NCBI GenBank assembly: GCA_021815305.1
Contig: JAKAHC010000003.1
Location: 124,001 to 188,000, forward strand
Source of the DNA: Deltaproteobacteria bacterium
GTDB taxonomy: Bacteria; Desulfobacterota; Deferrimicrobia; Deferrimicrobiales; Deferrimicrobiaceae
DNA: 64,000 nt
Reading direction: 5' to 3'
This document shows positions 1 to 64,000 of the stretch, in pieces. Each line of letters begins with the position of its first letter. Within the stretch, counting starts at the first letter, position 1. The notes beneath the pieces are model-generated. The model was not told the DNA's origin, made no database searches, and was given only the letters and a program-made list of their open reading frames with translations. The translations under genes and the position numbers were made by a program.

Positions 1-833
1 CGCAGGAGCGGGTCCATCTCGGGGAACCGCTTCGCAAGCTCATCGAGCGCATCGGCGTCCCCGGGGCCTCCCGGCAGCGTGTCCGGGTCGAGCGCGACGA
101 ACCCCCTGGCGTGGAGCACCCGCAGCATCTCGCGGACCGGCTCGGTCAGCCGCGGCGGTTCCCGAAATTCCGCCATCCGGGCCAGCGCGCGGGCGATCCT
201 CGAGGGGGCGTCCTTTTCCGACGGCCGGCTGCCGTGGCCCGCCTTCCCCTTCGCGCGCAATTTCAGCCACACCGGCCCCTTCTCCCACAGGTTCAGCAGG
301 AAGAACTTCCCGCCCCGGCCGAAGACGTCCCGCACCCCGACGCCGCCCTCGTTCATCCCGTACGCCCGGCCCAGCGAGAAGGGCAGGTTCCGCACGAAAT
401 AGTCCGCCCCTTCGACCCCTCCGACCTCCTCGTCCGCATTGGCGACCAGGAACAGCTTCCGGCGGAGAATCCCCGCCTTCGCGGCCCGCAGCGCGGCGCA
501 CCAGTGGGCGGCACCCAAACCCTTCGTGTCCAGCGTCCCGCGGCCGTACAGGAACCCGTGCCGCACCTCGGCGGAGTAGGGCGGCACGCTCCACTCCTGC
601 GCGTGCGCCGGCACGACGTCCATGTGATGGATGAGGACCAGCCCCGGCTCCTCCGTCCCCCCGACGTGGCACAGCACGTTGGGCTTCGTGGGGGTTGCCC
701 CGAACCTCACCGGGGAGAGCCCCTCCTCCCGCAGGACGCCGCACAGAAGCTCCGCCGCGTCCCGGCAGTCCCCCGGAGGGTTCGTCGTGTCGATGCGTAT
801 GTAATCGGATAGGAGTTCGAACGGCTCCCTCAT
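1..833 (-). CDS. M20-family metallopeptidase, C-terminus cut by window edge
   Basis: Reading leftward from ATG at 831-833, an open frame of 277 codons runs off the window. It shows M20 dinuclear zinc peptidase signatures: [10 protein letters not shown] with H70 and D72, [10 protein letters not shown] with D102, and NADEEVGG with the E135/E136 pair. The likely role is cytosolic hydrolysis of a peptide or acyl-amino-acid bond (ArgE/DapE/CPG2-like); the substrate cannot be told from sequence. The visible part holds the catalytic domain start and the beginning of the lid domain. It is divergent from gmd, with 82 bp between the two starts. The family call is firm; the exact enzyme is not. Confidence 0.85.
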
Positions 834-915
834 TGAATTTTCCCCCCCATTCGGGATACATTTCCTTGACCGCCGACAGCGGTTCCGAAACGTCGCGCGC
901 CAGGGGAACGAAGAC

Positions 916-1956
916 ATGCCCAAGGCTCTCATCACCGGCGTCACCGGCCAGGATGGATCGTACCTCGTCGAGTTCCTGTTGTCGAAGGGGTACGAGGTCC
1001 ACGGCCTCATCCGCCGCGCCTCCACCTTCAACACCGGGCGCCTCGACCACATCTATATCGACCCGCACGCCGCCGGGGCCCGCCTGTTCCTGCACTACGG
1101 GGACCTCACCGACTCCGGGCAGCTCACCAACCTGATCTACAACGTCGGCCCGGACGAGATCTACCACCTCGCGGCGCAGAGCCACGTGCGCGTCTCCTTC
1201 GACATCCCCGAGTACACCGGCGACGTCACGGGCCTGGGCACCACCCGGATCCTCGAGGCGGTGCGCCGGGCGGGCGGCAAGACCCGCTACTACCAGGCCT
1301 CCTCCAGTGAGATGTTCGGGGCGACCCCTCCGCCGCAGGACGAGAAGACTCCCTTCTACCCCCGCTCTCCCTACGGGGCGGCCAAGGTGTACTCCTACTG
1401 GGTGGCGGTGAACTACCGGGAGGCGTACGGGATCTTCGCCAGCAACGGGATCCTCTTCAACCACGAGTCCCCCCGCCGCGGGGAGACCTTCGTCACCCGG
1501 AAAATCACCCGCGCCATCGCGGGCATCAAGGCGGGGAAGCAGAAGGAGCTGTTCCTGGGGAACCTGGACGCCCGGCGCGACTGGGGCTTCGCCTACGAGT
1601 ACGTACAGGCCATGTGGCGCATCCTCCAGCACGACCGGGGCGACGACTTCGTGGTGGGCACCGGCCAGTCCAACTCGGTGAAGGAATTCCTCGAGGAAGC
1701 GTTCGCCTACGCGGGGCTGGACTGGAAGCGGCACGTGAAGATCGACCCGAAATATTTCCGCCCGACGGAAGTGGAGAACCTGATCGCCGACGCTTCCAAG
1801 GCGCGCAAGCTCCTGGGCTGGGAGCCGAAGATCACCTTCAGGGAACTGGTGCGGATCATGGTGGACGCCGACATGGAGGAGGCGGGGCTTGCGCCCCCCG
1901 GCGAGGGACGGAAGATCCTCGCCGCGAAGGGCTTCCCCATCGGCTCCCGCCTGTAA
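916..1956 (+). CDS. gmd: GDP-mannose 4,6-dehydratase
   Basis: A 346-residue extended short-chain dehydrogenase that would convert GDP-D-mannose to GDP-4-keto-6-deoxy-D-mannose in the cytosol. The NADP-binding motif GVTGQDG is at residues 8-14. The catalytic segment SSSEMFG (E132) and YGAAK (Y153, K157) follow with Gmd spacing, and [16 protein letters not shown] is a Gmd-typical block. Length is near the usual 340-370. It is followed by an fcl-like gene, the standard pair for GDP-L-fucose. The stop codon is followed after 2 bp by the first core of the dispersed repeat family. Confidence 0.96.
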
Positions 1957-1958
1957 TA

Positions 1959-1999
1959 GGGGACGTAGCTACAATACCGCAAAAGGGGACGTAGCTACA
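1959..1999 (+). repeat. Two direct copies of the ggggacgtagctaca core
   Basis: Cores at 1959-1973 and 1985-1999 lie in the same orientation, 11 bp apart, between the gmd stop and the fcl ribosome site. Both are the A variant (gtagctac). They belong to the dispersed family seen at both ends of the window. Unlike most other gaps, this one has no inverted partner. Confidence 0.9.
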
Positions 2000-2089
2000 A
2001 AACATGACCCTTCCCACGCGCAAAACGATCCACGGAAAACACAGCCCGTCCTCACCGGCGGCCGGGGCAGGGAAGGGGAAGTCGAAACG

Positions 2090-3139
2090 ATGCGTGCCGC
2101 CGAACCGCCGGAAAAGCGGGGGAAACGGCCCAGGCACAAATACGAACGGGGGAAAGAGGAAGGGTTGAGTCCCTTTTCGGGCAGGAAGATCCTGGTCACC
2201 GGCGGGGCGGGGTTCCTCGGCGGACCGCTGATCCGGATCCTCGTCGAGCGGGGGGCGCGGGCGGAGGATGTCACGGTCCCCGACCATCATCGGCACGACC
2301 TGCGCCGCCAGGAAGCGTGCGCGGAGGTCGTCGCCGGGCAGGATCTCGTGATCCACCTTGCCGCCAACGCCGGCGGGATCGGCTGGAACCGGGCGCATCC
2401 CGGGGCCCTCTTCTACGACAACGCCTCGATGGGGGTCCACCTCATGGAGGAGGCCCGGCGGGCGGGGGTGAAAAAGTTCGTCCAGATCGGCACCATCTGC
2501 GCCTACCCGTTCCAGCCGCCGCGCATTCCATTCCGCGAGGACGACCTGTGGGAAGGATACCCGGAGCCCACCAACGCACCGTACGGAATCGCCAAGAAGG
2601 CGATGATGGTGATGGGGCAGGCGTACCGCGAGGAGTACGGCTTCAACGTGATCTACCTGCTCCCGGTGAACCTCTACGGCCCCCGCGACCATTTCTTCGA
2701 GCCGGAAAAGTCCCACGTCATCCCGGCCCTCATCCGGAAGTTCGTGGACGCGCGCGAGATCGGCGCCCCGGAGGTGGTGGTATGGGGGAGCGGCCACTAC
2801 CGTGGGACACCCGTTTCCCGCGAGTTCCTCTATGTGGACGACGCCGCCGAGGCGATCGCCCTGGCCGCCGAACGGTACGACGGCCCGGAGCCCGTGAACC
2901 TCGGAGCGGGCCGCGAGATCCCCATCAACGACCTGGTCGCCATGGTCTGCGAAATGACCGGCTACCGGGGGAAGGTGGTCCGCGATCTCACCCGGCCCGA
3001 CGGGCAGCCCCGCCGGTGCCTCGACACCTCCCGCGCGAAAGAGAAGTTCGGCTTCATCGCCCGCACCCCCTTCGAGGAGGGGCTGCGCAGGACGATCGCC
3101 TGGTACGAGCAGGCCCGCATTGACCATTCCCGACGATAA
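2090..3139 (+). CDS. fcl: GDP-L-fucose synthase-like epimerase/reductase
   Basis: ATG at 2090 follows a GGAAGGGGAA ribosome site and gives 349 residues. The Rossmann motif TGGAGFLGG is at 37-45. The segment IGTICAYP holds C137, aligned by eye with the catalytic Cys of GDP-fucose synthases, and Y165/K169 lie in YGIAKK. SHVIPAL around H209 is also typical of the family. The enzyme would epimerise C3/C5 and reduce C4 of the Gmd product to GDP-L-fucose. The 30-residue charged N-terminal extension is unusual; a TTG at 2165 could instead be the start. A GDP-colitose or perosamine branch enzyme is less likely. Confidence 0.85.
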   Translation: MRAAEPPEKRGKRPRHKYERGKEEGLSPFSGRKILVTGGAGFLGGPLIRILVERGARAEDVTVPDHHRHDLRRQEACAEVVAGQDLVIHLAANAGGIGWNRAHPGALFYDNASMGVHLMEEARRAGVKKFVQIGTICAYPFQPPRIPFREDDLWEGYPEPTNAPYGIAKKAMMVMGQAYREEYGFNVIYLLPVNLYGPRDHFFEPEKSHVIPALIRKFVDAREIGAPEVVVWGSGHYRGTPVSREFLYVDDAAEAIALAAERYDGPEPVNLGAGREIPINDLVAMVCEMTGYRGKVVRDLTRPDGQPRRCLDTSRAKEKFGFIARTPFEEGLRRTIAWYEQARIDHSRR

Positions 3140-3162
3140 CGGCGGGATGGAATAGGCCGAAC

Positions 3163-5061
3163 ATGGTCCCGGTCCTTTTCCCCCTCTGGTTCCTGTTCTC
3201 CGGTTTCCTGTTCCTCTCCCTGTTCCGCAGAATGCGCCTCCCCTGGAACCATGCGGGGGAAGAGATGTTCTTCTCGGCGGTGGCGGGCCTTGGCGGCATG
3301 TCCCTCTCCTCGATGGGATTGGGGCTTGCGGGATTCGCGGGCGCCTTGCCTTTTTCCATCGCGGCCGCCGCAACCGGTGCGACGGGGCTTGCCTTGTGGA
3401 GAAAAGCGTCCTCCGGCCCCAAGCCTCCTGCGATCCCCTCGCCGGCGACTTGCGCCCTGTGCCTTGCTCCCCTTCTCCTGCTGCCCCTGATCTTTCTCCC
3501 ACCCTTCTTCTACGACACCTTGCATTACCATTACGGGCTGCCGGCGATCTTCCTGAGATCCGGCCACACCGCCCCTCTTCCGCATGTCGTGGAATCCTAT
3601 TTCCCGCTGGGCGTGGAAATGCTCTTCCTCGCCGGGATGGCGAACGGCGGGTACCTCGGGGCGAACCTGGTAAACATCCTCCTCGTCGCCCTCTGCGGCC
3701 TCGGCATTCTTTGCCTTTCCGATCGGATCGGATCCCGTCGGGCGGGGATTGCCGCGATCCTTCTCTTTTCCTTCTCTTCGACGACCTTGTACATGGCGCT
3801 CTTCCAGAAGAACGACATCGGAGTGACCCTCTTCTTTTTCTCCTTCGTGTATTCCTTCCTCGTATATCTGGAACGGCGGGGAGATCGCCGCTTCCTGGCC
3901 CTGTCCGCGACGCTTGCGGGACTTTCCCTCGGGGCGAAGTACACCATGTTCGCCTTCGTGCCCTTGGCCGCCCTTGCGGGGTTCACGGGGCGGTTCCGTG
4001 CCCTGGCAAGGGAGAACGGATCGGGAGAGGGGGGAAGCGGGTACACGCCGGCGTTGCGCGATCTCCTCCTCTTCTCCGTGACCTGTGGAGCGGCCTATTC
4101 CATCTGGCCCCTCCGGAATCTCTTCGCAGTCGGGAATCCGGTCTACCCCTTTCTCTCGGAGGTCTTCCACTCTGCCGGCTGGTCGGCCGCCCAGGCGAGG
4201 ATGCTCGCCGATGATGCGCAACCCCTGCGGACGATGCTGCACTCCTGGCGCGACATGGCGGCTCTTCTCGGCGCGGTGACGTTTTTCCCGCGTCCGTCCA
4301 TCGCGGGGGTCGGATCTTCGCTGGGGGTTGCGGTGGTCGGAGCCGCCGTATTTTTTCCCCGTCGGGGACAACCCCCTCCTTGGGTTTTTCTCCGCAACGT
4401 GACGGCTGCGTGCATCGCGACATGGTTCCTCACATCATGGTTTTCGCGGTTTCTGTTGCCCGCCCTGCCGCTGATGGGGCTGCTCACGGGGAAGATCTTC
4501 GACGACATCGGACGGAAGGCGGGAAGGGCGGGAGGGACGGTTTTCGCGTTTCTCGTGGCCGCATCGCTTGTCGCGCAGGGTTTCACGCTGAAGGAGCCCG
4601 CCAATGTCCTCGGGGCATGGCAGGCCTCCCTCTCCCTCCCGGGCAATCCGGGCCGGGCCAGGGCCCTCGTATTCCACATCGTGCCCCAGTTGGCCGCGGC
4701 GAATTTCGTAAACGCCCGCTTGCCGGAGGACGCCCGTCTCCTGTTTCTCGGGGAAACCATGACCTATTACTACCGGCGTGACTTCCTCGCCCCTTCCGCA
4801 TTCGATGTCCACCCTCTCGAGACGATCGCGATCCCGGGAAAGGCCCCCGATGCCATCCGGCGGGAACTTCGCGAACTGGGGTTCACGCACATCCTGGTGA
4901 ACCGACCGGAATGGCGACGGCTCTGCGACTCGTATTACAGGGATCTCTGGCCCGCGGACGGCAGAACGGCGGTGGAGCGGTTCCTCGCGGGGGAGCGCAT
5001 CGTCTACAGCGACAACGTGGTCACGATATACGACATGGAAAGGAAGCGGGGCGCGCCGTGA
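3163..5061 (+). CDS. Polytopic membrane protein, GT-C-like glycosyltransferase candidate
   Basis: A 632-residue protein with roughly ten or more hydrophobic segments over its first 450 residues and a soluble C-terminal part. After the third or fourth helix comes [11 protein letters not shown] (117-127), resembling the first-loop acidic motif of GT-C enzymes that use polyprenyl-linked donors. It overlaps the next gene, a polyprenol-phosphate-mannose-synthase-like GT2, by 4 bp (stop TGA inside GTGA). A donor-maker plus membrane transferase pair is a plausible reading. No specific family is recognised, so substrate is unknown. No strong ribosome site precedes ATG 3163. Confidence 0.55.
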
Positions 5062-5750
5062 AGACCTTTTCCGTGGTGATCCCCGTCTACAACGAGAAGG
5101 ACACGCTCCTGGAACTCCTGCGGCGGGTGGAGGCCGCCGAGGTGCCTGGCCTCTCCCGGGAGATCATCCTGGTCGACGACTGCTCCCGCGACGGTACCCG
5201 GGACCTCCTGCGGCGGCAGGTCGAGGGGCGTGCGGGGGCGCGGGTGCTGTACCACGACCGCAACCGCGGGAAGGGAGCCGCCCTGCGGACGGGATTCGCG
5301 CACACCACCGGCGACATCGTCATCGTCCAGGACGCCGACCTGGAATACGACCCGCGGGAGTACCCGAAGCTGTTCGCCCCCATCCTTGACGGGAGGGCGG
5401 ATGTCGTCTACGGCTCCCGCTTTTCCGGCAGCGAGGCCAAGCGGGTCCTGTTCTTCTGGCATTACGTGGGCAACCGCTTTCTGAGCACGCTGTCGAACAT
5501 GTTCACGAACCTCAACATCACGGACATGGAAACGTGCTACAAGGTTTTCCGGGGGGAGATCGTGCGCCGGATCCGCATCGAGGAGGACCGGTTCGGCTTC
5601 GAGCCCGAGATCACCGCGAAGATCGCAAGGCTCTCCTGCCGGATCTACGAGGTCGGGATCGGGTATTCCGGGCGCACGTACGCGGAGGGGAAGAAGATCG
5701 GCTGGAAGGACGGCCTCCACGCCGTCTGGTGCATCCTAAAATACCGGTAA
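5058..5750 (+). CDS. GT2 glycosyltransferase, dolichyl-phosphate-mannose-synthase-like
   Basis: GTG at 5058 follows AGGAAGCGG and overlaps the upstream stop, giving 230 residues. GT-A signatures are VVIPVYNE (6-13), VDDCSRDGT with D40/D41, [10 protein letters not shown], and the metal-binding QDADLEYDP (91-99). DVVYGSRF and a late ETCYKVFR block are typical of the DPM1/polyprenol-phosphate hexose synthase branch. No C-terminal membrane helices follow the catalytic domain, so this is the soluble form. It would load a hexose onto polyprenyl phosphate, perhaps for the membrane protein encoded just upstream; that partnership is inference. Confidence 0.88.
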
Positions 5751-5766
5751 GGGTCGAGGGGGAATC

Positions 5767-6708
5767 ATGCGGCGGATCCTGGTAACGGGCGGGGCCGGGT
5801 TCATCGGATCGCACCTCTGCGAGCGGTTGCTTGCGCACGGCGACGAGGTCCTGTGCGTCGACAACTTCTTCACTTCGCGCCGGCAGAACATCGCCCACCT
5901 GATCGGGCACCCGATGTTCGAGCTCATGCGGCACGACATCACCTGGCCCCTCTACGTGGAGGTGGACCGCATCTACAACCTCGCCTGCCCCGCCTCCCCG
6001 GTCCACTACCAGTTCGATCCGGTCCAGACGACCAAGACCAGCGTGCACGGGGCGATCAACATGCTCGGGCTGGCCAAGCGGCTGAAGGTGCGCATCCTCC
6101 AGGCCTCGACCTCGGAGGTGTACGGGGACCCCGCCGAGCACCCGCAGCGGGAGACGTATTGGGGGAACGTGAACCCGATCGGCCCGCGGGCCTGTTATGA
6201 CGAGGGGAAGCGTTGCGCCGAGACGCTTTTTTTCGATTATTACCGCCAGCACAATCTGCAGATCCGCGTGGTGCGTATCTTCAACACGTACGGTCCCAGG
6301 ATGCACCCCAACGACGGCCGGGTGGTCTCCAACTTCATCGTCCAGGCGCTGAAAGGGGAGGAGATCACCCTGTACGGCACGGGGAACCAGACGCGGTCGT
6401 TCTGCTACGTGGACGACTTGGTCGGCGGGCTGATCGCGATGATGGAGCAGGACGAGCTGACGGGACCGGTGAACCTGGGAAACCCCGGGGAGTTCACGAT
6501 CCTGGAGCTTGCCACCATGGTCAGGGAACTGACCGGCTCGAAGTCGGAGATCGTCTTCCAGCCGCTGCCGCAGGACGACCCGGTCCGGCGCAAGCCCGAC
6601 ATCGCCCTTGCCCGGGAGAAGCTGAACTGGCAGCCGGCCGTCCCGCTGCGCGAAGGGCTCGCAAGCACCGTCGACTATTTCCGCAAGCTCCTGGCGGCCG
6701 GGGGGTAG
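5767..6708 (+). CDS. UDP-glucuronate decarboxylase (UDP-xylose synthase)
   Basis: A 313-residue [12 protein letters not shown] is at 7-15, and the UXS-specific [10 protein letters not shown] at 73-82. ASTSEVYG holds T115 and E117; [11 protein letters not shown] holds Y144 and K148. These residues distinguish UDP-xylose synthases from simple 4-epimerases. It oxidises and decarboxylates UDP-glucuronate to UDP-xylose. Its substrate would come from the UDP-glucose dehydrogenase encoded at 54.3 kb. It lies 16 bp after the GT2 gene, in the same transcription unit. Confidence 0.93.
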
Positions 6709-6836
6709 CAACCCCCGTCCGTCCGTTCTTCGGACCATCGGTTCGATAACCGGTCTGTCATCCCGCAGATTCGCGCCCCAAACCCCCGTTTCTCCAATGG
6801 TTTCCCTTGGGTCCTCCTCCTGCAACACGGGACTTA

Positions 6837-6917
6837 GAAAAGGGGACGTTGCTACAAAACTCGACAACGATCTTTAAAAAAACCGCCAGGCGAGTTTTGT
6901 AGCAACGTCCCCTTTTC
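6837..6917. repeat. Palindromic repeat pair, 27-bp perfect arms, T variant
   Basis: Left arm 6837-6863 and right arm 6891-6917 are perfect reverse complements around a 27-bp spacer. Cores are at 6842-6856 (+) and 6898-6912 (-), both gttgctac. The arms extend beyond the shared core into sequence not found in the other copies. The right arm ends 2 bp before the AAGGAGG ribosome site of the metacaspase gene. There is no U-tract, so it is not a standard terminator. Confidence 0.95.
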
Positions 6918-6929
6918 AAGGAGGAAGCG

Positions 6930-7769
6930 ATGAAGAAAGCGCTGCTGGTGGGAATCAACAGGTACCCGGATCCGGGCAACGGACTGATGGGATGCGTAAA
7001 CGACGTGCGCCTCATGGCGGAAACGCTGGAAGGGCAGTACGGCTTCACGGGCAACGGGAATCTCCGAATCCTCCTGGACGCCCGCGCCACCACCAAGGCG
7101 ATCCTCGACGGGCTTGCGTGGCTCACCGAAGGCGCCGCCCCGGGCGACTCCCTGGTCTTCCACTACTCCGGCCACGGCTCGCAGGTGCCCGACAAACACG
7201 GCGACGAAACCACCGACGGCCTCGACGAGATCCTGTGCCCCTACGACCTCGACTGGGACCGCCCCCTCGCCGACGACGACCTCGCCGCGGTCTGCGCGCA
7301 TATCCCCAGGGGAGCCCTCCTCACCGTCATCCTCGACTGCTGCCACTCCGGAACGGGGCTGCGGGAACCCGTCCGCCGCGACGCCGCATCCCGTTCCCGC
7401 TTCCTGCCGTATCCGCACCGGCGCCCCGGGATCCCCGCCCGCCGCAACCGGCCGACCCGCCGCTTCGGCGTCAGCATCACGAAGACCAACGCCGTTCTCC
7501 TCGCCGCATGCCGCGACGACCAGACCTCGGCCGACGCCTGGATCGACGGCCGCTACCACGGCGCCCACACGTTCTATCTGTGCCGATCCCTTCGTGACGC
7601 CAACTGGATTCCTACGTATCGCGACCTCGTTTCCGCCACGGGCGCCGCCCTCTCCCGCGCCGATTTCGACCAGGTCCCCCAGCTCGAGGGGCCCTCCCGC
7701 CTGCTCTCCGCGCCCGTGTTCCAGCCCCATGCCGTTGTCGACACGGCAAGAAAATCGGGTGAGGTCTGA
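6930..7769 (+). CDS. Metacaspase-like cysteine peptidase (C14)
   Basis: A 279-residue protein preceded by a good AAGGAGG site. The p20-like core has FHYSGHGS with catalytic H82 and ILDCCHSG with D136, C138 and S140. KALLVGINRYPD at the N-terminus and DGLDEILCPYD at 96-106 are usual in type I metacaspases. Such enzymes cleave after Arg or Lys, usually with calcium. No signal peptide, death-fold or effector domain is visible, so it looks like a free cytosolic protease. Its place between sugar genes and an RfaH-like regulator is unexplained; no gasdermin or nucleotide-sensing partner is adjacent. Confidence 0.9.
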   Translation: MKKALLVGINRYPDPGNGLMGCVNDVRLMAETLEGQYGFTGNGNLRILLDARATTKAILDGLAWLTEGAAPGDSLVFHYSGHGSQVPDKHGDETTDGLDEILCPYDLDWDRPLADDDLAAVCAHIPRGALLTVILDCCHSGTGLREPVRRDAASRSRFLPYPHRRPGIPARRNRPTRRFGVSITKTNAVLLAACRDDQTSADAWIDGRYHGAHTFYLCRSLRDANWIPTYRDLVSATGAALSRADFDQVPQLEGPSRLLSAPVFQPHAVVDTARKSGEV

Positions 7770-7989
7770 ATTCCTCCCATTTGTCCTGACCGACCATGCA
7801 TCCGTGGTCCTGCAGGCGCGCGGCATCCCCCTGGAGTGGGTCCGGCGAGTCATCGATCGTCCCATCTCCGCGGGAGAACGCCCGTGGGACGCTTCCTCCC
7901 CGCCACCACGGCCGGTTGCCTTCCGGTGTTGCCCCTGTGTGTACGATCCCGCTTGTTTTACCCGCCTGCCTTCGGTACCATCTCTCTAA
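7759..7989 (+). pseudogene. Short DUF4258-like ORF, probably decayed
   Basis: GTG at 7759 overlaps the metacaspase end and opens a 76-codon frame. Its first third (FVLTDHASVVLQARGIP, then EWVRRVIDRP) reads like the start of DUF4258 / mRNA-interferase-like small proteins. The remainder, rich in Pro, Cys and Arg, loses the family pattern apart from a possible VYDP. No ribosome site stands out. I read it as a degraded toxin-like gene; it may also be noncoding. Confidence 0.3.
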
Positions 7990-8076
7990 CATTCCGGCGT
8001 GCGCCCCAACCAGACGATGTGCAACCTCGTGACGACGCAGAAACACCCCGGGGCAACGTTCGCGCGGAGGCCTTGC

Positions 8077-8571
8077 TTGGACGGTAAGTGGTACCTGGTC
8101 AAGACGAAGGCTCTGAACGAAACGAGGGTGTTCACCCGCCTCACCGGCGCCGGGTACGAGGTCCTCTTCCCGAAAATCCGCAGGAAATCCCGCCGCCATC
8201 GCGGCGTCTTCGAGCTTCGCCCCCTCTTCCCGACCTACCTGTTCGTCCGCTTCCATGGGGACGAGCTGAAAACGATCCGGTACACCCACGGCGTGGCCCG
8301 GGTCATCTGCTTCGGCCCCGAGCCGCAGGAGGTGGATGCGGAGATCATCGGCGCCATCCGGCAGCGGATGGACGAGGAGGGGCTCGTCAAGCTGGAGCCC
8401 AAAAGGGTCACCCTTTCCCCCGGCCAGCGGGTCAAGATCGGGGAGGGACCTTTCGCGGGGCTGGACGCCATCTTCCTCGAGGAGCTTCCCGACCGCGAGC
8501 GCGTGGTGCTTCTCCTCGATGCCGTCTCCAGCTACAAACTTACGATTGAGAAACAGTCCCTCGAATCGTAA
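8077..8571 (+). CDS. NusG/RfaH-family transcription antiterminator
   Basis: TTG at 8077 is chosen because GGAGG lies 6 bp upstream and the protein then begins MDGKWYLVKTK, the normal start of NusG-like proteins; longer GTG/ATG starts lack ribosome sites. Of 164 residues, the first ~105 form the NGN domain, including RPLFPTYLFVRF, and the rest a KOW domain (LSPGQRVKIGEGPFAGL). RfaH/UpxY-type paralogues in polysaccharide loci ride RNA polymerase and prevent early termination over long operons. It lies just upstream of the export genes, whose leader carries an ops-like motif. Specialised rather than general NusG is inferred from location and divergence. Confidence 0.88.
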   Translation: MDGKWYLVKTKALNETRVFTRLTGAGYEVLFPKIRRKSRRHRGVFELRPLFPTYLFVRFHGDELKTIRYTHGVARVICFGPEPQEVDAEIIGAIRQRMDEEGLVKLEPKRVTLSPGQRVKIGEGPFAGLDAIFLEELPDRERVVLLLDAVSSYKLTIEKQSLES

Positions 8572-8574
8572 AAT
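8546..8574 (+). promoter_or_regulatory. Candidate sigma-70-type promoter for the export operon
   Basis: TTGAGA at 8546-8551 and TAAAAT at 8569-8574 are separated by 17 bp, inside the end of the antiterminator gene. Transcription would begin near 8581 and leave a leader of about 160 nt before the Wzi-like gene. That leader holds a small hairpin (GCGGA/TCCGC, 8676-8688) and the ops-like motif. Confidence 0.45.
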
Positions 8575-8705
8575 ATCGGCGCGGGAAGCGATTCATGGTA
8601 ATGTTTTTCTCATTCAAAACCGATAACCGATCTCAACAGACGTGATAGCCGGGAATTATTCTTATTATGGTGATGGCGGATTCTCCGCTTTCTGGAGGCC
8701 GAATG

Positions 8706-8714
8706 GGCGGTAGC
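8706..8714 (+). promoter_or_regulatory. ops-like element in the export-operon leader
   Basis: GGCGGTAGC matches the first nine bases of the enterobacterial ops pause/recruitment element (GGCGGTAGCGT). It sits in GGGCGGTAGCCC, which can form a GGGC/GCCC stem with loop GGTA, as the non-template strand of ops does. It is 27 bp before the Wzi-like gene and just downstream of the RfaH-like gene. A nine-base match can occur by chance in 64 kb, so position is the main support. Confidence 0.4.
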
Positions 8715-8740
8715 CCGCGTTCTTTCCCCCCGAAGAAGAA

Positions 8741-10258
8741 ATGAACCGGCATCAGTCGATGAAGACCTTCCCGGCTTGGACATTTTTCGGGACCGCCTCC
8801 ATGCTTGTGCTCCTCGCCGTCGCCCCGGCTCCCGCCCGGGCCGCCGATCTGTTCCTTACCGGTGAGCGGGAGATCTACCTCGCCATCGACAAGCTGAACG
8901 CGATGGGGGAGCTTCCGGGCTTCCTCGCCAACACGCGGCCCTACTCCACCGCCGCCGTCCGCGCCGCCCTCGACAACAACCCCCGGACGACGATCGGACA
9001 GGGGTTCGACGCCCAGCTCGCCAAGTGGGTTTCGTTCTACGCGCGCAAGACCCGGCTGATCCGCGGCACGGTCGAAGGAGATGCTTCCGGGAAGCGCCAG
9101 GTCCGGGACAACGAAGGCGGCGTCCCCACACCGAAAGGGATTTCCGGACGCCTTTCCGCCCTCGCCCGCGAAGAGACCACCCCGTACCTTTCCGCCCACG
9201 CCTCCGCCGCGACCTTCTTCGGCGAGGGGGACGACGACGGCACGCGCGTCGGCGAGACGGCGCTCGAGGTCGGCTATCCGTACGCTTCCCTGCAGGGCGG
9301 CAAGATCACCACTTGGTACGGCCCCGGCCGCCGCGGCGCCCTCATCTTCACCAACAACGCACAGCCGTACCCCGGCGTACGCTTCCATAACCCGGTTCCC
9401 ATCGCCGTCCCCGGATTCTTCTCCTTCCTCGGAAACGTCCAGTACGACCTGTTTCTCGCGCGTCTCGACGCCGCTCCGGACCGCCCCGTCCCGAACCCGC
9501 TCCTCTTCGGGATGCGCGTGGCGGCCCGTCCCAACCGGTACCTCGAGATCGGCCTTTCCCGCGCCGCCCACTACGGCGGGAAAGGGCATGGGAACGGCTT
9601 CAGCGATTGGTGGAAATCGTTCGAGGGCACCCACGATAACCTCAACGCCCCCCTCGATAACACGGGGAGTTTCGTGGGCAACCAAATCGCAGGGTTCGAC
9701 GTCGAGGCCACGCTTCCCTTCAAGGTGCAACCCGTCCAGCTCTACCTCGAAATGGCGGGGGAGGACGAGGCGAAGATCCTGGGCACCCCCATTCCCGGCC
9801 CCACGAAGTGGGCGTACGTCGGGGGGATTTTCCTCCCCGCGTTGTTGGGAAACTCCTCCTTCGACCTGCGGCTGGAGTCGGCGCGCAACCACCTGAAAGG
9901 CGACGGCCCGGCGTGGTACTACCACCCCTTGTACCCGCACGAGTACCGCGGCCGGATCCTCGGCCACCCCATGGGCACCGACGCTTCGGACCTCTTCCTC
10001 CAGGGGCACTACTTTTTCCTCCCGTCTACGTATCTCCAGCTCACCGCGAACCGTACGGACCGCTATTCCCTGGGGCCCGCCCGGGAGCGCACCGACCATA
10101 TCGCCGCGGGCCTGGTCGGCTGGCTCTCCGGGAAGGTACGCGTCGAAACCGAATTCGCGCTGGACCGTGTGAAGGACGCGGGGGGCGTCGCTGGCACCCG
10201 CGCCGACGATGCCAGCTTCCGCCTGGCGGTTTCGTACCAGACGGGATGGGGGCGATGA
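8741..10258 (+). CDS. Wzi-type capsule assembly outer-membrane protein
   Basis: A 505-residue protein with an N-terminal signal peptide ending near PAPARA. The rest alternates short polar and aromatic strands as in an 18-strand beta barrel. The segments TTWYGPGRRGALI and NAQPYPGVRFHNP, then WWKSFEGTHDN, are characteristic of the capsule-assembly Wzi family, which holds secreted polysaccharide at the cell surface. Length agrees with the family. ATG 8741 follows GAAGAAGAA; a second start at 8759 (MKTFPAW) would give a more compact signal peptide. It is first in the export operon, before the SLBB protein. Confidence 0.88.
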   Translation: MNRHQSMKTFPAWTFFGTASMLVLLAVAPAPARAADLFLTGEREIYLAIDKLNAMGELPGFLANTRPYSTAAVRAALDNNPRTTIGQGFDAQLAKWVSFYARKTRLIRGTVEGDASGKRQVRDNEGGVPTPKGISGRLSALAREETTPYLSAHASAATFFGEGDDDGTRVGETALEVGYPYASLQGGKITTWYGPGRRGALIFTNNAQPYPGVRFHNPVPIAVPGFFSFLGNVQYDLFLARLDAAPDRPVPNPLLFGMRVAARPNRYLEIGLSRAAHYGGKGHGNGFSDWWKSFEGTHDNLNAPLDNTGSFVGNQIAGFDVEATLPFKVQPVQLYLEMAGEDEAKILGTPIPGPTKWAYVGGIFLPALLGNSSFDLRLESARNHLKGDGPAWYYHPLYPHEYRGRILGHPMGTDASDLFLQGHYFFLPSTYLQLTANRTDRYSLGPARERTDHIAAGLVGWLSGKVRVETEFALDRVKDAGGVAGTRADDASFRLAVSYQTGWGR

Positions 10259-10291
10259 GCAGACGAAACGCAGGCGATTTGACGGGGTTTC

Positions 10292-10440
10292 AGCGCGTGG
10301 GTAGGATGGAAAGCGGACGCTCCGCTGCCGCGAGAGCGCTTCAACGCGATGCCGGTAGCGGTGTGAGCAAACTCCCGGCCGTCTCCGGCGATCCTCCGGA
10401 GTGCCGGATCCCCCGCTGACGAATTCCGGAAGTTCGGGAA
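10292..10440 (+). pseudogene. Remnant of a hicBA toxin-antitoxin pair
   Basis: An open frame reading WKADAPLPRERFNAMPVAV then TGA (10364-10366) is the C-terminus of a HicB antitoxin. It matches the end of the intact hicB at 13.7 kb in DNA as well as protein. Overlapping GTG (10363) starts SKLPAVSG, the HicA N-terminus. It then jumps directly to gcgatcctccggagt, a 3'-end hicA sequence also found at 13.92 kb, so about 150 bp of the middle of hicA is missing. The remnant ends just before the SLBB gene. Confidence 0.75.
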
Positions 10441-10478
10441 ACGTTCCCGAGTCGGATATCCCTTCACGGAAGGTGATG

Positions 10479-13445
10479 ATGAAACCGATTTTCCGGTCGA
10501 TGAAGCAGACGGGTTGGAATTGTAGCAACGTCCCCTTTTGTAAGGCGTTGGCCGTGGTTTTTCTCATCGCCCTGGCCTCCGTGCCCGCCTTCGCCGCGGA
10601 ATCGATGAGCGGGGGCGCGGCGTCGCCGATGCCCGCACTCCCCGCGGGGCTGACCCCCGGACAGCAGGAGGCGGCGAAGCGGATCCTGGAGTCCAATCCC
10701 GAGGCGCGCAAAGCGCTCGAGGCGGTCGAGCAACAGAAGGGACAGCCCGGAGAGGAAACGAAGAAGGGCCCGGCTGCCGAGGCGAAGAAGCGACAGGCAG
10801 CCCCGGAGATGGCGGCGCTGGCGCCGGTGCATTACGACTGGCGCAAATCCTCCTACGTCGGCGGCCTCTTCGCGACCCGCCTCACTCCCCCGGAGCGCGA
10901 CGCCATCTCCCACTTCGGCCACGCCCTGTTCGAGACGACTCCGGGCGCCGCGCAACTCCAGGAAAACATCCCCGTGGCTCCCACCTACATCATCGGCCCC
11001 GGGGACCAGATCGTGGTGCGGATGTGGGGACGCGTCGAGGGCACCCAGCGCGCCACCGTCGACCGCGACGGCAAGATCTTCCTCCCGAAGTTCGGCTCCC
11101 TCTACGTCGCCGGCAAGACGTTCGAGGAACTGCGCGCCTTCATCAAGGCCAAGGTCTCCACCATCGCCGAGGTCAGCTCCGACGTCACCCTGGGCCAGAT
11201 GAAGGGGATCCGCGTCTCCGTGGTGGGCGAGGTCGTCTCCCCCGGCTGGTACGGCGTCAGCTCCTTCCAGACCGCGCTCCAGGTGATCTCGCTGGCGGGC
11301 GGCATCAAGGACATCGGCTCGCTGCGGCATATCCGGATCCTTCGGGAAGGGAAGCCGGTCCAGGAGATCGACCTGTACGACCTGCTCCTGTCCGGAGACA
11401 CGCGCAACGACGTCCGCCTGCAGCAGGGCGACGTCATCTTCGTCCCCGTCGTGGGAAAGCTTACCGCGGTGGTGGGCGAGGTGCGCCGCCCCGCCATCTA
11501 CGAACTGCGCGACGAGAAGACGCTCCTGGACCTGATCCATGTGGCGGGGGGGCTGGCCCCCTCTGCGTGGAAACGGCGCGTCCAGGTGGAGCGGCTCGAG
11601 GGGAACGTCTCCCGCGTCGTTCTGGACGCCAGCGTCGAGGATCTGGAGAAGGGCGGGCAGACGCTCACGCCGTCCGACGGCGACATCGTCCGCGTCTTTC
11701 CCATCCTGCCCACGGACGTCAACGTGGTCACGCTTACGGGGAACGTCGCCCGTCCCGGCCGCTACGAGCTCAAACCCGGCATGACCGTGGGCGGGCTCTT
11801 CACCGGCATGAACGATTTCCTGCCCGGAACGTACTTCGACTACGCGCTCCTGACCCGCCTGGTCCCGCCCGACCTGCACAAGGAGATCCTCCCCGTCAAC
11901 CTGAGGGAGATCGTCCTCGAGCGGAAGAAAGAAGCCGACCTCCCCCTCCAGGCGCAGGACACCGTGACCGTATACAACCGCTCCGCCTTCCGGGACCTTC
12001 CGAAAGCCACCATCTCCGGCGAGGTCCGGATGACCCGGCGGGAGCTTGCGCAGCCCCCGGCAACCGAGGTGCAGGCCACCCTTGGGAAGACCGCCCTGGA
12101 GGCGAAGACGGCTGCGGAAGCCCGGAGCGGCGCCGACAACGTCCTGTCCTTCGACATCCAGGCCGGGATGCGCGTGGCGGACCTGGTGAAGATGGCCGGG
12201 GGGCTTACGCGGCTTGCCTCCCTCGACCGCGCCGAGGTCGTGCGCGTGGACGCGGACCGCACCTACCACACGATCTACTTCAACCTGGGCAAGGCGATGG
12301 AGGGCGCCCCGAAGGAGAACCTCCTCCTCGAGAACGAGGACCACGTCCGCATTCACTCCATCATGGAGACGCGGTACCGGAAGACCGTCACGGCGTCGGG
12401 AGACGTGAACAACCCCGGCGACTACGTGCTGACCCAGGGGATGCGCCTGGCGGACCTGCTCTTCAAGGCCGGCGGGTTCCGGGAGAGCGCCTACGCGAAG
12501 GAAGCCGAGCTCGTCCGCCGCGAAGTCACCCCGCAGGGCGACCTTGTGAGGACGCAGACCCTCGTCGTCTATCCGGAAAAGGCGCTGGCGGGGGATCCGG
12601 CTGCGAACGTCGCGTTGAACGAGTACGACCTCCTCGTCGTCCGGCAGATTCCCGACTGGTCCGCGAAGATCCAGGTGACGCTCTCGGGCGAGGTGCAGTT
12701 CCCGGGAGCGTACATGGCGTGGAAGGGAGAGCGACTGAGCTCGGTCATCGCGCGGGCCGGAAGCTTCACGAAGGACGCCTACCTGAAGGCCGCGGTCTAC
12801 ACGCGTGTCTCCACGCAAAAGACGCAGCAGGAGGCGATCGACAAGCTGATCTCCGACCTCGAGGTGGAAGTGGCGCAGCAGTCACAGCAGGTCGGCGGCG
12901 CCCTCGACCAGGAAAGCGTGACGGCGAACAAGGAATTGATGGTCGCGCGCCGCGGCCTGATCGACCAGCTCAAAAAGGCCCGGGCAAAAGGGCGCGTCAT
13001 CATCCGCCTGGCCGACAACGGGAAGGTGGCGGGAACGTTGGGCGACATCCTCCTGGAAGACGGCGACACGCTGTACGTTCCCAAGAAGATGAACGTGGTG
13101 AACGTCGTCGGCCGCGTCTACAACCCCACCGGCGTGGTCTTCGACCCGGCGCGCGATACCGTGGGGTATTACCTGCGGACGGTGGGCGGCCCGACGGAGA
13201 GCGCGGACCGCGACCACATCTTCCTGCTGAAGGCGGACGGCTCGGTGGTCACGCGGGAGAGCGCGGACCGCGGGTTCTTCGCCTTCGGCGAAAAGGGCTT
13301 GATGAATTCCAGGGTGGAGCCGGGCGACTCGATCCTGGTGCCGGAAAAGCTGGCCCAGCCGAGCCTGATGAAGAACGTGAAGGACTTCACGCAAATTCTG
13401 TATCAGATCGCCGTCACGGCCGGCGTGCTGATCGTGGCGTTCTGA
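10479..13445 (+). CDS. Wza-like SLBB polysaccharide export protein
   Basis: ATG at 10479 is 5 bp after GGAAGG and gives 988 residues, far longer than Wza (~380). A signal peptide ends near SVPAFA (residue ~39). A poly-export domain starts at PTYIIGPGDQIVVRMWG (~168) and is followed by several SLBB domains, each with a recurring SGEV / VAGGL pattern. The C-terminus is a single hydrophobic helix ending VTAGVLIVAF. It would form the periplasmic and outer-membrane export channel with the Wzz protein at 15.7 kb. One dispersed repeat core lies within codons 15-19, and the C-terminal helix is duplicated twice downstream. Confidence 0.92.
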   Translation: MKPIFRSMKQTGWNCSNVPFCKALAVVFLIALASVPAFAAESMSGGAASPMPALPAGLTPGQQEAAKRILESNPEARKALEAVEQQKGQPGEETKKGPAAEAKKRQAAPEMAALAPVHYDWRKSSYVGGLFATRLTPPERDAISHFGHALFETTPGAAQLQENIPVAPTYIIGPGDQIVVRMWGRVEGTQRATVDRDGKIFLPKFGSLYVAGKTFEELRAFIKAKVSTIAEVSSDVTLGQMKGIRVSVVGEVVSPGWYGVSSFQTALQVISLAGGIKDIGSLRHIRILREGKPVQEIDLYDLLLSGDTRNDVRLQQGDVIFVPVVGKLTAVVGEVRRPAIYELRDEKTLLDLIHVAGGLAPSAWKRRVQVERLEGNVSRVVLDASVEDLEKGGQTLTPSDGDIVRVFPILPTDVNVVTLTGNVARPGRYELKPGMTVGGLFTGMNDFLPGTYFDYALLTRLVPPDLHKEILPVNLREIVLERKKEADLPLQAQDTVTVYNRSAFRDLPKATISGEVRMTRRELAQPPATEVQATLGKTALEAKTAAEARSGADNVLSFDIQAGMRVADLVKMAGGLTRLASLDRAEVVRVDADRTYHTIYFNLGKAMEGAPKENLLLENEDHVRIHSIMETRYRKTVTASGDVNNPGDYVLTQGMRLADLLFKAGGFRESAYAKEAELVRREVTPQGDLVRTQTLVVYPEKALAGDPAANVALNEYDLLVVRQIPDWSAKIQVTLSGEVQFPGAYMAWKGERLSSVIARAGSFTKDAYLKAAVYTRVSTQKTQQEAIDKLISDLEVEVAQQSQQVGGALDQESVTANKELMVARRGLIDQLKKARAKGRVIIRLADNGKVAGTLGDILLEDGDTLYVPKKMNVVNVVGRVYNPTGVVFDPARDTVGYYLRTVGGPTESADRDHIFLLKADGSVVTRESADRGFFAFGEKGLMNSRVEPGDSILVPEKLAQPSLMKNVKDFTQILYQIAVTAGVLIVAF
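10521..10535 (-). repeat. Repeat core inside a signal-peptide coding region
   Basis: A T-variant core (tgtagcaacgtcccc on the + strand) with flanking aatt and tttt falls within codons 13-21 of the SLBB gene, where it encodes CSNVPF. It is the only copy in the window lying wholly inside a gene. Its length keeps the reading frame open into the hydrophobic core of the signal peptide. Confidence 0.9.
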
Positions 13446-13454
13446 ATGCGGCCC

Positions 13455-13482
13455 TTGTTTCTGGTATCATACATTGTAATAC
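13455..13482 (+). promoter_or_regulatory. Candidate promoter of hicB
   Basis: TTGTTT (13455-13460) and TAATAC (13477-13482) with a 16-bp spacer lie just after the SLBB stop and 69 bp before hicB. The stretch is locally AT-rich compared with both neighbours. No operator half-sites are obvious. Confidence 0.35.
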
Positions 13483-13550
13483 TCAACATACGGGGTGAAA
13501 TCGGAGGCCGACGTCGACCGGATCCTTCACGAACTCCGCGAGGTTCTCCT

Positions 13551-13757
13551 ATGCGCCAGGTGATGCTTTACAAAGGTGAGGACGGATACTGGATCGCCGA
13601 GTGCCCGAGTCTTCCCGGGTGCATCAGCCAAGGGAAGTCGAAGGAAGAGGCGATCGCAAACATGAAGGAGGCGATCCGGGGATACGTCGCCGCGCTCAAA
13701 GAGGACGGTATCCCCATCCCGAAAGAGCATTTCAACTCCCTGTTGGTGGCTGTGTGA
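13551..13757 (+). CDS. hicB: HicB-family antitoxin
   Basis: A 68-residue protein starting MRQVMLYKGEDG. WIAECPSLPGCISQGKSKEEAI is the HicB partial RNase-H-like fold with its conserved PSLPGC core, and the C-terminus PKEHFNSLLVAV is normal. HicB neutralises the HicA mRNA interferase and usually represses its own operon. The expected C-terminal DNA-binding extension is absent, as in short HicB forms. Its stop overlaps the GTG of hicA by 4 bp (GTGA). Because hicA is frameshifted, this antitoxin may now be an orphan. Confidence 0.88.
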   Translation: MRQVMLYKGEDGYWIAECPSLPGCISQGKSKEEAIANMKEAIRGYVAALKEDGIPIPKEHFNSLLVAV

Positions 13758-13980
13758 CCAAACTCCCGGCCATATCCGGCCGTGAATGCCTGAAGGTTCT
13801 CCAGAAAGCGGGATTTGCGTTGAAACGGCAGGAGGGAAGTCACATGATCCTGCGCCGCGATGACCCGTTCTGTCAGGTGGTGTCCCCGACCATAAAGAGT
13901 TGGATCGCGGAACCCTTCGGGCGATCCTCCGGAGTATCGATTTCAGCGTCGAAGAGTTTACCCGGTTGAGAAAGCGTTGA
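13754..13980 (+). pseudogene. hicA: hicA toxin with a one-base frameshift
   Basis: GTG at 13754 opens TKLPAISGRECLKVLQKAGF then ALKRQEGSHMILRRDD, a textbook HicA start with the catalytic His in GSHMIL. At about 13880 the frame breaks. Reading on in the +2 frame restores PDHKELDRGTLRAILRSID and then FSVEEFTRL to a stop at 13978-13980. The break fits loss of one G in ggtggtg. Unshifted, the frame ends at 13969 with unrelated residues. The dsRBD-like C-terminal half is therefore lost and the toxin is probably inactive, unless this is a sequencing error. Confidence 0.82.
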
Positions 13981-14062
13981 TGAAGGACGTGAAGGACATC
14001 ACGCAGATCATGATGCAGATCGCGGTTTCGGCCGGCGTTCCGATCGTGGTGTTCCGATGGTA
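13977..14062 (+). pseudogene. Detached copy B of the SLBB protein C-terminus
   Basis: The frame beginning LMKDVKDITQIMMQIAVSAG aligns residue by residue with the last 26 residues of the SLBB protein (LMKNVKDFTQILYQIAVTAG), down to the stop codon. DNA is also similar. It overlaps the last bases of the broken hicA and has no start or upstream SLBB body. It is a fragment of a second copy of the gene. Confidence 0.85.
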
Positions 14063-14080
14063 ACCAAGCGAGGGGGGGTA

Positions 14081-14110
14081 TTGCCTCATTACCCATTTTG
14101 GGTGTATCCT
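14081..14110 (+). promoter_or_regulatory. Possible promoter of the AbrB-like/RelE-like pair
   Basis: TTGCCT (14081-14086) and TATCCT (14105-14110) are 18 bp apart, 22 bp before the antitoxin start. A GAGGAGG-like ribosome site follows. The match is modest. Confidence 0.3.
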
Positions 14111-14132
14111 CAGGGGTGAGGAGGGCCGAAAG

Positions 14133-14402
14133 ATGCTCTTGCACATCGATTCGAGAAAACGGATCACGATCCCCAACGACGCGAACCTGAGGCCGGGGGA
14201 CACGGTGGAGCTGGAAATTCTTCCGGACGGCCGCTTGGTCCTTGTGCCCGTAGCGACCATCCCGAAGCACCAACTCTGGGCGTGGACGCCGGAGAACCGC
14301 AAGGTCGTGTCCGATTCCCTGAAAGACCCTCGCCCGTCGATCGTTCTGGAGTCGAAGGAGGAAGCGGAGGCGCTCGCCAAGCGGTGGGACGGTGAGGATT
14401 GA
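14133..14402 (+). CDS. AbrB/MazE-type antitoxin
   Basis: An 89-residue protein whose first 45 residues (HIDSRKRITIPNDANLRPGD, then a VELEILPDGRLVLVPV strand pair) form a swapped-hairpin AbrB DNA-binding domain. The C-terminal tail, with LESKEEAEALAKRW, would wrap the toxin. It overlaps the next frame, a RelE-like toxin, by 11 bp, the usual layout of a type II module. The protein would bind its own promoter and neutralise the toxin. Confidence 0.82.
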   Translation: MLLHIDSRKRITIPNDANLRPGDTVELEILPDGRLVLVPVATIPKHQLWAWTPENRKVVSDSLKDPRPSIVLESKEEAEALAKRWDGED

Positions 14403-14697
14403 GGTCCGCCCCGGCTTCGACGAGGCGGTCCGGGCCGCCGAGCGGCCGATCCGCAACGCCGCCGCAAAAACGCTGCGCCTCCTCCAGGAGATCGAGTACC
14501 GGCAGCTCCTGTCCCATCCCGGGCTCCATTTCGAGAAGCTGCATGGGTTCATCGAGCCGGAAACGGGAAATCAGCTGTATTCGATCCGGATCTCCGGCGC
14601 CGCTCGGGCGCTGGTGTGCCTGAACGATGGCCCTTCCCTCGTCCTCGTCACCTTGCACGCCCGGCACGACGATGCGTATCGCGGAATCCGTCTGTGA
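14392..14697 (+). CDS. RelE/ParE-superfamily toxin candidate
   Basis: GTG at 14392, inside the antitoxin gene, gives 101 residues. An N-terminal helix pair is followed by RQLLSHPGLHFEKLHGF and a strand run ending LYSIRISGAARALVCLND, then VLVTLHARHDDAY. That helix-helix-strand order with a late His is that of RelE/ParE/HigB ribonuclease or gyrase toxins. Which target it has cannot be told. Both genes of the pair look intact. Confidence 0.7.
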   Translation: MRIEVRPGFDEAVRAAERPIRNAAAKTLRLLQEIEYRQLLSHPGLHFEKLHGFIEPETGNQLYSIRISGAARALVCLNDGPSLVLVTLHARHDDAYRGIRL

Positions 14698-14864
14698 AGT
14701 GGGGTGAACGGATATGAAGGATGACGACCTCATCATCGGGACCCTTCGGGGCGCTCTCCCCAACCCGGGAACGTCCCTGTTCCGCGGTCGGGCGCCGCGG
14801 TCACCCTTGCGGTCCCGATCGTGGCGTCCGCGCTCATGGTCGTGTCGCACACGGAGGGCGCACT

Positions 14865-14915
14865 TTGACAGGTTGCCGCCAAATAGGTAGGATAGGGGGG
14901 TAATGTTGTTACCCC
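14865..14915 (+). promoter_or_regulatory. Promoter with overlapping palindromic operator for the RHH/PIN pair
   Basis: A full -35 TTGACA (14865-14870), 17-bp spacer and TAGGAT (14888-14893) precede the RHH antitoxin gene. At the expected start site lies the palindrome GGGGTAATGTTGTTACCCC (14897-14915; 7-bp arms, 5-bp centre), as expected for a ribbon-helix-helix autorepressor. The start codon at 14934 follows GGGAGATGA. The stretch 14698-14864 upstream shows no convincing gene. Confidence 0.65.
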
Positions 14916-14933
14916 AACCCGGGAGATGACCCG

Positions 14934-15173
14934 ATGCCGACCTCCGCGCGGAAGCTGAACTTCATGATCCGGGACGAGGTCGCGCGGGATCTCGAGGCGT
15001 TGGTCCCCGCCGGTGAACGAAGCCGGACGGTCAACGACGCTCTTGCAAAGGAACTCCTCTCCATTCGGCGGAGGAAGCTGACCGAGAGACTGCGGACGCT
15101 TCGGAAGAAAAGCCCCGCCATCGCCACGGAGGAGATCGTCGCCGCGTTGCGGAAGGACCGGGAGAGTCATTGA
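14934..15173 (+). CDS. Ribbon-helix-helix (CopG-like) antitoxin
   Basis: A 79-residue protein. RKLNFMIRDEVARDLEALVP reads as an RHH strand plus first helix, and SRTVNDALAKELLSIRR as the second helix. The basic C-terminal third would bind the partner. Its stop overlaps the TTG of the PIN-domain gene by 4 bp. Autorepression through the palindrome upstream is inferred. Confidence 0.78.
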   Translation: MPTSARKLNFMIRDEVARDLEALVPAGERSRTVNDALAKELLSIRRRKLTERLRTLRKKSPAIATEEIVAALRKDRESH

Positions 15174-15628
15174 GCGCATCGGCGGGGAAGATCATCGTCC
15201 CCGACGCGTCGGTCCTGCTGAAGTGGGGGTTGGACACCCTGGAGGAGGATGACCGGGAACAGGCCGCTCTGCTCCAGGAAGAGTGGCTCGACGGTCGGGT
15301 CGATCTCCTCCTCCCCCGCATTTGGGCGTTCGAGGTCGGGAACGTGCTTGCCCTGAAAAAACCCGCCCAGGCCGAAGAATTGATGGAGATATTCCTCGGC
15401 TACCGGCTCCCCGAGATGGAAACGACCCCGGACCTGTGCCGCGCGACGTTTCGCCTGATGAAGGCGTGCCGGGTGACGTTCTACGACGCCGTGTACCATG
15501 CCGTCGCCCTGCTCGGCAAGGGAGTCCTGGTCACGGCGGACGAGGCCTATTTCCGGAAGGCGGGGAACAAGGGCCGTATCGTCTTGTTGCGCGATTGGGG
15601 CGTCGGTAGAACACCGCAAAATGGTTGA
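15170..15628 (+). CDS. PIN-domain (VapC-like) ribonuclease toxin
   Basis: TTG at 15170 overlaps the antitoxin stop (TTGA); 152 residues. The acidic quartet of PIN nucleases is visible: IVPDASVLLKW (first Asp), WAFEVGN (Glu), TFYDAVYHAVA (Asp) and TADEAYF (Asp). Such toxins cut tRNA or rRNA with magnesium. Paired with the RHH protein it forms a VapBC-like module that looks intact. Confidence 0.85.
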   Translation: MSASAGKIIVPDASVLLKWGLDTLEEDDREQAALLQEEWLDGRVDLLLPRIWAFEVGNVLALKKPAQAEELMEIFLGYRLPEMETTPDLCRATFRLMKACRVTFYDAVYHAVALLGKGVLVTADEAYFRKAGNKGRIVLLRDWGVGRTPQNG

Positions 15629-15689
15629 GACGACAGATATCCCCTCTTGGCAGGTGAAAATGAATAGTCTCCGGTGCCCCGCCATCCAC

Positions 15690-15734
15690 TACCGGATCGC
15701 CGTCACCGCCGGTGTGCTGCTCGTGGTGTTCTAA
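15690..15734 (+). pseudogene. Detached copy C of the SLBB protein C-terminus
   Basis: YRIAVTAGVLLVVF and a stop codon match the last 14 residues of the SLBB protein (YQIAVTAGVLIVAF), with close DNA identity over 45 bp. Nothing upstream resembles the rest of that gene. It lies 8 bp before the wzz start and may retain the original junction between the SLBB gene and wzz. Confidence 0.75.
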
Positions 15735-15742
15735 GAGCGGGC

Positions 15743-16702
15743 ATGGAAGACGATAAAACGAAGGCCGCACCCAGAGAGAGGACCATGGAAGAGAGCGTGC
15801 CCCGGCAGTACGAAGAAGACGAAATCGACCTCGGGATCTACGTTGCGATCCTGCGGAAGGCTTGGTGGAAGATTGCCCTGTTCTCCCTGGTTATAGGAAT
15901 TGTGACGCTCGTTGTCATGTTGCAGCAGCCGAACATCTACAAGGCAACGGCTGTCATCACCCCGGAAAAAGATGAGAGAAGCCAAAGTCCCGCATTGGGT
16001 GCGCTCGCCTCTTTCGGGGTAACTGTCGGCGGACCGTCCAACATCGAAGATCTGGACACCCTCTTCAAAAGCAACGACCTCGCCGTTCGGGTTTTCAGGA
16101 AATACAACCTGTGGCCGATCCTCCTTGCGGACAAGTTCGATCCGGTGACCGGAAAAGTAAAACCAGCGTGGACGGACCGTCTGTTTGGAAGTAAGAAGGA
16201 ACAGAAGCCCCCCGGCGACTGGGACGCCATCCGTGCCGCGAAAGATCGCCTCAAGGTTTCCGTCAACAAGAAGTCCGGAACCGTTTCCGTCTCTTTTGAA
16301 TCTGCCTCCGCGGAAGGTTCCGCGAACATCGTGAAGTATTTCCTCGAGGAAGGGAAAAGCCGCCTACAGGAAGAGGCGCTCGATCGGGCAACGAAGAACA
16401 AGAAGTTCATCGAAGAACAGATCGGGAAGACGGTCGACGCCCTGAATCGCGATCGACTGTACATCCTGCTGAGTCAGGAAGTCGAGCGAGAGATGATGGC
16501 TCGTAACCGGGAGCAGTTCGGGTTCCGGGTGATCGATTCACCCCGCGTGCCGAACCGGAAATCGGGACCGAGCCGATTGAAGAACGCCGCTGCGGCAACC
16601 CTCCTTTCTTTCCTGGTCCTGGGTGTCATTTTCATCATCCGCGGGGGGGAAAAAGGGAAACAATCGGCAGGTGGTAATAGCCGGGCAGTCGCCGAGGAAT
16701 GA
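15743..16702 (+). CDS. wzz: Wzz-type chain-length determinant
   Basis: A 319-residue inner-membrane protein. An acidic N-terminus leads into IDLGIYVAILRKAWWKI and a first transmembrane helix (~40-62). A long periplasmic helical region follows, and a second helix near 295-312. DSPRVPNRKSGPSR just before the second helix is the Pro-rich Wzz/PCP signature. No cytoplasmic tyrosine kinase domain follows, so this is a PCP1-type regulator. It overlaps wecB by 4 bp (ATGA). The likely role is setting polymer length with Wzy and contacting the SLBB exporter. Confidence 0.9.
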   Translation: MEDDKTKAAPRERTMEESVPRQYEEDEIDLGIYVAILRKAWWKIALFSLVIGIVTLVVMLQQPNIYKATAVITPEKDERSQSPALGALASFGVTVGGPSNIEDLDTLFKSNDLAVRVFRKYNLWPILLADKFDPVTGKVKPAWTDRLFGSKKEQKPPGDWDAIRAAKDRLKVSVNKKSGTVSVSFESASAEGSANIVKYFLEEGKSRLQEEALDRATKNKKFIEEQIGKTVDALNRDRLYILLSQEVEREMMARNREQFGFRVIDSPRVPNRKSGPSRLKNAAAATLLSFLVLGVIFIIRGGEKGKQSAGGNSRAVAEE

Positions 16703-17868
16703 AAACCGGGAAACAAACCCGAAAACGGGTGTTGGTCGTTTTCGGAACCCGCCCGGAAGCCATAAAGATGGCGCCGGTGGTGATGGAGTTGCGGAAATAC
16801 CCCGGAGAGATAGAGACGAAGGTTTGCGTCACGGCGCAGCACCGCGAAATGGTCGACCAGGTCATGCGGCTTTTCGATATCCGGCCGGACCACGATCTCG
16901 ACATCATGCGGGAGGACCAGTCGTTGGCGCATGTCACCGCCAACGTACTGACCGGGGTCGAAAAAGTGATCGTGAAAGAGAAGCCGGACTGGATTTTGTT
17001 GCAAGGTGACACGACGACGGTAATGGCGGCGGCATTGGTCGCCTTTTATCATCGCGTAAAGGTAGGACACGTGGAAGCCGGGCTCAGGACCTGGAACAAG
17101 TTCCACCCTTTCCCCGAGGAAATCAATCGCGTGATCGCCGACAGAATCTGCGACCTCTATTTCACCCCAACGGAATCAGCGCGGGAAAATCTCTTGCGCG
17201 AAGGAGTCGACGAGGCAGGCATACACGTGACCGGCAACACCGTGATCGATGCCTTGCGCTGGGTGGTCACGCTGCCCCTTACGGCGGATGTTCACGCCAT
17301 GTTCCGAAAAATCGGCCTGAAGGAGCATGGGGACTCGTCCCGGATCATTCTGGTGACCGCCCACCGGCGGGAGAATTTCGGCGAACCGTTGAGAAACATC
17401 TGCCTTGCGCTGAAGGACATCGCAGCGCGGCATCCCGACGTGAAGATCGTCTATCCCGTCCATATGAATCCAAACGTAAAGCGTGTTGCACACGAGATAT
17501 TGGGCGGTGTCCCGGGCGTTACGTTGCTCGATCCATTGGAATACCTTCCGATGGTACAGCTTATTAATAGGTCTTTCCTGGTCCTTACGGATTCAGGAGG
17601 ATTGCAGGAAGAGGCTCCGGGGTTGGGAAAACCGGTTCTGGTGCTGCGCGAGGTCACGGAGCGCCCCGAGGCGGTGGAGGCGGGCACCGCGCGAGTGGTT
17701 GGAACAGGCAGGGAGCGAATATTGGCCGAGGCCTCCAGGTTGTTGCAGGACTCCGGGGAATACGGAAAAATGGCGCATGCGGTCAATCCTTACGGGGACG
17801 GAAATGCCGCGGAGCGCATCGTGTCAATATTGATGGCTGATCAGCAAATTGCCCCGATCCCTGTTTGA
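16699..17868 (+). CDS. wecB: UDP-N-acetylglucosamine 2-epimerase
   Basis: A 389-residue GT-B-fold epimerase. FGTRPEAIKMAPV at 15-27, GDTTTVMAAALVAFY, HVEAGLRTWNKF, EEINRVIAD, TAHRRENFGEP and LTDSGGLQEEAPGLGKP are all present, as in non-hydrolysing WecB/MnaA. It makes UDP-ManNAc from UDP-GlcNAc. Its position ahead of PseB-, SDR- and NeuB-like genes may mean it acts on a modified UDP-sugar, as in UDP-L-QuiNAc/L-FucNAc pathways. It could instead supply the UDP-HexNAc dehydrogenase at 60.6 kb. Confidence 0.93.
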   Translation: MKTGKQTRKRVLVVFGTRPEAIKMAPVVMELRKYPGEIETKVCVTAQHREMVDQVMRLFDIRPDHDLDIMREDQSLAHVTANVLTGVEKVIVKEKPDWILLQGDTTTVMAAALVAFYHRVKVGHVEAGLRTWNKFHPFPEEINRVIADRICDLYFTPTESARENLLREGVDEAGIHVTGNTVIDALRWVVTLPLTADVHAMFRKIGLKEHGDSSRIILVTAHRRENFGEPLRNICLALKDIAARHPDVKIVYPVHMNPNVKRVAHEILGGVPGVTLLDPLEYLPMVQLINRSFLVLTDSGGLQEEAPGLGKPVLVLREVTERPEAVEAGTARVVGTGRERILAEASRLLQDSGEYGKMAHAVNPYGDGNAAERIVSILMADQQIAPIPV

Positions 17869-17941
17869 AGCTCCTATCCCAAGGCGGGAAATTCCTCCGC
17901 CTCTCGTCGACGGCAAAATCAACAAAAAGAGGTTCAACGGT

Positions 17942-18940
17942 ATGCTGAACGATAAGGTTGTATTGATCACTGGAGGAACAGGATCCTTCGGGAAGAAGTT
18001 TGCCGAAACGGTTCTTTCCGGGTACAAACTGAAAAAACTGATTGTCTTCAGTCGCGACGAGTTGAAGCAATACGAAATGCGCGAACGGTTTGGCGAGGAT
18101 AAATACCGCTGCATTCGCTATTTCATCGGTGACGTGCGTGACAGAGAGAGGTTATACAGGGCCTTCGATGGGGTGGACATTGTCATTCATGCGGCCGCGA
18201 TAAAGCAGGTTCCGGCGGCGGAATACAATCCCCTCGAAGCGGTGAAGACGAACGTGCTGGGAGCGGCGAATGTGATCGACGCGGCAATCGACCGTAACGT
18301 GAAAAAGGTGATTGCGCTCAGCACGGACAAGGCCGCCAATCCGATCAATCTCTATGGAGCTACTAAGCTTTGCGCCGACAAGTTATTCGTCGCTGGAAAT
18401 CATTACGCCGGGCCCCATGGAACCCGGTTCAGCGTGGTGCGTTATGGAAATGTGGTAGGCAGCCGGGGAAGCGTGATCCCGTTCTTCCTCGGCATGCGCA
18501 AGAACGGATTCTTGCCGATCACCGATCCGCGCATGACGCGTTTCTGGATCACGCTGGATCAGGGAGTCAACTTCGTGCTGGCGTGCTTGGAATGGATGGA
18601 AGGGGGGGAGATCTTCGTTCCCAAAATCCCCAGCATGAAGATTGTGGATCTTGCGAAAGCGATTGCTCCGGAGTGCGAACTGAGAATCGTCGGTATCCGG
18701 CCAGGTGAAAAACTCCATGAAGTAATGGTTCCCGAAGACGACGCCCGCCGCACGGTGGAGTACGAGAGCCATTACGCGATCGTACCGTCCTTCCATGCTT
18801 GGGATGTAAACGCGCACATCAACAAGAAGGGGGGAATTCCTTGCCAAGACGGTTTCAGCTACAGCAGTGATACGAATGCGAAATGGATCTCAGAAGATGA
18901 GTTGCGGAAAATGATCGGCTTAAAAAATGAAGATTCATGA
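17942..18940 (+). CDS. pseB: PseB-like UDP-GlcNAc 4,6-dehydratase (inverting)
   Basis: ATG 17942 gives 332 residues. GGTGSFG is at 11-17; the catalytic D129, K130 and Y138 lie in STDKAANPINLYGATK at the same spacing as Helicobacter PseB (D132/K133/Y141, from memory). RMTRFWITLDQGV and FVPKIPSMKIVDLAKAI are PseB-specific and differ from the CapE/WbjB branch. The enzyme dehydrates UDP-GlcNAc and inverts C5, giving UDP-2-acetamido-2,6-dideoxy-L-arabino-hexos-4-ulose, the first intermediate to pseudaminic acid. No aminotransferase follows, which is unusual. Confidence 0.9.
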   Translation: MLNDKVVLITGGTGSFGKKFAETVLSGYKLKKLIVFSRDELKQYEMRERFGEDKYRCIRYFIGDVRDRERLYRAFDGVDIVIHAAAIKQVPAAEYNPLEAVKTNVLGAANVIDAAIDRNVKKVIALSTDKAANPINLYGATKLCADKLFVAGNHYAGPHGTRFSVVRYGNVVGSRGSVIPFFLGMRKNGFLPITDPRMTRFWITLDQGVNFVLACLEWMEGGEIFVPKIPSMKIVDLAKAIAPECELRIVGIRPGEKLHEVMVPEDDARRTVEYESHYAIVPSFHAWDVNAHINKKGGIPCQDGFSYSSDTNAKWISEDELRKMIGLKNEDS

Positions 18941-19021
18941 GGTGGGTTTCTTCCGGGAAGGTATCCGGGCTGGTGTCGTAGGCCCCGGGATTCGGATATG
19001 TATATGGAGGACTCCAGGGGC

Positions 19022-19936
19022 ATGACGCGTCTTCTCATTACCGGCGCGAGCGGCCTGCTGGGGGGGGCGCTGCTACACCGGGGACTGAATACCGCTGATA
19101 TCCTGGCATGCACCCACGATACCCGACTCCATCCTCAAGGTTTTGATACCCGGAATATCGATCTTGCCGTGGAATTCCATGCGAAGGACCTGGTGGCGGG
19201 ATTCAAGCCGGACTGGATTTGCCATTGCGCGGCGTTGACCGACGTGGATCTCTGTCAAAGACAACCGAAGTCCGCCCACCGCCTGAATGTCGCCGCATCG
19301 GGAGCCCTTGCCCGCGCGGCGGCCGACTACGGGGCGCAGTTTCTGCTGATTTCGACGGATTCGGTCTTCGACGGTAGCCGGGGGCGGTACGTCGAAACGG
19401 ATGCGACCGGACCGCTCAATGAATATGCGGCATCGAAGCTGGAGGCGGAACGGCGCGTCCGCGGATTCCTGCCGGAGGTTCTGATCGCGCGTGTCAATTT
19501 CTACGGATGGAACCTGAAGCCGAAACGGTCCCTCGCAGAATGGGTCCTGGCCCAACTCGAGGCCGGCGTTTCCGTGCCGGGCTGGACAGACGTTTATTTT
19601 ACCCCGCTCTTCAACATGGACCTGGCGGATTGCCTGAACGCCATGATGGCCCGGGGATTGAGTGGTACATATCACGTGGCGGGTTCGGAACGTTGCAGTA
19701 AATACGAATTCGCACGTGCCGTCGCGGCGGAGTGGGGGCATGATCCGGAAGCGATCAGGCCGACGGAAATGGCGACTGCCGGACTGGGTGCTCCCCGCCC
19801 GCTCGATACCTCATTGCGGTGCGACAAGTTGTATCGCGAGTTGGGCCATGTCCTTCCTGATTTGCGAACGGGATTGAGGCGGATGCGGAATTTCGTTGAA
19901 TCGGATCTGTCCGCGTTCAGAAGTCTGCTCGGATAG
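19022..19936 (+). CDS. RmlD-like NAD(P)-dependent sugar reductase
   Basis: ATG 19022 gives 304 residues. LLITGASGLLGGALL is the Rossmann motif; STDSVFDG and EYAASKLEAE carry the SDR catalytic Ser/Thr and Tyr-Lys. The C-terminal half resembles RmlD substrate-binding proteins. It would reduce a 4-keto sugar. Two readings compete: it reduces the PseB product in place of transamination, or it is the missing RmlD for the rmlA/C/B genes at 56-58 kb. The operon (between pseB and a neuB-like gene) favours the first. Confidence 0.78.
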   Translation: MTRLLITGASGLLGGALLHRGLNTADILACTHDTRLHPQGFDTRNIDLAVEFHAKDLVAGFKPDWICHCAALTDVDLCQRQPKSAHRLNVAASGALARAAADYGAQFLLISTDSVFDGSRGRYVETDATGPLNEYAASKLEAERRVRGFLPEVLIARVNFYGWNLKPKRSLAEWVLAQLEAGVSVPGWTDVYFTPLFNMDLADCLNAMMARGLSGTYHVAGSERCSKYEFARAVAAEWGHDPEAIRPTEMATAGLGAPRPLDTSLRCDKLYRELGHVLPDLRTGLRRMRNFVESDLSAFRSLLG

Positions 19937-19954
19937 ACGGCGGCGGAGGACGAT

Positions 19955-21028
19955 ATGCCCACGTTTCGGATCGGTCACCGCGGGATCGGCGAAAAGAGCC
20001 CAACGTATTTCATCGCGGACATTTCGGCGAACCACGACGGCGAATTGGGACGGGCCAAGCGGCTCGTCGAACTTGCAAAAGCATCCGGAGCCGACGCGGC
20101 GAAATTCCAGAATTTCCGCGCGCCGGAGATCGTCAGCCCGCGTGGGTTTGAAACGATGGGGACTAGGCAGGGCCATCAGGCCGCGTGGAGAAAAAGCGTT
20201 TTCCAGGTTTACACGGAAGCGACCATCCCTTGGGAGTGGACGCCCATCCTTAAAGCCCATTGCGAACAAGTGGGCATCGAATATCTGTCGACACCCTACG
20301 ATTTCGGTGCCGTGGAGATGCTCAATCCATATGTCTCGGCTTTCAAGATCGGTTCCGGCGACATAACTTGGCCGGAAATGCTTTCGAAGGTTGCCCGTAA
20401 GAACAAACCCGTTCTGCTGGCGTGCGGGGCTTCCGATCTCGAGGATGTCCAGCGTGCGGTTGATATCATCCGGGCGGTGAACCCGGATTTATGCCTGATG
20501 CAGTGCAATACAAACTACACGGGAAGCCATGAGAACTTTAGGCACATGCATTTGAATGTATTGACGAGGTTTCGCGGCATGTATCCGGGGATCGTCCTCG
20601 GCCTTTCAGACCACTCGCCGGGCCATGTCTCGGTATTGGGTGCCGTGGCTCTAGGCGCACGGGTGATAGAGAAACATTTCACGGACGACACCACAAGGGA
20701 AGGCCCCGATCACCCCTTTTCCATGACCCCGCAAACCTGGCGCGAGATGGTCGACCGCACACGGGAACTGGAGTCTGCCTTGGGTGACTCCGTCAAGAAA
20801 GTGGAGGAGAACGAGGCGGAGACCGTGGTCGTTCAAAGGAGATGCGTACGTGCCGCCCGCGATCTCCCCGCGGGAATTGTCCTGGCGCGCGATATGCTGA
20901 GCGTCTTGAGGCCAGCCCCGCGCGACGCGATCTTTCCGTACGATATCGATGGATTGGTAGGCAAACGACTCGCCGTCGACCTCGCGGAAGGGGACTATTT
21001 GCGCTGGGATATGCTGGGCGAGCCATAG
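19955..21028 (+). CDS. NeuB/PseI-family nonulosonate synthase
   Basis: A 357-residue protein with a ribosome site GGCGGAGGA. The N-terminal TIM barrel has FIADISANHDGELGRAKRL, DAAKFQNFRAPE, LSTPYDFGAVEML, FKIGSGDITWPEML, GLSDHSPGH and VIEKHFTDD. A C-terminal SAF domain starts near residue 285 (RRCVRAARDLPAGIVL). The family condenses phosphoenolpyruvate with an N-acetyl hexosamine to make a nine-carbon sugar acid. Substrate (6-deoxy-AltNAc-type or ManNAc-type) cannot be decided from sequence. Neighbours pseB and the spsF-like gene support a CMP-nonulosonate pathway. Confidence 0.9.
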   Translation: MPTFRIGHRGIGEKSPTYFIADISANHDGELGRAKRLVELAKASGADAAKFQNFRAPEIVSPRGFETMGTRQGHQAAWRKSVFQVYTEATIPWEWTPILKAHCEQVGIEYLSTPYDFGAVEMLNPYVSAFKIGSGDITWPEMLSKVARKNKPVLLACGASDLEDVQRAVDIIRAVNPDLCLMQCNTNYTGSHENFRHMHLNVLTRFRGMYPGIVLGLSDHSPGHVSVLGAVALGARVIEKHFTDDTTREGPDHPFSMTPQTWREMVDRTRELESALGDSVKKVEENEAETVVVQRRCVRAARDLPAGIVLARDMLSVLRPAPRDAIFPYDIDGLVGKRLAVDLAEGDYLRWDMLGEP

Positions 21029-22171
21029 ATGCGTGTTCTCTATTTCAGCCGCGACTACACCACCCACGATTATCGTTTTCTGGCGAAACTCGCCACTCCT
21101 CCGTTTGAAATGCATTTCCTACGTCTCGAGGCCGACGGCAATCCTTATGAGAGTCGTCCTTTGCCAGCGGGAGTAAAGGTTGTGGAATGGGAGGGAGGCC
21201 GCAAACCAGCCCGCACCCCCGAAGATTGGCGCCGGTTGATGCCGTTCTTCAAACGCGCGCTCGAACAGGTGAAGCCCGACCTGATCCATGCCGGTCCCGT
21301 GCAGTCGTGCGGATTCATGGCGGCGACATCCGGTTTTCACCCCTTGCTGCTCATGTCGTGGGGCTCCGATCTTCTGGTTGACGCCGATCGTGACGACTCG
21401 TGGCGACGGATGACGCGGTATGCCCTTTCGCGTTCAGATATGTTGGCGTGCGATTCCTCCACCGTGCGATTGAAAGCGCAAAGCCTCCTTCCATTTCCGG
21501 ATGATCGCGTAGTCCAGTTTCCGTGGGGGATCGACCTCGCTACTTTTCGGCCGGGGACCGGCGGTCAATCGATCAGGGAACGAACAGGATGGGATGGAAA
21601 CCGGATTGTGTTGTCCATGCGGACCTGGGAGAAGTTGTACGGCATTGACGTCCTGCTGGAGTCGTTCCGGATTGCGCACGAATCCGAGCATGGTCTGCGC
21701 CTCCTCATGCTCGGAACCGGCTCGCTGCGCAAGACGGTCGAGGGATTCATCGTCAACCATGGACTTCGAGATGTCGTGCATTGCCCGGGCCAGGTTCCCC
21801 ACTCAGAACTCGTTCACTATTTCCAGGCGGCGGACATCTACATGAGTTGTGCCTACTCCGACGGGACCTCCATCTCGATGCTCGAGGCGCTTGGCGTGGG
21901 GGTGCCGGTGGTCGCCACGGATATTCCAAGCAACAGGGAATGGATTGAGACGGGCGTCAACGGTTGGCTCGGGAAAGTTGGTGATCCCGAAAATTTCGCG
22001 TCCGCTTTATTGGGTGCCTCGCGGATATCGGATGTGGAACGTGCTGCCATGCGTCAGCGCAATCGCGCGCTTGCGGAAGAGAAAGCCGACTGGGATCGCA
22101 ACATCGGGAAACTGATGGCGGCCTATACGAGGCTTGTGCAACCCGGTTCGGTCCGGAGTGACGCTGGTTGA
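21029..22171 (+). CDS. GT4-type glycosyltransferase
   Basis: A 380-residue GT-B protein that starts directly after the neuB-like stop. The C-terminal nucleotide domain shows LLMLGTGSLRKTVEGF, HCPGQVPHSEL, YFQAADIYMSCAYSDG and the EX7E-like TSISMLEALGVGVPVVATD. Lying between the nonulosonate synthase and the cytidylyltransferase, it could use their product, although known nonulosonate transferases are usually in other families. Donor and acceptor are unknown. Confidence 0.85.
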   Translation: MRVLYFSRDYTTHDYRFLAKLATPPFEMHFLRLEADGNPYESRPLPAGVKVVEWEGGRKPARTPEDWRRLMPFFKRALEQVKPDLIHAGPVQSCGFMAATSGFHPLLLMSWGSDLLVDADRDDSWRRMTRYALSRSDMLACDSSTVRLKAQSLLPFPDDRVVQFPWGIDLATFRPGTGGQSIRERTGWDGNRIVLSMRTWEKLYGIDVLLESFRIAHESEHGLRLLMLGTGSLRKTVEGFIVNHGLRDVVHCPGQVPHSELVHYFQAADIYMSCAYSDGTSISMLEALGVGVPVVATDIPSNREWIETGVNGWLGKVGDPENFASALLGASRISDVERAAMRQRNRALAEEKADWDRNIGKLMAAYTRLVQPGSVRSDAG

Positions 22172-22905
22172 ATACCGTCGCCATAATCCAGGCCCACATG
22201 GGTTCCTCCCGTCTTCCGGGGAAGGTTCTGATGGACATCGCCGGTCAGACGATGCTGGAGAGGGTCGTCCGCCGCACCCGACGCTGCGTCGGTGTGAATA
22301 ATATTGTGGTTGCCACATCCACCCTTCCCATCGATGACGCAATCGTCGCCGAATGCGGGAAGATGCGCGTCACGGTCTTCCGCGGCAGCGATTCGGATGT
22401 TCTGGATCGTTTCACCAAGGCGGCAATGACCCATGACGCCGATATCTGTGTCCGCATCACGTCGGATTGCCCTTTGATCGACCCGGAAGTGAGCGGTTTC
22501 ATTATTGGCCGGTTTATCGAGGCGAGTCCCCCCGTGGATTACGTGAGCAACAAGATTCCACAGTCGTATCCCCGCGGTCTGGACACGGAGGCGTTCACAC
22601 GGGATGCGCTGGAGCGGGCATGGCGCGATGCCATACATCCTTATCAGCGTTCCCACGTGACGATCTATATTTACGAGAATCCCGACCAGTTCCGTTTGTT
22701 AAGTGTCACAAGCGATGTTGACAGGCATGACTGGCGCTGGACGGTGGACACGCAGGAAGACCTCGAGTTCGTTCGGAAAGTCTATGGTCGGCTGGGAAAA
22801 AACGGCGATTTTTCCTGGCATGATGTACTGGCGCTTCTTGAGCGCGAACCCATGCTTTGTGACATAAACAAGCAGGTTGTGCAGAAACCCGTCGTGGATG
22901 GTTGA
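22168..22905 (+). CDS. SpsF-like cytidylyltransferase
   Basis: TTG 22168 overlaps the upstream stop; 245 residues. VAIIQAHMGSSRLPGKVLMD is the nucleotide-binding start of the CMP-sugar synthetase superfamily in the SpsF form. VRITSDCPLIDPEV and DWRWTVDTQEDLEFV are also typical. Bacillus spsE (NeuB-like) and spsF form an equivalent pair. It probably activates the nonulosonate as a CMP-sugar. Confidence 0.82.
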   Translation: MNTVAIIQAHMGSSRLPGKVLMDIAGQTMLERVVRRTRRCVGVNNIVVATSTLPIDDAIVAECGKMRVTVFRGSDSDVLDRFTKAAMTHDADICVRITSDCPLIDPEVSGFIIGRFIEASPPVDYVSNKIPQSYPRGLDTEAFTRDALERAWRDAIHPYQRSHVTIYIYENPDQFRLLSVTSDVDRHDWRWTVDTQEDLEFVRKVYGRLGKNGDFSWHDVLALLEREPMLCDINKQVVQKPVVDG

Positions 22906-22927
22906 GGCGCGGGCAGGTAACGGACAT

Positions 22928-23629
22928 ATGACCAGTGTAAATTGGTTCGTGAAACGCGCAGTTGGACTCGGGTGGAGGATTAAAACCGCAATGATGGGTT
23001 TTCTTGTACGCGCCGAGATCCCGGTGATCGGAAGTGGATCGAAATTCTTCGGCCGGGTCACGATCTCAGGCGGGGAAAACATCCGGATCGGCAGGAACGT
23101 AAACGTTGGGGAGCGCGTGGTTCTTTCCGCCAGAGGCGGGATCCTTGCCATAGACGATGGCTGCATCTTATTGAACGGCGTGGAGATCGAAAGCTCGGGA
23201 ACGATCCGGATCGGGTTGGGTTCGACCTTGAACAACGATGTCGCCATCAAGGGAGCGGGGATTTATTTCGGTGAAAAGGTTTGGGTAGCGCGAAATTGCA
23301 TCGTCGAGGGCACGGACGTACAGATTGCGGACCGTGTCATCTTCGGGCCCTTCGTACACGTCAACGACGGGACTCACCGGATCGATCCCCGGACGAGTGA
23401 AATCCTCATGGAGCCTGGTGAGTTCAAGTCGATCCGCATCGGGGAGAACGCCTGGATCGGGAGTGGCGCGATGATCCTGGGAGGCGTCACCATCGGGCCT
23501 GGAGCGATCGTCGGCGCAAGGAGCGTTGTGACGAAGGACGTACCCGCCTTTTGTGTTGCCGTGGGGAACCCCGCCAAGGTTATCAAGAACCGGTTGACGG
23601 GAGAGAAAGAAGGGGATGAAAAGCAATAA
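22928..23629 (+). CDS. Left-handed beta-helix acyltransferase
   Basis: ATG 22928 (after AGGTAA) gives 233 residues with many hexapeptide turns: ISGGENIRIGRNVNVGE, IRIGENAWIGSGAMIL, GGVTIGPGAIVGARSVV, ending FCVAVGNPAKVIK as in WbbJ/NodL/LacA-type O-acetyltransferases. HVNDGTHRID holds the likely catalytic His. It may O-acetylate a sugar in the repeat unit. It overlaps wzx by 14 bp. Whether it acts on the nonulosonate (PseH-like role) or another residue is unknown. Confidence 0.85.
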   Translation: MTSVNWFVKRAVGLGWRIKTAMMGFLVRAEIPVIGSGSKFFGRVTISGGENIRIGRNVNVGERVVLSARGGILAIDDGCILLNGVEIESSGTIRIGLGSTLNNDVAIKGAGIYFGEKVWVARNCIVEGTDVQIADRVIFGPFVHVNDGTHRIDPRTSEILMEPGEFKSIRIGENAWIGSGAMILGGVTIGPGAIVGARSVVTKDVPAFCVAVGNPAKVIKNRLTGEKEGDEKQ

Positions 23630-25133
23630 ATCCCTTCTTGCGGAACTGGTGTCGGATTCCGTCCGCAACGTCGCGGCGAATCTTGTCAGTCTCCCGATCA
23701 CTTTTTTCTCCTCTTTGATGATTGCAAGGATCCTTGGGCCGGAGTTGACGGGGATAACTTCCGCCGCGATCGCCTTGATCCTCACCTATACCATCAACCT
23801 CCACATGGGGACCTTGAATGCGCTGAGCCAGCGCTACCCATGGTTGATGGGGCAGGGAACCCCGGAAGCGAGCGAAGAAGCCCGCCGGATCCTGGGCGTC
23901 GTCCTGGGGTTTATCGGGATTACCGCGGCGGGGTCCGCGATTCTGGTCCTGATTCTGGCGGCCTGGAAGTACCACACCGGTTCCCATTTATTAGCGCTTG
24001 GCCTTTGCTTCGGAGCGGTGATATCTGCGTTGCAACTGTTCAAGACCTACTACTTCTTCCTGATCCGTTCGACGAACCAGTTCGCTTTTCTAAGCCGTTT
24101 CACCTTGATGTTCGCGTGGGTGCCGCTGGTGTGGCTCGCCGGGGCCCGGTGGGGCGGAGTGGTTGCGCAATGGGGAGCGTTGGCGGTCACGGAACTTATC
24201 CTGTGCGTGGTTCTTTACAGGACGGTCGGACGAAACGTGACGTGGGAATTCGACTGGAATGCTTCCTGGAAATACATAAGACTGGGATTCCCCATCTATA
24301 TCGTCGGCACCTTGTTCGGGTTTTTCACTTCCATCGACAGGTTGGCCGCCGCCACATTGCTTGGCACCACCGCACTGGGCATTTACGGAGTGGCCTCGAT
24401 GGCGGGCACCCTCCTGGGGGTCGTCCCGACGGTGATCACCCAGATCATGTGGCCGCGAATCGCCGAGAAGCTCGGCGCTTTGGGAACGGATTGGCGGACC
24501 ATCTTTCCGTACATCGAAAAACCGACCATGCTGATGGCTTTCCTGTTGCCCCCTTTGATCGGAGTCGTGATTCTCGCCATTCCGCCGGCCACGGAGACGC
24601 TTCTGCCGCGGTATGTCACCGGAATCGCGGCGGCGCAGATATCCATCCTTGGGGTTTATTTTCTGGGGCTGATGGGAATATATGGTGTTTTCCTGGGTAC
24701 GAGCCTTCGGTTGTTTCCATACGGCGTGGCCACGATCATAGGGATCGTCGTCGGCCTGGCGGGTTCGTACTTAAGCGCGCGGCTTCATTGGGGGCTGGAA
24801 GGGATGGCATGGATCAAGAACATCAGCCACGGAGTCGTCGCCATCATCCTCATATTTTACGTGGGAAGGCTCTTCGGCCTGGGTTGGAAGGCGCTCGTGC
24901 GGCGCATGGTCATTCTGCTGTCGCCGATGGCGATCGTTTACCTTTTCGTCTTTTGGCTCATCCCGCTCTTGGTCCCCGGCAATGCTGCGACAGGATACGG
25001 GGTACTGAAGCAGTTGAGTTACCGGGTTGCCCTTCTCGGGTTATTGTCCAGCCCGCTCGTCGGGTATGCGATCCATAGCGGTGGAATCGCGGGAGATGTG
25101 GCAAGTCTCTTCCGTCGCGCCACAAGATCATAG
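23616..25133 (+). CDS. wzx: Wzx-type lipid-linked oligosaccharide flippase
   Basis: A 505-residue MOP-superfamily protein with about 12-14 hydrophobic helices. FFSSLMIARILGPELTGIT is the usual Wzx/MATE start, and AATLLGTTALGIYGVASMAG lies mid-protein as in PST transporters. It would flip the undecaprenyl-linked repeat unit to the periplasmic face. Only one such gene is present in the window, consistent with one Wzy-dependent polymer. Confidence 0.9.
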   Translation: MKSNKSLLAELVSDSVRNVAANLVSLPITFFSSLMIARILGPELTGITSAAIALILTYTINLHMGTLNALSQRYPWLMGQGTPEASEEARRILGVVLGFIGITAAGSAILVLILAAWKYHTGSHLLALGLCFGAVISALQLFKTYYFFLIRSTNQFAFLSRFTLMFAWVPLVWLAGARWGGVVAQWGALAVTELILCVVLYRTVGRNVTWEFDWNASWKYIRLGFPIYIVGTLFGFFTSIDRLAAATLLGTTALGIYGVASMAGTLLGVVPTVITQIMWPRIAEKLGALGTDWRTIFPYIEKPTMLMAFLLPPLIGVVILAIPPATETLLPRYVTGIAAAQISILGVYFLGLMGIYGVFLGTSLRLFPYGVATIIGIVVGLAGSYLSARLHWGLEGMAWIKNISHGVVAIILIFYVGRLFGLGWKALVRRMVILLSPMAIVYLFVFWLIPLLVPGNAATGYGVLKQLSYRVALLGLLSSPLVGYAIHSGGIAGDVASLFRRATRS

Positions 25134-25146
25134 GGGAAGCGTATTG

Positions 25147-27591
25147 GTGAGGGAAGTAGTCGTCGCGCAACGGGGAACGGAGGCGGAAGCGGAGGAATAT
25201 CTGTCCTGTCTTTCTCCCGGAGAGGGGCTCGTACTGGACCTCGGAGGCGCGCCATCCCCTCTCGCGTCCGGGAGATATCGAAGGATAACGCCCGGGGCGT
25301 ATTTGTCCACGGAGGAAGCCCTTTCGATCGATCGGGTCGCCTGCGATCTGGCCCTGTCGTGGCACGGCGGCGATGCCGGCCCGAAGTTCAACGGGATCCC
25401 GGTAGGCGACATGATCGCCTACGAGGCGATGCAATGGTTCATTTCGGCGATGAAGTTTTTCGCGGTTCTTTCGCGGCTCTGTTCCGAGGAGAAGCCGGAG
25501 ACTCTCGTTGTTCCGGAGGATCCGGGTTTCATCGACCGGATCCTGTGCGCTTCCGCGGAAACCGAGGGCCTACCGGTCAGGCGGCTTGCCCCGCTGCCCG
25601 GCAATAGTTCTTCCCTTTCCGGCAGGAAGGCCGGATATCGGCGGATTCTGGCGTCCTCCGCCGGACGTGCGTTTGAGTTTTTCCACTCAGGGCGCAATGC
25701 CTTTCGCCGGATCGGACAGGCTGTCGCGCCGGGGTTCCTTCGATCCAAAGGGCTCCGCTGTGTCTTGTTCGATCCCTATGTCGGATACGAGCGGCTCTTG
25801 CCCATGCTGTTCGGGGATGCCTGCGATCGTGTCGTGATCCCCTGCCCGAACGTTCGTGGAATGCCGCGCATCCGGTATTTCGAGGAGGTGTTTGGCGTCC
25901 AAACCGGATTCTTCCACACAAGCGAAGGAGCGGTTCTGCCGGGCTCAACGGACGAAATCGTCGGCAGGCTGCGGAAGACCGCGGTGGGACTCGGCGATCG
26001 TTCCGTGCCGCTTGACCTTCCTGGCCTCGGAATAGATTGGAAAAGACTTTTCGCCGCCTTCGGCGAGCATTGCGCCCCCTTGATCCGGAAGGCGTGCGCT
26101 GAAATCGAGACGGCCGAGCGGATCCTACGGAAACATGGGATCGATGCCATGGTTCTTCCGTACGACGAGTTTGGGCTATACAAGGCGTTGGCTCTCGTGG
26201 GGAGGTGCCGCAGGTTGTTGACGGTCCGTTTCCAGCATGGAGTTGCGAACCGGTATGCAGCGTTCATTCCGCCGACATCGGAGAAGGTGATCGTCTGGGA
26301 AGAGAATGCCCGCGAATTGTTCCAATCGTTTGGAGTTGAAGAGTCCAGGCTGGTCCTTCTTGAGAACCCTATAGTTCCGGTGCTTGGAGAAAAGATTCCG
26401 AAGACGGATACGGCCCGGATCCGGCAGAGCTTGGGGATCCCGCCGGGACGAAAAGTCGTTTTCTACGCGGCAATGCCGTTCTGCGGTTTGTCGGCGATGG
26501 ATCATTCGGAGGAAGTGAATGAAACCCTGGAGGGAATGTTCCGGGTTACCCATGGAATTCCGAAGGTCGATTTCCTGATCAAGCTTCACCCGAACGACGC
26601 CCTTAATGGAGAGTTCGCACGTGTCCAGGAACGGGTGACCCGGCATGGGTTACGGAACATCAAGGTTCTTGTGTCAGGAGATGCGCACGAGCTTATTCTT
26701 GCGAGCGATGTAATCGTCGCAGAGACGTCCACCTGCCTCTGGGAGGCGACGGTGTTGCGGAAACCGTCGATCGCGTTCGTCAACCGGGAATTCGTTCGGA
26801 GGATCTATCCTTACGATGGAAATCCGGGGATTCTTCGGGCGGACGGCCATGCCGCGCTCGAACAGGCGCTGCGGAAGGTGTTGGCGCAGGGAAGCGCGGA
26901 GAATGTCGAGCTGCATGGGGGGACGGTTCGTGCCAATAAGACGGGTGGCGATAGCCCGTCGTATTACGATGATCCGCGCTGGGAACTGCTCTCTCTTGTT
27001 CCATCGCGGGCCAGGAAACTATTGGACGTAGGGTGCGGATCCGGCTGGCTCGGAAGGAAGGTAAAGGCGACGCGACCGTGCCACGTCGTGGGGATCGAAG
27101 CGCACCGTGGGGCCGCAGAGGCGGCACGCAAGGTCCTGGATGAAGTGTATTGCGCCGATGTGGAAACGTTCCGTCCGCCGTTTTCCGGTAAGGTTTTCGA
27201 CGGCATCGTGTTCGGCGATATTCTTGAGCATCTCCGCGATCCTTGGGAAGTCCTGAAAAAATTCACCGGGTATCTGCGCGATGACGGGGTCTTTATTCTG
27301 AGCATCCCGAATGTCCGTCATTACACGACCTTTCTCTCTTTGGCCAAAGGCCGGTGGGAATACAAGGAAGAGGGACTCCTCGACCGGACGCATCTGCGTT
27401 TCTTCACCCGATCCGGGATAGAGGATCTTCTCGCGCAGTCGGGTCTGCGCCCGGTGCGCGTGTTGAGGAACACGGGTTCCGGACGGATCATGCGGACGGC
27501 GAATCTCTTCTCCCGAAACAAACTGGAGGACCTTATCACGTTCCAATATCTTGTCGTCGCGGAGCGCTCCGCGACGGAAAGCGGTCATTAA
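25147..27591 (+). CDS. Fusion: GT-B glycosyltransferase-like plus SAM methyltransferase
   Basis: GTG 25147 lies 7 bp after AGGGGAAG; 814 residues. Residues ~1-600 form a two-part GT-B-like region. Its second half has VRFQHGVANRYAAF, KVIVWEENARELF, FLIKLHPND and ETSTCLWEATVLRKPSIAF, reminiscent of CDP-glycerol/poly-glycosyl transferases. From ~615 a class I methyltransferase begins: KLLDVGCGSGWLGRKV (SAM-binding), FDGIVFGDILEHLRDPW and GVFILSIPNVRHY. The protein may glycosylate and methyl-cap the same polymer. No break or internal start is seen between the halves. Confidence 0.78.
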   Translation: MREVVVAQRGTEAEAEEYLSCLSPGEGLVLDLGGAPSPLASGRYRRITPGAYLSTEEALSIDRVACDLALSWHGGDAGPKFNGIPVGDMIAYEAMQWFISAMKFFAVLSRLCSEEKPETLVVPEDPGFIDRILCASAETEGLPVRRLAPLPGNSSSLSGRKAGYRRILASSAGRAFEFFHSGRNAFRRIGQAVAPGFLRSKGLRCVLFDPYVGYERLLPMLFGDACDRVVIPCPNVRGMPRIRYFEEVFGVQTGFFHTSEGAVLPGSTDEIVGRLRKTAVGLGDRSVPLDLPGLGIDWKRLFAAFGEHCAPLIRKACAEIETAERILRKHGIDAMVLPYDEFGLYKALALVGRCRRLLTVRFQHGVANRYAAFIPPTSEKVIVWEENARELFQSFGVEESRLVLLENPIVPVLGEKIPKTDTARIRQSLGIPPGRKVVFYAAMPFCGLSAMDHSEEVNETLEGMFRVTHGIPKVDFLIKLHPNDALNGEFARVQERVTRHGLRNIKVLVSGDAHELILASDVIVAETSTCLWEATVLRKPSIAFVNREFVRRIYPYDGNPGILRADGHAALEQALRKVLAQGSAENVELHGGTVRANKTGGDSPSYYDDPRWELLSLVPSRARKLLDVGCGSGWLGRKVKATRPCHVVGIEAHRGAAEAARKVLDEVYCADVETFRPPFSGKVFDGIVFGDILEHLRDPWEVLKKFTGYLRDDGVFILSIPNVRHYTTFLSLAKGRWEYKEEGLLDRTHLRFFTRSGIEDLLAQSGLRPVRVLRNTGSGRIMRTANLFSRNKLEDLITFQYLVVAERSATESGH

Positions 27592-28512
27592 ATGGGGCAT
27601 CCCCTTGTTTCCGTCATCATCCTGAACTGGAACCAGAAGGAACTTACGGACGAATGTCTCCGTTCGATGTCGAAGGTGAGCTATCCCGCCTTCAAGATCG
27701 TGGTGGTGGACAACGGATCGATTGACGGATCGCTGGAATACCTTCGGGGAAGACACCCCGGGATAACGTATCTGGCGAACCGGGACAACCTCGGCTTTTC
27801 CGGCGGGAACAACGTCGGAATCGAATACGCCGTCGCCGAAGGGTGCGATTACGTCTACCTGCTCAACAATGACACGGAAGTCGCCCCGGATTTTCTCGAT
27901 TCAATGGTCTCCGCCATGGAAAGCGACCCGAAGATAGGAATCGCGGGTTCCACGGTTTTCTACTTCGACCCTCCGGATATCGTCTGGTTCGCCGGCGCTC
28001 ACGCGAACTGGTTGCGGGGAGACATGGTCGATCCGCGCGTGGGCAAGCCTCTCGGTACGGAATTGCCGCCCCTGGAAGACGTGGATGAGGTCGCCGGGGC
28101 CGGCATGCTGGTCCGGACCCGACTGATCCGCGAGATCGGTATGCTGGATCCCACATTTTTCATCTACTACGAGGAGACGGATTGGTGCCAGCGGGCCAGG
28201 AAATCCGGCTGGCGGGTGGTATGGGTTCCGGAATCGAAGGTATGGCATAAGGTGTCGATGACGTTTGGGGAACTTTCGCCGGTGATGACCTACCTGATGA
28301 CCCGCAATCGCTGGCTGTTCATGAAAAAGCATTGCCCCCGGTTCCCGTTGTTCGCCGTTCACTATTTCCTGCGCGGAGCGGAACGGTTCTGCCGGTTCGC
28401 GATCCATGGACAACCGGGACTGGCGAAGGCCACTTACCTTGGAATCCGGGACGCTTTTCTGGGACGGTATGGAAAAGGGGCGATGGAAAAACTTCGAAGA
28501 AAGAGTGCGTAG
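27592..28512 (+). CDS. GT2 glycosyltransferase, rhamnosyltransferase-like
   Basis: A 306-residue GT-A protein whose ATG directly follows the upstream TAA. VSVIILNWNQKELTDEC, VVVDNGSIDGS, NLGFSGGNNVGI, LLNNDTEVAPD, GAGMLVR and FIYYEETDWCQRARKSGW are the full motif series of the WcaA/WbbL-type branch. Such enzymes often transfer rhamnose or another deoxyhexose; the sugar is not determined here. Its end overlaps the next gene by 44 bp if that gene starts at 28469. Confidence 0.9.
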   Translation: MGHPLVSVIILNWNQKELTDECLRSMSKVSYPAFKIVVVDNGSIDGSLEYLRGRHPGITYLANRDNLGFSGGNNVGIEYAVAEGCDYVYLLNNDTEVAPDFLDSMVSAMESDPKIGIAGSTVFYFDPPDIVWFAGAHANWLRGDMVDPRVGKPLGTELPPLEDVDEVAGAGMLVRTRLIREIGMLDPTFFIYYEETDWCQRARKSGWRVVWVPESKVWHKVSMTFGELSPVMTYLMTRNRWLFMKKHCPRFPLFAVHYFLRGAERFCRFAIHGQPGLAKATYLGIRDAFLGRYGKGAMEKLRRKSA

Positions 28513-29776
28513 ACCGATCTTTTCTCGAGGAGCAGAGGTTTTCGACACAGCGGAAATGGAGAAGTCCCTCCTTTCCTGGCTGCTCGACTCCGGGGTCTGT
28601 CTGCAAGATCCGGCTCATCCCGCCTGCGGCGGAGTCCACGCCGGGTACGATGTCCGGTCCAGGCGATGGCTCTTCGTATATTGCGAGATCACAGGCTATG
28701 CCGTCAGCCTGTTGTGTGCGCTGCACCTGGCCACCGGGGAGAACCGCTATCTTGACGCAGCCAAGGTCAGCGCCCGGTTCCTGCTACGGCACCAGACGCC
28801 GGCGACCGGTTCCTTCCCCGAAGGATTGCAGGCAGCCGATCTGGCGCCCATGCCGAGACACTACAGTTTCGACGCGGCGATGTGCATCCAGGGGTTGCTC
28901 GACCTTTACGCGATCACCAGGGATATCGAATTGTTCGATGCGTCAAAGGCCGCGGGGGAATGGCTCTTGACCATGCAGGACCCGTCCGGGTTTTTCCTTT
29001 CCAATTTCGATTCGGAAACCGGGTTGCGGGAGCACCCGGGCCCGTATTTCCACGAGGATGCGGGATGTCTGCACGCCAAGCATGCGATCGCACTACTTAA
29101 GTTGTATTCCGCAACAAAAGACTGTCGATATGAACATGCCGCACGGAAAGTTTGCGACTGGGTTCTTTCCCTCCAGGAGGAAGATGGCGCATTCTGGGCG
29201 AATCCGACCCGCTCTCATGTGTTCGCCCATGCCCATTGCTACGCGACCGAGGGGCTGCTTTTTGCCTGTGATCAGTTGGGGTCTTCGACGTACCAGGCCG
29301 CGGTGGACCGTTCGTGCGCCTGGCTTGAAAAGGCGGAGGACAAGCGGTACGGGATACTCGGCACCCAAAAGATCGCACTGGGATTTTCGCCGAGCGAGGC
29401 AAGGGCCTCCCACGACGTGTTTGGCCTCTTCCGTCGCCTTCATCCCCGTCGGGAAATCGCGACCGATGCGACTGTGCAGGCCGCCCGCCTGTTCCTCTAT
29501 CGCCGCCTGCGTGGTGACGATGACCAGGGAGCGGAGAAGGCGACACGAATTCTCCGTGCGCTGATTCCCAACGTCATGTACCGGGGGTCGTTGAAGAATG
29601 CGCAGGGAGGGCTTTACGCGCGGTTCGACATATCACTCGGCTGGGTTAGAGCATCACCGATCATCGCAACCTGGGGGATCTTGTTCGCGGTGCAGGCATG
29701 CCTTCTCCTGGATGCAGCGCCGAGGAATGATATGTCGACCGGCGCCATTGCCACCCCGATAAGAACTCTTTTCTGA
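28469..29776 (+). CDS. Alpha/alpha-toroid protein, possible polysaccharide-modifying enzyme
   Basis: From ATG 28469 the frame encodes 435 residues; ATG 28555 would start at the first helix pair. The sequence is a series of helix-turn-helix units with aromatic and His residues (GYAVSLLCALHLATGENRYL, HYSFDAAMCIQGLLDLY, YFHEDAGCLHAKHAIALLKL, HVFAHAHCYATEGLLFA). This is the pattern of six-hairpin glycosidases, polysaccharide lyases and D-glucuronyl C5-epimerase-like proteins. No signal peptide is seen. It may modify the glycan in the cytosol; a real activity cannot be assigned. Confidence 0.5.
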   Translation: MEKGRWKNFEERVRRPIFSRGAEVFDTAEMEKSLLSWLLDSGVCLQDPAHPACGGVHAGYDVRSRRWLFVYCEITGYAVSLLCALHLATGENRYLDAAKVSARFLLRHQTPATGSFPEGLQAADLAPMPRHYSFDAAMCIQGLLDLYAITRDIELFDASKAAGEWLLTMQDPSGFFLSNFDSETGLREHPGPYFHEDAGCLHAKHAIALLKLYSATKDCRYEHAARKVCDWVLSLQEEDGAFWANPTRSHVFAHAHCYATEGLLFACDQLGSSTYQAAVDRSCAWLEKAEDKRYGILGTQKIALGFSPSEARASHDVFGLFRRLHPRREIATDATVQAARLFLYRRLRGDDDQGAEKATRILRALIPNVMYRGSLKNAQGGLYARFDISLGWVRASPIIATWGILFAVQACLLLDAAPRNDMSTGAIATPIRTLF

Positions 29777-29834
29777 ACACCTGAACGAGTCGGCGATATT
29801 CCTCGTCGATCTGAATAAACGCGATTCCTCTTCC

Positions 29835-30962
29835 ATGAGTCGACCAAATATCCTTTATGTATCCCTGTGGCCCTGGCATGGTCTTTGGCAGAGGCCTCAG
29901 CACCTGGCACAACAACTCTCCATGCATTGCGATGTAAATGTGATTTATACGAACTCGACCCCGTTCCATTCCCGCCGCGGAATGTTTTCACACCTTGGAA
30001 GAGGATGGAAGTTGATACGTCATGAGGAGACGGAGCGGCTTCGCGTGCTTGATTTCCCGTTTCTCCCTTCCTGGCGTTTTTCTTCCCTGAGGGATTGGAA
30101 CCACCGCAAGTGGGCTTCGGCTGTTTCCGAATATCTGAAGCGGGAACGTATCCCGATCGACATCCTGTGGCTTTCGTCCCCGGAGCAGTTGCCATTTTGC
30201 GAGGAAATACCTGCGAGCCTTGTCTGCTACGATTGCATGGACAACTACGAATCCTTTTATCCACGGTTGATTTCCTTCGAGCAGGAATTGTTTCGCAAGG
30301 CGGATCTTGTCTTTGTATCCGCATGTTCATTGGAGGAAAAGGCCCGAAAGCATTCCGACAAAGTCCACCTCGTGCCGAACGGAGTCGAGGTGGAACACTT
30401 TCGCACCGTCCTCGACAAATCCCATCCTGTTCCTGCTGACATGATGAACATCCCGGCCCCACGGATTGGATACTACGGGAGCATCGCAGACTGGATGGAT
30501 TTCGAAATCATCGAACGCCTGGGTCGAATCGAGGGCGCAAGCGTCGTGCTGGTCGGTCCCGTGCATACGGAACAGGCGAGGCGATTGGCGAAAAGAGGAA
30601 AAATTTATCTGCTGGGGACCAAGCCTTACTTCGAATTGCCCGGATATTTAGCCCATTTTTCCGTATGCATCCTCCCTTTTCGGGACACGGAACTGACCCG
30701 GGCAATCGACCCCGTGAAGGTGTACGAATATCTCGCGGCCGGGAAGGACGTCGTGGCGACACCGTTGCCCGCGTTGATGCAGCATGCAGATCTCCTGGCG
30801 CTGTCTCAGCAGTCCGAGTTTTGCGAGTCGGTGAGGGCTGTCTTGCGGTCCCCGGCACCGCCTGAAGTTCGGGCACGACGTTCCGCGGCGATGTCCGCCC
30901 ACTCGTGGAAGAAACGGGCCGAGCAGATCCGTGCAGCCATTGCAGATATGGAACGCCGGTAG
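29835..30962 (+). CDS. GT4-like glycosyltransferase
   Basis: A 375-residue GT-B protein beginning NILYVSLWPWHGLWQRPQHL, a start common to a GT4 subgroup found in O-antigen clusters. YDCMDNYESF, FVSACSLEEKARKH, VHLVPNGVEVEHF, RIGYYGSIADWMDFEII and PFRDTELTRAIDPVKVYEYL match the acceptor-to-donor domain series, with the EX7E-like pair near KVYEYLAAGKDVVAT. Substrate is unknown. It lies 58 bp after the toroid protein gene. Confidence 0.86.
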   Translation: MSRPNILYVSLWPWHGLWQRPQHLAQQLSMHCDVNVIYTNSTPFHSRRGMFSHLGRGWKLIRHEETERLRVLDFPFLPSWRFSSLRDWNHRKWASAVSEYLKRERIPIDILWLSSPEQLPFCEEIPASLVCYDCMDNYESFYPRLISFEQELFRKADLVFVSACSLEEKARKHSDKVHLVPNGVEVEHFRTVLDKSHPVPADMMNIPAPRIGYYGSIADWMDFEIIERLGRIEGASVVLVGPVHTEQARRLAKRGKIYLLGTKPYFELPGYLAHFSVCILPFRDTELTRAIDPVKVYEYLAAGKDVVATPLPALMQHADLLALSQQSEFCESVRAVLRSPAPPEVRARRSAAMSAHSWKKRAEQIRAAIADMERR

Positions 30963-30967
30963 TTCCG

Positions 30968-31978
30968 ATGAACTTGCAGATAAATGATTCGATAAAGTCC
31001 CCGGGGGGAACACTGTGTTGCCCTGTGTGTAAAGATCCTTTGGTCGAGAGCGGAGGGTTGAACGTTTGCGAAGGGTGTCGTTCCGGCTGGCCGATCATCG
31101 ACGGGATCCCCTCCTTCGTTTCAACGGATGTCGGTGAGAGTCGTTTCTATGAGGAATGGCACAAGGAGCAAACGGTTAACCGACGGAATGGATTGTTCCG
31201 GGAAAAAGTGCGCCGGATCCTCAAGCCGTTGCGATATTTCACCGGAAAACGGGAGCGCCTGTTTTCCGCCGCGTTCGCGAATCAAAAGCGTGGGTCGGTC
31301 CTTGACTTGGCATGTGGAACCGGACAGTCCATGTATTGCGAATTCGGGCCCGTAACCGGTGTGGACCTGAGCATGGCGGCGCTCCGCGACCTTCAGCATC
31401 GGGGTATCTATGAAAGAGTGGTCCAGGCGGATGCGAAGCGGCTTCCTTTCCCGGACGGATCCTTCGAATATATCGTAAGTTCGGACTTCATTGGGCATGT
31501 GCCTATCATTGAAAAAGGGAAGGTTCTGTCGGAAATGGGACGGGTGCTTGCTCCGGACGGAATCATGGTGCACGTGGTGGAAACGGACAGCACGAACGTA
31601 TGTTTCCGGTTTGCACACAGATACCCTGATCTGTTCAAGAAATATTTCGTTGAACGGATCGGGGGTCATTATGGTCTGGAAATGCCCACGGAGGTTGTTC
31701 GGCGTTTCCAGGAACAAGGCTTCCGGGTTGTCCGGGTGGAGAAAATGTGGGGAGCCGTATGGGACACGCGCCAATATGTGACCCAGTTCGGCAACGAGTA
31801 TCGCGTATACTCCCGGATCCTCAAGTTGTGGGTGGCTGCATGTCGCCTGTTGTCCAGTAATCCTCTGACCATGATCCTGACGGATGCTTTCCTGGGAGCG
31901 GTGAGCAACATGGTAGACAGATTCCGACCGCTTGATAATGCCCAAGGGATATTTCTCGTGGCTCAAAAGATTTCGTAG
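30968..31978 (+). CDS. SAM-dependent methyltransferase with N-terminal zinc ribbon
   Basis: ATG 30968 gives 336 residues. A Trm112-like zinc ribbon (CCPVCKDPL and CEGCRSGWPIIDGIPSF) occupies residues ~15-50. The class I core follows: VLDLACGTGQSMY, GPVTGVDLSMAAL, ADAKRLPFPDGSFEYIVSSD and MGRVLAPDGIMVH. This resembles UbiE-like Methyltransf_11 proteins. It may methylate a sugar of the repeat unit; the operon context is the only support. Confidence 0.82.
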   Translation: MNLQINDSIKSPGGTLCCPVCKDPLVESGGLNVCEGCRSGWPIIDGIPSFVSTDVGESRFYEEWHKEQTVNRRNGLFREKVRRILKPLRYFTGKRERLFSAAFANQKRGSVLDLACGTGQSMYCEFGPVTGVDLSMAALRDLQHRGIYERVVQADAKRLPFPDGSFEYIVSSDFIGHVPIIEKGKVLSEMGRVLAPDGIMVHVVETDSTNVCFRFAHRYPDLFKKYFVERIGGHYGLEMPTEVVRRFQEQGFRVVRVEKMWGAVWDTRQYVTQFGNEYRVYSRILKLWVAACRLLSSNPLTMILTDAFLGAVSNMVDRFRPLDNAQGIFLVAQKIS

Positions 31979-32008
31979 AAGGCAATTTCCGTTCAAAAAG
32001 GAGCACCA

Positions 32009-33013
32009 ATGAATACCTTGGTTACAGGCGGAGCGGGTTTCATCGGGTCACACGTTGCAGATCATCTAATCGAGATGGGACACGATGTTGTGGTGATCGA
32101 CGACTTGAGCGGGGGAAATGTCGACAATATTCCGCGCAGCGCGAAATTCATACAGGGAGACATTTGCGACGTGCGGCTCGTCGACAAACTCTTCGCGGAA
32201 CAAAAGTTTGAAGTCGTATTTCACCTTGCCGCTTACGCCGCGGAAGGGCTCAGCCATTTCATCCGGCGCTACAACTACACGAACAATCTGGTTGGAAGCG
32301 TCACCCTGTTGAATGCGGCGATAAACAACGGTGTGCGCCGCTTCGTGTTCACAAGTTCCATCGCGGTTTATGGTGCCAACCAGCTTCCAATGACGGAGGA
32401 CCTCGTTCCGAACCCCGAGGATCCGTATGGAATCGCGAAACTGGCCGTAGAGCAGGATCTGCGGTCCGCATTCGAGATGTTCGGACTGGAATACGTCATT
32501 TTCCGGCCGCATAACGTCTACGGAGAGCGTCAGAACATCGGGGATTCCTACAGGAACGTGGTCGGTATCTTCATGAACCGCCTCCTGCAGGGGTTGAGCC
32601 TGCCGATCTTCGGAGACGGTAGCCAGACCAGGGCTTTCAGCTACATCGGGGATGTTGCACCAATCATCGCGCGCGGCGGGTACGAACCAGGCGCACGAAA
32701 CGAAGTATTCAACGTCGGGGCGGACCAACCCGTATCGGTTCGGGAACTTGCCGAAGAAGTGTGTCGTGTATTCGGGTGCGAGGGTCGACTCGAATATTTG
32801 CCGGCCCGGCATGAAGTCCTGCACGCCTTTTCGAGTCACGACAAGGTGAGAAAAGTGTTCGGCGATACCGCCAGCGTTCCGCTTCGTGAGGGAATAACCC
32901 GTATGGCGGCATGGGTCCGGCAGGTGGGTGCAAGACAAAGTTCCCGGTTTGAGGCGATCGAGGTATTAAGGAATCTACCGCCGAGTTGGGCGGCTTACCA
33001 TAACCCGCGGTAA
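32009..33013 (+). CDS. UDP-hexose 4-epimerase-like SDR
   Basis: A 334-residue extended SDR with a strong AAAAAGGAG site. [18 protein letters not shown] is the NAD motif; FTSSIAVYG and DPYGIAKLAVE carry the catalytic Ser and Tyr-Lys; IFRPHNVYGERQNIGDSYR is substrate-side. It fits GalE-like UDP-glucose or UDP-glucuronate 4-epimerases. The C-terminal extension ends in IEVLRNLPPSWAAY. Exact nucleotide sugar is uncertain. Confidence 0.82.
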   Translation: MNTLVTGGAGFIGSHVADHLIEMGHDVVVIDDLSGGNVDNIPRSAKFIQGDICDVRLVDKLFAEQKFEVVFHLAAYAAEGLSHFIRRYNYTNNLVGSVTLLNAAINNGVRRFVFTSSIAVYGANQLPMTEDLVPNPEDPYGIAKLAVEQDLRSAFEMFGLEYVIFRPHNVYGERQNIGDSYRNVVGIFMNRLLQGLSLPIFGDGSQTRAFSYIGDVAPIIARGGYEPGARNEVFNVGADQPVSVRELAEEVCRVFGCEGRLEYLPARHEVLHAFSSHDKVRKVFGDTASVPLREGITRMAAWVRQVGARQSSRFEAIEVLRNLPPSWAAYHNPR

Positions 33014-33064
33014 AGAATTGACCTGTTCAGGGGTAGCCGTCTCCCTTCTTCCGGTGAATATGGC

Positions 33065-34381
33065 ATGAATCCATTCAGTGCCGGTTTCGCATTACCTCTG
33101 GTAGCGGCAGCGTTTATCCTCGTGGGTTTGACGCTCATCGCTTACGCGAGGCCAGATATAGCCCTGCTGATATTTCTCGGGAGCTTGTATCTTGAATCCG
33201 AAATATTTTCCATCGAGACCCCCATTGGCCGGCTGAGACCCAATCTGTTGATGGCGGCAGTCGTTACCGTGGGCATGACGTTAAACAGGTTGGCCACGCA
33301 TAGACCCGTTGTTCTCGCAAGGCCGGTCATTTACCTGGGTTTGTACGTCGCCGGGAACGTCATTTGCTTGGTAAACAGTCAAAATCTTTCGATGAGTTTC
33401 AGGATCATCGGGCTGCTTCTCGCGTGGTTCCTCGTTGATATCTATCTGGTCAATCAATGTTCGGGAGAGAAGACCGCGGCCAAACTGGTGAAGGCATTTC
33501 TATTATTCGGTATGCTCCAGGCGTTGATCGGCGTCGGTCAAATGCTTGGAGAATTTGTCAGGCCTACAGGGATGATCAGTTCCGGAGACTCCGATTATTT
33601 CGCATTGGCGATGATGGGGAACCTGTTGGTTCTGAATACGTTGCATCTGTTCCGGGTACGGGTTTTTGGCAGGATGCAGGATAACTTCATGGTTGCGCTC
33701 TTTGCCGCGAACGTCTTTTTCTCGTTCGTCCGCTCTAGTTGGATCGGATATATTGCTGGCATCCTCGTCCTCGGGTTTTTCGCGTTATTTTTTAATCCGG
33801 TACGGTTTTCCATGCGCGGAAGGAACCTCCTGGTGACGGCCGGCCTGGTCGCCGCGGTTTGCGTTGCGGGTTTTATTGCGCTGCCTAATCTGCGGGACTT
33901 CTTCTGGCAAAGAATCTCCCTTTCAGAGACCGGTGCTTACTCGATCAGCGAAAATATCCGCTTGGTGATGATAGGGGAGAGCTGGCGGAATGCGCAGGAT
34001 AGCCTTCTGATCGGCCATGGCCCGGGTGCATTCGCAACGCAGGGAAGCGCCCTGGATATGGACTTCAGCCGGGGTATTCCTTTCGATCCGAGCATCGCAA
34101 CCACCTTGGTAAACGACACCGGGGCGTTCGGAGCAGGAATTTTCATTGTTTATCTCCTGTCGTTATTTCGATTCTTGTTAGGTTCCTTGAAGGCGAATCC
34201 GGAAAGTATATCCGCAAAATATGCGGTGGCCTTCGGGGTTGCCGCCATCGGACTTCTGTTCTCCTATGTTATGACGAATGGGCTGTGGCTTCCGTTTTCA
34301 TGGGTATATTTCGGGATCGCCACTGCTTGTGCCAAATGCGCCTTCACCGGGAAAAGGGTCAAGGGTTATGCCGGCGCCTGA
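33065..34381 (+). CDS. wzy: O-antigen polymerase / ligase-like membrane protein
   Basis: A 438-residue protein with about 11-12 transmembrane helices. The Wzy_C/WaaL-type periplasmic loop shows RSSWIGYIAGILVLG, then NAQDSLLIGHGPGAFATQGS, which fits the large loop with its conserved Arg and Gly-Pro-Gly-Ala-Phe. Wzy polymerises lipid-linked units; WaaL ligases use the same fold. With wzx and wzz nearby and no other candidate here, polymerase is preferred. It overlaps the next gene by 14 bp. Confidence 0.8.
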   Translation: MNPFSAGFALPLVAAAFILVGLTLIAYARPDIALLIFLGSLYLESEIFSIETPIGRLRPNLLMAAVVTVGMTLNRLATHRPVVLARPVIYLGLYVAGNVICLVNSQNLSMSFRIIGLLLAWFLVDIYLVNQCSGEKTAAKLVKAFLLFGMLQALIGVGQMLGEFVRPTGMISSGDSDYFALAMMGNLLVLNTLHLFRVRVFGRMQDNFMVALFAANVFFSFVRSSWIGYIAGILVLGFFALFFNPVRFSMRGRNLLVTAGLVAAVCVAGFIALPNLRDFFWQRISLSETGAYSISENIRLVMIGESWRNAQDSLLIGHGPGAFATQGSALDMDFSRGIPFDPSIATTLVNDTGAFGAGIFIVYLLSLFRFLLGSLKANPESISAKYAVAFGVAAIGLLFSYVMTNGLWLPFSWVYFGIATACAKCAFTGKRVKGYAGA

Positions 34382-35366
34382 ACGGTCCGGACAGAACCTC
34401 CCGCTCGAGGACACGGACATCGTTGTTGTTGTCGTGAATTGGAACACGAGAGAATTGCTGCGCCAATGCCTGGATTCGTTGCGGGAATGCCGGGAGTCTC
34501 TCCGGTTATCCATCGTCGTGGTGGACAACGGCTCGACGGATGGCAGTGCGGATATGATCGAAGCTGCATATCCGGAGACCCGGCTTGTGAAGAATTCAAC
34601 GAACATGGGTTTCGCAAAGGCCAATAATGTTGTCTTTGGACTGTACCCCGCATGTTCGTATTTCCTCCTGCTGAATTCCGACGCAACGGTGACTCCGGAA
34701 GTGATCGGGATATTACTCCGCTTCCTGAAGGCCCACGAAGGTGTTGCGGCCGTCGGACCGGCCTTGAGACTGCCGGATGGACGATTCCAGATGGGTGGTG
34801 CGGGATGGGGTCCGAGAGCGTCCTATTCCTTCAATACCTTTTTCCTGCTTTCGAGGATGAACCGGAGGTTCCGCGGACTATTCATCGTCCAGGAGCATTA
34901 TGAAGGTCGGCATGAACCCGTGGATGTGGATTGGCTGGCAGGTGCCTGCATGATGATTCGGGCAAAGACCCTTGCGCAAGTAGGGTTTTTTGACGAGCGT
35001 TACTTTGTGTACGGAGAGGACGCCGAGTGGTGTTGGCGCGCCCGTGCCAAAGGATGGAGGTTTGCATACCTTCCTCAAGTGTTCGCCACTCATCACTATC
35101 GGGGAAGCATGATCGAGAGTGGTAGCATGCGTGCCGAATGGTTCGATTTGTTGGCGGATGCCGTATGCCGGTCAAGCAGTGCATTGAATTATCGATCCTT
35201 TCTCCTGTTCGGTGTCATGGGGTATGCCCTGAGGGTCGTCGGTCTCGCGCCGTTATCCATCGGCAGGAAAAGATCTTCGGTGCGGGATCGTATCGCGAAC
35301 TACCGATCCTTGCTGGGGGAGTCCATTCGCCTGCTGTTCAGGACAGGGAAAGCGTGTAACAAGTGA
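34368..35366 (+). CDS. GT2 glycosyltransferase
   Basis: ATG 34368 (after AAGGG) gives 332 residues. VVVVVNWNTRELLRQCLDS, VVVDNGSTDGSADM, NMGFAKANNV, LLLNSDATVTPEV, WLAGACMMIRAKTL and VYGEDAEWCWRARAKGW are the usual motifs of a bacterial GT2 of the rhamnosyltransferase-like branch. A basic, possibly amphipathic C-terminal segment follows. Donor sugar is not determined. Confidence 0.9.
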   Translation: MPAPERSGQNLPLEDTDIVVVVVNWNTRELLRQCLDSLRECRESLRLSIVVVDNGSTDGSADMIEAAYPETRLVKNSTNMGFAKANNVVFGLYPACSYFLLLNSDATVTPEVIGILLRFLKAHEGVAAVGPALRLPDGRFQMGGAGWGPRASYSFNTFFLLSRMNRRFRGLFIVQEHYEGRHEPVDVDWLAGACMMIRAKTLAQVGFFDERYFVYGEDAEWCWRARAKGWRFAYLPQVFATHHYRGSMIESGSMRAEWFDLLADAVCRSSSALNYRSFLLFGVMGYALRVVGLAPLSIGRKRSSVRDRIANYRSLLGESIRLLFRTGKACNK

Positions 35367-35430
35367 GCGGTCGGTTTCACGGCAATGCCCTTCCGGGGGG
35401 TCCATGCTTATGTATGGGGAATCGACGGCA

Positions 35431-36555
35431 ATGAAGGTTCTGATGCAGGCCCGCGTCAATCTGTTCACCGCGCCCGGCGGCGATACTGTGCAGATTCTGA
35501 AAACGAGAGAACACCTGGAGCACCTGGGAATATCTTGCGATCTGTCCGTCGCTCCGGTGCAGGACTACGGTCCATACGACATCGTTCATCTCTTCAACTA
35601 CACGAGAATTCAGGAAACGTACTTGTTCGCCCGTGAGGCGAAGAGGGCAGGGAAACCCGTCGTCCTTTCCACCGTGTACTGGGACAACGAGGAAACGGAG
35701 CGGAAAGCGGACCTGGGGTGGCGGAAGAAACTGACCGGAAGGTTGAGCATGGATCAGATTGAGCGCTTGAAGGGTCTCTGGCGCCTAGTCGGTGAACGTC
35801 AATGGAACAAGGCGAACCTGAACCTGGTGAGAAAGGGTTTTCTTGGATTGCAGAAGGAGGCCATCGGGTACATCGACCATTTCCTTCCGAATTCGGAAGG
35901 AGAAATGTCCCTGTTTCAATCGAAATTCGGCCAGCAGAAGGTACTACCCTATACGGTGGTCCCAAACGGTATCGATCCCGACTTGTTGTTCGACGGTTCT
36001 CCGAACTCCGACATCGAATTTGAAAATTGCGTGCTCTGTGTCGGGAGGATCGACGGTCGCAAGAACCAGGTCAATCTCGCCAAGGCGTTGAAGGAAAGTC
36101 CTTTCCCGCTGGTGTTCGTCGGTCAGCCGGCGCCCAACCATTCCTCCTATATGAAAAAATTGCGCGGTGAAGCCGGCCCTCGTTGTCAATTCCTGGGACA
36201 GTTGCCGAACAGAGAAGTGTACCGATTGTATAGAAGCGCGAAAGTTCATTGCCTGCCGAGTTGGTATGAAACTCCGGGCTTGGCAAGCCTTGAGGCTGCG
36301 GCGGCGGGTTGCAATATCGTCGTTACGGACCGAGGATCGACACGTGAATATTTTGGAGAGTACGCGTATTACTGCGAGCCCGATTCCGTGGAATCAATCC
36401 GGGACGCGGTATTTCGTGCTTACAATGCCCCGAAAAGCGAGGACTTGAAAAGACACATCGTCAAAAATTTCACGTGGGCGAAGGCTGCCGAAAAAACCGT
36501 GGAGGCCTACGAGCGGGTAATTGCGAACAGCGCGGCACATGGAAGAGGGAAATAA
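35431..36555 (+). CDS. GT4-type glycosyltransferase
   Basis: Start at ATG 35431 is preferred since homology-like sequence begins MKVLMQARVN; ATG 35404 is also possible. From 35431 the protein is 374 residues. GT-B features: FLPNSEGEMSLFQSKFG, VVPNGIDPDLLF, CVGRIDGRKNQVNLAKAL, FLGQLPNREVYRLYRSAKVH and LPSWYETPGLASLEAAAAG with the donor-binding Glu pair. Acceptor and donor are unknown. Confidence 0.87.
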   Translation: MKVLMQARVNLFTAPGGDTVQILKTREHLEHLGISCDLSVAPVQDYGPYDIVHLFNYTRIQETYLFAREAKRAGKPVVLSTVYWDNEETERKADLGWRKKLTGRLSMDQIERLKGLWRLVGERQWNKANLNLVRKGFLGLQKEAIGYIDHFLPNSEGEMSLFQSKFGQQKVLPYTVVPNGIDPDLLFDGSPNSDIEFENCVLCVGRIDGRKNQVNLAKALKESPFPLVFVGQPAPNHSSYMKKLRGEAGPRCQFLGQLPNREVYRLYRSAKVHCLPSWYETPGLASLEAAAAGCNIVVTDRGSTREYFGEYAYYCEPDSVESIRDAVFRAYNAPKSEDLKRHIVKNFTWAKAAEKTVEAYERVIANSAAHGRGK

Positions 36556-36558
36556 TCG

Positions 36559-37722
36559 ATGAGTGGTGGTCCTTCTGTCGACGGTTCCGAACGGGGGAAA
36601 GAAAGATTGCGCGTTGCCATCCTCGGTGCGCGCTGTCTGCCTGCGACGTATGGGGGGACGGAAACATTCACCGAGGTGTTGGCCACCGGCCTGGTCGCGC
36701 GCGGGCACGAAGTCACCGTCTATTGCTGCTCGCCGTATCAGGAAGACAGATCTCTGAATTACAAAGGGATCCGTCGGGTAATCGTGCCGACCATTCGTCT
36801 CGCCTCAATGGAGAAATTCGTATATGCGGCGCTTTCCTTTCTCCATGTCTCCGCTTCTTCCGCGGACGTCATCCTGATGAACCAGGTCGGAGGGGGTCCG
36901 TTCTGCGTGGTGCCGAGGATCTTTGGGAAGAAGGTAGTGATCAACCCCGACGGCCTGGATTGGAAAAGGACCCGATGGGGATGGGTCGGTTCGACGGTCC
37001 TCAAACTGTTCGAGCGAATCTCCGCTGTCGGTGCGAGCTGTATTGCAGCGGATTCACAGGCGATCGCAGAGTACACGTGGAAAAACTACAAGAGACGGGC
37101 GGTCTATATCCCATATGGGGCGAATCCGGCGCAGTTCGCCGCCGCCGATCCCTTGGATATGGAAGGACTGCGCCCCAATGAGTATATCGTGCAGATCTGC
37201 AGGATGGAGCCGGAAAACAACGCGCATCTGGTTATACGAGAGTTCGAGCAGGTGAAAACCGGCATGGGCCTGGCCATTGTAGGGGGGAGTCCGTACAGTC
37301 ATAAATACGGCGAGGTGCTCAGGAGTACGAAGGACGCCAGAATCAGGTTGCTCGGGGGCATCTACGGGGCAAGGTATCGCGCGTTGATGAAAAATGCTTT
37401 CGTCTATATCCACGGACATGAAGTGGGCGGCACGAACCCGGTTCTTCTGGACGCCATGGCGGCAGGACAGTGCATTATTGCGCTGGATGTTCCGTTCAAC
37501 AGGGAAGTACTCGCGGACGCAGGTCTCTATTTTACGAAAACCGATGGAGATCTGTCCTCTAAAGTCCGTTACATATTGGAACACCCGGAAGAGAGAGATC
37601 TTTACGGGGAAAAAGCAAAACAGAGGGTGAAGGAGATGTTTCCGTGGAGTCGAACGATCAGCGAGCATGAAGCGCTGTTCTTCAAACTGGTACACAAAAC
37701 GACCGAGGGGCTTGACGGCTGA
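36559..37722 (+). CDS. GT4 glycosyltransferase, Cps2T/DUF1972-type
   Basis: A 387-residue protein. AILGARCLPATYGGTETFTE is the start seen in the DUF1972 rhamnosyltransferase group (Cps2T-like). VINPDGLDWKRTRWGW, YIPYGANPAQF, ICRMEPENNAHLVIREF and HGHEVGGTNPVLLDAMAAG complete the donor side. Family members commonly add L-rhamnose early in repeat-unit synthesis. It lies 3 bp after the preceding GT4 gene. Confidence 0.87.
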   Translation: MSGGPSVDGSERGKERLRVAILGARCLPATYGGTETFTEVLATGLVARGHEVTVYCCSPYQEDRSLNYKGIRRVIVPTIRLASMEKFVYAALSFLHVSASSADVILMNQVGGGPFCVVPRIFGKKVVINPDGLDWKRTRWGWVGSTVLKLFERISAVGASCIAADSQAIAEYTWKNYKRRAVYIPYGANPAQFAAADPLDMEGLRPNEYIVQICRMEPENNAHLVIREFEQVKTGMGLAIVGGSPYSHKYGEVLRSTKDARIRLLGGIYGARYRALMKNAFVYIHGHEVGGTNPVLLDAMAAGQCIIALDVPFNREVLADAGLYFTKTDGDLSSKVRYILEHPEERDLYGEKAKQRVKEMFPWSRTISEHEALFFKLVHKTTEGLDG

Positions 37723-37724
37723 AA

Positions 37725-38672
37725 TTGAGAATTGTCGTAACGGGTTGCAATGGCTTTATCGGGTCGCATATCGTTCCGGCGCTCACGGAGGCAGGGGATG
37801 CCGTGACGGGTACCGTCGAACCGGGAATCACAAGCAGGCCCGCGGATCTTCCAACGCACACTGTCGATATCCGTACCGGGGTTGGGTTGGCGGCGGCGTT
37901 CGCGGAGGCCGATGCGGTTATCCATCTCGCGGCGCGGAATCACGTCCTCCGGGAGAAGTCGAAGGATCCACTTTCCGATTATAGAAAAGTCAACGTCGAG
38001 GGGACACGAAATGTCCTGCGAGCAGCTTCCGTGGGAGGTGTGAAGGTATTTATTCACGTGAGTTCGGTCAAGGCCATCGGGGAGGGGGCGGAAAAGGTTC
38101 TGGACGAAGGCGACGAATGCCAGCCTTCTACACCGTATGGCATCAGCAAGCTGGAATCGGAAGAGTTGGTACGGGCCAAGGCGGACGGGACGGGGATGGC
38201 CGCGGTGATTTTCCGGCTGCCGATGGTCTACGGTCCGGGGAACAAGGGAAACCTTCCAAGAATGATCCGATGGGCGGATCGCGGGTTGCCGTTTCCCCTA
38301 GTTCAGCCGGACAACCTTCGAAGCATGGTGTACGTCGGGAACGTGGTGGCGGCAATGAAGGCGGTGTTGGGAACCCACCCCACGGGCGACGCGGCGCCAA
38401 GGACCTATATCGTCAAGGATGATGCGGATTGTTCGACGCGCATGATCTACTCCTCGATCTGTCGTGAACTGGGGAAGGTGCCCCGCTTCATCCCATTGCC
38501 GACCTCACTGGGCCGGATTGCGGGGGCGGTCTCGGAAAATTTCCGGAAGGTGACCTCCTCGTTCCGGGTGAGTGCCGCGAAGATCCGGGAGGAGATCGGG
38601 TTCGTACCGCCGATTTCCGGTGAAGAGGGAATCGCAAGGACGGTTCAGTGGTACAGGCGTTCGCTCCGATAA
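37725..38672 (+). CDS. WbpV/WbpK-like UDP-sugar 4-ketoreductase
   Basis: TTG 37725 gives 315 residues. IVVTGCNGFIGSHIVPAL is the cofactor motif; HVSSVKAIGEG and TPYGISKLESEE carry the catalytic Ser and Tyr-Lys. The family includes WbpV and WbpK, which reduce the 4-keto product of WbpM to UDP-D-QuiNAc or UDP-D-FucNAc. It overlaps a WbpL-like initiating transferase by 25 bp, as the two are adjacent in Pseudomonas O-antigen loci. The matching WbpM-like dehydratase is at 47 kb. A 4-epimerase role is the alternative. Confidence 0.72.
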   Translation: MRIVVTGCNGFIGSHIVPALTEAGDAVTGTVEPGITSRPADLPTHTVDIRTGVGLAAAFAEADAVIHLAARNHVLREKSKDPLSDYRKVNVEGTRNVLRAASVGGVKVFIHVSSVKAIGEGAEKVLDEGDECQPSTPYGISKLESEELVRAKADGTGMAAVIFRLPMVYGPGNKGNLPRMIRWADRGLPFPLVQPDNLRSMVYVGNVVAAMKAVLGTHPTGDAAPRTYIVKDDADCSTRMIYSSICRELGKVPRFIPLPTSLGRIAGAVSENFRKVTSSFRVSAAKIREEIGFVPPISGEEGIARTVQWYRRSLR

Positions 38673-39712
38673 CGTTCGGGTTCACCGTCCTCTCCTTGGC
38701 ACTTTCGGCCGCGGGGGTATGGGGTTCGATCCGGATCGCGCGGTGCGTCGGGGCGATGGACGTCCCCAACGAGCGCAGTTCCCACTCCATGCCGGTTCCG
38801 AGGACGGGCGGTGTGCCGATGGTTGCGGCCGCAGCGCTTGCTTTTGGGGGGTGGACCTTTCTCGCGGTGAGGGGAGAGGCAAGCTTTCTTAAGGAACTTC
38901 CGCACACGTTCCTGTTCGCTCTCGCCATGTTCCTCCTCGGGTTTTACGACGACCTACGGAATCTCTCCGCTCTGTTCCGGTTCCTGGTCCAGTTCGTTTC
39001 GGCGTTGCTGTTTCTCTTCTTTCTCCCATTCCTCCTTCCGGATGTTTCCTTGTGGGAATGGGTGGTGCCAAGGTGGGCATGGGTCGTACCGGGCGCGTTT
39101 TGGGTCGTCTGGATGCTCAACCTGTACAACTTCATGGACGGGATCGACGGGCTCGCGGGAGGGGAGGCGGCCATGGCGTCCTCCTTCTTCTTCCTGGTTT
39201 TTGCCCATTACGGCCAGTCCGGGTGGGCGGTCGCGAATGTGGTCGTTGCGGCGGCATCGATGGGGTTCCTGGTGCACAACTGGCCCCCGGCGCGGATCTT
39301 CATGGGCGACGCGGGTAGCGCGTTCCTCGGGGCGTTCTACGGGATGCAATCCGTTGTGGCCGCGCTGTCCACGGATGTCCCGTTCCCTGTCCTCGTACTG
39401 CCGTTCGCCAATTTCATCCTGGATACGACGTTCACGCTCTTCCGGCGCGTTATCGGCGGGGAGAAGTGGTACCGGGCCCACCGCAGCCACTTCTACCAGA
39501 GGATGACCAACCTCGGAATGTCGCACGGAAAAGTCACCACCATCGAACTGCTCGTGGTGGCCGCTTCCAGTGCCGCCGCCGCGGTCTTTATCCCGGCCGG
39601 TCTTCCGGTGCGGATCGCTTTGGTAGTTTCCGTGGCCGTTGGAATCATCTGTGGCGGGGGGTGGGTTTGGAGAAAAGAAAGAAGGGGTCCCGGAAATAGG
39701 ACAATCGTCTAA
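38648..39712 (+). CDS. WbpL/WecA-type polyprenyl-phosphate sugar-1-phosphate transferase
   Basis: A 354-residue polytopic protein (about 10 helices) starting at GTG 38648. MraY/WecA-family motifs are present: FYDDLRNLS (Asp pair), NLYNFMDGIDGLAGGEA, FMGDAGSAFLG and the HRSHFYQRM histidine motif. It transfers a HexNAc-1-phosphate to undecaprenyl phosphate and so starts each repeat unit. Substrate would be UDP-QuiNAc or UDP-FucNAc, given the WbpV-like partner. It is the last gene of the long + strand operon. Confidence 0.9.
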   Translation: MVQAFAPITFGFTVLSLALSAAGVWGSIRIARCVGAMDVPNERSSHSMPVPRTGGVPMVAAAALAFGGWTFLAVRGEASFLKELPHTFLFALAMFLLGFYDDLRNLSALFRFLVQFVSALLFLFFLPFLLPDVSLWEWVVPRWAWVVPGAFWVVWMLNLYNFMDGIDGLAGGEAAMASSFFFLVFAHYGQSGWAVANVVVAAASMGFLVHNWPPARIFMGDAGSAFLGAFYGMQSVVAALSTDVPFPVLVLPFANFILDTTFTLFRRVIGGEKWYRAHRSHFYQRMTNLGMSHGKVTTIELLVVAASSAAAAVFIPAGLPVRIALVVSVAVGIICGGGWVWRKERRGPGNRTIV

Positions 39713-39761
39713 TGTCAAAAACAAACCGTAATCATAGCGCAGACTTTGGACACTTATTAAA

Positions 39762-39902
39762 TTAGAATCCGCGGTGTGTTTTGTCCTCCAAGGAATTATT
39801 GGGACGGTTCTCGTTGTAATCTTTCCGCCACGCCTCGATCTTGATCAATGCATCTTCGAGCGACGTGATCCAATTTCCTTCTAAGCACTCCCGCGCGGGA
39901 TT
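39762..39902 (-). mobile_element. IS3-family transposase remnant (C-terminal end)
   Basis: The minus-strand frame from about 39902 reads ARECLEGNWITSLEDALIKI then EAWRKDYNENRPNNSL, the last part of an IS3-type DDE integrase core with its final catalytic Glu in RECL. The frame upstream is unrelated, and no inverted repeats or orfA were found. It marks an old insertion at the right end of the polysaccharide operon. Confidence 0.8.
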
Positions 39903-40033
39903 CTTACGTGTAAAGTGTTCGGGGATATGGATGATCTCCCAATCACCTATATTCATCAATAGGAGTGGCTGGGAAAATGGGGGGGTAACTCCAAGGGAGA
40001 TCCAGAACCTTTTCTAGATTCCATTCGAATTAG

Positions 40034-40067
40034 AAGGGGGGGCATCCTCGCCCCCCCTTTTTGTTTT
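40034..40067 (+). terminator. Intrinsic terminator
   Basis: A stem of seven G (40036-40042) and seven C (40051-40057), extended by AA/TT, closes an 8-base loop and is followed by TTTTTGTTTTT. It would end + strand transcription from the polysaccharide operon, about 320 bp after its last gene. The rest of 39713-40110 holds only the IS3 remnant. Confidence 0.8.
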
Positions 40068-40110
40068 TCTTTGCTGGTTGTCGGACTTTAACTAAAAAAT
40101 TCCAGTTATA

Positions 40111-43100
40111 TTACTGGAGGTCAAACGGAATGGTGAAATACGCCTCGTACGGTGCAGCAGACCCCACGTCCCGGGCCCAAACCGTCAAGAAGTGCGTTCC
40201 GGCTGCCAGGCCAGTGGTATCCCAGTTCCAACTATTGCCCGGAACTGCGTAGTCCTTCACGATATTCCAACCATTATTGTATAACCAGAACCTGTATTCG
40301 TAGGTACCCGAGCCGCCACTGGCGGATGCGGTCAATGTTACCGTTGTCCCAATCGTTTGTGGGCTACTGGGAGAAGGTGCGAGTGTCACCGCCGAGGCAG
40401 GCGGAGCGGCTATGACGTATGGCGCAGAGGTCTGATTAGTTTCATATGAAGCGGTAGATCCCGCATTCCTGGCCCATGCGGTCACATAGTACGTTGTTCC
40501 TCCAGGCAATCCAGTGGTATCCCAGTTCCAACTATTGCCCGGAACTGCGTAGTCCTTCACGATATTCCAACCATTATTGTATAGCCAGAACCTGTACTCG
40601 TAGGTACCCGAACCGCCACTCGCAGTAGCCGTCCAAGTCACCGACGTACCCGGAAGTTGCGGGCTAGCAACGGATGGTGTGAGGGACACCGATGAGGCTG
40701 TCGGGGAAAGGAGAAATGAAATAGTCGTATATGCATCATATGCTGCCGTTGAACCGGCTTGCCTGGCCCATACTGTCACAGAGTACATAGTCCCGCCGAC
40801 AAACCCGGTAGTGTCCCACGTCCAGCTATTGCCGGACACCCCGTAGTCCTTCACGACATACCAACCATTATTGTATAGCCAGAACTTGTACTCGTAGATC
40901 CCGGATCCGCCACTGGCAGCAGCCGTCCAAGTCACCGATGTGCCCGGAAGCTGCGGGCTGGCGGGAGATGGGGTGAGAACGACACCGGTGGCGGCGCCCG
41001 TTCCCGTGAACAGATAGGTCGTGGTTGCGCTGGCCTCCGACGCGGAGGTGGATCCGGCGCTACGTGCGTTCACAAGGATATCATAGCTTCCGGATGGAAT
41101 AGCCGCTGTGTTCCAAGCCCAGGTGGCGCTCGAACCGTACGCTTGCCCGATTGTGTAGGTTGGTGTGCCGGTAAGTCGATACGAGAACTGGTACTGGTAG
41201 GTCCCCGACCCACCATAGGCAGCCGCCATCCACGTTACGGATGTCCCGGCGGCTTGTGGGCTCGACGGACTAGGTACGAGTGTCACCGCGGTCGCAGGAA
41301 GCGGTGCGAGCGAGTATGCAACTGTGGTGGTCGCTTCAGAGGCCGAAGTCGAGCCTAAGACCCGGACATCCACTTTGAAACCGTAACTGCTTAATGCCAA
41401 CCCAGTGGTGTTCCAGACGAAAGCAGACGTCTGGGAGTACGGTTGCACGACAGTCATAACGCCCGACACGTTGTCGGAGAACTGGTACTGGTAGGTCCCC
41501 GACCCCCCGCTCCCGCCGGCGAGGAAAGCCACGAGAGTGCCCGGAGGTTGAGGACTCGTCGGATAGGCAACCAGCACTGCCCCGGTTGCGGGTAGAAGTG
41601 AGGGCGTGAGCGCGTAGGGAACCGCTCCGCTGGTGGCTTCGGAGGCCGCCGTGGAACCGGCGTTCCTGGCCAGAACCTGGATTTCATAGTTTCCCGCCGC
41701 GAGCCCCGCGGTGTTCCACACCCAGGTGCCGGCCGATGAGTAGGCCTGGGCCACGGTCCACGCGGTCGCACCCACTTGTCTCCATTCGAACGCGTATTGG
41801 TAGGTGCCGCTCCCTCCGCTGGCGGCGGAGGTGAAGGTGACGCTCGTTCCAACGGGTGCCGAGGTGGCGGGACTGGCCACCAGCGTTACCCCCGTGGCCG
41901 GAGAAGTGCCCAGCACGAAGGGCACCGTCGGGCTGGTCGCCGGAATTGCCGCCGCACCCGTACCCCCCGTGGTCCGGGCCAGAACATGGATCTCGTAGTT
42001 GCCCGCCGGGTATGTGGAGGTGTTCCATATCCAGTTGTTGCTCGAGGTGTAGGTCCGCGCCACGGTCCATGATGCCGCGCCCGCCAGCCTTTGTTCGAAC
42101 TGGTACTGGTAGGTGCCGGTTCCGCCGGTGGCCGTCGCGATGAAATTCACGATCGTGCCGACGAGTTGCGGACTTGCAGGATGCACAGCGAGGGTCACAC
42201 CGGTTGCAGGAGAGAAAGTACCCGTCGTAACCGGCGGGGTGATGTTCGACCAATTCGAATTTCCGATGTTGTTGAAAGCGCGGATGCGGTACCTGTACGA
42301 AGTGTTTTGCGTAAGCGCGGTGTCCGTATAGGTGGTTGCGTTCGTGTAGGCGATCGTCAGGTCCTGGAAAACCCCGACACCGGCGGCCCGCTGGATCAGG
42401 AAACCGGTCTCGTTGTTCGAATTGTCCACCCATGCGAGGTTGATTTGGGAATTATCGATTCCGGACAACGTGGCGGTCAGGCCGGAAGGGGCAAGGGGTT
42501 GATCCGTGGGAACCCGGAATTCGACCGCCCGCATCATGTCGTTTTCTTCGTGGCCCAGCAGGTGGCAATGCCAGACGTACTCGAAGCCGTAGTTGTGAAG
42601 CTGGTTGGTGACGGTAAGCGGGGTCCCGTCCGCCGGGTTGATTCCCGCAAACCCCATCGCGCTGCCGATCGGCTGGGTCGGGTCCAGGAGGCGAACGCTT
42701 TCGGGGAGCAGGAAGGGAAGCGTCTGATTCTTCGGCTGGATCGCGACGATGATGTCTTCCAGCGGGTTCATGAGGACGGTTTCCTTCCAGCCGATCTCCC
42801 AGGGGTCCGGCGGCCGGATCGCCCCGTCCCAGCCCACCCGGTTGATCACCTGCACGTTGACCAGGTGGAAGTGGATGGCGTGGGTATCCACGCCGTTATG
42901 CGTGATCTTCCAGAACTGGGTTTCCCCGTCCGTCAAGACCTCCGTGGGCGGATCGATGTACCCGAAGGGGAGCGTCGTCTGGGTGAAAAAGTTCGTCAGC
43001 GGAAGCTCGACCCCCAGCAACGCGTTCATCCGTCCGTATTTCAGTTCGAAGAGTTCATGGATGGCCTTCCGGAGCAAGGGGACCGTCCTCTGGATCGTGG

Positions 43101-45096
43101 AGCCGACGGGAGTATACGTAATGGTGTTGTCCTGGATTCTCGCATAGGTATCGGTGAACGTCTGCCCGTAGACGCTGTCGTAGGCAGACTCGGGCAGGAT
43201 GATCGTGGGCTGCGACGCGGCGAAGGCCGCCGGCAGGGCGTTATCGAGCGCGGCCACGTTGAACGGAGCGGCCGCCGTCCCGCTTACCCGGAACTGCATG
43301 ATGGTCCGGGTGTTGGGACCGTATCCCGCCACGGTCGGAGCCATGCCGCCGCTGTTGGTCATGTCCGGGTCGCCCGTATAGTAGTCGTTCCGCTCATCAA
43401 ACGCCGGAACCGGCGCGGGCGCGTCGTTATAGAGGATGATCGTGGACCCGGAAGGAACCGAGGAGAAGTCGATGATGACGTCGGCCCGTTCCGCCGGCCC
43501 CAGGAAGAGCGCCTTCTGGTTGACGTTCAGGACCACGATGTTCCTGCGGTTGTATTCGTAGTTGACGGGATGGTTGGGGATCGTCACCGGAGCCGGCAGG
43601 ATGCCGCCCTCGTTGCCGACCTGGATCATGTTCGGCCCCACCGTGGTCGGATCCGGCACGCCGCCGTTCCTTCCATCTGTCGGCCAGTCCGCGGGGAACC
43701 CCGCGGTGGCAACCGCGGGGACCATCTTGACTTCCGTGGGGTTCAAAGGATCGGCGTAATATAACTGCAGGTTCCACATCCGGTCGTTGGCGGCATTCAG
43801 GATCCGGAACCGGTACGCCTTGGGCCGCACCACGAGGTAGGGGTAGGCGGTCCCGTTGATGACCGGGGTGTCCATGAACCCTTCCGGCACACCGGACGGC
43901 TGCGGCAGCGGACCCAGCAACTGTGTGGGATCCAGCGGAGGCCAGAACCAGGGACCATAGTCCCACCGGCCGAACGGGTTCGCCCCATCGATGCTATAGG
44001 GATCCTGGTTCGTCTCGTAGACGTGAGGGAACCAGAGATCGCCCGGCTGCCCCCACCGGGTCGTGTCCCACAAAGCATCCTGGGCGGCGATGTCCTGGGG
44101 AACGAAGGTCTTGTCCTGGATGATCAGGGGGATGCCGTAACGGTACTGCGCTCCCAGGTCGCTCTGGACCGGGTAGACCCCGGTGTTGATCAGGTTTTCC
44201 TCGGTGTTGTCCGTAAGCAGGTACCCGGCGGCCATCCCGGCATACACGTTGAGGCGCGTGATCCCGAAGGCATGGTCGTGGTAGAACATCAGCCGGCTGC
44301 TCTGCTGGTTGGTGTAGTACAGCGTTTCCTGGCCCGTGGCAAGGGTATCCACCGGCATGTCGGGGACGTTTTGCTGACTTACACCGATGCGGTACCTGTT
44401 GGTCTCCGCCGCGGGGGTAAACCACTGGTGAGGCGTCCCGTCGCTGACCCACGGAGTGTTGCCGCCATGGAGATGGACGGAAGTGCGGTTCTGCGAGTAG
44501 TTCGTCACATTATCGTCGGGGCCCAGCCCCGCCCCCATGTACGTGGTGTCCACAGGGATGAAAAGATTGCCCGCGGTTCCCGTGGGGAGCATGTTGGTGA
44601 CCTTGAGGCGCACCGGTTTGTTTTCCTGGGCGATGACCAGGGGTCCCAGGTAATGCGGAGTGGGGTCGGCGCCCGGGGCAAGATCCCGGTACCCCCGCAG
44701 CCGGGTCGCCTTGGGAAGATCCGAATGCAACTTTTCGGCGTAGCCGACGATCCCGATCTCGTAATAATCATCCCCGTTGCCTGTCGGGTCCGTGAGCTTG
44801 CTCGCGACAGGGATGTACTGGCCGATCTCGTTCGCCCCGCAGGTGGCGGTGGAGAAAGCCGCCCCCGCCGTGTTGTCACAACCGGGGAGCCCCACGCCGG
44901 GAAGCCGGTCGACGAACTTCCTGAGAGGCGTACCGGAGACGTGCACGTTTCCGGCGTAGTCGGTCCATGTGCCCGCCGGGCTGTTGGCGTAATACGTTCC
45001 GCCCCCCGGGCCGGCGATGGCCTGGTTGATCCCCCACGCCAGGGTAACCGCCACGAAGAACAGGCCGGCGACTTTCGGGAATCTCCCTCTGGTCAT
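40111..45096 (-). CDS. Secreted multicopper oxidase with FN3 and seven tandem repeats
   Basis: ATG at 45094-45096 follows AAAAGGAGA; 1661 residues. A signal peptide ends near NQAIA. The oxidase spans ~25-865. Copper ligands are in TSVHLHGGNTPW (~210), LMFYHDHAFG (~271), THAIHFHLVNVQV (~742) and YVWHCHLLGHEEN (~845). An FN3 domain (~870-960) follows, then seven ~98-residue beta repeats (964-1660). Large secreted multicopper proteins such as Geobacter OmpB act in metal oxidation or reduction and binding at the cell surface. It sits 38 bp downstream of an FKBP gene, presumably in one operon. Confidence 0.9.
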   Translation of the reverse strand: MTRGRFPKVAGLFFVAVTLAWGINQAIAGPGGGTYYANSPAGTWTDYAGNVHVSGTPLRKFVDRLPGVGLPGCDNTAGAAFSTATCGANEIGQYIPVASKLTDPTGNGDDYYEIGIVGYAEKLHSDLPKATRLRGYRDLAPGADPTPHYLGPLVIAQENKPVRLKVTNMLPTGTAGNLFIPVDTTYMGAGLGPDDNVTNYSQNRTSVHLHGGNTPWVSDGTPHQWFTPAAETNRYRIGVSQQNVPDMPVDTLATGQETLYYTNQQSSRLMFYHDHAFGITRLNVYAGMAAGYLLTDNTEENLINTGVYPVQSDLGAQYRYGIPLIIQDKTFVPQDIAAQDALWDTTRWGQPGDLWFPHVYETNQDPYSIDGANPFGRWDYGPWFWPPLDPTQLLGPLPQPSGVPEGFMDTPVINGTAYPYLVVRPKAYRFRILNAANDRMWNLQLYYADPLNPTEVKMVPAVATAGFPADWPTDGRNGGVPDPTTVGPNMIQVGNEGGILPAPVTIPNHPVNYEYNRRNIVVLNVNQKALFLGPAERADVIIDFSSVPSGSTIILYNDAPAPVPAFDERNDYYTGDPDMTNSGGMAPTVAGYGPNTRTIMQFRVSGTAAAPFNVAALDNALPAAFAASQPTIILPESAYDSVYGQTFTDTYARIQDNTITYTPVGSTIQRTVPLLRKAIHELFELKYGRMNALLGVELPLTNFFTQTTLPFGYIDPPTEVLTDGETQFWKITHNGVDTHAIHFHLVNVQVINRVGWDGAIRPPDPWEIGWKETVLMNPLEDIIVAIQPKNQTLPFLLPESVRLLDPTQPIGSAMGFAGINPADGTPLTVTNQLHNYGFEYVWHCHLLGHEENDMMRAVEFRVPTDQPLAPSGLTATLSGIDNSQINLAWVDNSNNETGFLIQRAAGVGVFQDLTIAYTNATTYTDTALTQNTSYRYRIRAFNNIGNSNWSNITPPVTTGTFSPATGVTLAVHPASPQLVGTIVNFIATATGGTGTYQYQFEQRLAGAASWTVARTYTSSNNWIWNTSTYPAGNYEIHVLARTTGGTGAAAIPATSPTVPFVLGTSPATGVTLVASPATSAPVGTSVTFTSAASGGSGTYQYAFEWRQVGATAWTVAQAYSSAGTWVWNTAGLAAGNYEIQVLARNAGSTAASEATSGAVPYALTPSLLPATGAVLVAYPTSPQPPGTLVAFLAGGSGGSGTYQYQFSDNVSGVMTVVQPYSQTSAFVWNTTGLALSSYGFKVDVRVLGSTSASEATTTVAYSLAPLPATAVTLVPSPSSPQAAGTSVTWMAAAYGGSGTYQYQFSYRLTGTPTYTIGQAYGSSATWAWNTAAIPSGSYDILVNARSAGSTSASEASATTTYLFTGTGAATGVVLTPSPASPQLPGTSVTWTAAASGGSGIYEYKFWLYNNGWYVVKDYGVSGNSWTWDTTGFVGGTMYSVTVWARQAGSTAAYDAYTTISFLLSPTASSVSLTPSVASPQLPGTSVTWTATASGGSGTYEYRFWLYNNGWNIVKDYAVPGNSWNWDTTGLPGGTTYYVTAWARNAGSTASYETNQTSAPYVIAAPPASAVTLAPSPSSPQTIGTTVTLTASASGGSGTYEYRFWLYNNGWNIVKDYAVPGNSWNWDTTGLAAGTHFLTVWARDVGSAAPYEAYFTIPFDLQ
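40114..42207 (-). repeat. Seven tandem ~98-codon repeats in the multicopper oxidase
   Basis: Each unit starts with a form of ATGVTLxPSPxSPQ and contains GTSVTWTAxASGGSGTYxY, a W-W/T-W segment and VWARxAGST. The last two units are nearly identical in DNA: 40211-40320 and 40511-40620 differ at three positions over 110 bp and are offset by exactly 300 bp. Earlier units are more diverged. Confidence 0.92.
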
Positions 45097-45134
45097 GTTG
45101 CGTCTCCTTTTGTCGCTGAAAAGATGGTCGCTCC

Positions 45135-45800
45135 TTATTTCCGGATCTCGAGAAGCTCCACTTCGAATGCCAGCGTCGCCCCGGGCAGGATGAGGTCTCC
45201 CGCGCCGGTATCGCCGTAGGCGAGCGTCGACGGGCACACCAGCCGCGCCTTGCCGCCCACCTTCATCTTCCGCAGCCCCTCGTCGAAACACTTGATGACG
45301 CTGTCGAGCCGGAACTCGGCGGGCGTTCCGCGCTTGTAGGAGCTGTCGAACTCCTTCCCGTCGGACAGGGTTCCCCGGTAGTTCACCTTGACCGTGTCCG
45401 TCACGGCCGGGCTTTTCCCGGTGCCCTCTTTCAGCGAAAGGAAGACCATGCCGGACGCCGTCTTGACGGCGCCTTTTTCCCTGGCGGCCTTCTCGAGGAA
45501 TTCCCTGTTGACGGAAGCCATCTTCTCGCCTTCGGCCTTGCGGCGCGACCGGGCCAGCTCCTGGACCTTTCCGTTATAGGCCGCCAGGTCCACGGCGGGA
45601 GTCTTGCCGGTGGCGGCATCCGTGATCCCCTGCTTCACGTACTCCAGCTCGGCGGGAGTGAGGTGAAACACGCCGAGCGAGCGGGATACGAGGAGGCCGA
45701 TGGCATAGAGCGTTTTCTGCTCCTCGGTCCTGGGCGGTTCCCCGGCGAAGGAGGGAGCGGCGAGCAGGAAAATCAGGAAAGCGATGACGAGTTCGCGCAT
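45135..45800 (-). CDS. FKBP-type peptidyl-prolyl isomerase, exported
   Basis: ATG 45798-45800 gives 221 residues with a signal peptide ending in APSFA. An N-terminal helical FKBP_N-type dimerisation region (~20-110) is followed by the FKBP domain (~120-219): DTVKVNYRGTLSDGKEFDSS, VIKCFDEGLRKMKVGGKARL, LAYGDTGAGDLILPGATLAF and VELLEIRK. MIP/FkpA-like proteins help fold periplasmic and secreted proteins. It lies directly upstream of the oxidase gene, so the oxidase may be its client (inference). Confidence 0.92.
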   Translation of the reverse strand: MRELVIAFLIFLLAAPSFAGEPPRTEEQKTLYAIGLLVSRSLGVFHLTPAELEYVKQGITDAATGKTPAVDLAAYNGKVQELARSRRKAEGEKMASVNREFLEKAAREKGAVKTASGMVFLSLKEGTGKSPAVTDTVKVNYRGTLSDGKEFDSSYKRGTPAEFRLDSVIKCFDEGLRKMKVGGKARLVCPSTLAYGDTGAGDLILPGATLAFEVELLEIRK

Positions 45801-45894
45801 GGTTTGCGACCCTTGGAATAAACGAGATCCATCACTTCGCATAGAACTCTGCCTCCGATCGCAAGCACTCTGGCAGCGACAGTGCCTTCTACCA

Positions 45895-45910
45895 AGCAGA
45901 AGCCGTGCCA
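45895..45910 (-). promoter_or_regulatory. Sigma-54-type promoter for the FKBP-oxidase operon
   Basis: The minus strand reads TGGCACGGCTTCTGCT, matching TGGCAYRN4TTGCW at all but one position and keeping the -24 GG and -12 GC. It lies about 95 bp upstream of the FKBP start at 45800. Activator sites were not identified. Confidence 0.6.
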
Positions 45911-46090
45911 CGGAAAGCTACCCAAGAACCTGTTTAGAAACATATGATTGGTTGATTTGCTGAAGACGGGAGGATCCATCAGAAGGGGAATTTCGAATAA
46001 TTGCGACGAGGTGTTTGAATATCTTCGAATGCACTGCGGAGCGCGACCCGTTTTCCGTTATGAATAAGGCCCTTCCCGTGTGGAAATCGT

Positions 46091-46106
46091 GGGCATGACT
46101 GTTGCT
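46091..46106 (+). promoter_or_regulatory. Sigma-54-type promoter for the second FKBP gene
   Basis: GGGCATGACTGTTGCT matches TGGCAYRN4TTGCW at all but the first base. The predicted start near 46118 leaves a short leader containing AAGGAGG before ATG 46155. It faces away from the promoter at 45895-45910. Confidence 0.62.
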
Positions 46107-46154
46107 GTGTAAATACGTCGTTCCTTTTTTTGCGTATGCCTCCAAGGAGGGTCG

Positions 46155-46847
46155 ATGAGACAGGCATGGATCGTTGCATTGGGAGTGATGCTCGTTGCCT
46201 CTCCGGCACTTGCCGACGAATCCTCTGCCTTAAAGACGCAGAAGGATCTGGAAAGCTACGGCATCGGCGTCACCACCGCGAGGAACTTCAAGCGGCAGGG
46301 GATCGAGGTCGACCTGGACGCCTTCGTCAAGGGATTGAGGGACGGGCTCACCGGCGGGAAGCTCCTCATGAGCGAGAAGGATCTCCGCGTGATCATGAAC
46401 ACCTTCCAGCAGGATTTGCGGCAGAAGCAGAAGTTGGCCGTCAAGGTGGCCTCAATAGAAAACAGCAAACAGGGAGCGGAGTTCCTCGCGGCCAACGCAA
46501 AGAAGCCGGGCGTGGTTACGCTGCCGGACGGTCTGCAGTACAAGATCCTGAAAGAGGGCAGCGGCAGGAAGCCGGCCGATGCCGACAAGGTGGAGGTCCG
46601 ATATCGGGGCACGCTCTTGAACGGCTACGAGTTCGACGGCACCGACCTGGACGGGCCGCCCGCCAACCTCGAGATCGGCGGCGGGATCATCCGGGGGTTG
46701 CGCGAGGCGCTCAAGCTCATGTCCGTGGGATCGAAGTGGGAGGTCTATGTCCCTTCCGCACTTGCGTACGGCCCCCGCGGGGTGGGCGCCGACATCGGCC
46801 CGAACGCGACGCTGATCTTCGAAGTGGAGTTGCTTGCCATCAAATGA
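46155..46847 (+). CDS. FKBP-type peptidyl-prolyl isomerase, exported
   Basis: A 230-residue protein with a signal peptide ending ASPALA and an AAGGAGG site. The N-terminal FKBP_N-like part (SYGIGVTTARNFKRQGIEVD, DLRQKQKLA) is followed by the FKBP domain from ~125 (LPDGLQYKILKEGSG, KVEVRYRGTLLNGYEFDG, IRGLREALKLMSVGSKWEVY, ALAYGPRGVG). It is a paralogue of the divergent FKBP at 45.1 kb. A role in periplasmic folding is expected. Confidence 0.93.
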   Translation: MRQAWIVALGVMLVASPALADESSALKTQKDLESYGIGVTTARNFKRQGIEVDLDAFVKGLRDGLTGGKLLMSEKDLRVIMNTFQQDLRQKQKLAVKVASIENSKQGAEFLAANAKKPGVVTLPDGLQYKILKEGSGRKPADADKVEVRYRGTLLNGYEFDGTDLDGPPANLEIGGGIIRGLREALKLMSVGSKWEVYVPSALAYGPRGVGADIGPNATLIFEVELLAIK

Positions 46848-46954
46848 ACCGAATCCGGCGTGAAGAAATCTTGTTCCCCATCCGATAAAAGATATGGATA
46901 ATACTCCCGAGAGTTTGCTTCGTTGAACCTCCTGCTTTTCCGAGAGGGTACGGA

Positions 46955-48889
46955 TTGACTCTTCGCGACTCCACCTCGGCTACGCTTTCGTCTGCATTGG
47001 GGTTGTCGTTCCGGCTGCGGGGGGCCATCAAGTTCCTTCTGCACGTCGGCATCTTCCTTTCCGCGTATTTCGGGGCGTTCTTCTTCCGGTTCGATTGGTC
47101 GATCCCGCCGGAGTACTTCCTCCTGATCCGCCATACGATCCCCGCCGTTCTCGCCTCCAAGGCGCTGGCGTTCCTCGCATTCGGGCTCTTCTACGGCTGG
47201 TGGCGGTACGTTTCCATCCACGATGTCCTGCCGATCGTCGGGGGGTGCACCTTAGGCTCGATGCTCCTGTGGATCACGAACCAGTTCCTGATGACCCATG
47301 GGTCGATCCCGCGATCGGTCTACGCGATCGACTGGGGACTCACCCTGATGTTCACTCTGGGGGCGCGGTACTTCATCCGCTTCGGCCGGGAGACGCTGGG
47401 GCGCAAGCGCCGCGACACGGACCGCCGCGTGCTGATCGTGGGGGCGGGGTCCGCCGGCCAGACGATCGTCCGCGAGATCCGGCGCAACCCGGCGCTCGGG
47501 ATGATCGAAGTGGGCTTCATCGACGACGACTGGGCGAAAGCGCACACGCGCATCGACGGCGTACCGGTGCTTGGTCGGCAGACGGAGATCGCCGCGATCT
47601 GCCGGAAGCACGCGATCGACGAGATCATCATCGCCATTCCGTCCGCGTCCCCGTCGCGCCTCCGTCAGATTCTGAGGTACTGCAAGGACGTCAAGGCCCG
47701 GGCGCGGATCCTTCCGGGTGTGGGGGACCTGATCGACGGGAAGGTGAGCCTCCGGGACTTGCGCAACGTGAATCTCGAGGACCTCCTCGGCCGCGACCCG
47801 GTGTCGCTGGACGAGGGGCTCCTCCACCGCCACATCACGGGCCGCACGGTGATGGTCACGGGCGCGGCGGGGTCGATCGGATCGGAGCTGTGCCGGCAGC
47901 TCGCTCGCCTGTTGCCGGCGCGGTTGGTGATGTTCGAGATCGCGGAAAGCCCGCTGTTCGATTTCGAGATCGAGATGCGGGAGAAGTTCCCCTCGCTGGA
48001 AATGGTGGCCGTCATCGGCGACGTCCGCGACCGGCGGCGCGTGGAGGAGACGCTTGTGGCCTACCGGCCGGCCGTCATTTACCACGCGGCGGCCTACAAG
48101 CACGTTCCGATGATGGAGATGCACCCGGTCGAGGCGGTGAAGACCAACGTCCTGGGGACGCGGATCATCGCAGGGGCCGCGGCCAGGCAGGGCGTAGAGC
48201 GGTTCGTTCTCGTGTCCACCGACAAGGCGGTGCGGCCCACGAACGTGATGGGGGCGACCAAGCGGCTGGCCGAGCTGATCATCCACAACCTGAACGGGGG
48301 AGAGGGATCCACGGTCTTCGTGGCCGTGCGGTTCGGCAACGTGCTCGGCAGCGCCGGGAGCGTGATCCCGATCTTCCGCAGGCAGCTCGAGACGACGGGG
48401 AAGATCACCGTGACCCACCCGGATGCATCCCGCTACTTCATGCTCATCCCCGAGGCCGCCGGGCTCATCCTGCAGGCCGGGGCGATGGGGACGGGCGGCG
48501 AAGTGTTCGTCCTCGACATGGGCGAGCCGGTGAAGATCGTGGAGCTGGCCGGGAACCTGATCCGCCTGTCGGGGAAGGAGCTGGGGGTCGATGCCGAGAT
48601 CGTCTATACGGGCCTGCGCCCCGGCGAGAAGCTCCACGAGGAGTTGATCATCGAGGGGGAGGATGTCATGCGCACCTTCCACCCGAAGGTGATGAAGCTG
48701 ATCGGCAACGAGACCATGCCCCCGGAATGGGGCAAGCGGGTGGAGGAGCTGATCGTGACCGCCATCACCGGGGAGCGCGGTTCCGTCGTCGAGAAGCTGG
48801 ACGCCCTCGTGAAAGGGTACCGCCCCGCCTACGAGTTCCACGGCATCCCCGCCGCCGAAACGATCTCCTCCTCCAAATCCCTCCACTAA
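46955..48889 (+). CDS. WbpM/PglF/CapD-type UDP-GlcNAc 4,6-dehydratase
   Basis: TTG 46955 (after GAGAGGG) gives 644 residues. Four N-terminal transmembrane helices (~20-130) are followed by a CoA-binding-like Rossmann domain (RRVLIVGAGSAGQTIVREI) and the catalytic SDR (VTGAAGSIGSELCRQ, HAAAYKHVPMME, STDKAVRPTNVMGATKR). A Met stands where SYK enzymes have Tyr, as known for the large WbpM class. It makes UDP-2-acetamido-2,6-dideoxy-D-xylo-4-hexulose. The WbpV-like reductase and WbpL-like transferase at 38 kb would take over the product. Confidence 0.92.
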   Translation: MTLRDSTSATLSSALGLSFRLRGAIKFLLHVGIFLSAYFGAFFFRFDWSIPPEYFLLIRHTIPAVLASKALAFLAFGLFYGWWRYVSIHDVLPIVGGCTLGSMLLWITNQFLMTHGSIPRSVYAIDWGLTLMFTLGARYFIRFGRETLGRKRRDTDRRVLIVGAGSAGQTIVREIRRNPALGMIEVGFIDDDWAKAHTRIDGVPVLGRQTEIAAICRKHAIDEIIIAIPSASPSRLRQILRYCKDVKARARILPGVGDLIDGKVSLRDLRNVNLEDLLGRDPVSLDEGLLHRHITGRTVMVTGAAGSIGSELCRQLARLLPARLVMFEIAESPLFDFEIEMREKFPSLEMVAVIGDVRDRRRVEETLVAYRPAVIYHAAAYKHVPMMEMHPVEAVKTNVLGTRIIAGAAARQGVERFVLVSTDKAVRPTNVMGATKRLAELIIHNLNGGEGSTVFVAVRFGNVLGSAGSVIPIFRRQLETTGKITVTHPDASRYFMLIPEAAGLILQAGAMGTGGEVFVLDMGEPVKIVELAGNLIRLSGKELGVDAEIVYTGLRPGEKLHEELIIEGEDVMRTFHPKVMKLIGNETMPPEWGKRVEELIVTAITGERGSVVEKLDALVKGYRPAYEFHGIPAAETISSSKSLH

Positions 48890-48894
48890 CAAAA

Positions 48895-48909
48895 GGGGAC
48901 GTTGCTACA
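48895..48909 (+). repeat. Single repeat core, T variant
   Basis: ggggacgttgctaca begins 6 bp after the WbpM-like stop and has no inverted partner nearby. It is the first copy after a 38-kb stretch with none. Confidence 0.9.
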
Positions 48910-48959
48910 ATTCTCACCGGGCGGCGGGAACCCCCGGAAACGAGACGTTCCGGAATACA

Positions 48960-49973
48960 CTAAGAAGTTCCGCCGAACCGCTTCCGGAGCCCCAGTTGGA
49001 ATCCCACGTCCGGCGCGGTCTCGTTCAGGATGTTCTCCGCGATGCCGAGGTCCATGGCGATGCCCGCGGGGAGCGCGAAGGTGAACCCTCCCATCACGTG
49101 AATGGTCCACGACAACGGCTTGAACTCCGTCTCCCGGGAGAGCGGCGTATGGGCGTCGGTCTGGACCTTCACCGCCATCCAGGAGAGGGGCGTCCACCCT
49201 GCGCCCACCGTGCAGAATCCGACCACGGGGTGGCGCAGATCGCCCAGGAACGTATCGTTCCCGATGTAGAGACCGCCGGCCGCGCCGAAGAGCGTCACGT
49301 CCCAGCGCGCAAGGGTCCTTGCGTCCCGCGCGGCAAGCCGCAGCGACCCGTCCGTTCCGCCGCTCCCGGCCAGGGCGGATTCCCTACCCGTGGGGAGCTT
49401 GAGGGTGGCCCGCAACGCGACGGATCGACCCGCCGCTTCGAGGGAGGAAAGGCGCCACGCCGCGGAGAGCAACACGTCCCCGAGGGCCGTGGTGTCGTGC
49501 TGGATGTGGAATGCCGTCGTACCGTCTCGCTGGTACACGTAGTAGAGTTGGTTCCTGGGGTTCCCGATCCCGTCGTTCTTCGGTTTCCCGATCCAGCGGT
49601 GGAAGTCTTCGATGAAGCCGTCGAGAAAGCCGCCGGAGTGGTGCACGACGGGCACATCCACCCCCGCTTCGAACCGCGGGCTGAACCCGTACCGGAGCGC
49701 GACGGTGGTGCGCCACGTCTCGCCGTCGAGCGTGGCGGTTTCCCTGGGCGCAAGCCCCGAATGGTAGCTGTTGGCCGCGTCGACGACGAGCCGGGCAAGG
49801 AGGGCCCCCTGGGGAGTGATCTCCCCGTCCTCCGCGGGAGGAATGCCGAAGGCCTGCACCATCGGGCTGAAATGCCGCGCGTAGAAGGGGTGGATTTCCA
49901 CGGCATGCGCGGCGGAGGGTGCCGCCAGGACCGCCAGGACCGCCAGCCGCCCCAAGATCCGGTTACGAGCCAT
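48960..49973 (-). CDS. DUF3187-family outer-membrane protein
   Basis: ATG 49971-49973 gives 337 residues, with a signal peptide ending AAPSAAHA. The body is a string of amphipathic strands ending GFQLGLRKRFGGTS, an outer-membrane barrel pattern. HHSGGFLDGFIEDFHRWIG with LYYVYQRDG in the first third matches DUF3187 as I recall it. Function is unknown; the family is common in deltaproteobacteria and metal reducers. It is convergent with the WbpM-like gene. Confidence 0.75.
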   Translation of the reverse strand: MARNRILGRLAVLAVLAAPSAAHAVEIHPFYARHFSPMVQAFGIPPAEDGEITPQGALLARLVVDAANSYHSGLAPRETATLDGETWRTTVALRYGFSPRFEAGVDVPVVHHSGGFLDGFIEDFHRWIGKPKNDGIGNPRNQLYYVYQRDGTTAFHIQHDTTALGDVLLSAAWRLSSLEAAGRSVALRATLKLPTGRESALAGSGGTDGSLRLAARDARTLARWDVTLFGAAGGLYIGNDTFLGDLRHPVVGFCTVGAGWTPLSWMAVKVQTDAHTPLSRETEFKPLSWTIHVMGGFTFALPAGIAMDLGIAENILNETAPDVGFQLGLRKRFGGTS

Positions 49974-49993
49974 GGGGATACCGCACACGTGGT

Positions 49994-50146
49994 TCACGCC
50001 GCCCGATGGCGGGCGATGAATTCCAGGGCTGCACGGAGGAGAAAACCGGAGCGGGTCTCTCCGGCCGGAAAGCATCCCGGTAGGTCCGGAACGCTGACTC
50101 CATAGTCGGCCTCCTTTTCCTTGTGGATCACCACGGGGTAGATCAT
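49994..50146 (-). pseudogene. Truncated HicB-like antitoxin
   Basis: ATG at 50144-50146 with a good GGAGG site opens MIYPVVIHKEKEADYGVSVP then DLPGCFPAGETRSG, the first ~35 residues of a HicB partial RNase-H fold. The frame then diverges (FLLRAALEFIARHRAA) and stops at 50 residues, where 70-130 would be normal. No hicA is found in the 158 bp upstream. It looks like another relic of a HicAB module. Confidence 0.65.
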
Positions 50147-50304
50147 CTCGCGACCTCCAGGGCCAACCGCGGAGTCAAAACCCGAAATCGTTTCTCCCCG
50201 CTATCGGCAACGTAAGACATCAAAACCGCGCAGGACGAATGCCTGGAACCGCAGGTATGCCATGGTCCGTACACAGATCCGGCTGGCGGAGCGTCGGGCC
50301 GGGC

Positions 50305-50811
50305 TCAGCGGGTCCAGAACGTCTCCGCCAGGCCCACCTTCCAGATTCCACCTTCCCGGTACATCCGCAAGACCGCGGGCCGCTCCGCACCCTCGTGGGT
50401 CAGGAGGATCTCCGCGCGGTTCGTTTCGATCGCCCCCATCCGCCAGCGACTGTGTTCGAGGGCGACGTCCGGGTCGAAGCGGCGCAGGAAACCGCCCCAG
50501 TAGTTCCGGGCAAGCGGCCCGCCGTTCTCGAAGTCGCGGCGGACGTCTTGCCGCTTCGGCGCCGACCCTTCCGCGGCGGCGAGTGCGGATACGGTCTCGG
50601 AGAGGATCGTCGCCTGCGACTTGGCGGTGAGAGCGGCGAAGGCGGTGCGGCAGTCCCTGGCCTTGAGCGCGTGGAAGAACGCCTCGGCGCGGTCGAGGAT
50701 GACGGGGACGGCGGGGTTATCTACCGGGGGCGCGGCGTGTGCGGAAAGAACCGCGAGGAACAACGCGACAAGGAGGGCGGCGGCTCCGGGGAGCCGCGAG
50801 AGGGGACGCAT
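50305..50811 (-). CDS. Small exported protein, possibly NTF2-like
   Basis: A 168-residue protein with a signal peptide ending VLSAHA. AEAFFHALKARDCRTAFAAL at ~42-61 and a C-terminal strand run (RAEILLTHEG, AVLRMYREGGIWKVGLAETF) suggest an NTF2/DUF4878-like cone fold. It is the last gene of the gfc/yjb-like set and lies in the position of an accessory periplasmic factor. I do not recognise a named family with certainty. Confidence 0.6.
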   Translation of the reverse strand: MRPLSRLPGAAALLVALFLAVLSAHAAPPVDNPAVPVILDRAEAFFHALKARDCRTAFAALTAKSQATILSETVSALAAAEGSAPKRQDVRRDFENGGPLARNYWGGFLRRFDPDVALEHSRWRMGAIETNRAEILLTHEGAERPAVLRMYREGGIWKVGLAETFWTR

Positions 50812-50837
50812 GCGGGGGATGTGCTTCGCTGCGCCGG

Positions 50838-51170
50838 TCAGTGGTTGGACGTGGTGCCCCCGCCGCCTCCCCCTCCGGCGGCGATCCCGATCCCTACGGC
50901 GGCTGCCACGCCGAGGGCGATCCAGCCGATGGTCCCGGCGGACATCCCGGCGTAGGTCTTCGCGCCCGCCGCTTCACCCGCTTTCGCGGCCGCGCCGGTT
51001 TCCGCGGGAGGCGGTGTGACGCCCGGCTCGGCCGCTTTCTGGGGCCATGTCTGCCACTGCTCGGCGGCGAAGGCCTGCGTCACGGCTCCTTGCGCGAACG
51101 CGAGGAAGCAAGCGGCGCACAGGATGGCGACGAAACCTTTCCGGGAAAGGGGTGCACGGGGTGGCTTCAA
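50838..51170 (-). CDS. Small Gly-rich membrane protein, GfcA/YjbE-like
   Basis: TTG at 51168-51170, 7 bp after GGAGT, gives 110 residues. A signal-like helix ends VTQAFA. An Ala/Pro-rich linker leads to a helix (TIGWIALGVAAAVGIGIAAG) and a poly-Gly tail ending TTSNH. E. coli GfcA/YjbE is a comparable small protein with a helix and Gly/Thr tail, encoded beside gfcC/gfcD homologues. Identity is by layout and composition only. Confidence 0.55.
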   Translation of the reverse strand: MKPPRAPLSRKGFVAILCAACFLAFAQGAVTQAFAAEQWQTWPQKAAEPGVTPPPAETGAAAKAGEAAGAKTYAGMSAGTIGWIALGVAAAVGIGIAAGGGGGGGTTSNH

Positions 51171-51198
51171 TACGAACTCCTTTTGAAACAAAGGGTTA

Positions 51199-53253
51199 CT
51201 AACGCTCCTTGTACATCGATCCCCGGTCCTTGTCAAGGAGAACCCCCGCATTGCGGCCGATGAGGTCGAACAGCGTGCGGTAGCGGGAAAGGTCCTGCGC
51301 CACGTCGCGCGTCCAGGGGGAGAGGCTGTAGCGATACGTCGTTCTGGAATCGTGGCCGGTGAAGAGACGCAGGGGGATCTCCACGGAAATCCCCTTGTCG
51401 TGGTACCCGTGATTGTACGGGTCCGAAAACATCGAGGTGCCCGTGGCGCTGTACCAGGCCGACAGCGTCACCCCGCGGATGAACTTCGACACCTCGACCC
51501 GCACGCCCCGGTCGCCGGCGAGGAACCGGCCCGCCTTCACGTCGATCGACGCGTCGACCCCGGGCAGGTTCAACCGCCCCAGGAGCAGGGCCGTGCGGAA
51601 ATCGTCGTTGGTGCGGAACCCGAACGTCTCGTTCGGAGCGCGCTTGCGGACGAAGCAGCCCGAGGCGCCGGCGAGCACCCGGCCGTTCCACAGGGGGAGG
51701 GCGGCTTCCGCGTCGATGCCGGTGAACATCGTCTCGAGCATGCCGGCTTCCGCGCGAAAGTAGACCGGATCGCGCGTGGCGACGGTCTGGTCGAAGAGGA
51801 GGCGGCTCAAGGCGACCTTGTCCTTCTCGTACTCCGCGAGGTCGCTGCGGATGGGGATGGAGAGCGGCTGGTTGGCCGTGGAGACCGTGTTCAGCGGGTA
51901 GGCTTCCGCGCCGAGGACCGCGGCGCCGCCGACCCACGGATAGGCGAAAAGGGTTGCGGAGAGGCCCGCGCGGTATTTGAAGTAGCCCGACGGGTCGTTG
52001 AGGAACGTCTCGACCGACGGCTTGAGGGCGTAATCGAACCAGCGGCGGTGGGTCGTCCGCCGGATCGGAGGGTCGAAATCCCCGGTGCGGAACCCCTCGC
52101 GATCGAGAAGGGTGCCCGGGGTCGGCGATCCTTTCCGGATGCCGGACCGCGCGGGATTGGGAGCGGTGACCTCGGCGACGGGGATGCCGTTCTCCCGGAA
52201 CTGGATCCGGAGGTATTCGATGTCGGGCGGCACGATGGGGGCGATCGTCCGCAGAAGGACCTCCGCGGCGCGGGGGGTGAAAAAGTACCGGTCGTTCTGC
52301 ACGTCGATCCGGAGGGAGAGGCCGTCGGTCGCGACGCCGATGTCGCTGAAGCCCTCCTCCGCGAGGGCGAAGGCGATCCGGTCGGCGAGAGGTTCGCGGG
52401 CGGCTTCCGGGCTCTCCAGGTACGGGGCGTCGTAGATCGGAACCAGCGCACGTCCGATATCGAAGGCGACGGAGGCCGATACGGCGAACTCCTCCCCCCG
52501 CTGCCAGCTCGCGTCCACTTCGAGCCAGGAAAGCGGCCGGATGCGGGCGCCGAAATTCAGATGAGAGGGGACGGGGTTTCGAAAATATTTCTTCTGCGCC
52601 GGGTCGCTCGTCTGCCGGTCGTAGCGGATGGGGCTGTATTCCGCCATCAGGGCGAGCCACCGGTTCGGGGCGAACTGGACTCCGCCGAAGGGGAGGGCCT
52701 CGCGGGCCCATTGGGCGGGGTTGGTGAACATCTCGACCTTGAACCCTTCTCCCAGCGCGGGGAGGGGCGTTTTCCCGAGACGGCCGTTGCCGAAACCCAG
52801 CGAGAAGTCGAACGGGTAGATCTGCTTGCCGGCGACGATCGCCTGGGAAGCGTAGAGGCGCGTTCCGTGCGGGTCGGAGATCGCAACGGCGAGGGCGGGA
52901 AGATATTTCCCCTCGTGGAGGAATTGGAACTTGGCGTCGAACGCCTTGTCCTTGTCGTCGCCGTATCCCGGGGCACCCCCGGGGACACCGAGGATCTGGG
53001 TGACGCGGCCGTTGATTTCGAGGCGGTCGAACAGGCCGACGGTACCGTAGTAGTAGCGGTACGGGTGGTCCTGCGTGACGCCGAGGCGGTACCGGTTCTC
53101 CTTCATCACGCGGGCGGTGGGCGTTTCCATGAGGCCGGTGACGCCGAAGTTGTTGGGGCCCGTGAACGGTTCGTCGCCGGCGCGCGCGGGGGCGGCGGCT
53201 GCGGAAAGGAGGGCGGCGAGGAGGAAGAAGATGACGGAAGCCCGGGCGATCAC
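51199..53253 (-). CDS. YjbH/GfcD-type outer-membrane protein
   Basis: GTG at 53251-53253 overlaps the upstream stop; 684 residues. After a signal peptide (ending PARA) comes FTGPNNFGVTGLMETPTARV, the YjbH-family start. RLGVTQDHPYRYYYGTVGLF and a long beta-strand region follow, then HDKGISVEIPLRLFTGHDSR near the end. YjbH/GfcD proteins form large barrels needed for capsule or exopolysaccharide secretion. It is the partner of the GfcC-like protein encoded just upstream. Confidence 0.88.
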   Translation of the reverse strand: MIARASVIFFLLAALLSAAAAPARAGDEPFTGPNNFGVTGLMETPTARVMKENRYRLGVTQDHPYRYYYGTVGLFDRLEINGRVTQILGVPGGAPGYGDDKDKAFDAKFQFLHEGKYLPALAVAISDPHGTRLYASQAIVAGKQIYPFDFSLGFGNGRLGKTPLPALGEGFKVEMFTNPAQWAREALPFGGVQFAPNRWLALMAEYSPIRYDRQTSDPAQKKYFRNPVPSHLNFGARIRPLSWLEVDASWQRGEEFAVSASVAFDIGRALVPIYDAPYLESPEAAREPLADRIAFALAEEGFSDIGVATDGLSLRIDVQNDRYFFTPRAAEVLLRTIAPIVPPDIEYLRIQFRENGIPVAEVTAPNPARSGIRKGSPTPGTLLDREGFRTGDFDPPIRRTTHRRWFDYALKPSVETFLNDPSGYFKYRAGLSATLFAYPWVGGAAVLGAEAYPLNTVSTANQPLSIPIRSDLAEYEKDKVALSRLLFDQTVATRDPVYFRAEAGMLETMFTGIDAEAALPLWNGRVLAGASGCFVRKRAPNETFGFRTNDDFRTALLLGRLNLPGVDASIDVKAGRFLAGDRGVRVEVSKFIRGVTLSAWYSATGTSMFSDPYNHGYHDKGISVEIPLRLFTGHDSRTTYRYSLSPWTRDVAQDLSRYRTLFDLIGRNAGVLLDKDRGSMYKER

Positions 53254-54110
53254 GGGATTTCCGGGACCGTGCCGGTGATTTCGGCGATCCGCAGGAGGAG
53301 GGCATGAAGGCGTTTCACGGAGCCGGCCCGGCTGCCGGGGGCGGGTTTGCGCGGGACGAAGATCGTGTCTCCGGGGGCGATCTTGGGACCGCTGCCGGTG
53401 AGGAAGGGGATTTCCCACCGGGAGGCCGCATGGTCCCACACGATGACGCCGCGGTTCCACAAGGTGACGGTGCCGTCGGGCCGCAGCAGGTAAAGATGAC
53501 CCATGTCCGCGCGTTCCGCCGGTCCCCCGGCCCGGCGCACGTACTCTTTTGCGCCCGCCCCTTCGGTGAACGGGAGGGCGGTCGCGGGCGTGCGGACCGC
53601 GCCGTTCACGATGACGGTGTCCCGTTTCGAGGGGATGCGCAGCGTGTCGCCGTCGGAAAGGGGAAGGTCCTGCGGGCTCCCCTTGAGCAGGCGGGGATGG
53701 GAGAGTGGAGCGGGGATGCGGCCCAGCGGGGGCAGCGCGCGAATGCCGTCGAGAAGGCGGCGCCATGCGTCCCGGCCTCCCGGGCGCTCCGCCCGGGTGT
53801 TCTCCAGGCGTTCGAGGAGGTCCCTCAGTTCGATCCGCTGGGCCTCCTTTTCCGGTTCCCTGACAAGGTATGCTCCGCGCAGGTTCGCGTTGCCGGTGTA
53901 CCCGCCCGCGGCAAGGATCAAGGTGGAGAGCGTGGCGTCGTGCGGCAGCGTGTAGCTCCCCGGCCGGCGGGCCTCCCCCTCGACGGAGACGGTGACCGGC
54001 CTCGGCCCCCCGATGGCGCCGGCCTGCGTGGGGAATGCGGCGGCGAGGAGGAGAAAGGCAAGGGAGGCGGGAAACCGGTTCGCGCGGAATTTCCGAAACA
54101 CGAAAATCAT
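53250..54110 (-). CDS. GfcC/YjbG-type capsule biosynthesis protein
   Basis: ATG 54108-54110 gives 286 residues with a signal peptide ending TQAGA. VTVSVEGEARRPGSYTLPHD is an SLBB-like first domain, and SDGDTLRIPSKRDTVIVNGA with later GDTIFVPRKPAP is a second. Group 4 capsule GfcC has this two-domain periplasmic form. It opens a minus-strand operon GfcC, YjbH, GfcA-like, small protein, and is divergent from ugd with the E2 palindrome between. Confidence 0.85.
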   Translation of the reverse strand: MIFVFRKFRANRFPASLAFLLLAAAFPTQAGAIGGPRPVTVSVEGEARRPGSYTLPHDATLSTLILAAGGYTGNANLRGAYLVREPEKEAQRIELRDLLERLENTRAERPGGRDAWRRLLDGIRALPPLGRIPAPLSHPRLLKGSPQDLPLSDGDTLRIPSKRDTVIVNGAVRTPATALPFTEGAGAKEYVRRAGGPAERADMGHLYLLRPDGTVTLWNRGVIVWDHAASRWEIPFLTGSGPKIAPGDTIFVPRKPAPGSRAGSVKRLHALLLRIAEITGTVPEIP

Positions 54111-54123
54111 GTGCGCCAGTATC

Positions 54124-54232
54124 CTATAAAAGGGGACGTAGCTACAATTCTTCGCTCTCACGAAAGGCCTAACCGCGGGTTTGCGGAAAATATTCCTGAC
54201 GAGAAGAATTGTAGCTACGTCCCCTTTTATAG
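54124..54232. repeat. Palindromic repeat pair, 30-bp perfect arms, A variant
   Basis: Arms 54124-54153 and 54203-54232 are perfect reverse complements around 49 bp. Cores (54132-54146 and 54210-54224) are both gtagctac. The outer ends ctat/atag and inner ends ttc/gaa match within the pair but differ from other pairs. It lies between the divergent gfcC-like and ugd genes. Confidence 0.95.
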
Positions 54233-54306
54233 CTCATTTGTGGGCGCGGGGGGTTTTAAGGTATCCTCAATCGGTTGTAACACGTCGGATTACGTGAGGT
54301 TGTGGG

Positions 54307-55662
54307 ATGAACGTGGCGATCGTGGGAACGGGGTATGTGGGGCTGGTGACCGGGGTGTGCCTCGCGGAGCGCGGCAACGACGTGCATTGTGTCGACACGA
54401 ATCCGATGGTCCTCGAGAAGCTCAGCGGCGGGCAGGTGACGATCTACGAGCCGGGTCTGGAGGACATCTACCTTCGCAACCTGAAAAAAGGGCGCATCGC
54501 GTTCTCCGGCGACCTGGAGAAGGCCATACTGCCGGCGGAGGTCATCTTCCTGTGCCTCCCGACGCCGCCGGGGGAGGACGGCTCGGCGGACCTGAAATAC
54601 ATCCTCCATGTGGCCGACGGCATGGGGAAGATCTTCGCCCGTCACCCGGAGGCGGGGTACAAGGTGGTGGTCGACAAGTCCACCGTGCCCGTGGGGACGA
54701 GCGAGAAAGTGCGGGGGGCGATCCACAAGCACGCGGGGGCGTCGCTCGAATTCGACGTGGTGTCCAACCCGGAGTTCCTGCGGGAGGGATTCGCGGTGGA
54801 GGACTTCCTGCGGCCCGAGCGCGTGGTGATCGGGTCGGTCAGCGAGCGGGCGATCGTGGCCCTCAAGGACCTGTACGAGCCGTTCCTGCAGCCGGGCAGC
54901 AAGGTCATCGTGATGGACGAGAAAAGCGCCGAGGTGACCAAGTATGCGGCAAACGCCTTCCTCGCGCTGAAGATCTCCTACATGAACGACCTGGCGAACT
55001 TCTGCGACGCGGTGGGGGCGGACATCGACCGGATACGGGACGGGATCGGGTCGGATTCGCGGATCGGGCCGAAGTTCCTCTTCCCCGGGCTGGGGTACGG
55101 CGGGTCGTGCCTGCCCAAGGACGTGAAGGCACTGCTCAAGTGCGCGAACGACGCGGGGGCGCCGCTGGCGGTCCTGACGGCGGTTGAGACCATCAACCAG
55201 GAGCAGCGCAAGCGCTTCTTCCTGAAAATGGAGCGTCATTTCGGAGGGGAGCTGGCCGGGAAGCGGTTCGCCGTGTGGGGAATCGCCTTCAAGCCAAACA
55301 CCGACGACACGCGGGAGGCGCCGGTCTTCCACATCATCGACGAACTGCTCAAGGCCAGGGCATCGGTGGCGGCGTACGATCCGGAAGCGACCGGGGGGGC
55401 TCGGAACCGTTACGGAGACCGGGTCGAATACGCCGTGTCGTCCTACGGGGCGCTGCAGGGGGCGGACGCGTTGGTGATCGCCACGGAGTGGAGCGAGTTC
55501 CGCAAACCCGACTTCGGGCTGATGAAGACCCTGATGCGGCAGCCGGTCCTCTTCGACGGGCGCAACATCTACGATCCGCGGAAGATGCGGGAACTCGGGT
55601 TCCTGTACCACTCTATCGGCCGGAAGGCGAACGAGGCGCACCCCTTGCAAACAGGGACGTAG
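54307..55662 (+). CDS. ugd: UDP-glucose 6-dehydrogenase
   Basis: A 451-residue enzyme. VGTGYVGLVTGVCLAERG binds NAD, FLCLPTPPGEDGSADL and KSTVPVGTS follow, and the catalytic Cys is in GYGGSCLPKDVKAL. FAVWGIAFKPNTDDTREAP is the C-terminal domain signature. It oxidises UDP-glucose to UDP-glucuronate, the substrate of the UDP-xylose synthase at 5.8 kb. Its last codons and stop (GGG ACG TAG) are supplied by a dispersed repeat core, so the C-terminus QTGT is probably not ancestral. Confidence 0.95.
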   Translation: MNVAIVGTGYVGLVTGVCLAERGNDVHCVDTNPMVLEKLSGGQVTIYEPGLEDIYLRNLKKGRIAFSGDLEKAILPAEVIFLCLPTPPGEDGSADLKYILHVADGMGKIFARHPEAGYKVVVDKSTVPVGTSEKVRGAIHKHAGASLEFDVVSNPEFLREGFAVEDFLRPERVVIGSVSERAIVALKDLYEPFLQPGSKVIVMDEKSAEVTKYAANAFLALKISYMNDLANFCDAVGADIDRIRDGIGSDSRIGPKFLFPGLGYGGSCLPKDVKALLKCANDAGAPLAVLTAVETINQEQRKRFFLKMERHFGGELAGKRFAVWGIAFKPNTDDTREAPVFHIIDELLKARASVAAYDPEATGGARNRYGDRVEYAVSSYGALQGADALVIATEWSEFRKPDFGLMKTLMRQPVLFDGRNIYDPRKMRELGFLYHSIGRKANEAHPLQTGT

Positions 55663-55829
55663 CTACAATTCTTGCGGCAAGAAGTCAATCCGTATCGTAG
55701 TCGCGACTTCCATCGGTGAGGGGAATAGAGGAAGGGGCGTCGCCGGACCGTCGTGTTCGGCCGATGTGATGTGTCGAGGGGGAGTAACATGTCCGATCCG
55801 GTGTTTCGACGTTTTGTAGCTACGTCCCC
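55653..55829. repeat. Two facing repeat cores, A variant, wide spacing
   Basis: A slightly degenerate + core (55653-55667, first G replaced by A) contains the ugd stop codon. A - core (55815-55829) lies 25 bp before rmlA. The 147 bp between shows no gene. The arms do not match beyond the core, unlike the tight palindromes. Confidence 0.85.
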
Positions 55830-55853
55830 TTTTGTGAGAGCGGAGGAGGGGAG

Positions 55854-56918
55854 ATGAAGGGATTGGTCCTGAGCGGGGGGAAGGGGACGCGGCTGCGCCC
55901 GATCACCTTCACCAGCGCCAAGCAGCTCCTGCCGATCGCCAACAAGCCGGTCCTGTTCTTCTGCCTGGAACAGCTCGCGGCCGCGGGGGTGACCGACGTG
56001 GGGATCGTCGTCGGGGACACGGAAGCCGAGATCCGGGGGGCGATCGGGGACGGGGGCGCCTTCGGCATCCAGGCCACGTATATCCGCCAGGACGTGCCCG
56101 GGGGACTCGCCCACGCGGTAAAGGTTTCGGAAAGTTTTCTGAAGGATGCCCCCTTCATCATGGTGCTCGGGGACAACCTGCTGCGCGACGGAGTGACCTC
56201 TATCGTCGAAGAGTTCCGCGCCGACCCGTGCAACTGCCAAATCCTCCTCACGCGGGTGAAGAACCCCAACCAGTTTGGCGTGGCGGAGCTGCGGGACGGG
56301 AAAGTGGTGCGCCTCGTGGAGAAGCCGAAGGAATTCATCTCCGACCTGGCGCTGGTGGGTGTGTACCTCTTTGACAGAAACATCTTCAAGGCGGTGAATG
56401 CGATCCGGCCGTCGGGACGCGGGGAGCTGGAGATCACGGACGCGATCCAGTGGCTTTTGACCGGCGGGTACGCGGTCCGGCCGCACCTGGTGACGGGGTG
56501 GTGGAAGGACACGGGAAAGCTCGAGGACATCCTGGAGGCGAACCGGATGGTGCTGGACGGGATCGAGGAGCGGATCGTCGGGCGGATCGACACGGGGAGC
56601 CGGGTGGAATTCAAGGTGGCGCTCGAGGACGGCGTCGTGATCGAGAACAGCGTGGTCCGGGGGCCTGCGGCCATCGGGGCCGGGACGCGGATCGTCAACT
56701 CGTACGTGGGGCCCTTCACCGCGATCGCGGGGGGCTGCACAATCGCCAACGTCGAGGTCGAGCACAGCATCATCCTGGAGGGGTGTACGATCGATGGAGC
56801 GGGGTCCCGGATCATCGACTCCCTTGTCGGGCGGAACGTAGTCATCCGGAAGGGGGACGGCCAGCCGCGGGCCTACCACTTCATGCTGGGCGACTACTCC
56901 GGCATCACCCTCCCCTGA
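55854..56918 (+). CDS. Sugar-1-phosphate nucleotidylyltransferase, long RmlA type
   Basis: A 354-residue protein. LVLSGGKGTRLRPITFTSAK is the nucleotidyltransferase start, with KQLLPIANKPVLF, VLGDNLLRDG and WKDTGKLEDILEANRM. A C-terminal ~110-residue left-handed beta helix distinguishes it from short RmlA. Such long forms make dTDP-glucose from glucose-1-phosphate and may use other sugar phosphates. Next come RmlC- and RmlB-like genes, so dTDP-4-keto-6-deoxy sugars are the expected output. Confidence 0.88.
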   Translation: MKGLVLSGGKGTRLRPITFTSAKQLLPIANKPVLFFCLEQLAAAGVTDVGIVVGDTEAEIRGAIGDGGAFGIQATYIRQDVPGGLAHAVKVSESFLKDAPFIMVLGDNLLRDGVTSIVEEFRADPCNCQILLTRVKNPNQFGVAELRDGKVVRLVEKPKEFISDLALVGVYLFDRNIFKAVNAIRPSGRGELEITDAIQWLLTGGYAVRPHLVTGWWKDTGKLEDILEANRMVLDGIEERIVGRIDTGSRVEFKVALEDGVVIENSVVRGPAAIGAGTRIVNSYVGPFTAIAGGCTIANVEVEHSIILEGCTIDGAGSRIIDSLVGRNVVIRKGDGQPRAYHFMLGDYSGITLP

Positions 56919-56927
56919 CTAACAATA

Positions 56928-57028
56928 GGGGACGTAGCTACAAATCTTTTTCGAATGGCGTCGGTGTTAGGATTTCAAGTAATCGCTTGATGTACTTACC
57001 GAAGGGAAAGAATTGTAGCAACGTCCCC
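56928..57028. repeat. Mixed repeat pair (A core facing T core)
   Basis: An A-variant core (56928-56942) begins 9 bp after the rmlA stop. A facing T-variant core (57014-57028) ends 17 bp before rmlC. This is the only facing pair whose variant bases differ, and its arms do not pair beyond the core. Confidence 0.9.
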
Positions 57029-57045
57029 TTTTATGGGAGGGTGAG

Positions 57046-57501
57046 ATGATCGACGGCGTGATGGTGAAACAGTTGAAAGTCATCCCGGACGAGCGGGGGC
57101 GGCTGATGGAGATCCTGCGTGAGGACGACGAGATCTACATGCGCTTCGGGCAGGTTTACCTGACCACCGGATATCCAGGCGTCGTCAAGGCGTGGCACTA
57201 TCACAAGGTGCAGTACGACCATTTCTGCGTGGTCAAGGGGATGATGAAGGTCGTCCTCTACGATTCCCGGGAGGGGTCGAAAACACGGGGCGAGGTCAAC
57301 GAGTTCTTTCTCGGCGAGCACCGGACCGTCGTGCTGCGGATTCCCCCCCTCGTCTACCACGGGTTCAAGACGATCGGCACGGAGGAGGCGCTGCTGGTCA
57401 ATATCTCCACGCAGACCTACAAATACGACGCGCCCGACGAGTTCCGGCTTCCGCCGCACGGGAGCGACATCCCTTACGACTGGGCGAGGAAAGACGGATG
57501 A
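57046..57501 (+). CDS. dTDP-4-dehydrorhamnose 3,5-epimerase-like cupin
   Basis: A 151-residue RmlC-family cupin. ERGRLMEILREDDEIYMRFG, VVKAWHYHKVQYDHFCVVKG (conserved His and Asp), IPPLVYHGFKTI and DAPDEFRLPPH match. At 151 residues it is shorter than classical RmlC (~180), like a group found with long RmlA enzymes. It overlaps rmlB by 4 bp (ATGA). No RmlD is adjacent. Confidence 0.85.
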   Translation: MIDGVMVKQLKVIPDERGRLMEILREDDEIYMRFGQVYLTTGYPGVVKAWHYHKVQYDHFCVVKGMMKVVLYDSREGSKTRGEVNEFFLGEHRTVVLRIPPLVYHGFKTIGTEEALLVNISTQTYKYDAPDEFRLPPHGSDIPYDWARKDG

Positions 57502-58553
57502 CCGGGGAGGCAGGCGCGATGGGTGCCGACGGTCTGAAGCTGCTGGTCGCCGGAGGGGCCGGTTTCATCGGCTCGAACTTCATCCGCCATATTCTGAAGA
57601 GCCGGCCCGCATGGCAGGTCGTCAACGTGGACAAGCTCACCTATGCAGGAAACCTCGCGAACCTCAAGGAGGTCTCGGAAGACCCGAGGTACCGGTTTCA
57701 TCGGGCGGACATCTGCGACGCGGAAGCCATCGCGGGGATCTTCTCGAAGGAGAAGCCCGACGCGGTGGTCAATTTCGCGGCGGAGACGCACGTGGACCGC
57801 AGCATCGACGACCCCGGGCTGTTCCTGCGGACCAACATCCTTGGGACGCAGGTGCTGCTGGACGCGGCGCGCAGGAGCGGCGTAAGCCGGTACCTCCAGA
57901 TCTCCACCGACGAGGTGTACGGGTCGCTGGGACCGGCGGGGAAATTCTCCGAGGATTCGCCGCTCAAACCCAACTCGCCGTACGCCGCCAGCAAGACCTC
58001 GGCCGATCTGTTGGCCCGCGCCTACTTCAAGACCTATGGCTTGCCGGTGCTCATCACCCGCTGCTCCAACAATTACGGGCCGTACCAGTTTCCGGAGAAG
58101 ATCATCCCGTTCTTCGTGACGCTGCTCCGCGAAGGGAAGGCCGTCCCGGTATACGGGGACGGGAAGAACGTGCGGGACTGGATCCACGTGGACGACCACT
58201 CGCGGGCGGTGGAGGCCGTGCTGCTGCGCGGCAGGCCCGGGGAAGTCTACAACGTGGGCGGCGGAAACGAGAGGACGAACATCGAGATCACGAAGATGCT
58301 CCTTTCCGCGATGGGAAAAGACACCTCGCACATGAAATTTGTCCCCGACCGGCCCGGCCACGACCGCCGGTACGCCATCGACGACACGCGGATCCGCACT
58401 GAGCTTTGCGTTGCGCCGCAGGTCCCCTTCGAGCGGGGGCTGGCCGACACGGTCCGCTGGTACCTTTCCAACGAGCCGTGGTGGCGGGCCGTCCAGTCCG
58501 GAGAGTATCAGTCCTTCTACGACCGCTGGTACGTGCGGAAGGCGCGCGCGTAA
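57498..58553 (+). CDS. rfbB: dTDP-glucose 4,6-dehydratase
   Basis: ATG 57498 overlaps the RmlC stop; 351 residues. [57 protein letters not shown] (catalytic Asp-Glu), SPYAASKTSADLL (Tyr-Lys), TRCSNNYGPYQFPEKIIP and DWIHVDDHSRAVEAVLL are the full RmlB series. It forms dTDP-4-keto-6-deoxyglucose, the precursor of dTDP-rhamnose and related sugars. Confidence 0.95.
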   Translation: MTGEAGAMGADGLKLLVAGGAGFIGSNFIRHILKSRPAWQVVNVDKLTYAGNLANLKEVSEDPRYRFHRADICDAEAIAGIFSKEKPDAVVNFAAETHVDRSIDDPGLFLRTNILGTQVLLDAARRSGVSRYLQISTDEVYGSLGPAGKFSEDSPLKPNSPYAASKTSADLLARAYFKTYGLPVLITRCSNNYGPYQFPEKIIPFFVTLLREGKAVPVYGDGKNVRDWIHVDDHSRAVEAVLLRGRPGEVYNVGGGNERTNIEITKMLLSAMGKDTSHMKFVPDRPGHDRRYAIDDTRIRTELCVAPQVPFERGLADTVRWYLSNEPWWRAVQSGEYQSFYDRWYVRKARA

Positions 58554-58687
58554 GAGGACGTACGCCACACGAAAACCAGTCCGTTCCCCGGAACGTTACA
58601 GAGTGAATCATCGTTCATTCTTGAAATTGGCATGCGTTTCCGATAGGTTGTTACGTCTGAACCATTGACTCCCCTGGGAGGTGCGGT

Positions 58688-59440
58688 GTGAAGATCCTGG
58701 TGGCCATCAAGCCGGTGCCCAATCCCGACGAGAAGGTGAAGATCAAGGGGGACGGCAGCGGGATCGTTCTGGACAACATCAAGATGGTGGTGAACCCGTT
58801 CTGCGAGATCGCGGTGGAGGAAGCGCTGCGGATCAAGGAGAAGCAGGGCGGCGAGGTCGTGGTGATGATGGTGGGCCCGAAAGTCGGGGAGCAGCAGGTG
58901 CGCACCGCACTGGCGATGGGCGCGGATCGCGCCGTGCTGGTGGAAGCGGGGACCGACCTCGATTCGCTCGCGGTGGCCAAGGTGCTGGCGAAGGTCGTGG
59001 AAAGCGAGAAGCCCGACATGGTGCTGATGGGGAAGCAGGCGGTGGACGACGACAACAACCAGGTGGGGCAGATCCTCGCGGCGGTGCTGGGATGGCCGCA
59101 GGCGACCTTCGCGTCGAAGGTGGAGTTCCTGGCGGACAACAGGAAGGCGAATGTGACGCGCGAAGTGGACGGCGGCCTCGAGACGATCGAGGTTACGCTT
59201 CCGGCGGTGGTCACAACGGATCTTCGGTTGAACGAGCCCCGGTATGCGTCGCTTCCCGGGATCATGAAGGCGAAGAAGAAGGAAGTGAAGGTGTTGGAGC
59301 TGTCCTCCCTGGGCGTGGACACGGCTCCGAGGGTGAAGGTGCTCGGTTACGCCCCTCCGAAGCAGCGCGCCGGTGGAGGACGCGTGGCGAGCGTGCAGGA
59401 GTTGGTGGAGAAGCTGAAAAACGAGGCCAAGGTTCTCTAA
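58688..59440 (+). CDS. etfB: Electron transfer flavoprotein beta subunit
   Basis: GTG 58688 after GGGAGGTG; 250 residues. KILVAIKPVPNPDEKVKI, MVVNPFCEIAVEEALRIKE, RTALAMGADRAVLVE, VLMGKQAVDDDNNQVGQIL and PAVVTTDLRLNEPRYASLPG are hallmark EtfB segments. With EtfA it carries electrons from acyl-CoA or other dehydrogenases to the quinone pool. The pair is unrelated in function to the sugar genes around it and looks like chromosomal background. The 58554-58687 gap shows no gene. Confidence 0.95.
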   Translation: MKILVAIKPVPNPDEKVKIKGDGSGIVLDNIKMVVNPFCEIAVEEALRIKEKQGGEVVVMMVGPKVGEQQVRTALAMGADRAVLVEAGTDLDSLAVAKVLAKVVESEKPDMVLMGKQAVDDDNNQVGQILAAVLGWPQATFASKVEFLADNRKANVTREVDGGLETIEVTLPAVVTTDLRLNEPRYASLPGIMKAKKKEVKVLELSSLGVDTAPRVKVLGYAPPKQRAGGGRVASVQELVEKLKNEAKVL

Positions 59441-59445
59441 CAATA

Positions 59446-59509
59446 GGGGACGTAGCTACAAAATTCCTTCACGCAACTTTTTCGCGGAGAATTTTGTAGC
59501 TACGTCCCC
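59446..59509. repeat. Palindromic repeat pair, 21-bp perfect arms, A variant
   Basis: Arms 59446-59466 and 59489-59509 pair perfectly around 22 bp. The element begins 5 bp after the etfB stop and ends before the GGGAGGAG site of etfA, so it fills the whole gap between two genes that must be co-expressed. Confidence 0.95.
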
Positions 59510-59533
59510 ATTTGATGCATCGGGAGGAGAAAG

Positions 59534-60508
59534 ATGGCGGACATTCTGGTAGTCGTCGAGCACCAGGAAGGGGCGTTCCGGAAGAACACGCTGTCGGCGG
59601 TGACGGCGGCGAAGGCGCTGTCGGAATTTCTCGGCGGTGCGGTGGACGCGCTGGTACTCGGCGACGGCGTGGCGGCCGTGGCGGACCTGGTGGCCGGCAG
59701 CGGCGTGCGGAAGGTGTTGCTGGGTGAAGGGGCGGTGTTCGGGAAATACCTGGCCGTGACCTACGCCCAGGCGGTGGCGCACCTTGTGAAGGGAAAAGGG
59801 TACGCCGCGGTGTTCGCCCCCGCGTCGACCTTCGGGAAGGATTTCATGCCGAGGCTGTCGGGCCTCCTGGATGCCCCGTTGGCAAGCGATATCGTGGGCC
59901 TGGAGAAAGACGGAGACGTCGTCCGGGTGAAGCGGCCGATGTACGCCGGGAACGCGGTCGGCACGGTGGAGCTGCACGGAAGCCCGCTGCTGATCACGGT
60001 GCGGCAGACCGCATTCGACCCCGCTCCGATGGGCGGTGCGAAAGTCCCGGTGGAGAAGGTGGCGGTGAGCGCGGACGGCGGCGGGACGGCTTTCGTGTCG
60101 CGCCAGGAGACCAGGTCGGAGCGGCCGGAACTGACGGAGGCGAAGGTGGTGGTCTCGGCGGGCCGCGGGATCAAGGCGCCGGAGAACTTCAGGATGGTGG
60201 AGGAGCTTGCCGACGAACTGAAGGCGGCGATCGGGGCCTCCCGGGCGGCGGTGGACGCGGGGTGGGCTCCCAACGACTGGCAGGTGGGGCAGACGGGGAA
60301 GATCGTCGCGCCGGAGCTCTACATCGCGCTGGGGATCTCGGGGGCGATTCAGCATCTGGCGGGAATGAAGGACTCCAAGGTGATCGTGGCGATCAACAAG
60401 GACGAGGAGGCGCCGATCTTCCAGGTGGCCGACTACGGGCTGGTGGGGGATCTCTTCAAGGCGGTGCCGGAGCTGATCGCGGAATTAAAGAAGTTGAAAA
60501 GCGCTTAA
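59534..60508 (+). CDS. etfA: Electron transfer flavoprotein alpha subunit
   Basis: A 324-residue protein beginning [20 protein letters not shown]. The C-terminal FAD domain has [60 protein letters not shown] and [20 protein letters not shown], the EtfA signature. It is expressed with etfB across the palindrome and ends before a strong terminator. Confidence 0.95.
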
Positions 60509-60533
60509 GTATTCTATAGATATATAGTGTATA

Positions 60534-60575
60534 CGCCCGCCCGGGCCGGGTCGCTCCGCCTGCGCGGGCGTTTTT
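60534..60575 (+). terminator. Intrinsic terminator of etfBA
   Basis: CGCCCGC (60534-60540) pairs with GCGGGCG (60564-60570) and is followed by TTTTT. It lies 25 bp after the etfA stop and separates etfBA from the sugar dehydrogenase gene. Confidence 0.85.
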
Positions 60576-60624
60576 CTTCAGGAACCTTTTTGTGCAACCC
60601 ATGGGAGCGGGAGGGGAAGAAGAC

Positions 60625-61944
60625 ATGGCCGGTGACAGGAACGAGCGGAGGGATCTTGCGTCCCGCCTCAAGTCGAAGGACTTCACCGCGGGGATCGTAG
60701 GTCTGGGGTATGTGGGTCTCCCGTTGGCGATGGAGTTCGCCGATGCGGGGGTCGAGGTCATCGGCGTCGACGTGGACGGCGGAAAGGTCCGCGCCTTGAA
60801 GGCGGGGAAGTCGTATATCGGGGACGTTCCGGCCGAATCCGTAAAGGCCGCGGTCGACGGGGGGCTGTTCCATCCCACCACGGACTACTCGGCGCTGGCG
60901 ATGGCGGACACGGTGAACATCTGCGTCCCCACGCCGCTGCGCAAGACGAAGGATCCGGACCTGTCCTACATCGTCGGTGCGATGGACAAGATCGTGAACT
61001 ACCTCCACAAGGACATGCTGATCGTCCTGGAGAGCACGACCTATCCGGGGACGACGGAGGAGGTCCTGGCCCCCATGGTCGAGGAGAAGGGATACAAGGT
61101 CGGAAAGGACATCTTCCTCGCCTTCTCGCCCGAGCGGGTCGATCCCGGCAACGCGAGGTTCACGACGAAGAACATCCCGAAAGTGGTGGGGGGCGTGACG
61201 CCGAAATGCTCGAAGGTTGCGGCGACGCTCTACAGGGGGGTGCTCGAGAACGTCCACCCGGTGTCGTGCGCGGCGGTGGCCGAGATGGTCAAGTTGCTGG
61301 AGAATACCTTCCGGTCAGTGAATATCGGGCTGGTCAACGAGATCGCGCTGATGGCCGACCGGATGGGGATCGACGTGTGGGAGGTGATCGAGGCGGCGGC
61401 GACCAAGCCCTTCGGATTCATGCCCTTCTACCCGGGGCCGGGGATCGGCGGCCACTGCATCCCGCTGGACCCGTTCTACCTTTCGTGGAAAGCCAAACAG
61501 TACGGCTTCGAGTCGCGGTTCATCGAGCTGGCGGGCACGGTGAACGGGCACATGCCGCACTTCACCGTGGACAAGATCGGCGAGGCGCTCAACCGGCACA
61601 GGAAGGCGGTCAACGGGGCGAAGGTGCTGGTCCTGGGCGTTGCGTACAAGAAGAACATCAGCGACGTGCGCGAGTCGCCCGCCCTCGACATCCTGCAGTT
61701 GTTGGCGAAGAGGGGAGCGATTCTCTCGTATTGCGATCCGTTCGTCCCCGAAGTCCGGGAGGCGGGGATCGAGCTTTCGGCGGCGCCTTTTTCGGCCGCC
61801 ACGGTGCGGAAAGCGGACTGTGTGGTCGTGGTGACGAACCACGATGCGTTCGATTACAAGCTGGTGGCCCGCGAGGCGAAGCTTGTCGTCGACACCCGCA
61901 ACGCACTGAAGGGCTTGAGCGGCAAGAAAATCATCAAGCTCTGA
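60625..61944 (+). CDS. UDP-HexNAc 6-dehydrogenase, WbpA/WbpO/TviB-like
   Basis: ATG 60625 is preferred because GGAGGGGAAG lies just upstream; 439 residues. TAGIVGLGYVGLPLAMEFAD binds NAD. ICVPTPLRKTKDPDLSYIVG, ESTTYPGTTEEVLAP, FSPERVDPGN and the catalytic-Cys block PGIGGHCIPLDPFYLSWKAK mark the branch acting on UDP-GlcNAc, UDP-ManNAc or UDP-GalNAc rather than UDP-glucose. Paired with the 4-epimerase that follows, UDP-GalNAcA (as in Vi antigen TviB/TviC) is the simplest product; UDP-ManNAcA is the alternative, given wecB. Confidence 0.9.
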   Translation: MAGDRNERRDLASRLKSKDFTAGIVGLGYVGLPLAMEFADAGVEVIGVDVDGGKVRALKAGKSYIGDVPAESVKAAVDGGLFHPTTDYSALAMADTVNICVPTPLRKTKDPDLSYIVGAMDKIVNYLHKDMLIVLESTTYPGTTEEVLAPMVEEKGYKVGKDIFLAFSPERVDPGNARFTTKNIPKVVGGVTPKCSKVAATLYRGVLENVHPVSCAAVAEMVKLLENTFRSVNIGLVNEIALMADRMGIDVWEVIEAAATKPFGFMPFYPGPGIGGHCIPLDPFYLSWKAKQYGFESRFIELAGTVNGHMPHFTVDKIGEALNRHRKAVNGAKVLVLGVAYKKNISDVRESPALDILQLLAKRGAILSYCDPFVPEVREAGIELSAAPFSAATVRKADCVVVVTNHDAFDYKLVAREAKLVVDTRNALKGLSGKKIIKL

Positions 61945-61954
61945 CCTGCATTCG

Positions 61955-62052
61955 GAGGCACCAATAATAGGGGACGTTGCTACAAAATTATCGCCGGAAC
62001 CTTTCATTTTCGTCCATAATTTTGTAGCAACGTCCCCTATTATTGGTGCCTC
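61955..62052. repeat. Palindromic repeat pair, 37-bp perfect arms, T variant
   Basis: Arms 61955-61991 and 62016-62052 are perfect reverse complements around a 24-bp spacer. Cores are at 61970-61984 and 62023-62037. Fifteen bases outside each core also pair. This is the longest palindrome in the window, and it fills the gap between the dehydrogenase and 4-epimerase genes. Confidence 0.96.
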
Positions 62053-62076
62053 TTTTCATGATTCCATGGGGGAAGC

Positions 62077-63027
62077 ATGCGATACCTTGTGACGGGCGGG
62101 GCGGGGTTCATCGGGTCGAATCTGACGCGGGCGCTCCTCGCCACCGGACAGACCGTTCGTGTGCTGGACAATTTCCTCACGGGAAAGCGGGAGAACCTCG
62201 CCGGCCTGGCCGAGGTGCACGGCGGATCCTTCGAACTGGTCGAAGGGGACCTGTGCGACCTCGCGACGGTGAGGAAGGCGGCAAAAGGGATCGAATACGT
62301 CCTCCACCAGGGAGCTCTGCCTTCGGTGCCGCGTTCCGTTGCCGATCCCGTCCTCTCCAACGCGATCAACGTGGGGGGCACGGTAAACCTCCTGGTCGCC
62401 GCCCGGGACGCCGCTGTCCACCGTGTGGTGTTCGCCGCCTCCTCCTCCGCCTATGGCGACACCCCCGCGCTGCCGAAGCGGGAATCGATGACCCCCAACC
62501 CGAAGTCCCCTTACGCGGCGCAGAAGCTGGTCGGGGAGCATTACATGCGGATTTTCCACGAAATCCACGGGCTCGAGACCGTGTCGCTGCGCTACTTCAA
62601 CGTATTCGGCCCCCGGCAGGATCCGAAATCGATGTACGCCGCCGTCATCCCGCGCTTCATCACCGCGGTGCTGCGCGGGGAGCCTCCCACACTGTACGGA
62701 GACGGTCTCCAGACACGCGATTTCACCTACATCGACAATGTGGTTCAGGCAAATCTCGCGGCCTGCGAGGCGCCGGGAACGGCGTGCGGGAAGGTCATAA
62801 ACATCGCGTGCGGGGAGCGGGTTTCGCTCCTGGACATTCTCGAAATCGTCTATGGCCTGGCGCGGAAACGCGTGCCGCCGAAGTTCGAGCCGGGACGGGC
62901 AGGGGATGTCCGCGACTCCCTTGCCGACATCTCCCTGGCTCGGGAACTCCTCTCCTATGACCCGAAGGTCCCTTTCGCAAAGGGCCTCGCCGCCACGTTC
63001 GACTGGTTCCAACAAAAGGGGACGTAG
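62077..63027 (+). CDS. UDP-GlcNAc 4-epimerase, WbpP/TviC-like
   Basis: A 316-residue [23 protein letters not shown] binds NAD; HQGALPSVPRSVADPVLSN is the WbpP/TviC-type block; ASSSAYGDTP and SPYAAQKLVGE carry the catalytic Ser and Tyr-Lys; RYFNVFGPRQDPKSMYAAVI is substrate-side. It interconverts UDP-GlcNAc/GalNAc or their uronic acids, and follows a matching dehydrogenase. The natural C-terminus appears replaced: the last codons (QQKGT, stop TAG) come from a repeat core at 63018. Confidence 0.9.
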   Translation: MRYLVTGGAGFIGSNLTRALLATGQTVRVLDNFLTGKRENLAGLAEVHGGSFELVEGDLCDLATVRKAAKGIEYVLHQGALPSVPRSVADPVLSNAINVGGTVNLLVAARDAAVHRVVFAASSSAYGDTPALPKRESMTPNPKSPYAAQKLVGEHYMRIFHEIHGLETVSLRYFNVFGPRQDPKSMYAAVIPRFITAVLRGEPPTLYGDGLQTRDFTYIDNVVQANLAACEAPGTACGKVINIACGERVSLLDILEIVYGLARKRVPPKFEPGRAGDVRDSLADISLARELLSYDPKVPFAKGLAATFDWFQQKGT

Positions 63028-63032
63028 CTACA
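63018..63032 (+). repeat. Single repeat core, A variant, holding a stop codon
   Basis: ggggacgtagctaca supplies GGG ACG TAG, ending the 4-epimerase frame at 63027. It lies 77 bp upstream of the RAYT-like gene, the expected neighbour of a REP element. Confidence 0.92.
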
Positions 63033-63109
63033 ATTCTCCCGCTTCCCGAGGGGGCCTCCTGCGCGGGTCTTCGCAGCCGGTTGGCACGGGGTTTGGATTC
63101 CCCCTTCCC

Positions 63110-64000
63110 ATGCCTCGCTTGCCGAGAGTCGATTTCCCGGGGGCGGTACACCACGTATACGGCCGCGGGATCGAGAAAAGAGACCTGTTCCTCGATGACG
63201 GGGACCGGGAACGTTTTGTATTACGACTGGGCGCAAACCTTGCACGCTGGCGGATTCACTGCATTGCATGGGCCTTGATGCCGAATCACTTTCACCTTCT
63301 CATCCGCTGCCCGTCGGGAAACCTGGCCTCGCTCATGCGCTGCCTGCTGACCGGATACAGCATCTACTTCAATAAGCGTTATAGCCGTGTCGGGCACCTT
63401 TTTCAAAACCGGTATAAATCCCAGGCGCTGACGCGGGATGGGCATTACAGGGAACTGGTCCGATATATCCACCTCAACCCGATACGCGCCGGAATGGTGG
63501 ATGATCTGGACACGCTCTCCGGGCATCCATGGACCGGGCATCGCGGGATTGTTTCCGGATCCATCCCCGATTGGCAGGATCTCGAATCGATCCGGGAGAT
63601 CTTCGCTTCTCCCCAAGGATCCTGGATACAGGCATACATGGAGTTTCTCCAGATCGGGCTTCGTCTTGGCAACGGCTCCACATTGCCCGCCTGCTCGGAC
63701 TCTGCCAGTGCGGCAAGGAAGCCGAACCGGCACTCCCTACACATGACCGACGCGCCTCCGGAAATGTTCTTCGGGATTCTCGAGCAGGTCCTCTCGAAGA
63801 CCGGTGTGGCAGCGAAAGACATCCCAGGGAACGCCAAGCACGCCCGCGTTGTCCGCGCACGGCGCCTTCTGTTGAGGATTTGCCGTAGGGAATTGGCGGT
63901 TCCGGTTTCGAAAATCTGTCAATGGGCCGGCATCCCGGAGTATAGCGGGTGGTATCTGCTGAAGGACGAAGCCGATGACGGGAGTCCGATGCTTCGACGT
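63110..64000 (+). CDS. RAYT/Y1-type (IS200-like) HUH transposase, 3' end beyond window
   Basis: ATG 63110 opens 297 codons with no stop before the window edge. RLPRVDFPGAVHHVYGRGIE is the normal start of REP-associated tyrosine transposases. WALMPNHFHLLIR holds the HUH pair, GHLFQNRYKSQAL follows, and RELVRYIHLNPIRAGMV contains the candidate catalytic Tyr. The C-terminal part (~200-297) is an extra helical domain. RAYTs act on REP palindromes and are usually single copy and domesticated. The dispersed cores in this window are candidate substrates. Confidence 0.88.
   Translation, partial: MPRLPRVDFPGAVHHVYGRGIEKRDLFLDDGDRERFVLRLGANLARWRIHCIAWALMPNHFHLLIRCPSGNLASLMRCLLTGYSIYFNKRYSRVGHLFQNRYKSQALTRDGHYRELVRYIHLNPIRAGMVDDLDTLSGHPWTGHRGIVSGSIPDWQDLESIREIFASPQGSWIQAYMEFLQIGLRLGNGSTLPACSDSASAARKPNRHSLHMTDAPPEMFFGILEQVLSKTGVAAKDIPGNAKHARVVRARRLLLRICRRELAVPVSKICQWAGIPEYSGWYLLKDEADDGSPMLRR

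Follow-up and report, generated by a model that had tools for sequence, protein, structure and literature searches.

A putative divergent sigma-54 control region between an OmpB/MofA-like multicopper oxidase unit and a second FKBP-type isomerase gene in a member of the Deferrimicrobiaceae

Introduction

Are a large exported multicopper oxidase and the two FKBP-type isomerases encoded on either side of one short intergenic gap switched on together and, if so, by which regulator? The question is raised by a stretch of 64,000 nucleotides from a Deltaproteobacteria bacterium of the family Deferrimicrobiaceae (contig JAKAHC010000003.1, positions 124,001 to 188,000), here called the window, to which all coordinates without a contig prefix refer. 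A first-pass annotation of this DNA had noticed two sigma-54-type promoters facing away from each other in the gap and had proposed coordinated control of both isomerase genes and the oxidase. We followed this up by computation in the window, in the rest of the genome (G000, contigs designated C1, C5, C6 and C7) and in related genomes.

Results

The divergent gap and its flanking genes

The sigma-54 −24/−12 element on the minus strand, TGGCACGGCTTCTGCT, lies at 45895-45910 and precedes the ATG of the FKBP-A/oxidase unit by 94 nt. Its counterpart on the plus strand, GGGCATGACTGTTGCT, lies at 46091-46106, with the ATG of the FKBP-B unit 48 nt downstream. The −24 GG and the −12 GC are intact in both elements, at the spacing of a 16-bp element, and the annotated coordinates, opposite strands and facing-away orientation were all confirmed. 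The statement that each site matches the consensus at all but one position is true against TGGCAYRN4TTGCW, the first T of TTGC being replaced by C in the minus site and the leading T by G in the plus site; against the stricter TGGCACGN4TTGCW the plus site departs at two positions. Transcripts are predicted to start near 45884 (minus strand) and 46117 (plus strand), which would give 5′ leaders of about 84 nt on the FKBP-A side and about 38 nt on the FKBP-B side. A plain repeat search of the gap returned nothing convincing. An IHF-like site at 45945-45957 (minus strand) was rejected because such matches occur at chance level (16 observed, 15 expected).

On the minus strand, FKBP-A (45135-45800) encodes an exported FKBP-type peptidyl-prolyl isomerase of 221 residues with FKBP_N and FKBP_C domains and a signal-like N terminus. 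The oxidase gene (40111-45096, minus strand) begins 38 bp after FKBP-A, so that the two probably form one transcript. Its product, an exported protein of 1661 residues, combines a Cu-oxidase_2 domain with fn3 and Ig-like Big_7 domains and contains the copper motifs HLH, HDH, HFH and HCH. Among solved structures it is nearest to CotA-type enzymes, and its fn3 domains, large size and export make it an OmpB/MofA-like multicopper oxidase. The C-terminal part (40111-42300, minus strand) is a row of similar Ig-like repeats of the type SGGSGTYEYxFWLYNNGW. SCO or MofC genes were not seen beside the oxidase, the FKBP genes being adjacent. On the plus strand, FKBP-B (46155-46847) encodes a second exported FKBP-type isomerase, of 230 residues and 36% identical to FKBP-A. 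It is followed by a CapD-like polysaccharide biosynthesis gene (46955-48889, plus strand; Polysacc_synt_2), and no terminator-like site was found in the 107 bp between them; co-transcription of these two genes is uncertain.

Frequency and ranking of sigma-54 sites

With at most one mismatch, the sigma-54 pattern occurs three times in the window against 0.83 expected, a count equalled by 9 of 100 shuffles, and 50 times in the whole genome against 48 for the reversed pattern. The motif by itself is therefore at background level, and motif counting as sole evidence was set aside as uninformative. For the two sites, position and comparison carry the case; motif matching alone proves little. A one-mismatch match on the plus strand at 63082-63097, TGGCACGGGGTTTGGA, lacks the essential −12 GC.

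Upstream regions were scanned over 1.2 Mb of the genome with a position matrix approximated from consensus knowledge and a gene caller retrained on known genes. This gave 19 upstream matches of at least 12 bits against 2.4 ± 1.5 with column-permuted matrices, an approximately eightfold excess. Among them the minus site ranked second (17.5 bits) and the plus site eighth (15.1 bits). Several other top matches adjoin activator genes, which validates the scan. RpoN itself is encoded in the genome (PF04552 at C6:518064-518543, E 2.4e-60), together with about 25 activators that have a full AAA domain, none of them inside the window.

Oxidase and FKBP units in relatives

In many genomes the oxidase gene has an FKBP gene linked to it. 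From each such unit the 300 bp upstream of the first gene were taken, with or without a match. With relatives grouped by their family labels, and with start codons uncertain for some of their genes, a sigma-54 site of at least 12 bits was present in 8 of 13 same-family units (0.17 expected from permuted matrices), or 6 of 11 when the two window units are left aside, and in 6 of 15 units from other families (0.25 expected). The same threshold was reached by none of 21 FKBP genes unlinked to an oxidase. The signal emerges when each FKBP/oxidase unit is represented by its first gene rather than by the oxidase; among 80 diverse named loci, a site immediately before the oxidase gene is not the rule. 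The units of Geobacter argillaceus and Oryzomonas had no good site, so the wiring is not universal.

An operon in G050 (contig C17) comprises FKBP-A, SCO1/SenC, a MofC-like gene and the oxidase. It is preceded by TGGCATACTAACTGCT at 96 nt from the FKBP-A ATG, compared with 94 nt for the minus site of the window. Two further operons (L198 and L215) have the order SCO, MofC-like gene, FKBP-A and oxidase, SCO being preceded by sites that score 16.4 and 15.3 bits.

In three other genomes (G013, G021 and G007; loci L168, L169 and L170), FKBP-A orthologues that are 66-80% identical stand directly before a CapD gene and are without a sigma-54 site. Judged by this gene order, the window FKBP-A looks turned round beside the oxidase, as if rearranged.

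A candidate activator and its putative binding motif

In G014 (twice), G003 and G008, genes for a sensor kinase, an NtrC-type activator and a small receiver lie directly upstream of the oxidase. The kinase of the G014 copy examined is large and has a MASE3 domain. Pfam assigned a receiver, a sigma-54 interaction (AAA) domain and a Fis-type helix-turn-helix to the G014 activator, the composition of an NtrC-type protein; NCBIfam matches to AtoC/NtrC were below cut-off. The orthologous cassette of the present genome is found at C1:128965-133470, with an activator (C1:131535-132884) that is 72% identical to the G014 protein over 452 residues and a sensor kinase (C1:128965-131505) that is 49% identical. 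The sigma-54 site of this cassette, TGGTACGGCTTCTGCT, is located between the activator and receiver genes and shares 15 of 16 letters, spacer included, with the minus site of the window.

A putative activator-binding (UAS) motif was learned by expectation-maximisation on eight cassette promoters, with the window excluded. The result was a 13-bp motif, GAAATTCTTCGAG, which seven of the eight training promoters carry twice at a spacing of 22-23 bp; its score was 155 against 101 ± 4 (maximum 110) in shuffles. It also occurs at the same place in cassettes outside the training set (G008:C97, G014:C20, G019:C269 and G032) and before the oxidase promoters of G001 (two copies, 22 bp apart), G006 and G011. 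It was not found in the cassette promoters of G007 or C7.

The first-pass annotation had suggested searching between the promoters for an enhancer-type site, and a putative UAS pair was found there, at 45985-46029. The better element, GAATATCTTCGAA (46017-46029, plus strand), scores 15.9 bits when the motif is learned from other promoters and 15.1 bits under a matrix built from relatives only. The second, GCAATTATTCGAA (45992-46004, minus strand), scores 11.4 bits; a weaker element, overlapping its palindromic core, can be read on the plus strand at 45985-45997 (7.6 bits). Counted on one strand the elements are 32 bp apart, and as an inverted pair 25 bp, the usual value being 22 bp. The pair begins 90 bp and 106 bp from the two sigma-54 sites, close to the roughly 100 bp expected of an upstream activator site.

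The specificity of this arrangement was assessed in 1.62 Mb (59% of the genome) by scanning for non-coding, phased UAS pairs scoring at least 20 with a sigma-54 site of at least 13 bits 40-220 bp away. Exactly three places were returned, against none in 60 permuted matrices. One is the C1 cassette, which had been used for training; the other two are the window gap and a second multicopper oxidase promoter (C1:74887, sigma-54 site at C1:75022). A UAS-like pair at 33169-33213 of the window with the sigma-54-like site GGGAACGTCATTTGCT (33353-33368) was discarded as false, since it apparently falls inside a membrane-protein reading frame.

Proposed control of the two promoters

Coordinated sigma-54 control of both FKBP genes and the oxidase is supported computationally by the recurrence of sites before linked units, their absence from the 21 unlinked FKBP genes and the UAS pair between the promoters. 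We consider it likely, from the sequence, that the gap works as a divergent control region dependent on sigma-54, in which one centrally bound NtrC-type activator drives both promoters. RpoN holoenzyme would sit waiting on both −24/−12 elements. On receipt of a signal, the activator, most likely the product of C1:131535-132884 acting with the MASE3 kinase of the same cassette, would be phosphorylated and would bind the ATTyyTCGAA pair around 45985-46029, halfway between the two promoters. By looping, it would then open both sigma-54 complexes, yielding FKBP-A and the large oxidase from the minus side and FKBP-B from the plus side. Since one activator would open both complexes, the oxidase and both isomerases would appear together; and as the isomerases, which are MofB-like, probably aid the folding of the exported oxidase, the enzyme would appear together with its helpers.

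Both promoters could be sigma-54-dependent and yet be worked by a different protein, for instance the paralogue encoded at C7:289920-291269 or another of the approximately 25 activators. The C1 activator gene lies on another contig than the window and is not beside oxidase or FKBP genes, and the C7 paralogue is 59-61% identical with a similar helix-turn-helix. However, the UAS motif is absent from the promoter of the C7 paralogue itself and present in that of the C1 cassette, whose sigma-54 element is moreover the near-identical one described above. We therefore regard a different activator as unlikely.

A second possibility is that the minus promoter alone depends on sigma-54, the plus match being fortuitous and FKBP-B being transcribed from an ordinary promoter. 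The plus site is indeed the weaker of the two and has lost its leading T, and FKBP-B orthologues that stand away from the oxidase are without such a site. Against this, the plus site is still the eighth best in 1.2 Mb, its strand and its 48-nt distance to the ATG are as they should be, and the UAS midpoint is about 80 bp away; FKBP-B is found inside the oxidase operon in G001, G014, G003 and G006; and no sigma-70-like site was seen between 45000 and 47100. Dependence of the minus promoter alone is accordingly quite improbable. That both matches are chance, with the genes served by other promoters, is scarcely credible: the background frequency of the pattern and the original choice of the sites by eye would allow it, but the upstream ranks of both sites, their recurrence in relatives and an independently trained UAS motif between them argue the other way.

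Discussion

Under the preferred reading, control of both promoters by one NtrC-type activator, the nearest regulatory precedent is the manganese oxidation of Pseudomonas. Mn oxidation by multicopper oxidases there needs MnxS1, MnxS2, MnxR and rpoN and is lost in an rpoN mutant (PMC11409713), and sigma-54 and IHF sites are predicted in the mnxG and mcoA promoters (PMC11930936). The regulatory logic is the same, and two kinases stand beside the activator here too; the resemblance to MnxS1/MnxS2/MnxR is one of logic only. The Pseudomonas oxidases, in contrast, are MnxG and McoA, and the available text of these reports describes neither FKBP genes nor a shared divergent control region (PMC11409713, PMC11930936).

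In Geobacter sulfurreducens, Fe(III) oxide reduction requires OmpB, an fn3-bearing multicopper oxidase homologous to MofA; the MofA operon of Leptothrix, mofABC, also encodes the isomerase MofB and MofC (PMC5566968). In OmpB/MofA clusters a large exported fn3 oxidase is linked to a MofB isomerase, a MofC-type protein and a SCO1/SenC chaperone (PMC5566968). The operons of the relatives match this gene set, a likeness drawn from gene content and domains. Unlike those clusters, the present locus has two isomerases, one per side, under divergent promoters, and the portions of PMC5566968 at hand describe no sigma-54 control. A regulon shared by isomerases and oxidase would agree with an earlier suggestion in which MofB-like isomerases serve to mature the enzyme. 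As a possible purpose, the first-pass annotation had named metal or envelope stress; the genes present speak more for metal redox or extracellular electron transfer than for general envelope stress.

The RpoN regulon of G. sulfurreducens has the same promoter consensus, TTGGCACGGTTTTTGCT (PMC2725144), and the main text of that paper, as available, lists neither copper proteins nor OmpB/OmpC (PMC2725144). Literature joining RpoN with multicopper oxidases in Geobacter was not found. Divergent sigma-54 operons with a common activator motif are known from Desulfovibrio vulgaris, although the genes and activators differ and the activator gene there lies inside one of the operons (PMC4641369).

Little seems to be known about what switches on OmpB/MofA-type oxidases, which are tied to iron reduction and manganese oxidation, and the text consulted on them describes no regulator. 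What the present analysis adds is one named candidate for the activator, together with a kinase, a binding motif and the positions at which transcripts are predicted to start. The same wiring in relatives, as read from their promoters, points to a regulator for an oxidase family linked to iron and manganese chemistry. In its widest form, the proposal is that OmpB/MofA-like oxidases and their folding isomerases are governed, throughout this bacterial family and in parts of the phylum, by a conserved switch that regulates itself: a dedicated family of NtrC-type activators with MASE3 kinases and a defined binding motif, an undescribed counterpart of MnxR; we see the chances of this as evenly balanced.

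Other sigma-54 sites in the genome

Three other groups of sigma-54 sites were observed. A second facing-away pair, C6:262501 (minus) and C6:262794 (plus), at loci L060/L061, has an activator gene (C6:265346) and a response-regulator gene nearby. Three sites within 7 kb (C5:198165, 202680 and 205232) precede genes for exported proteins beside an activator gene (C5:198868) and probably represent a separate regulon. Finally, the outward sites at C6:632237 (minus), 632306 (minus) and 632392 (plus) enclose a single UAS-like element, and the plus-strand site leads to a gene for a small exported protein.
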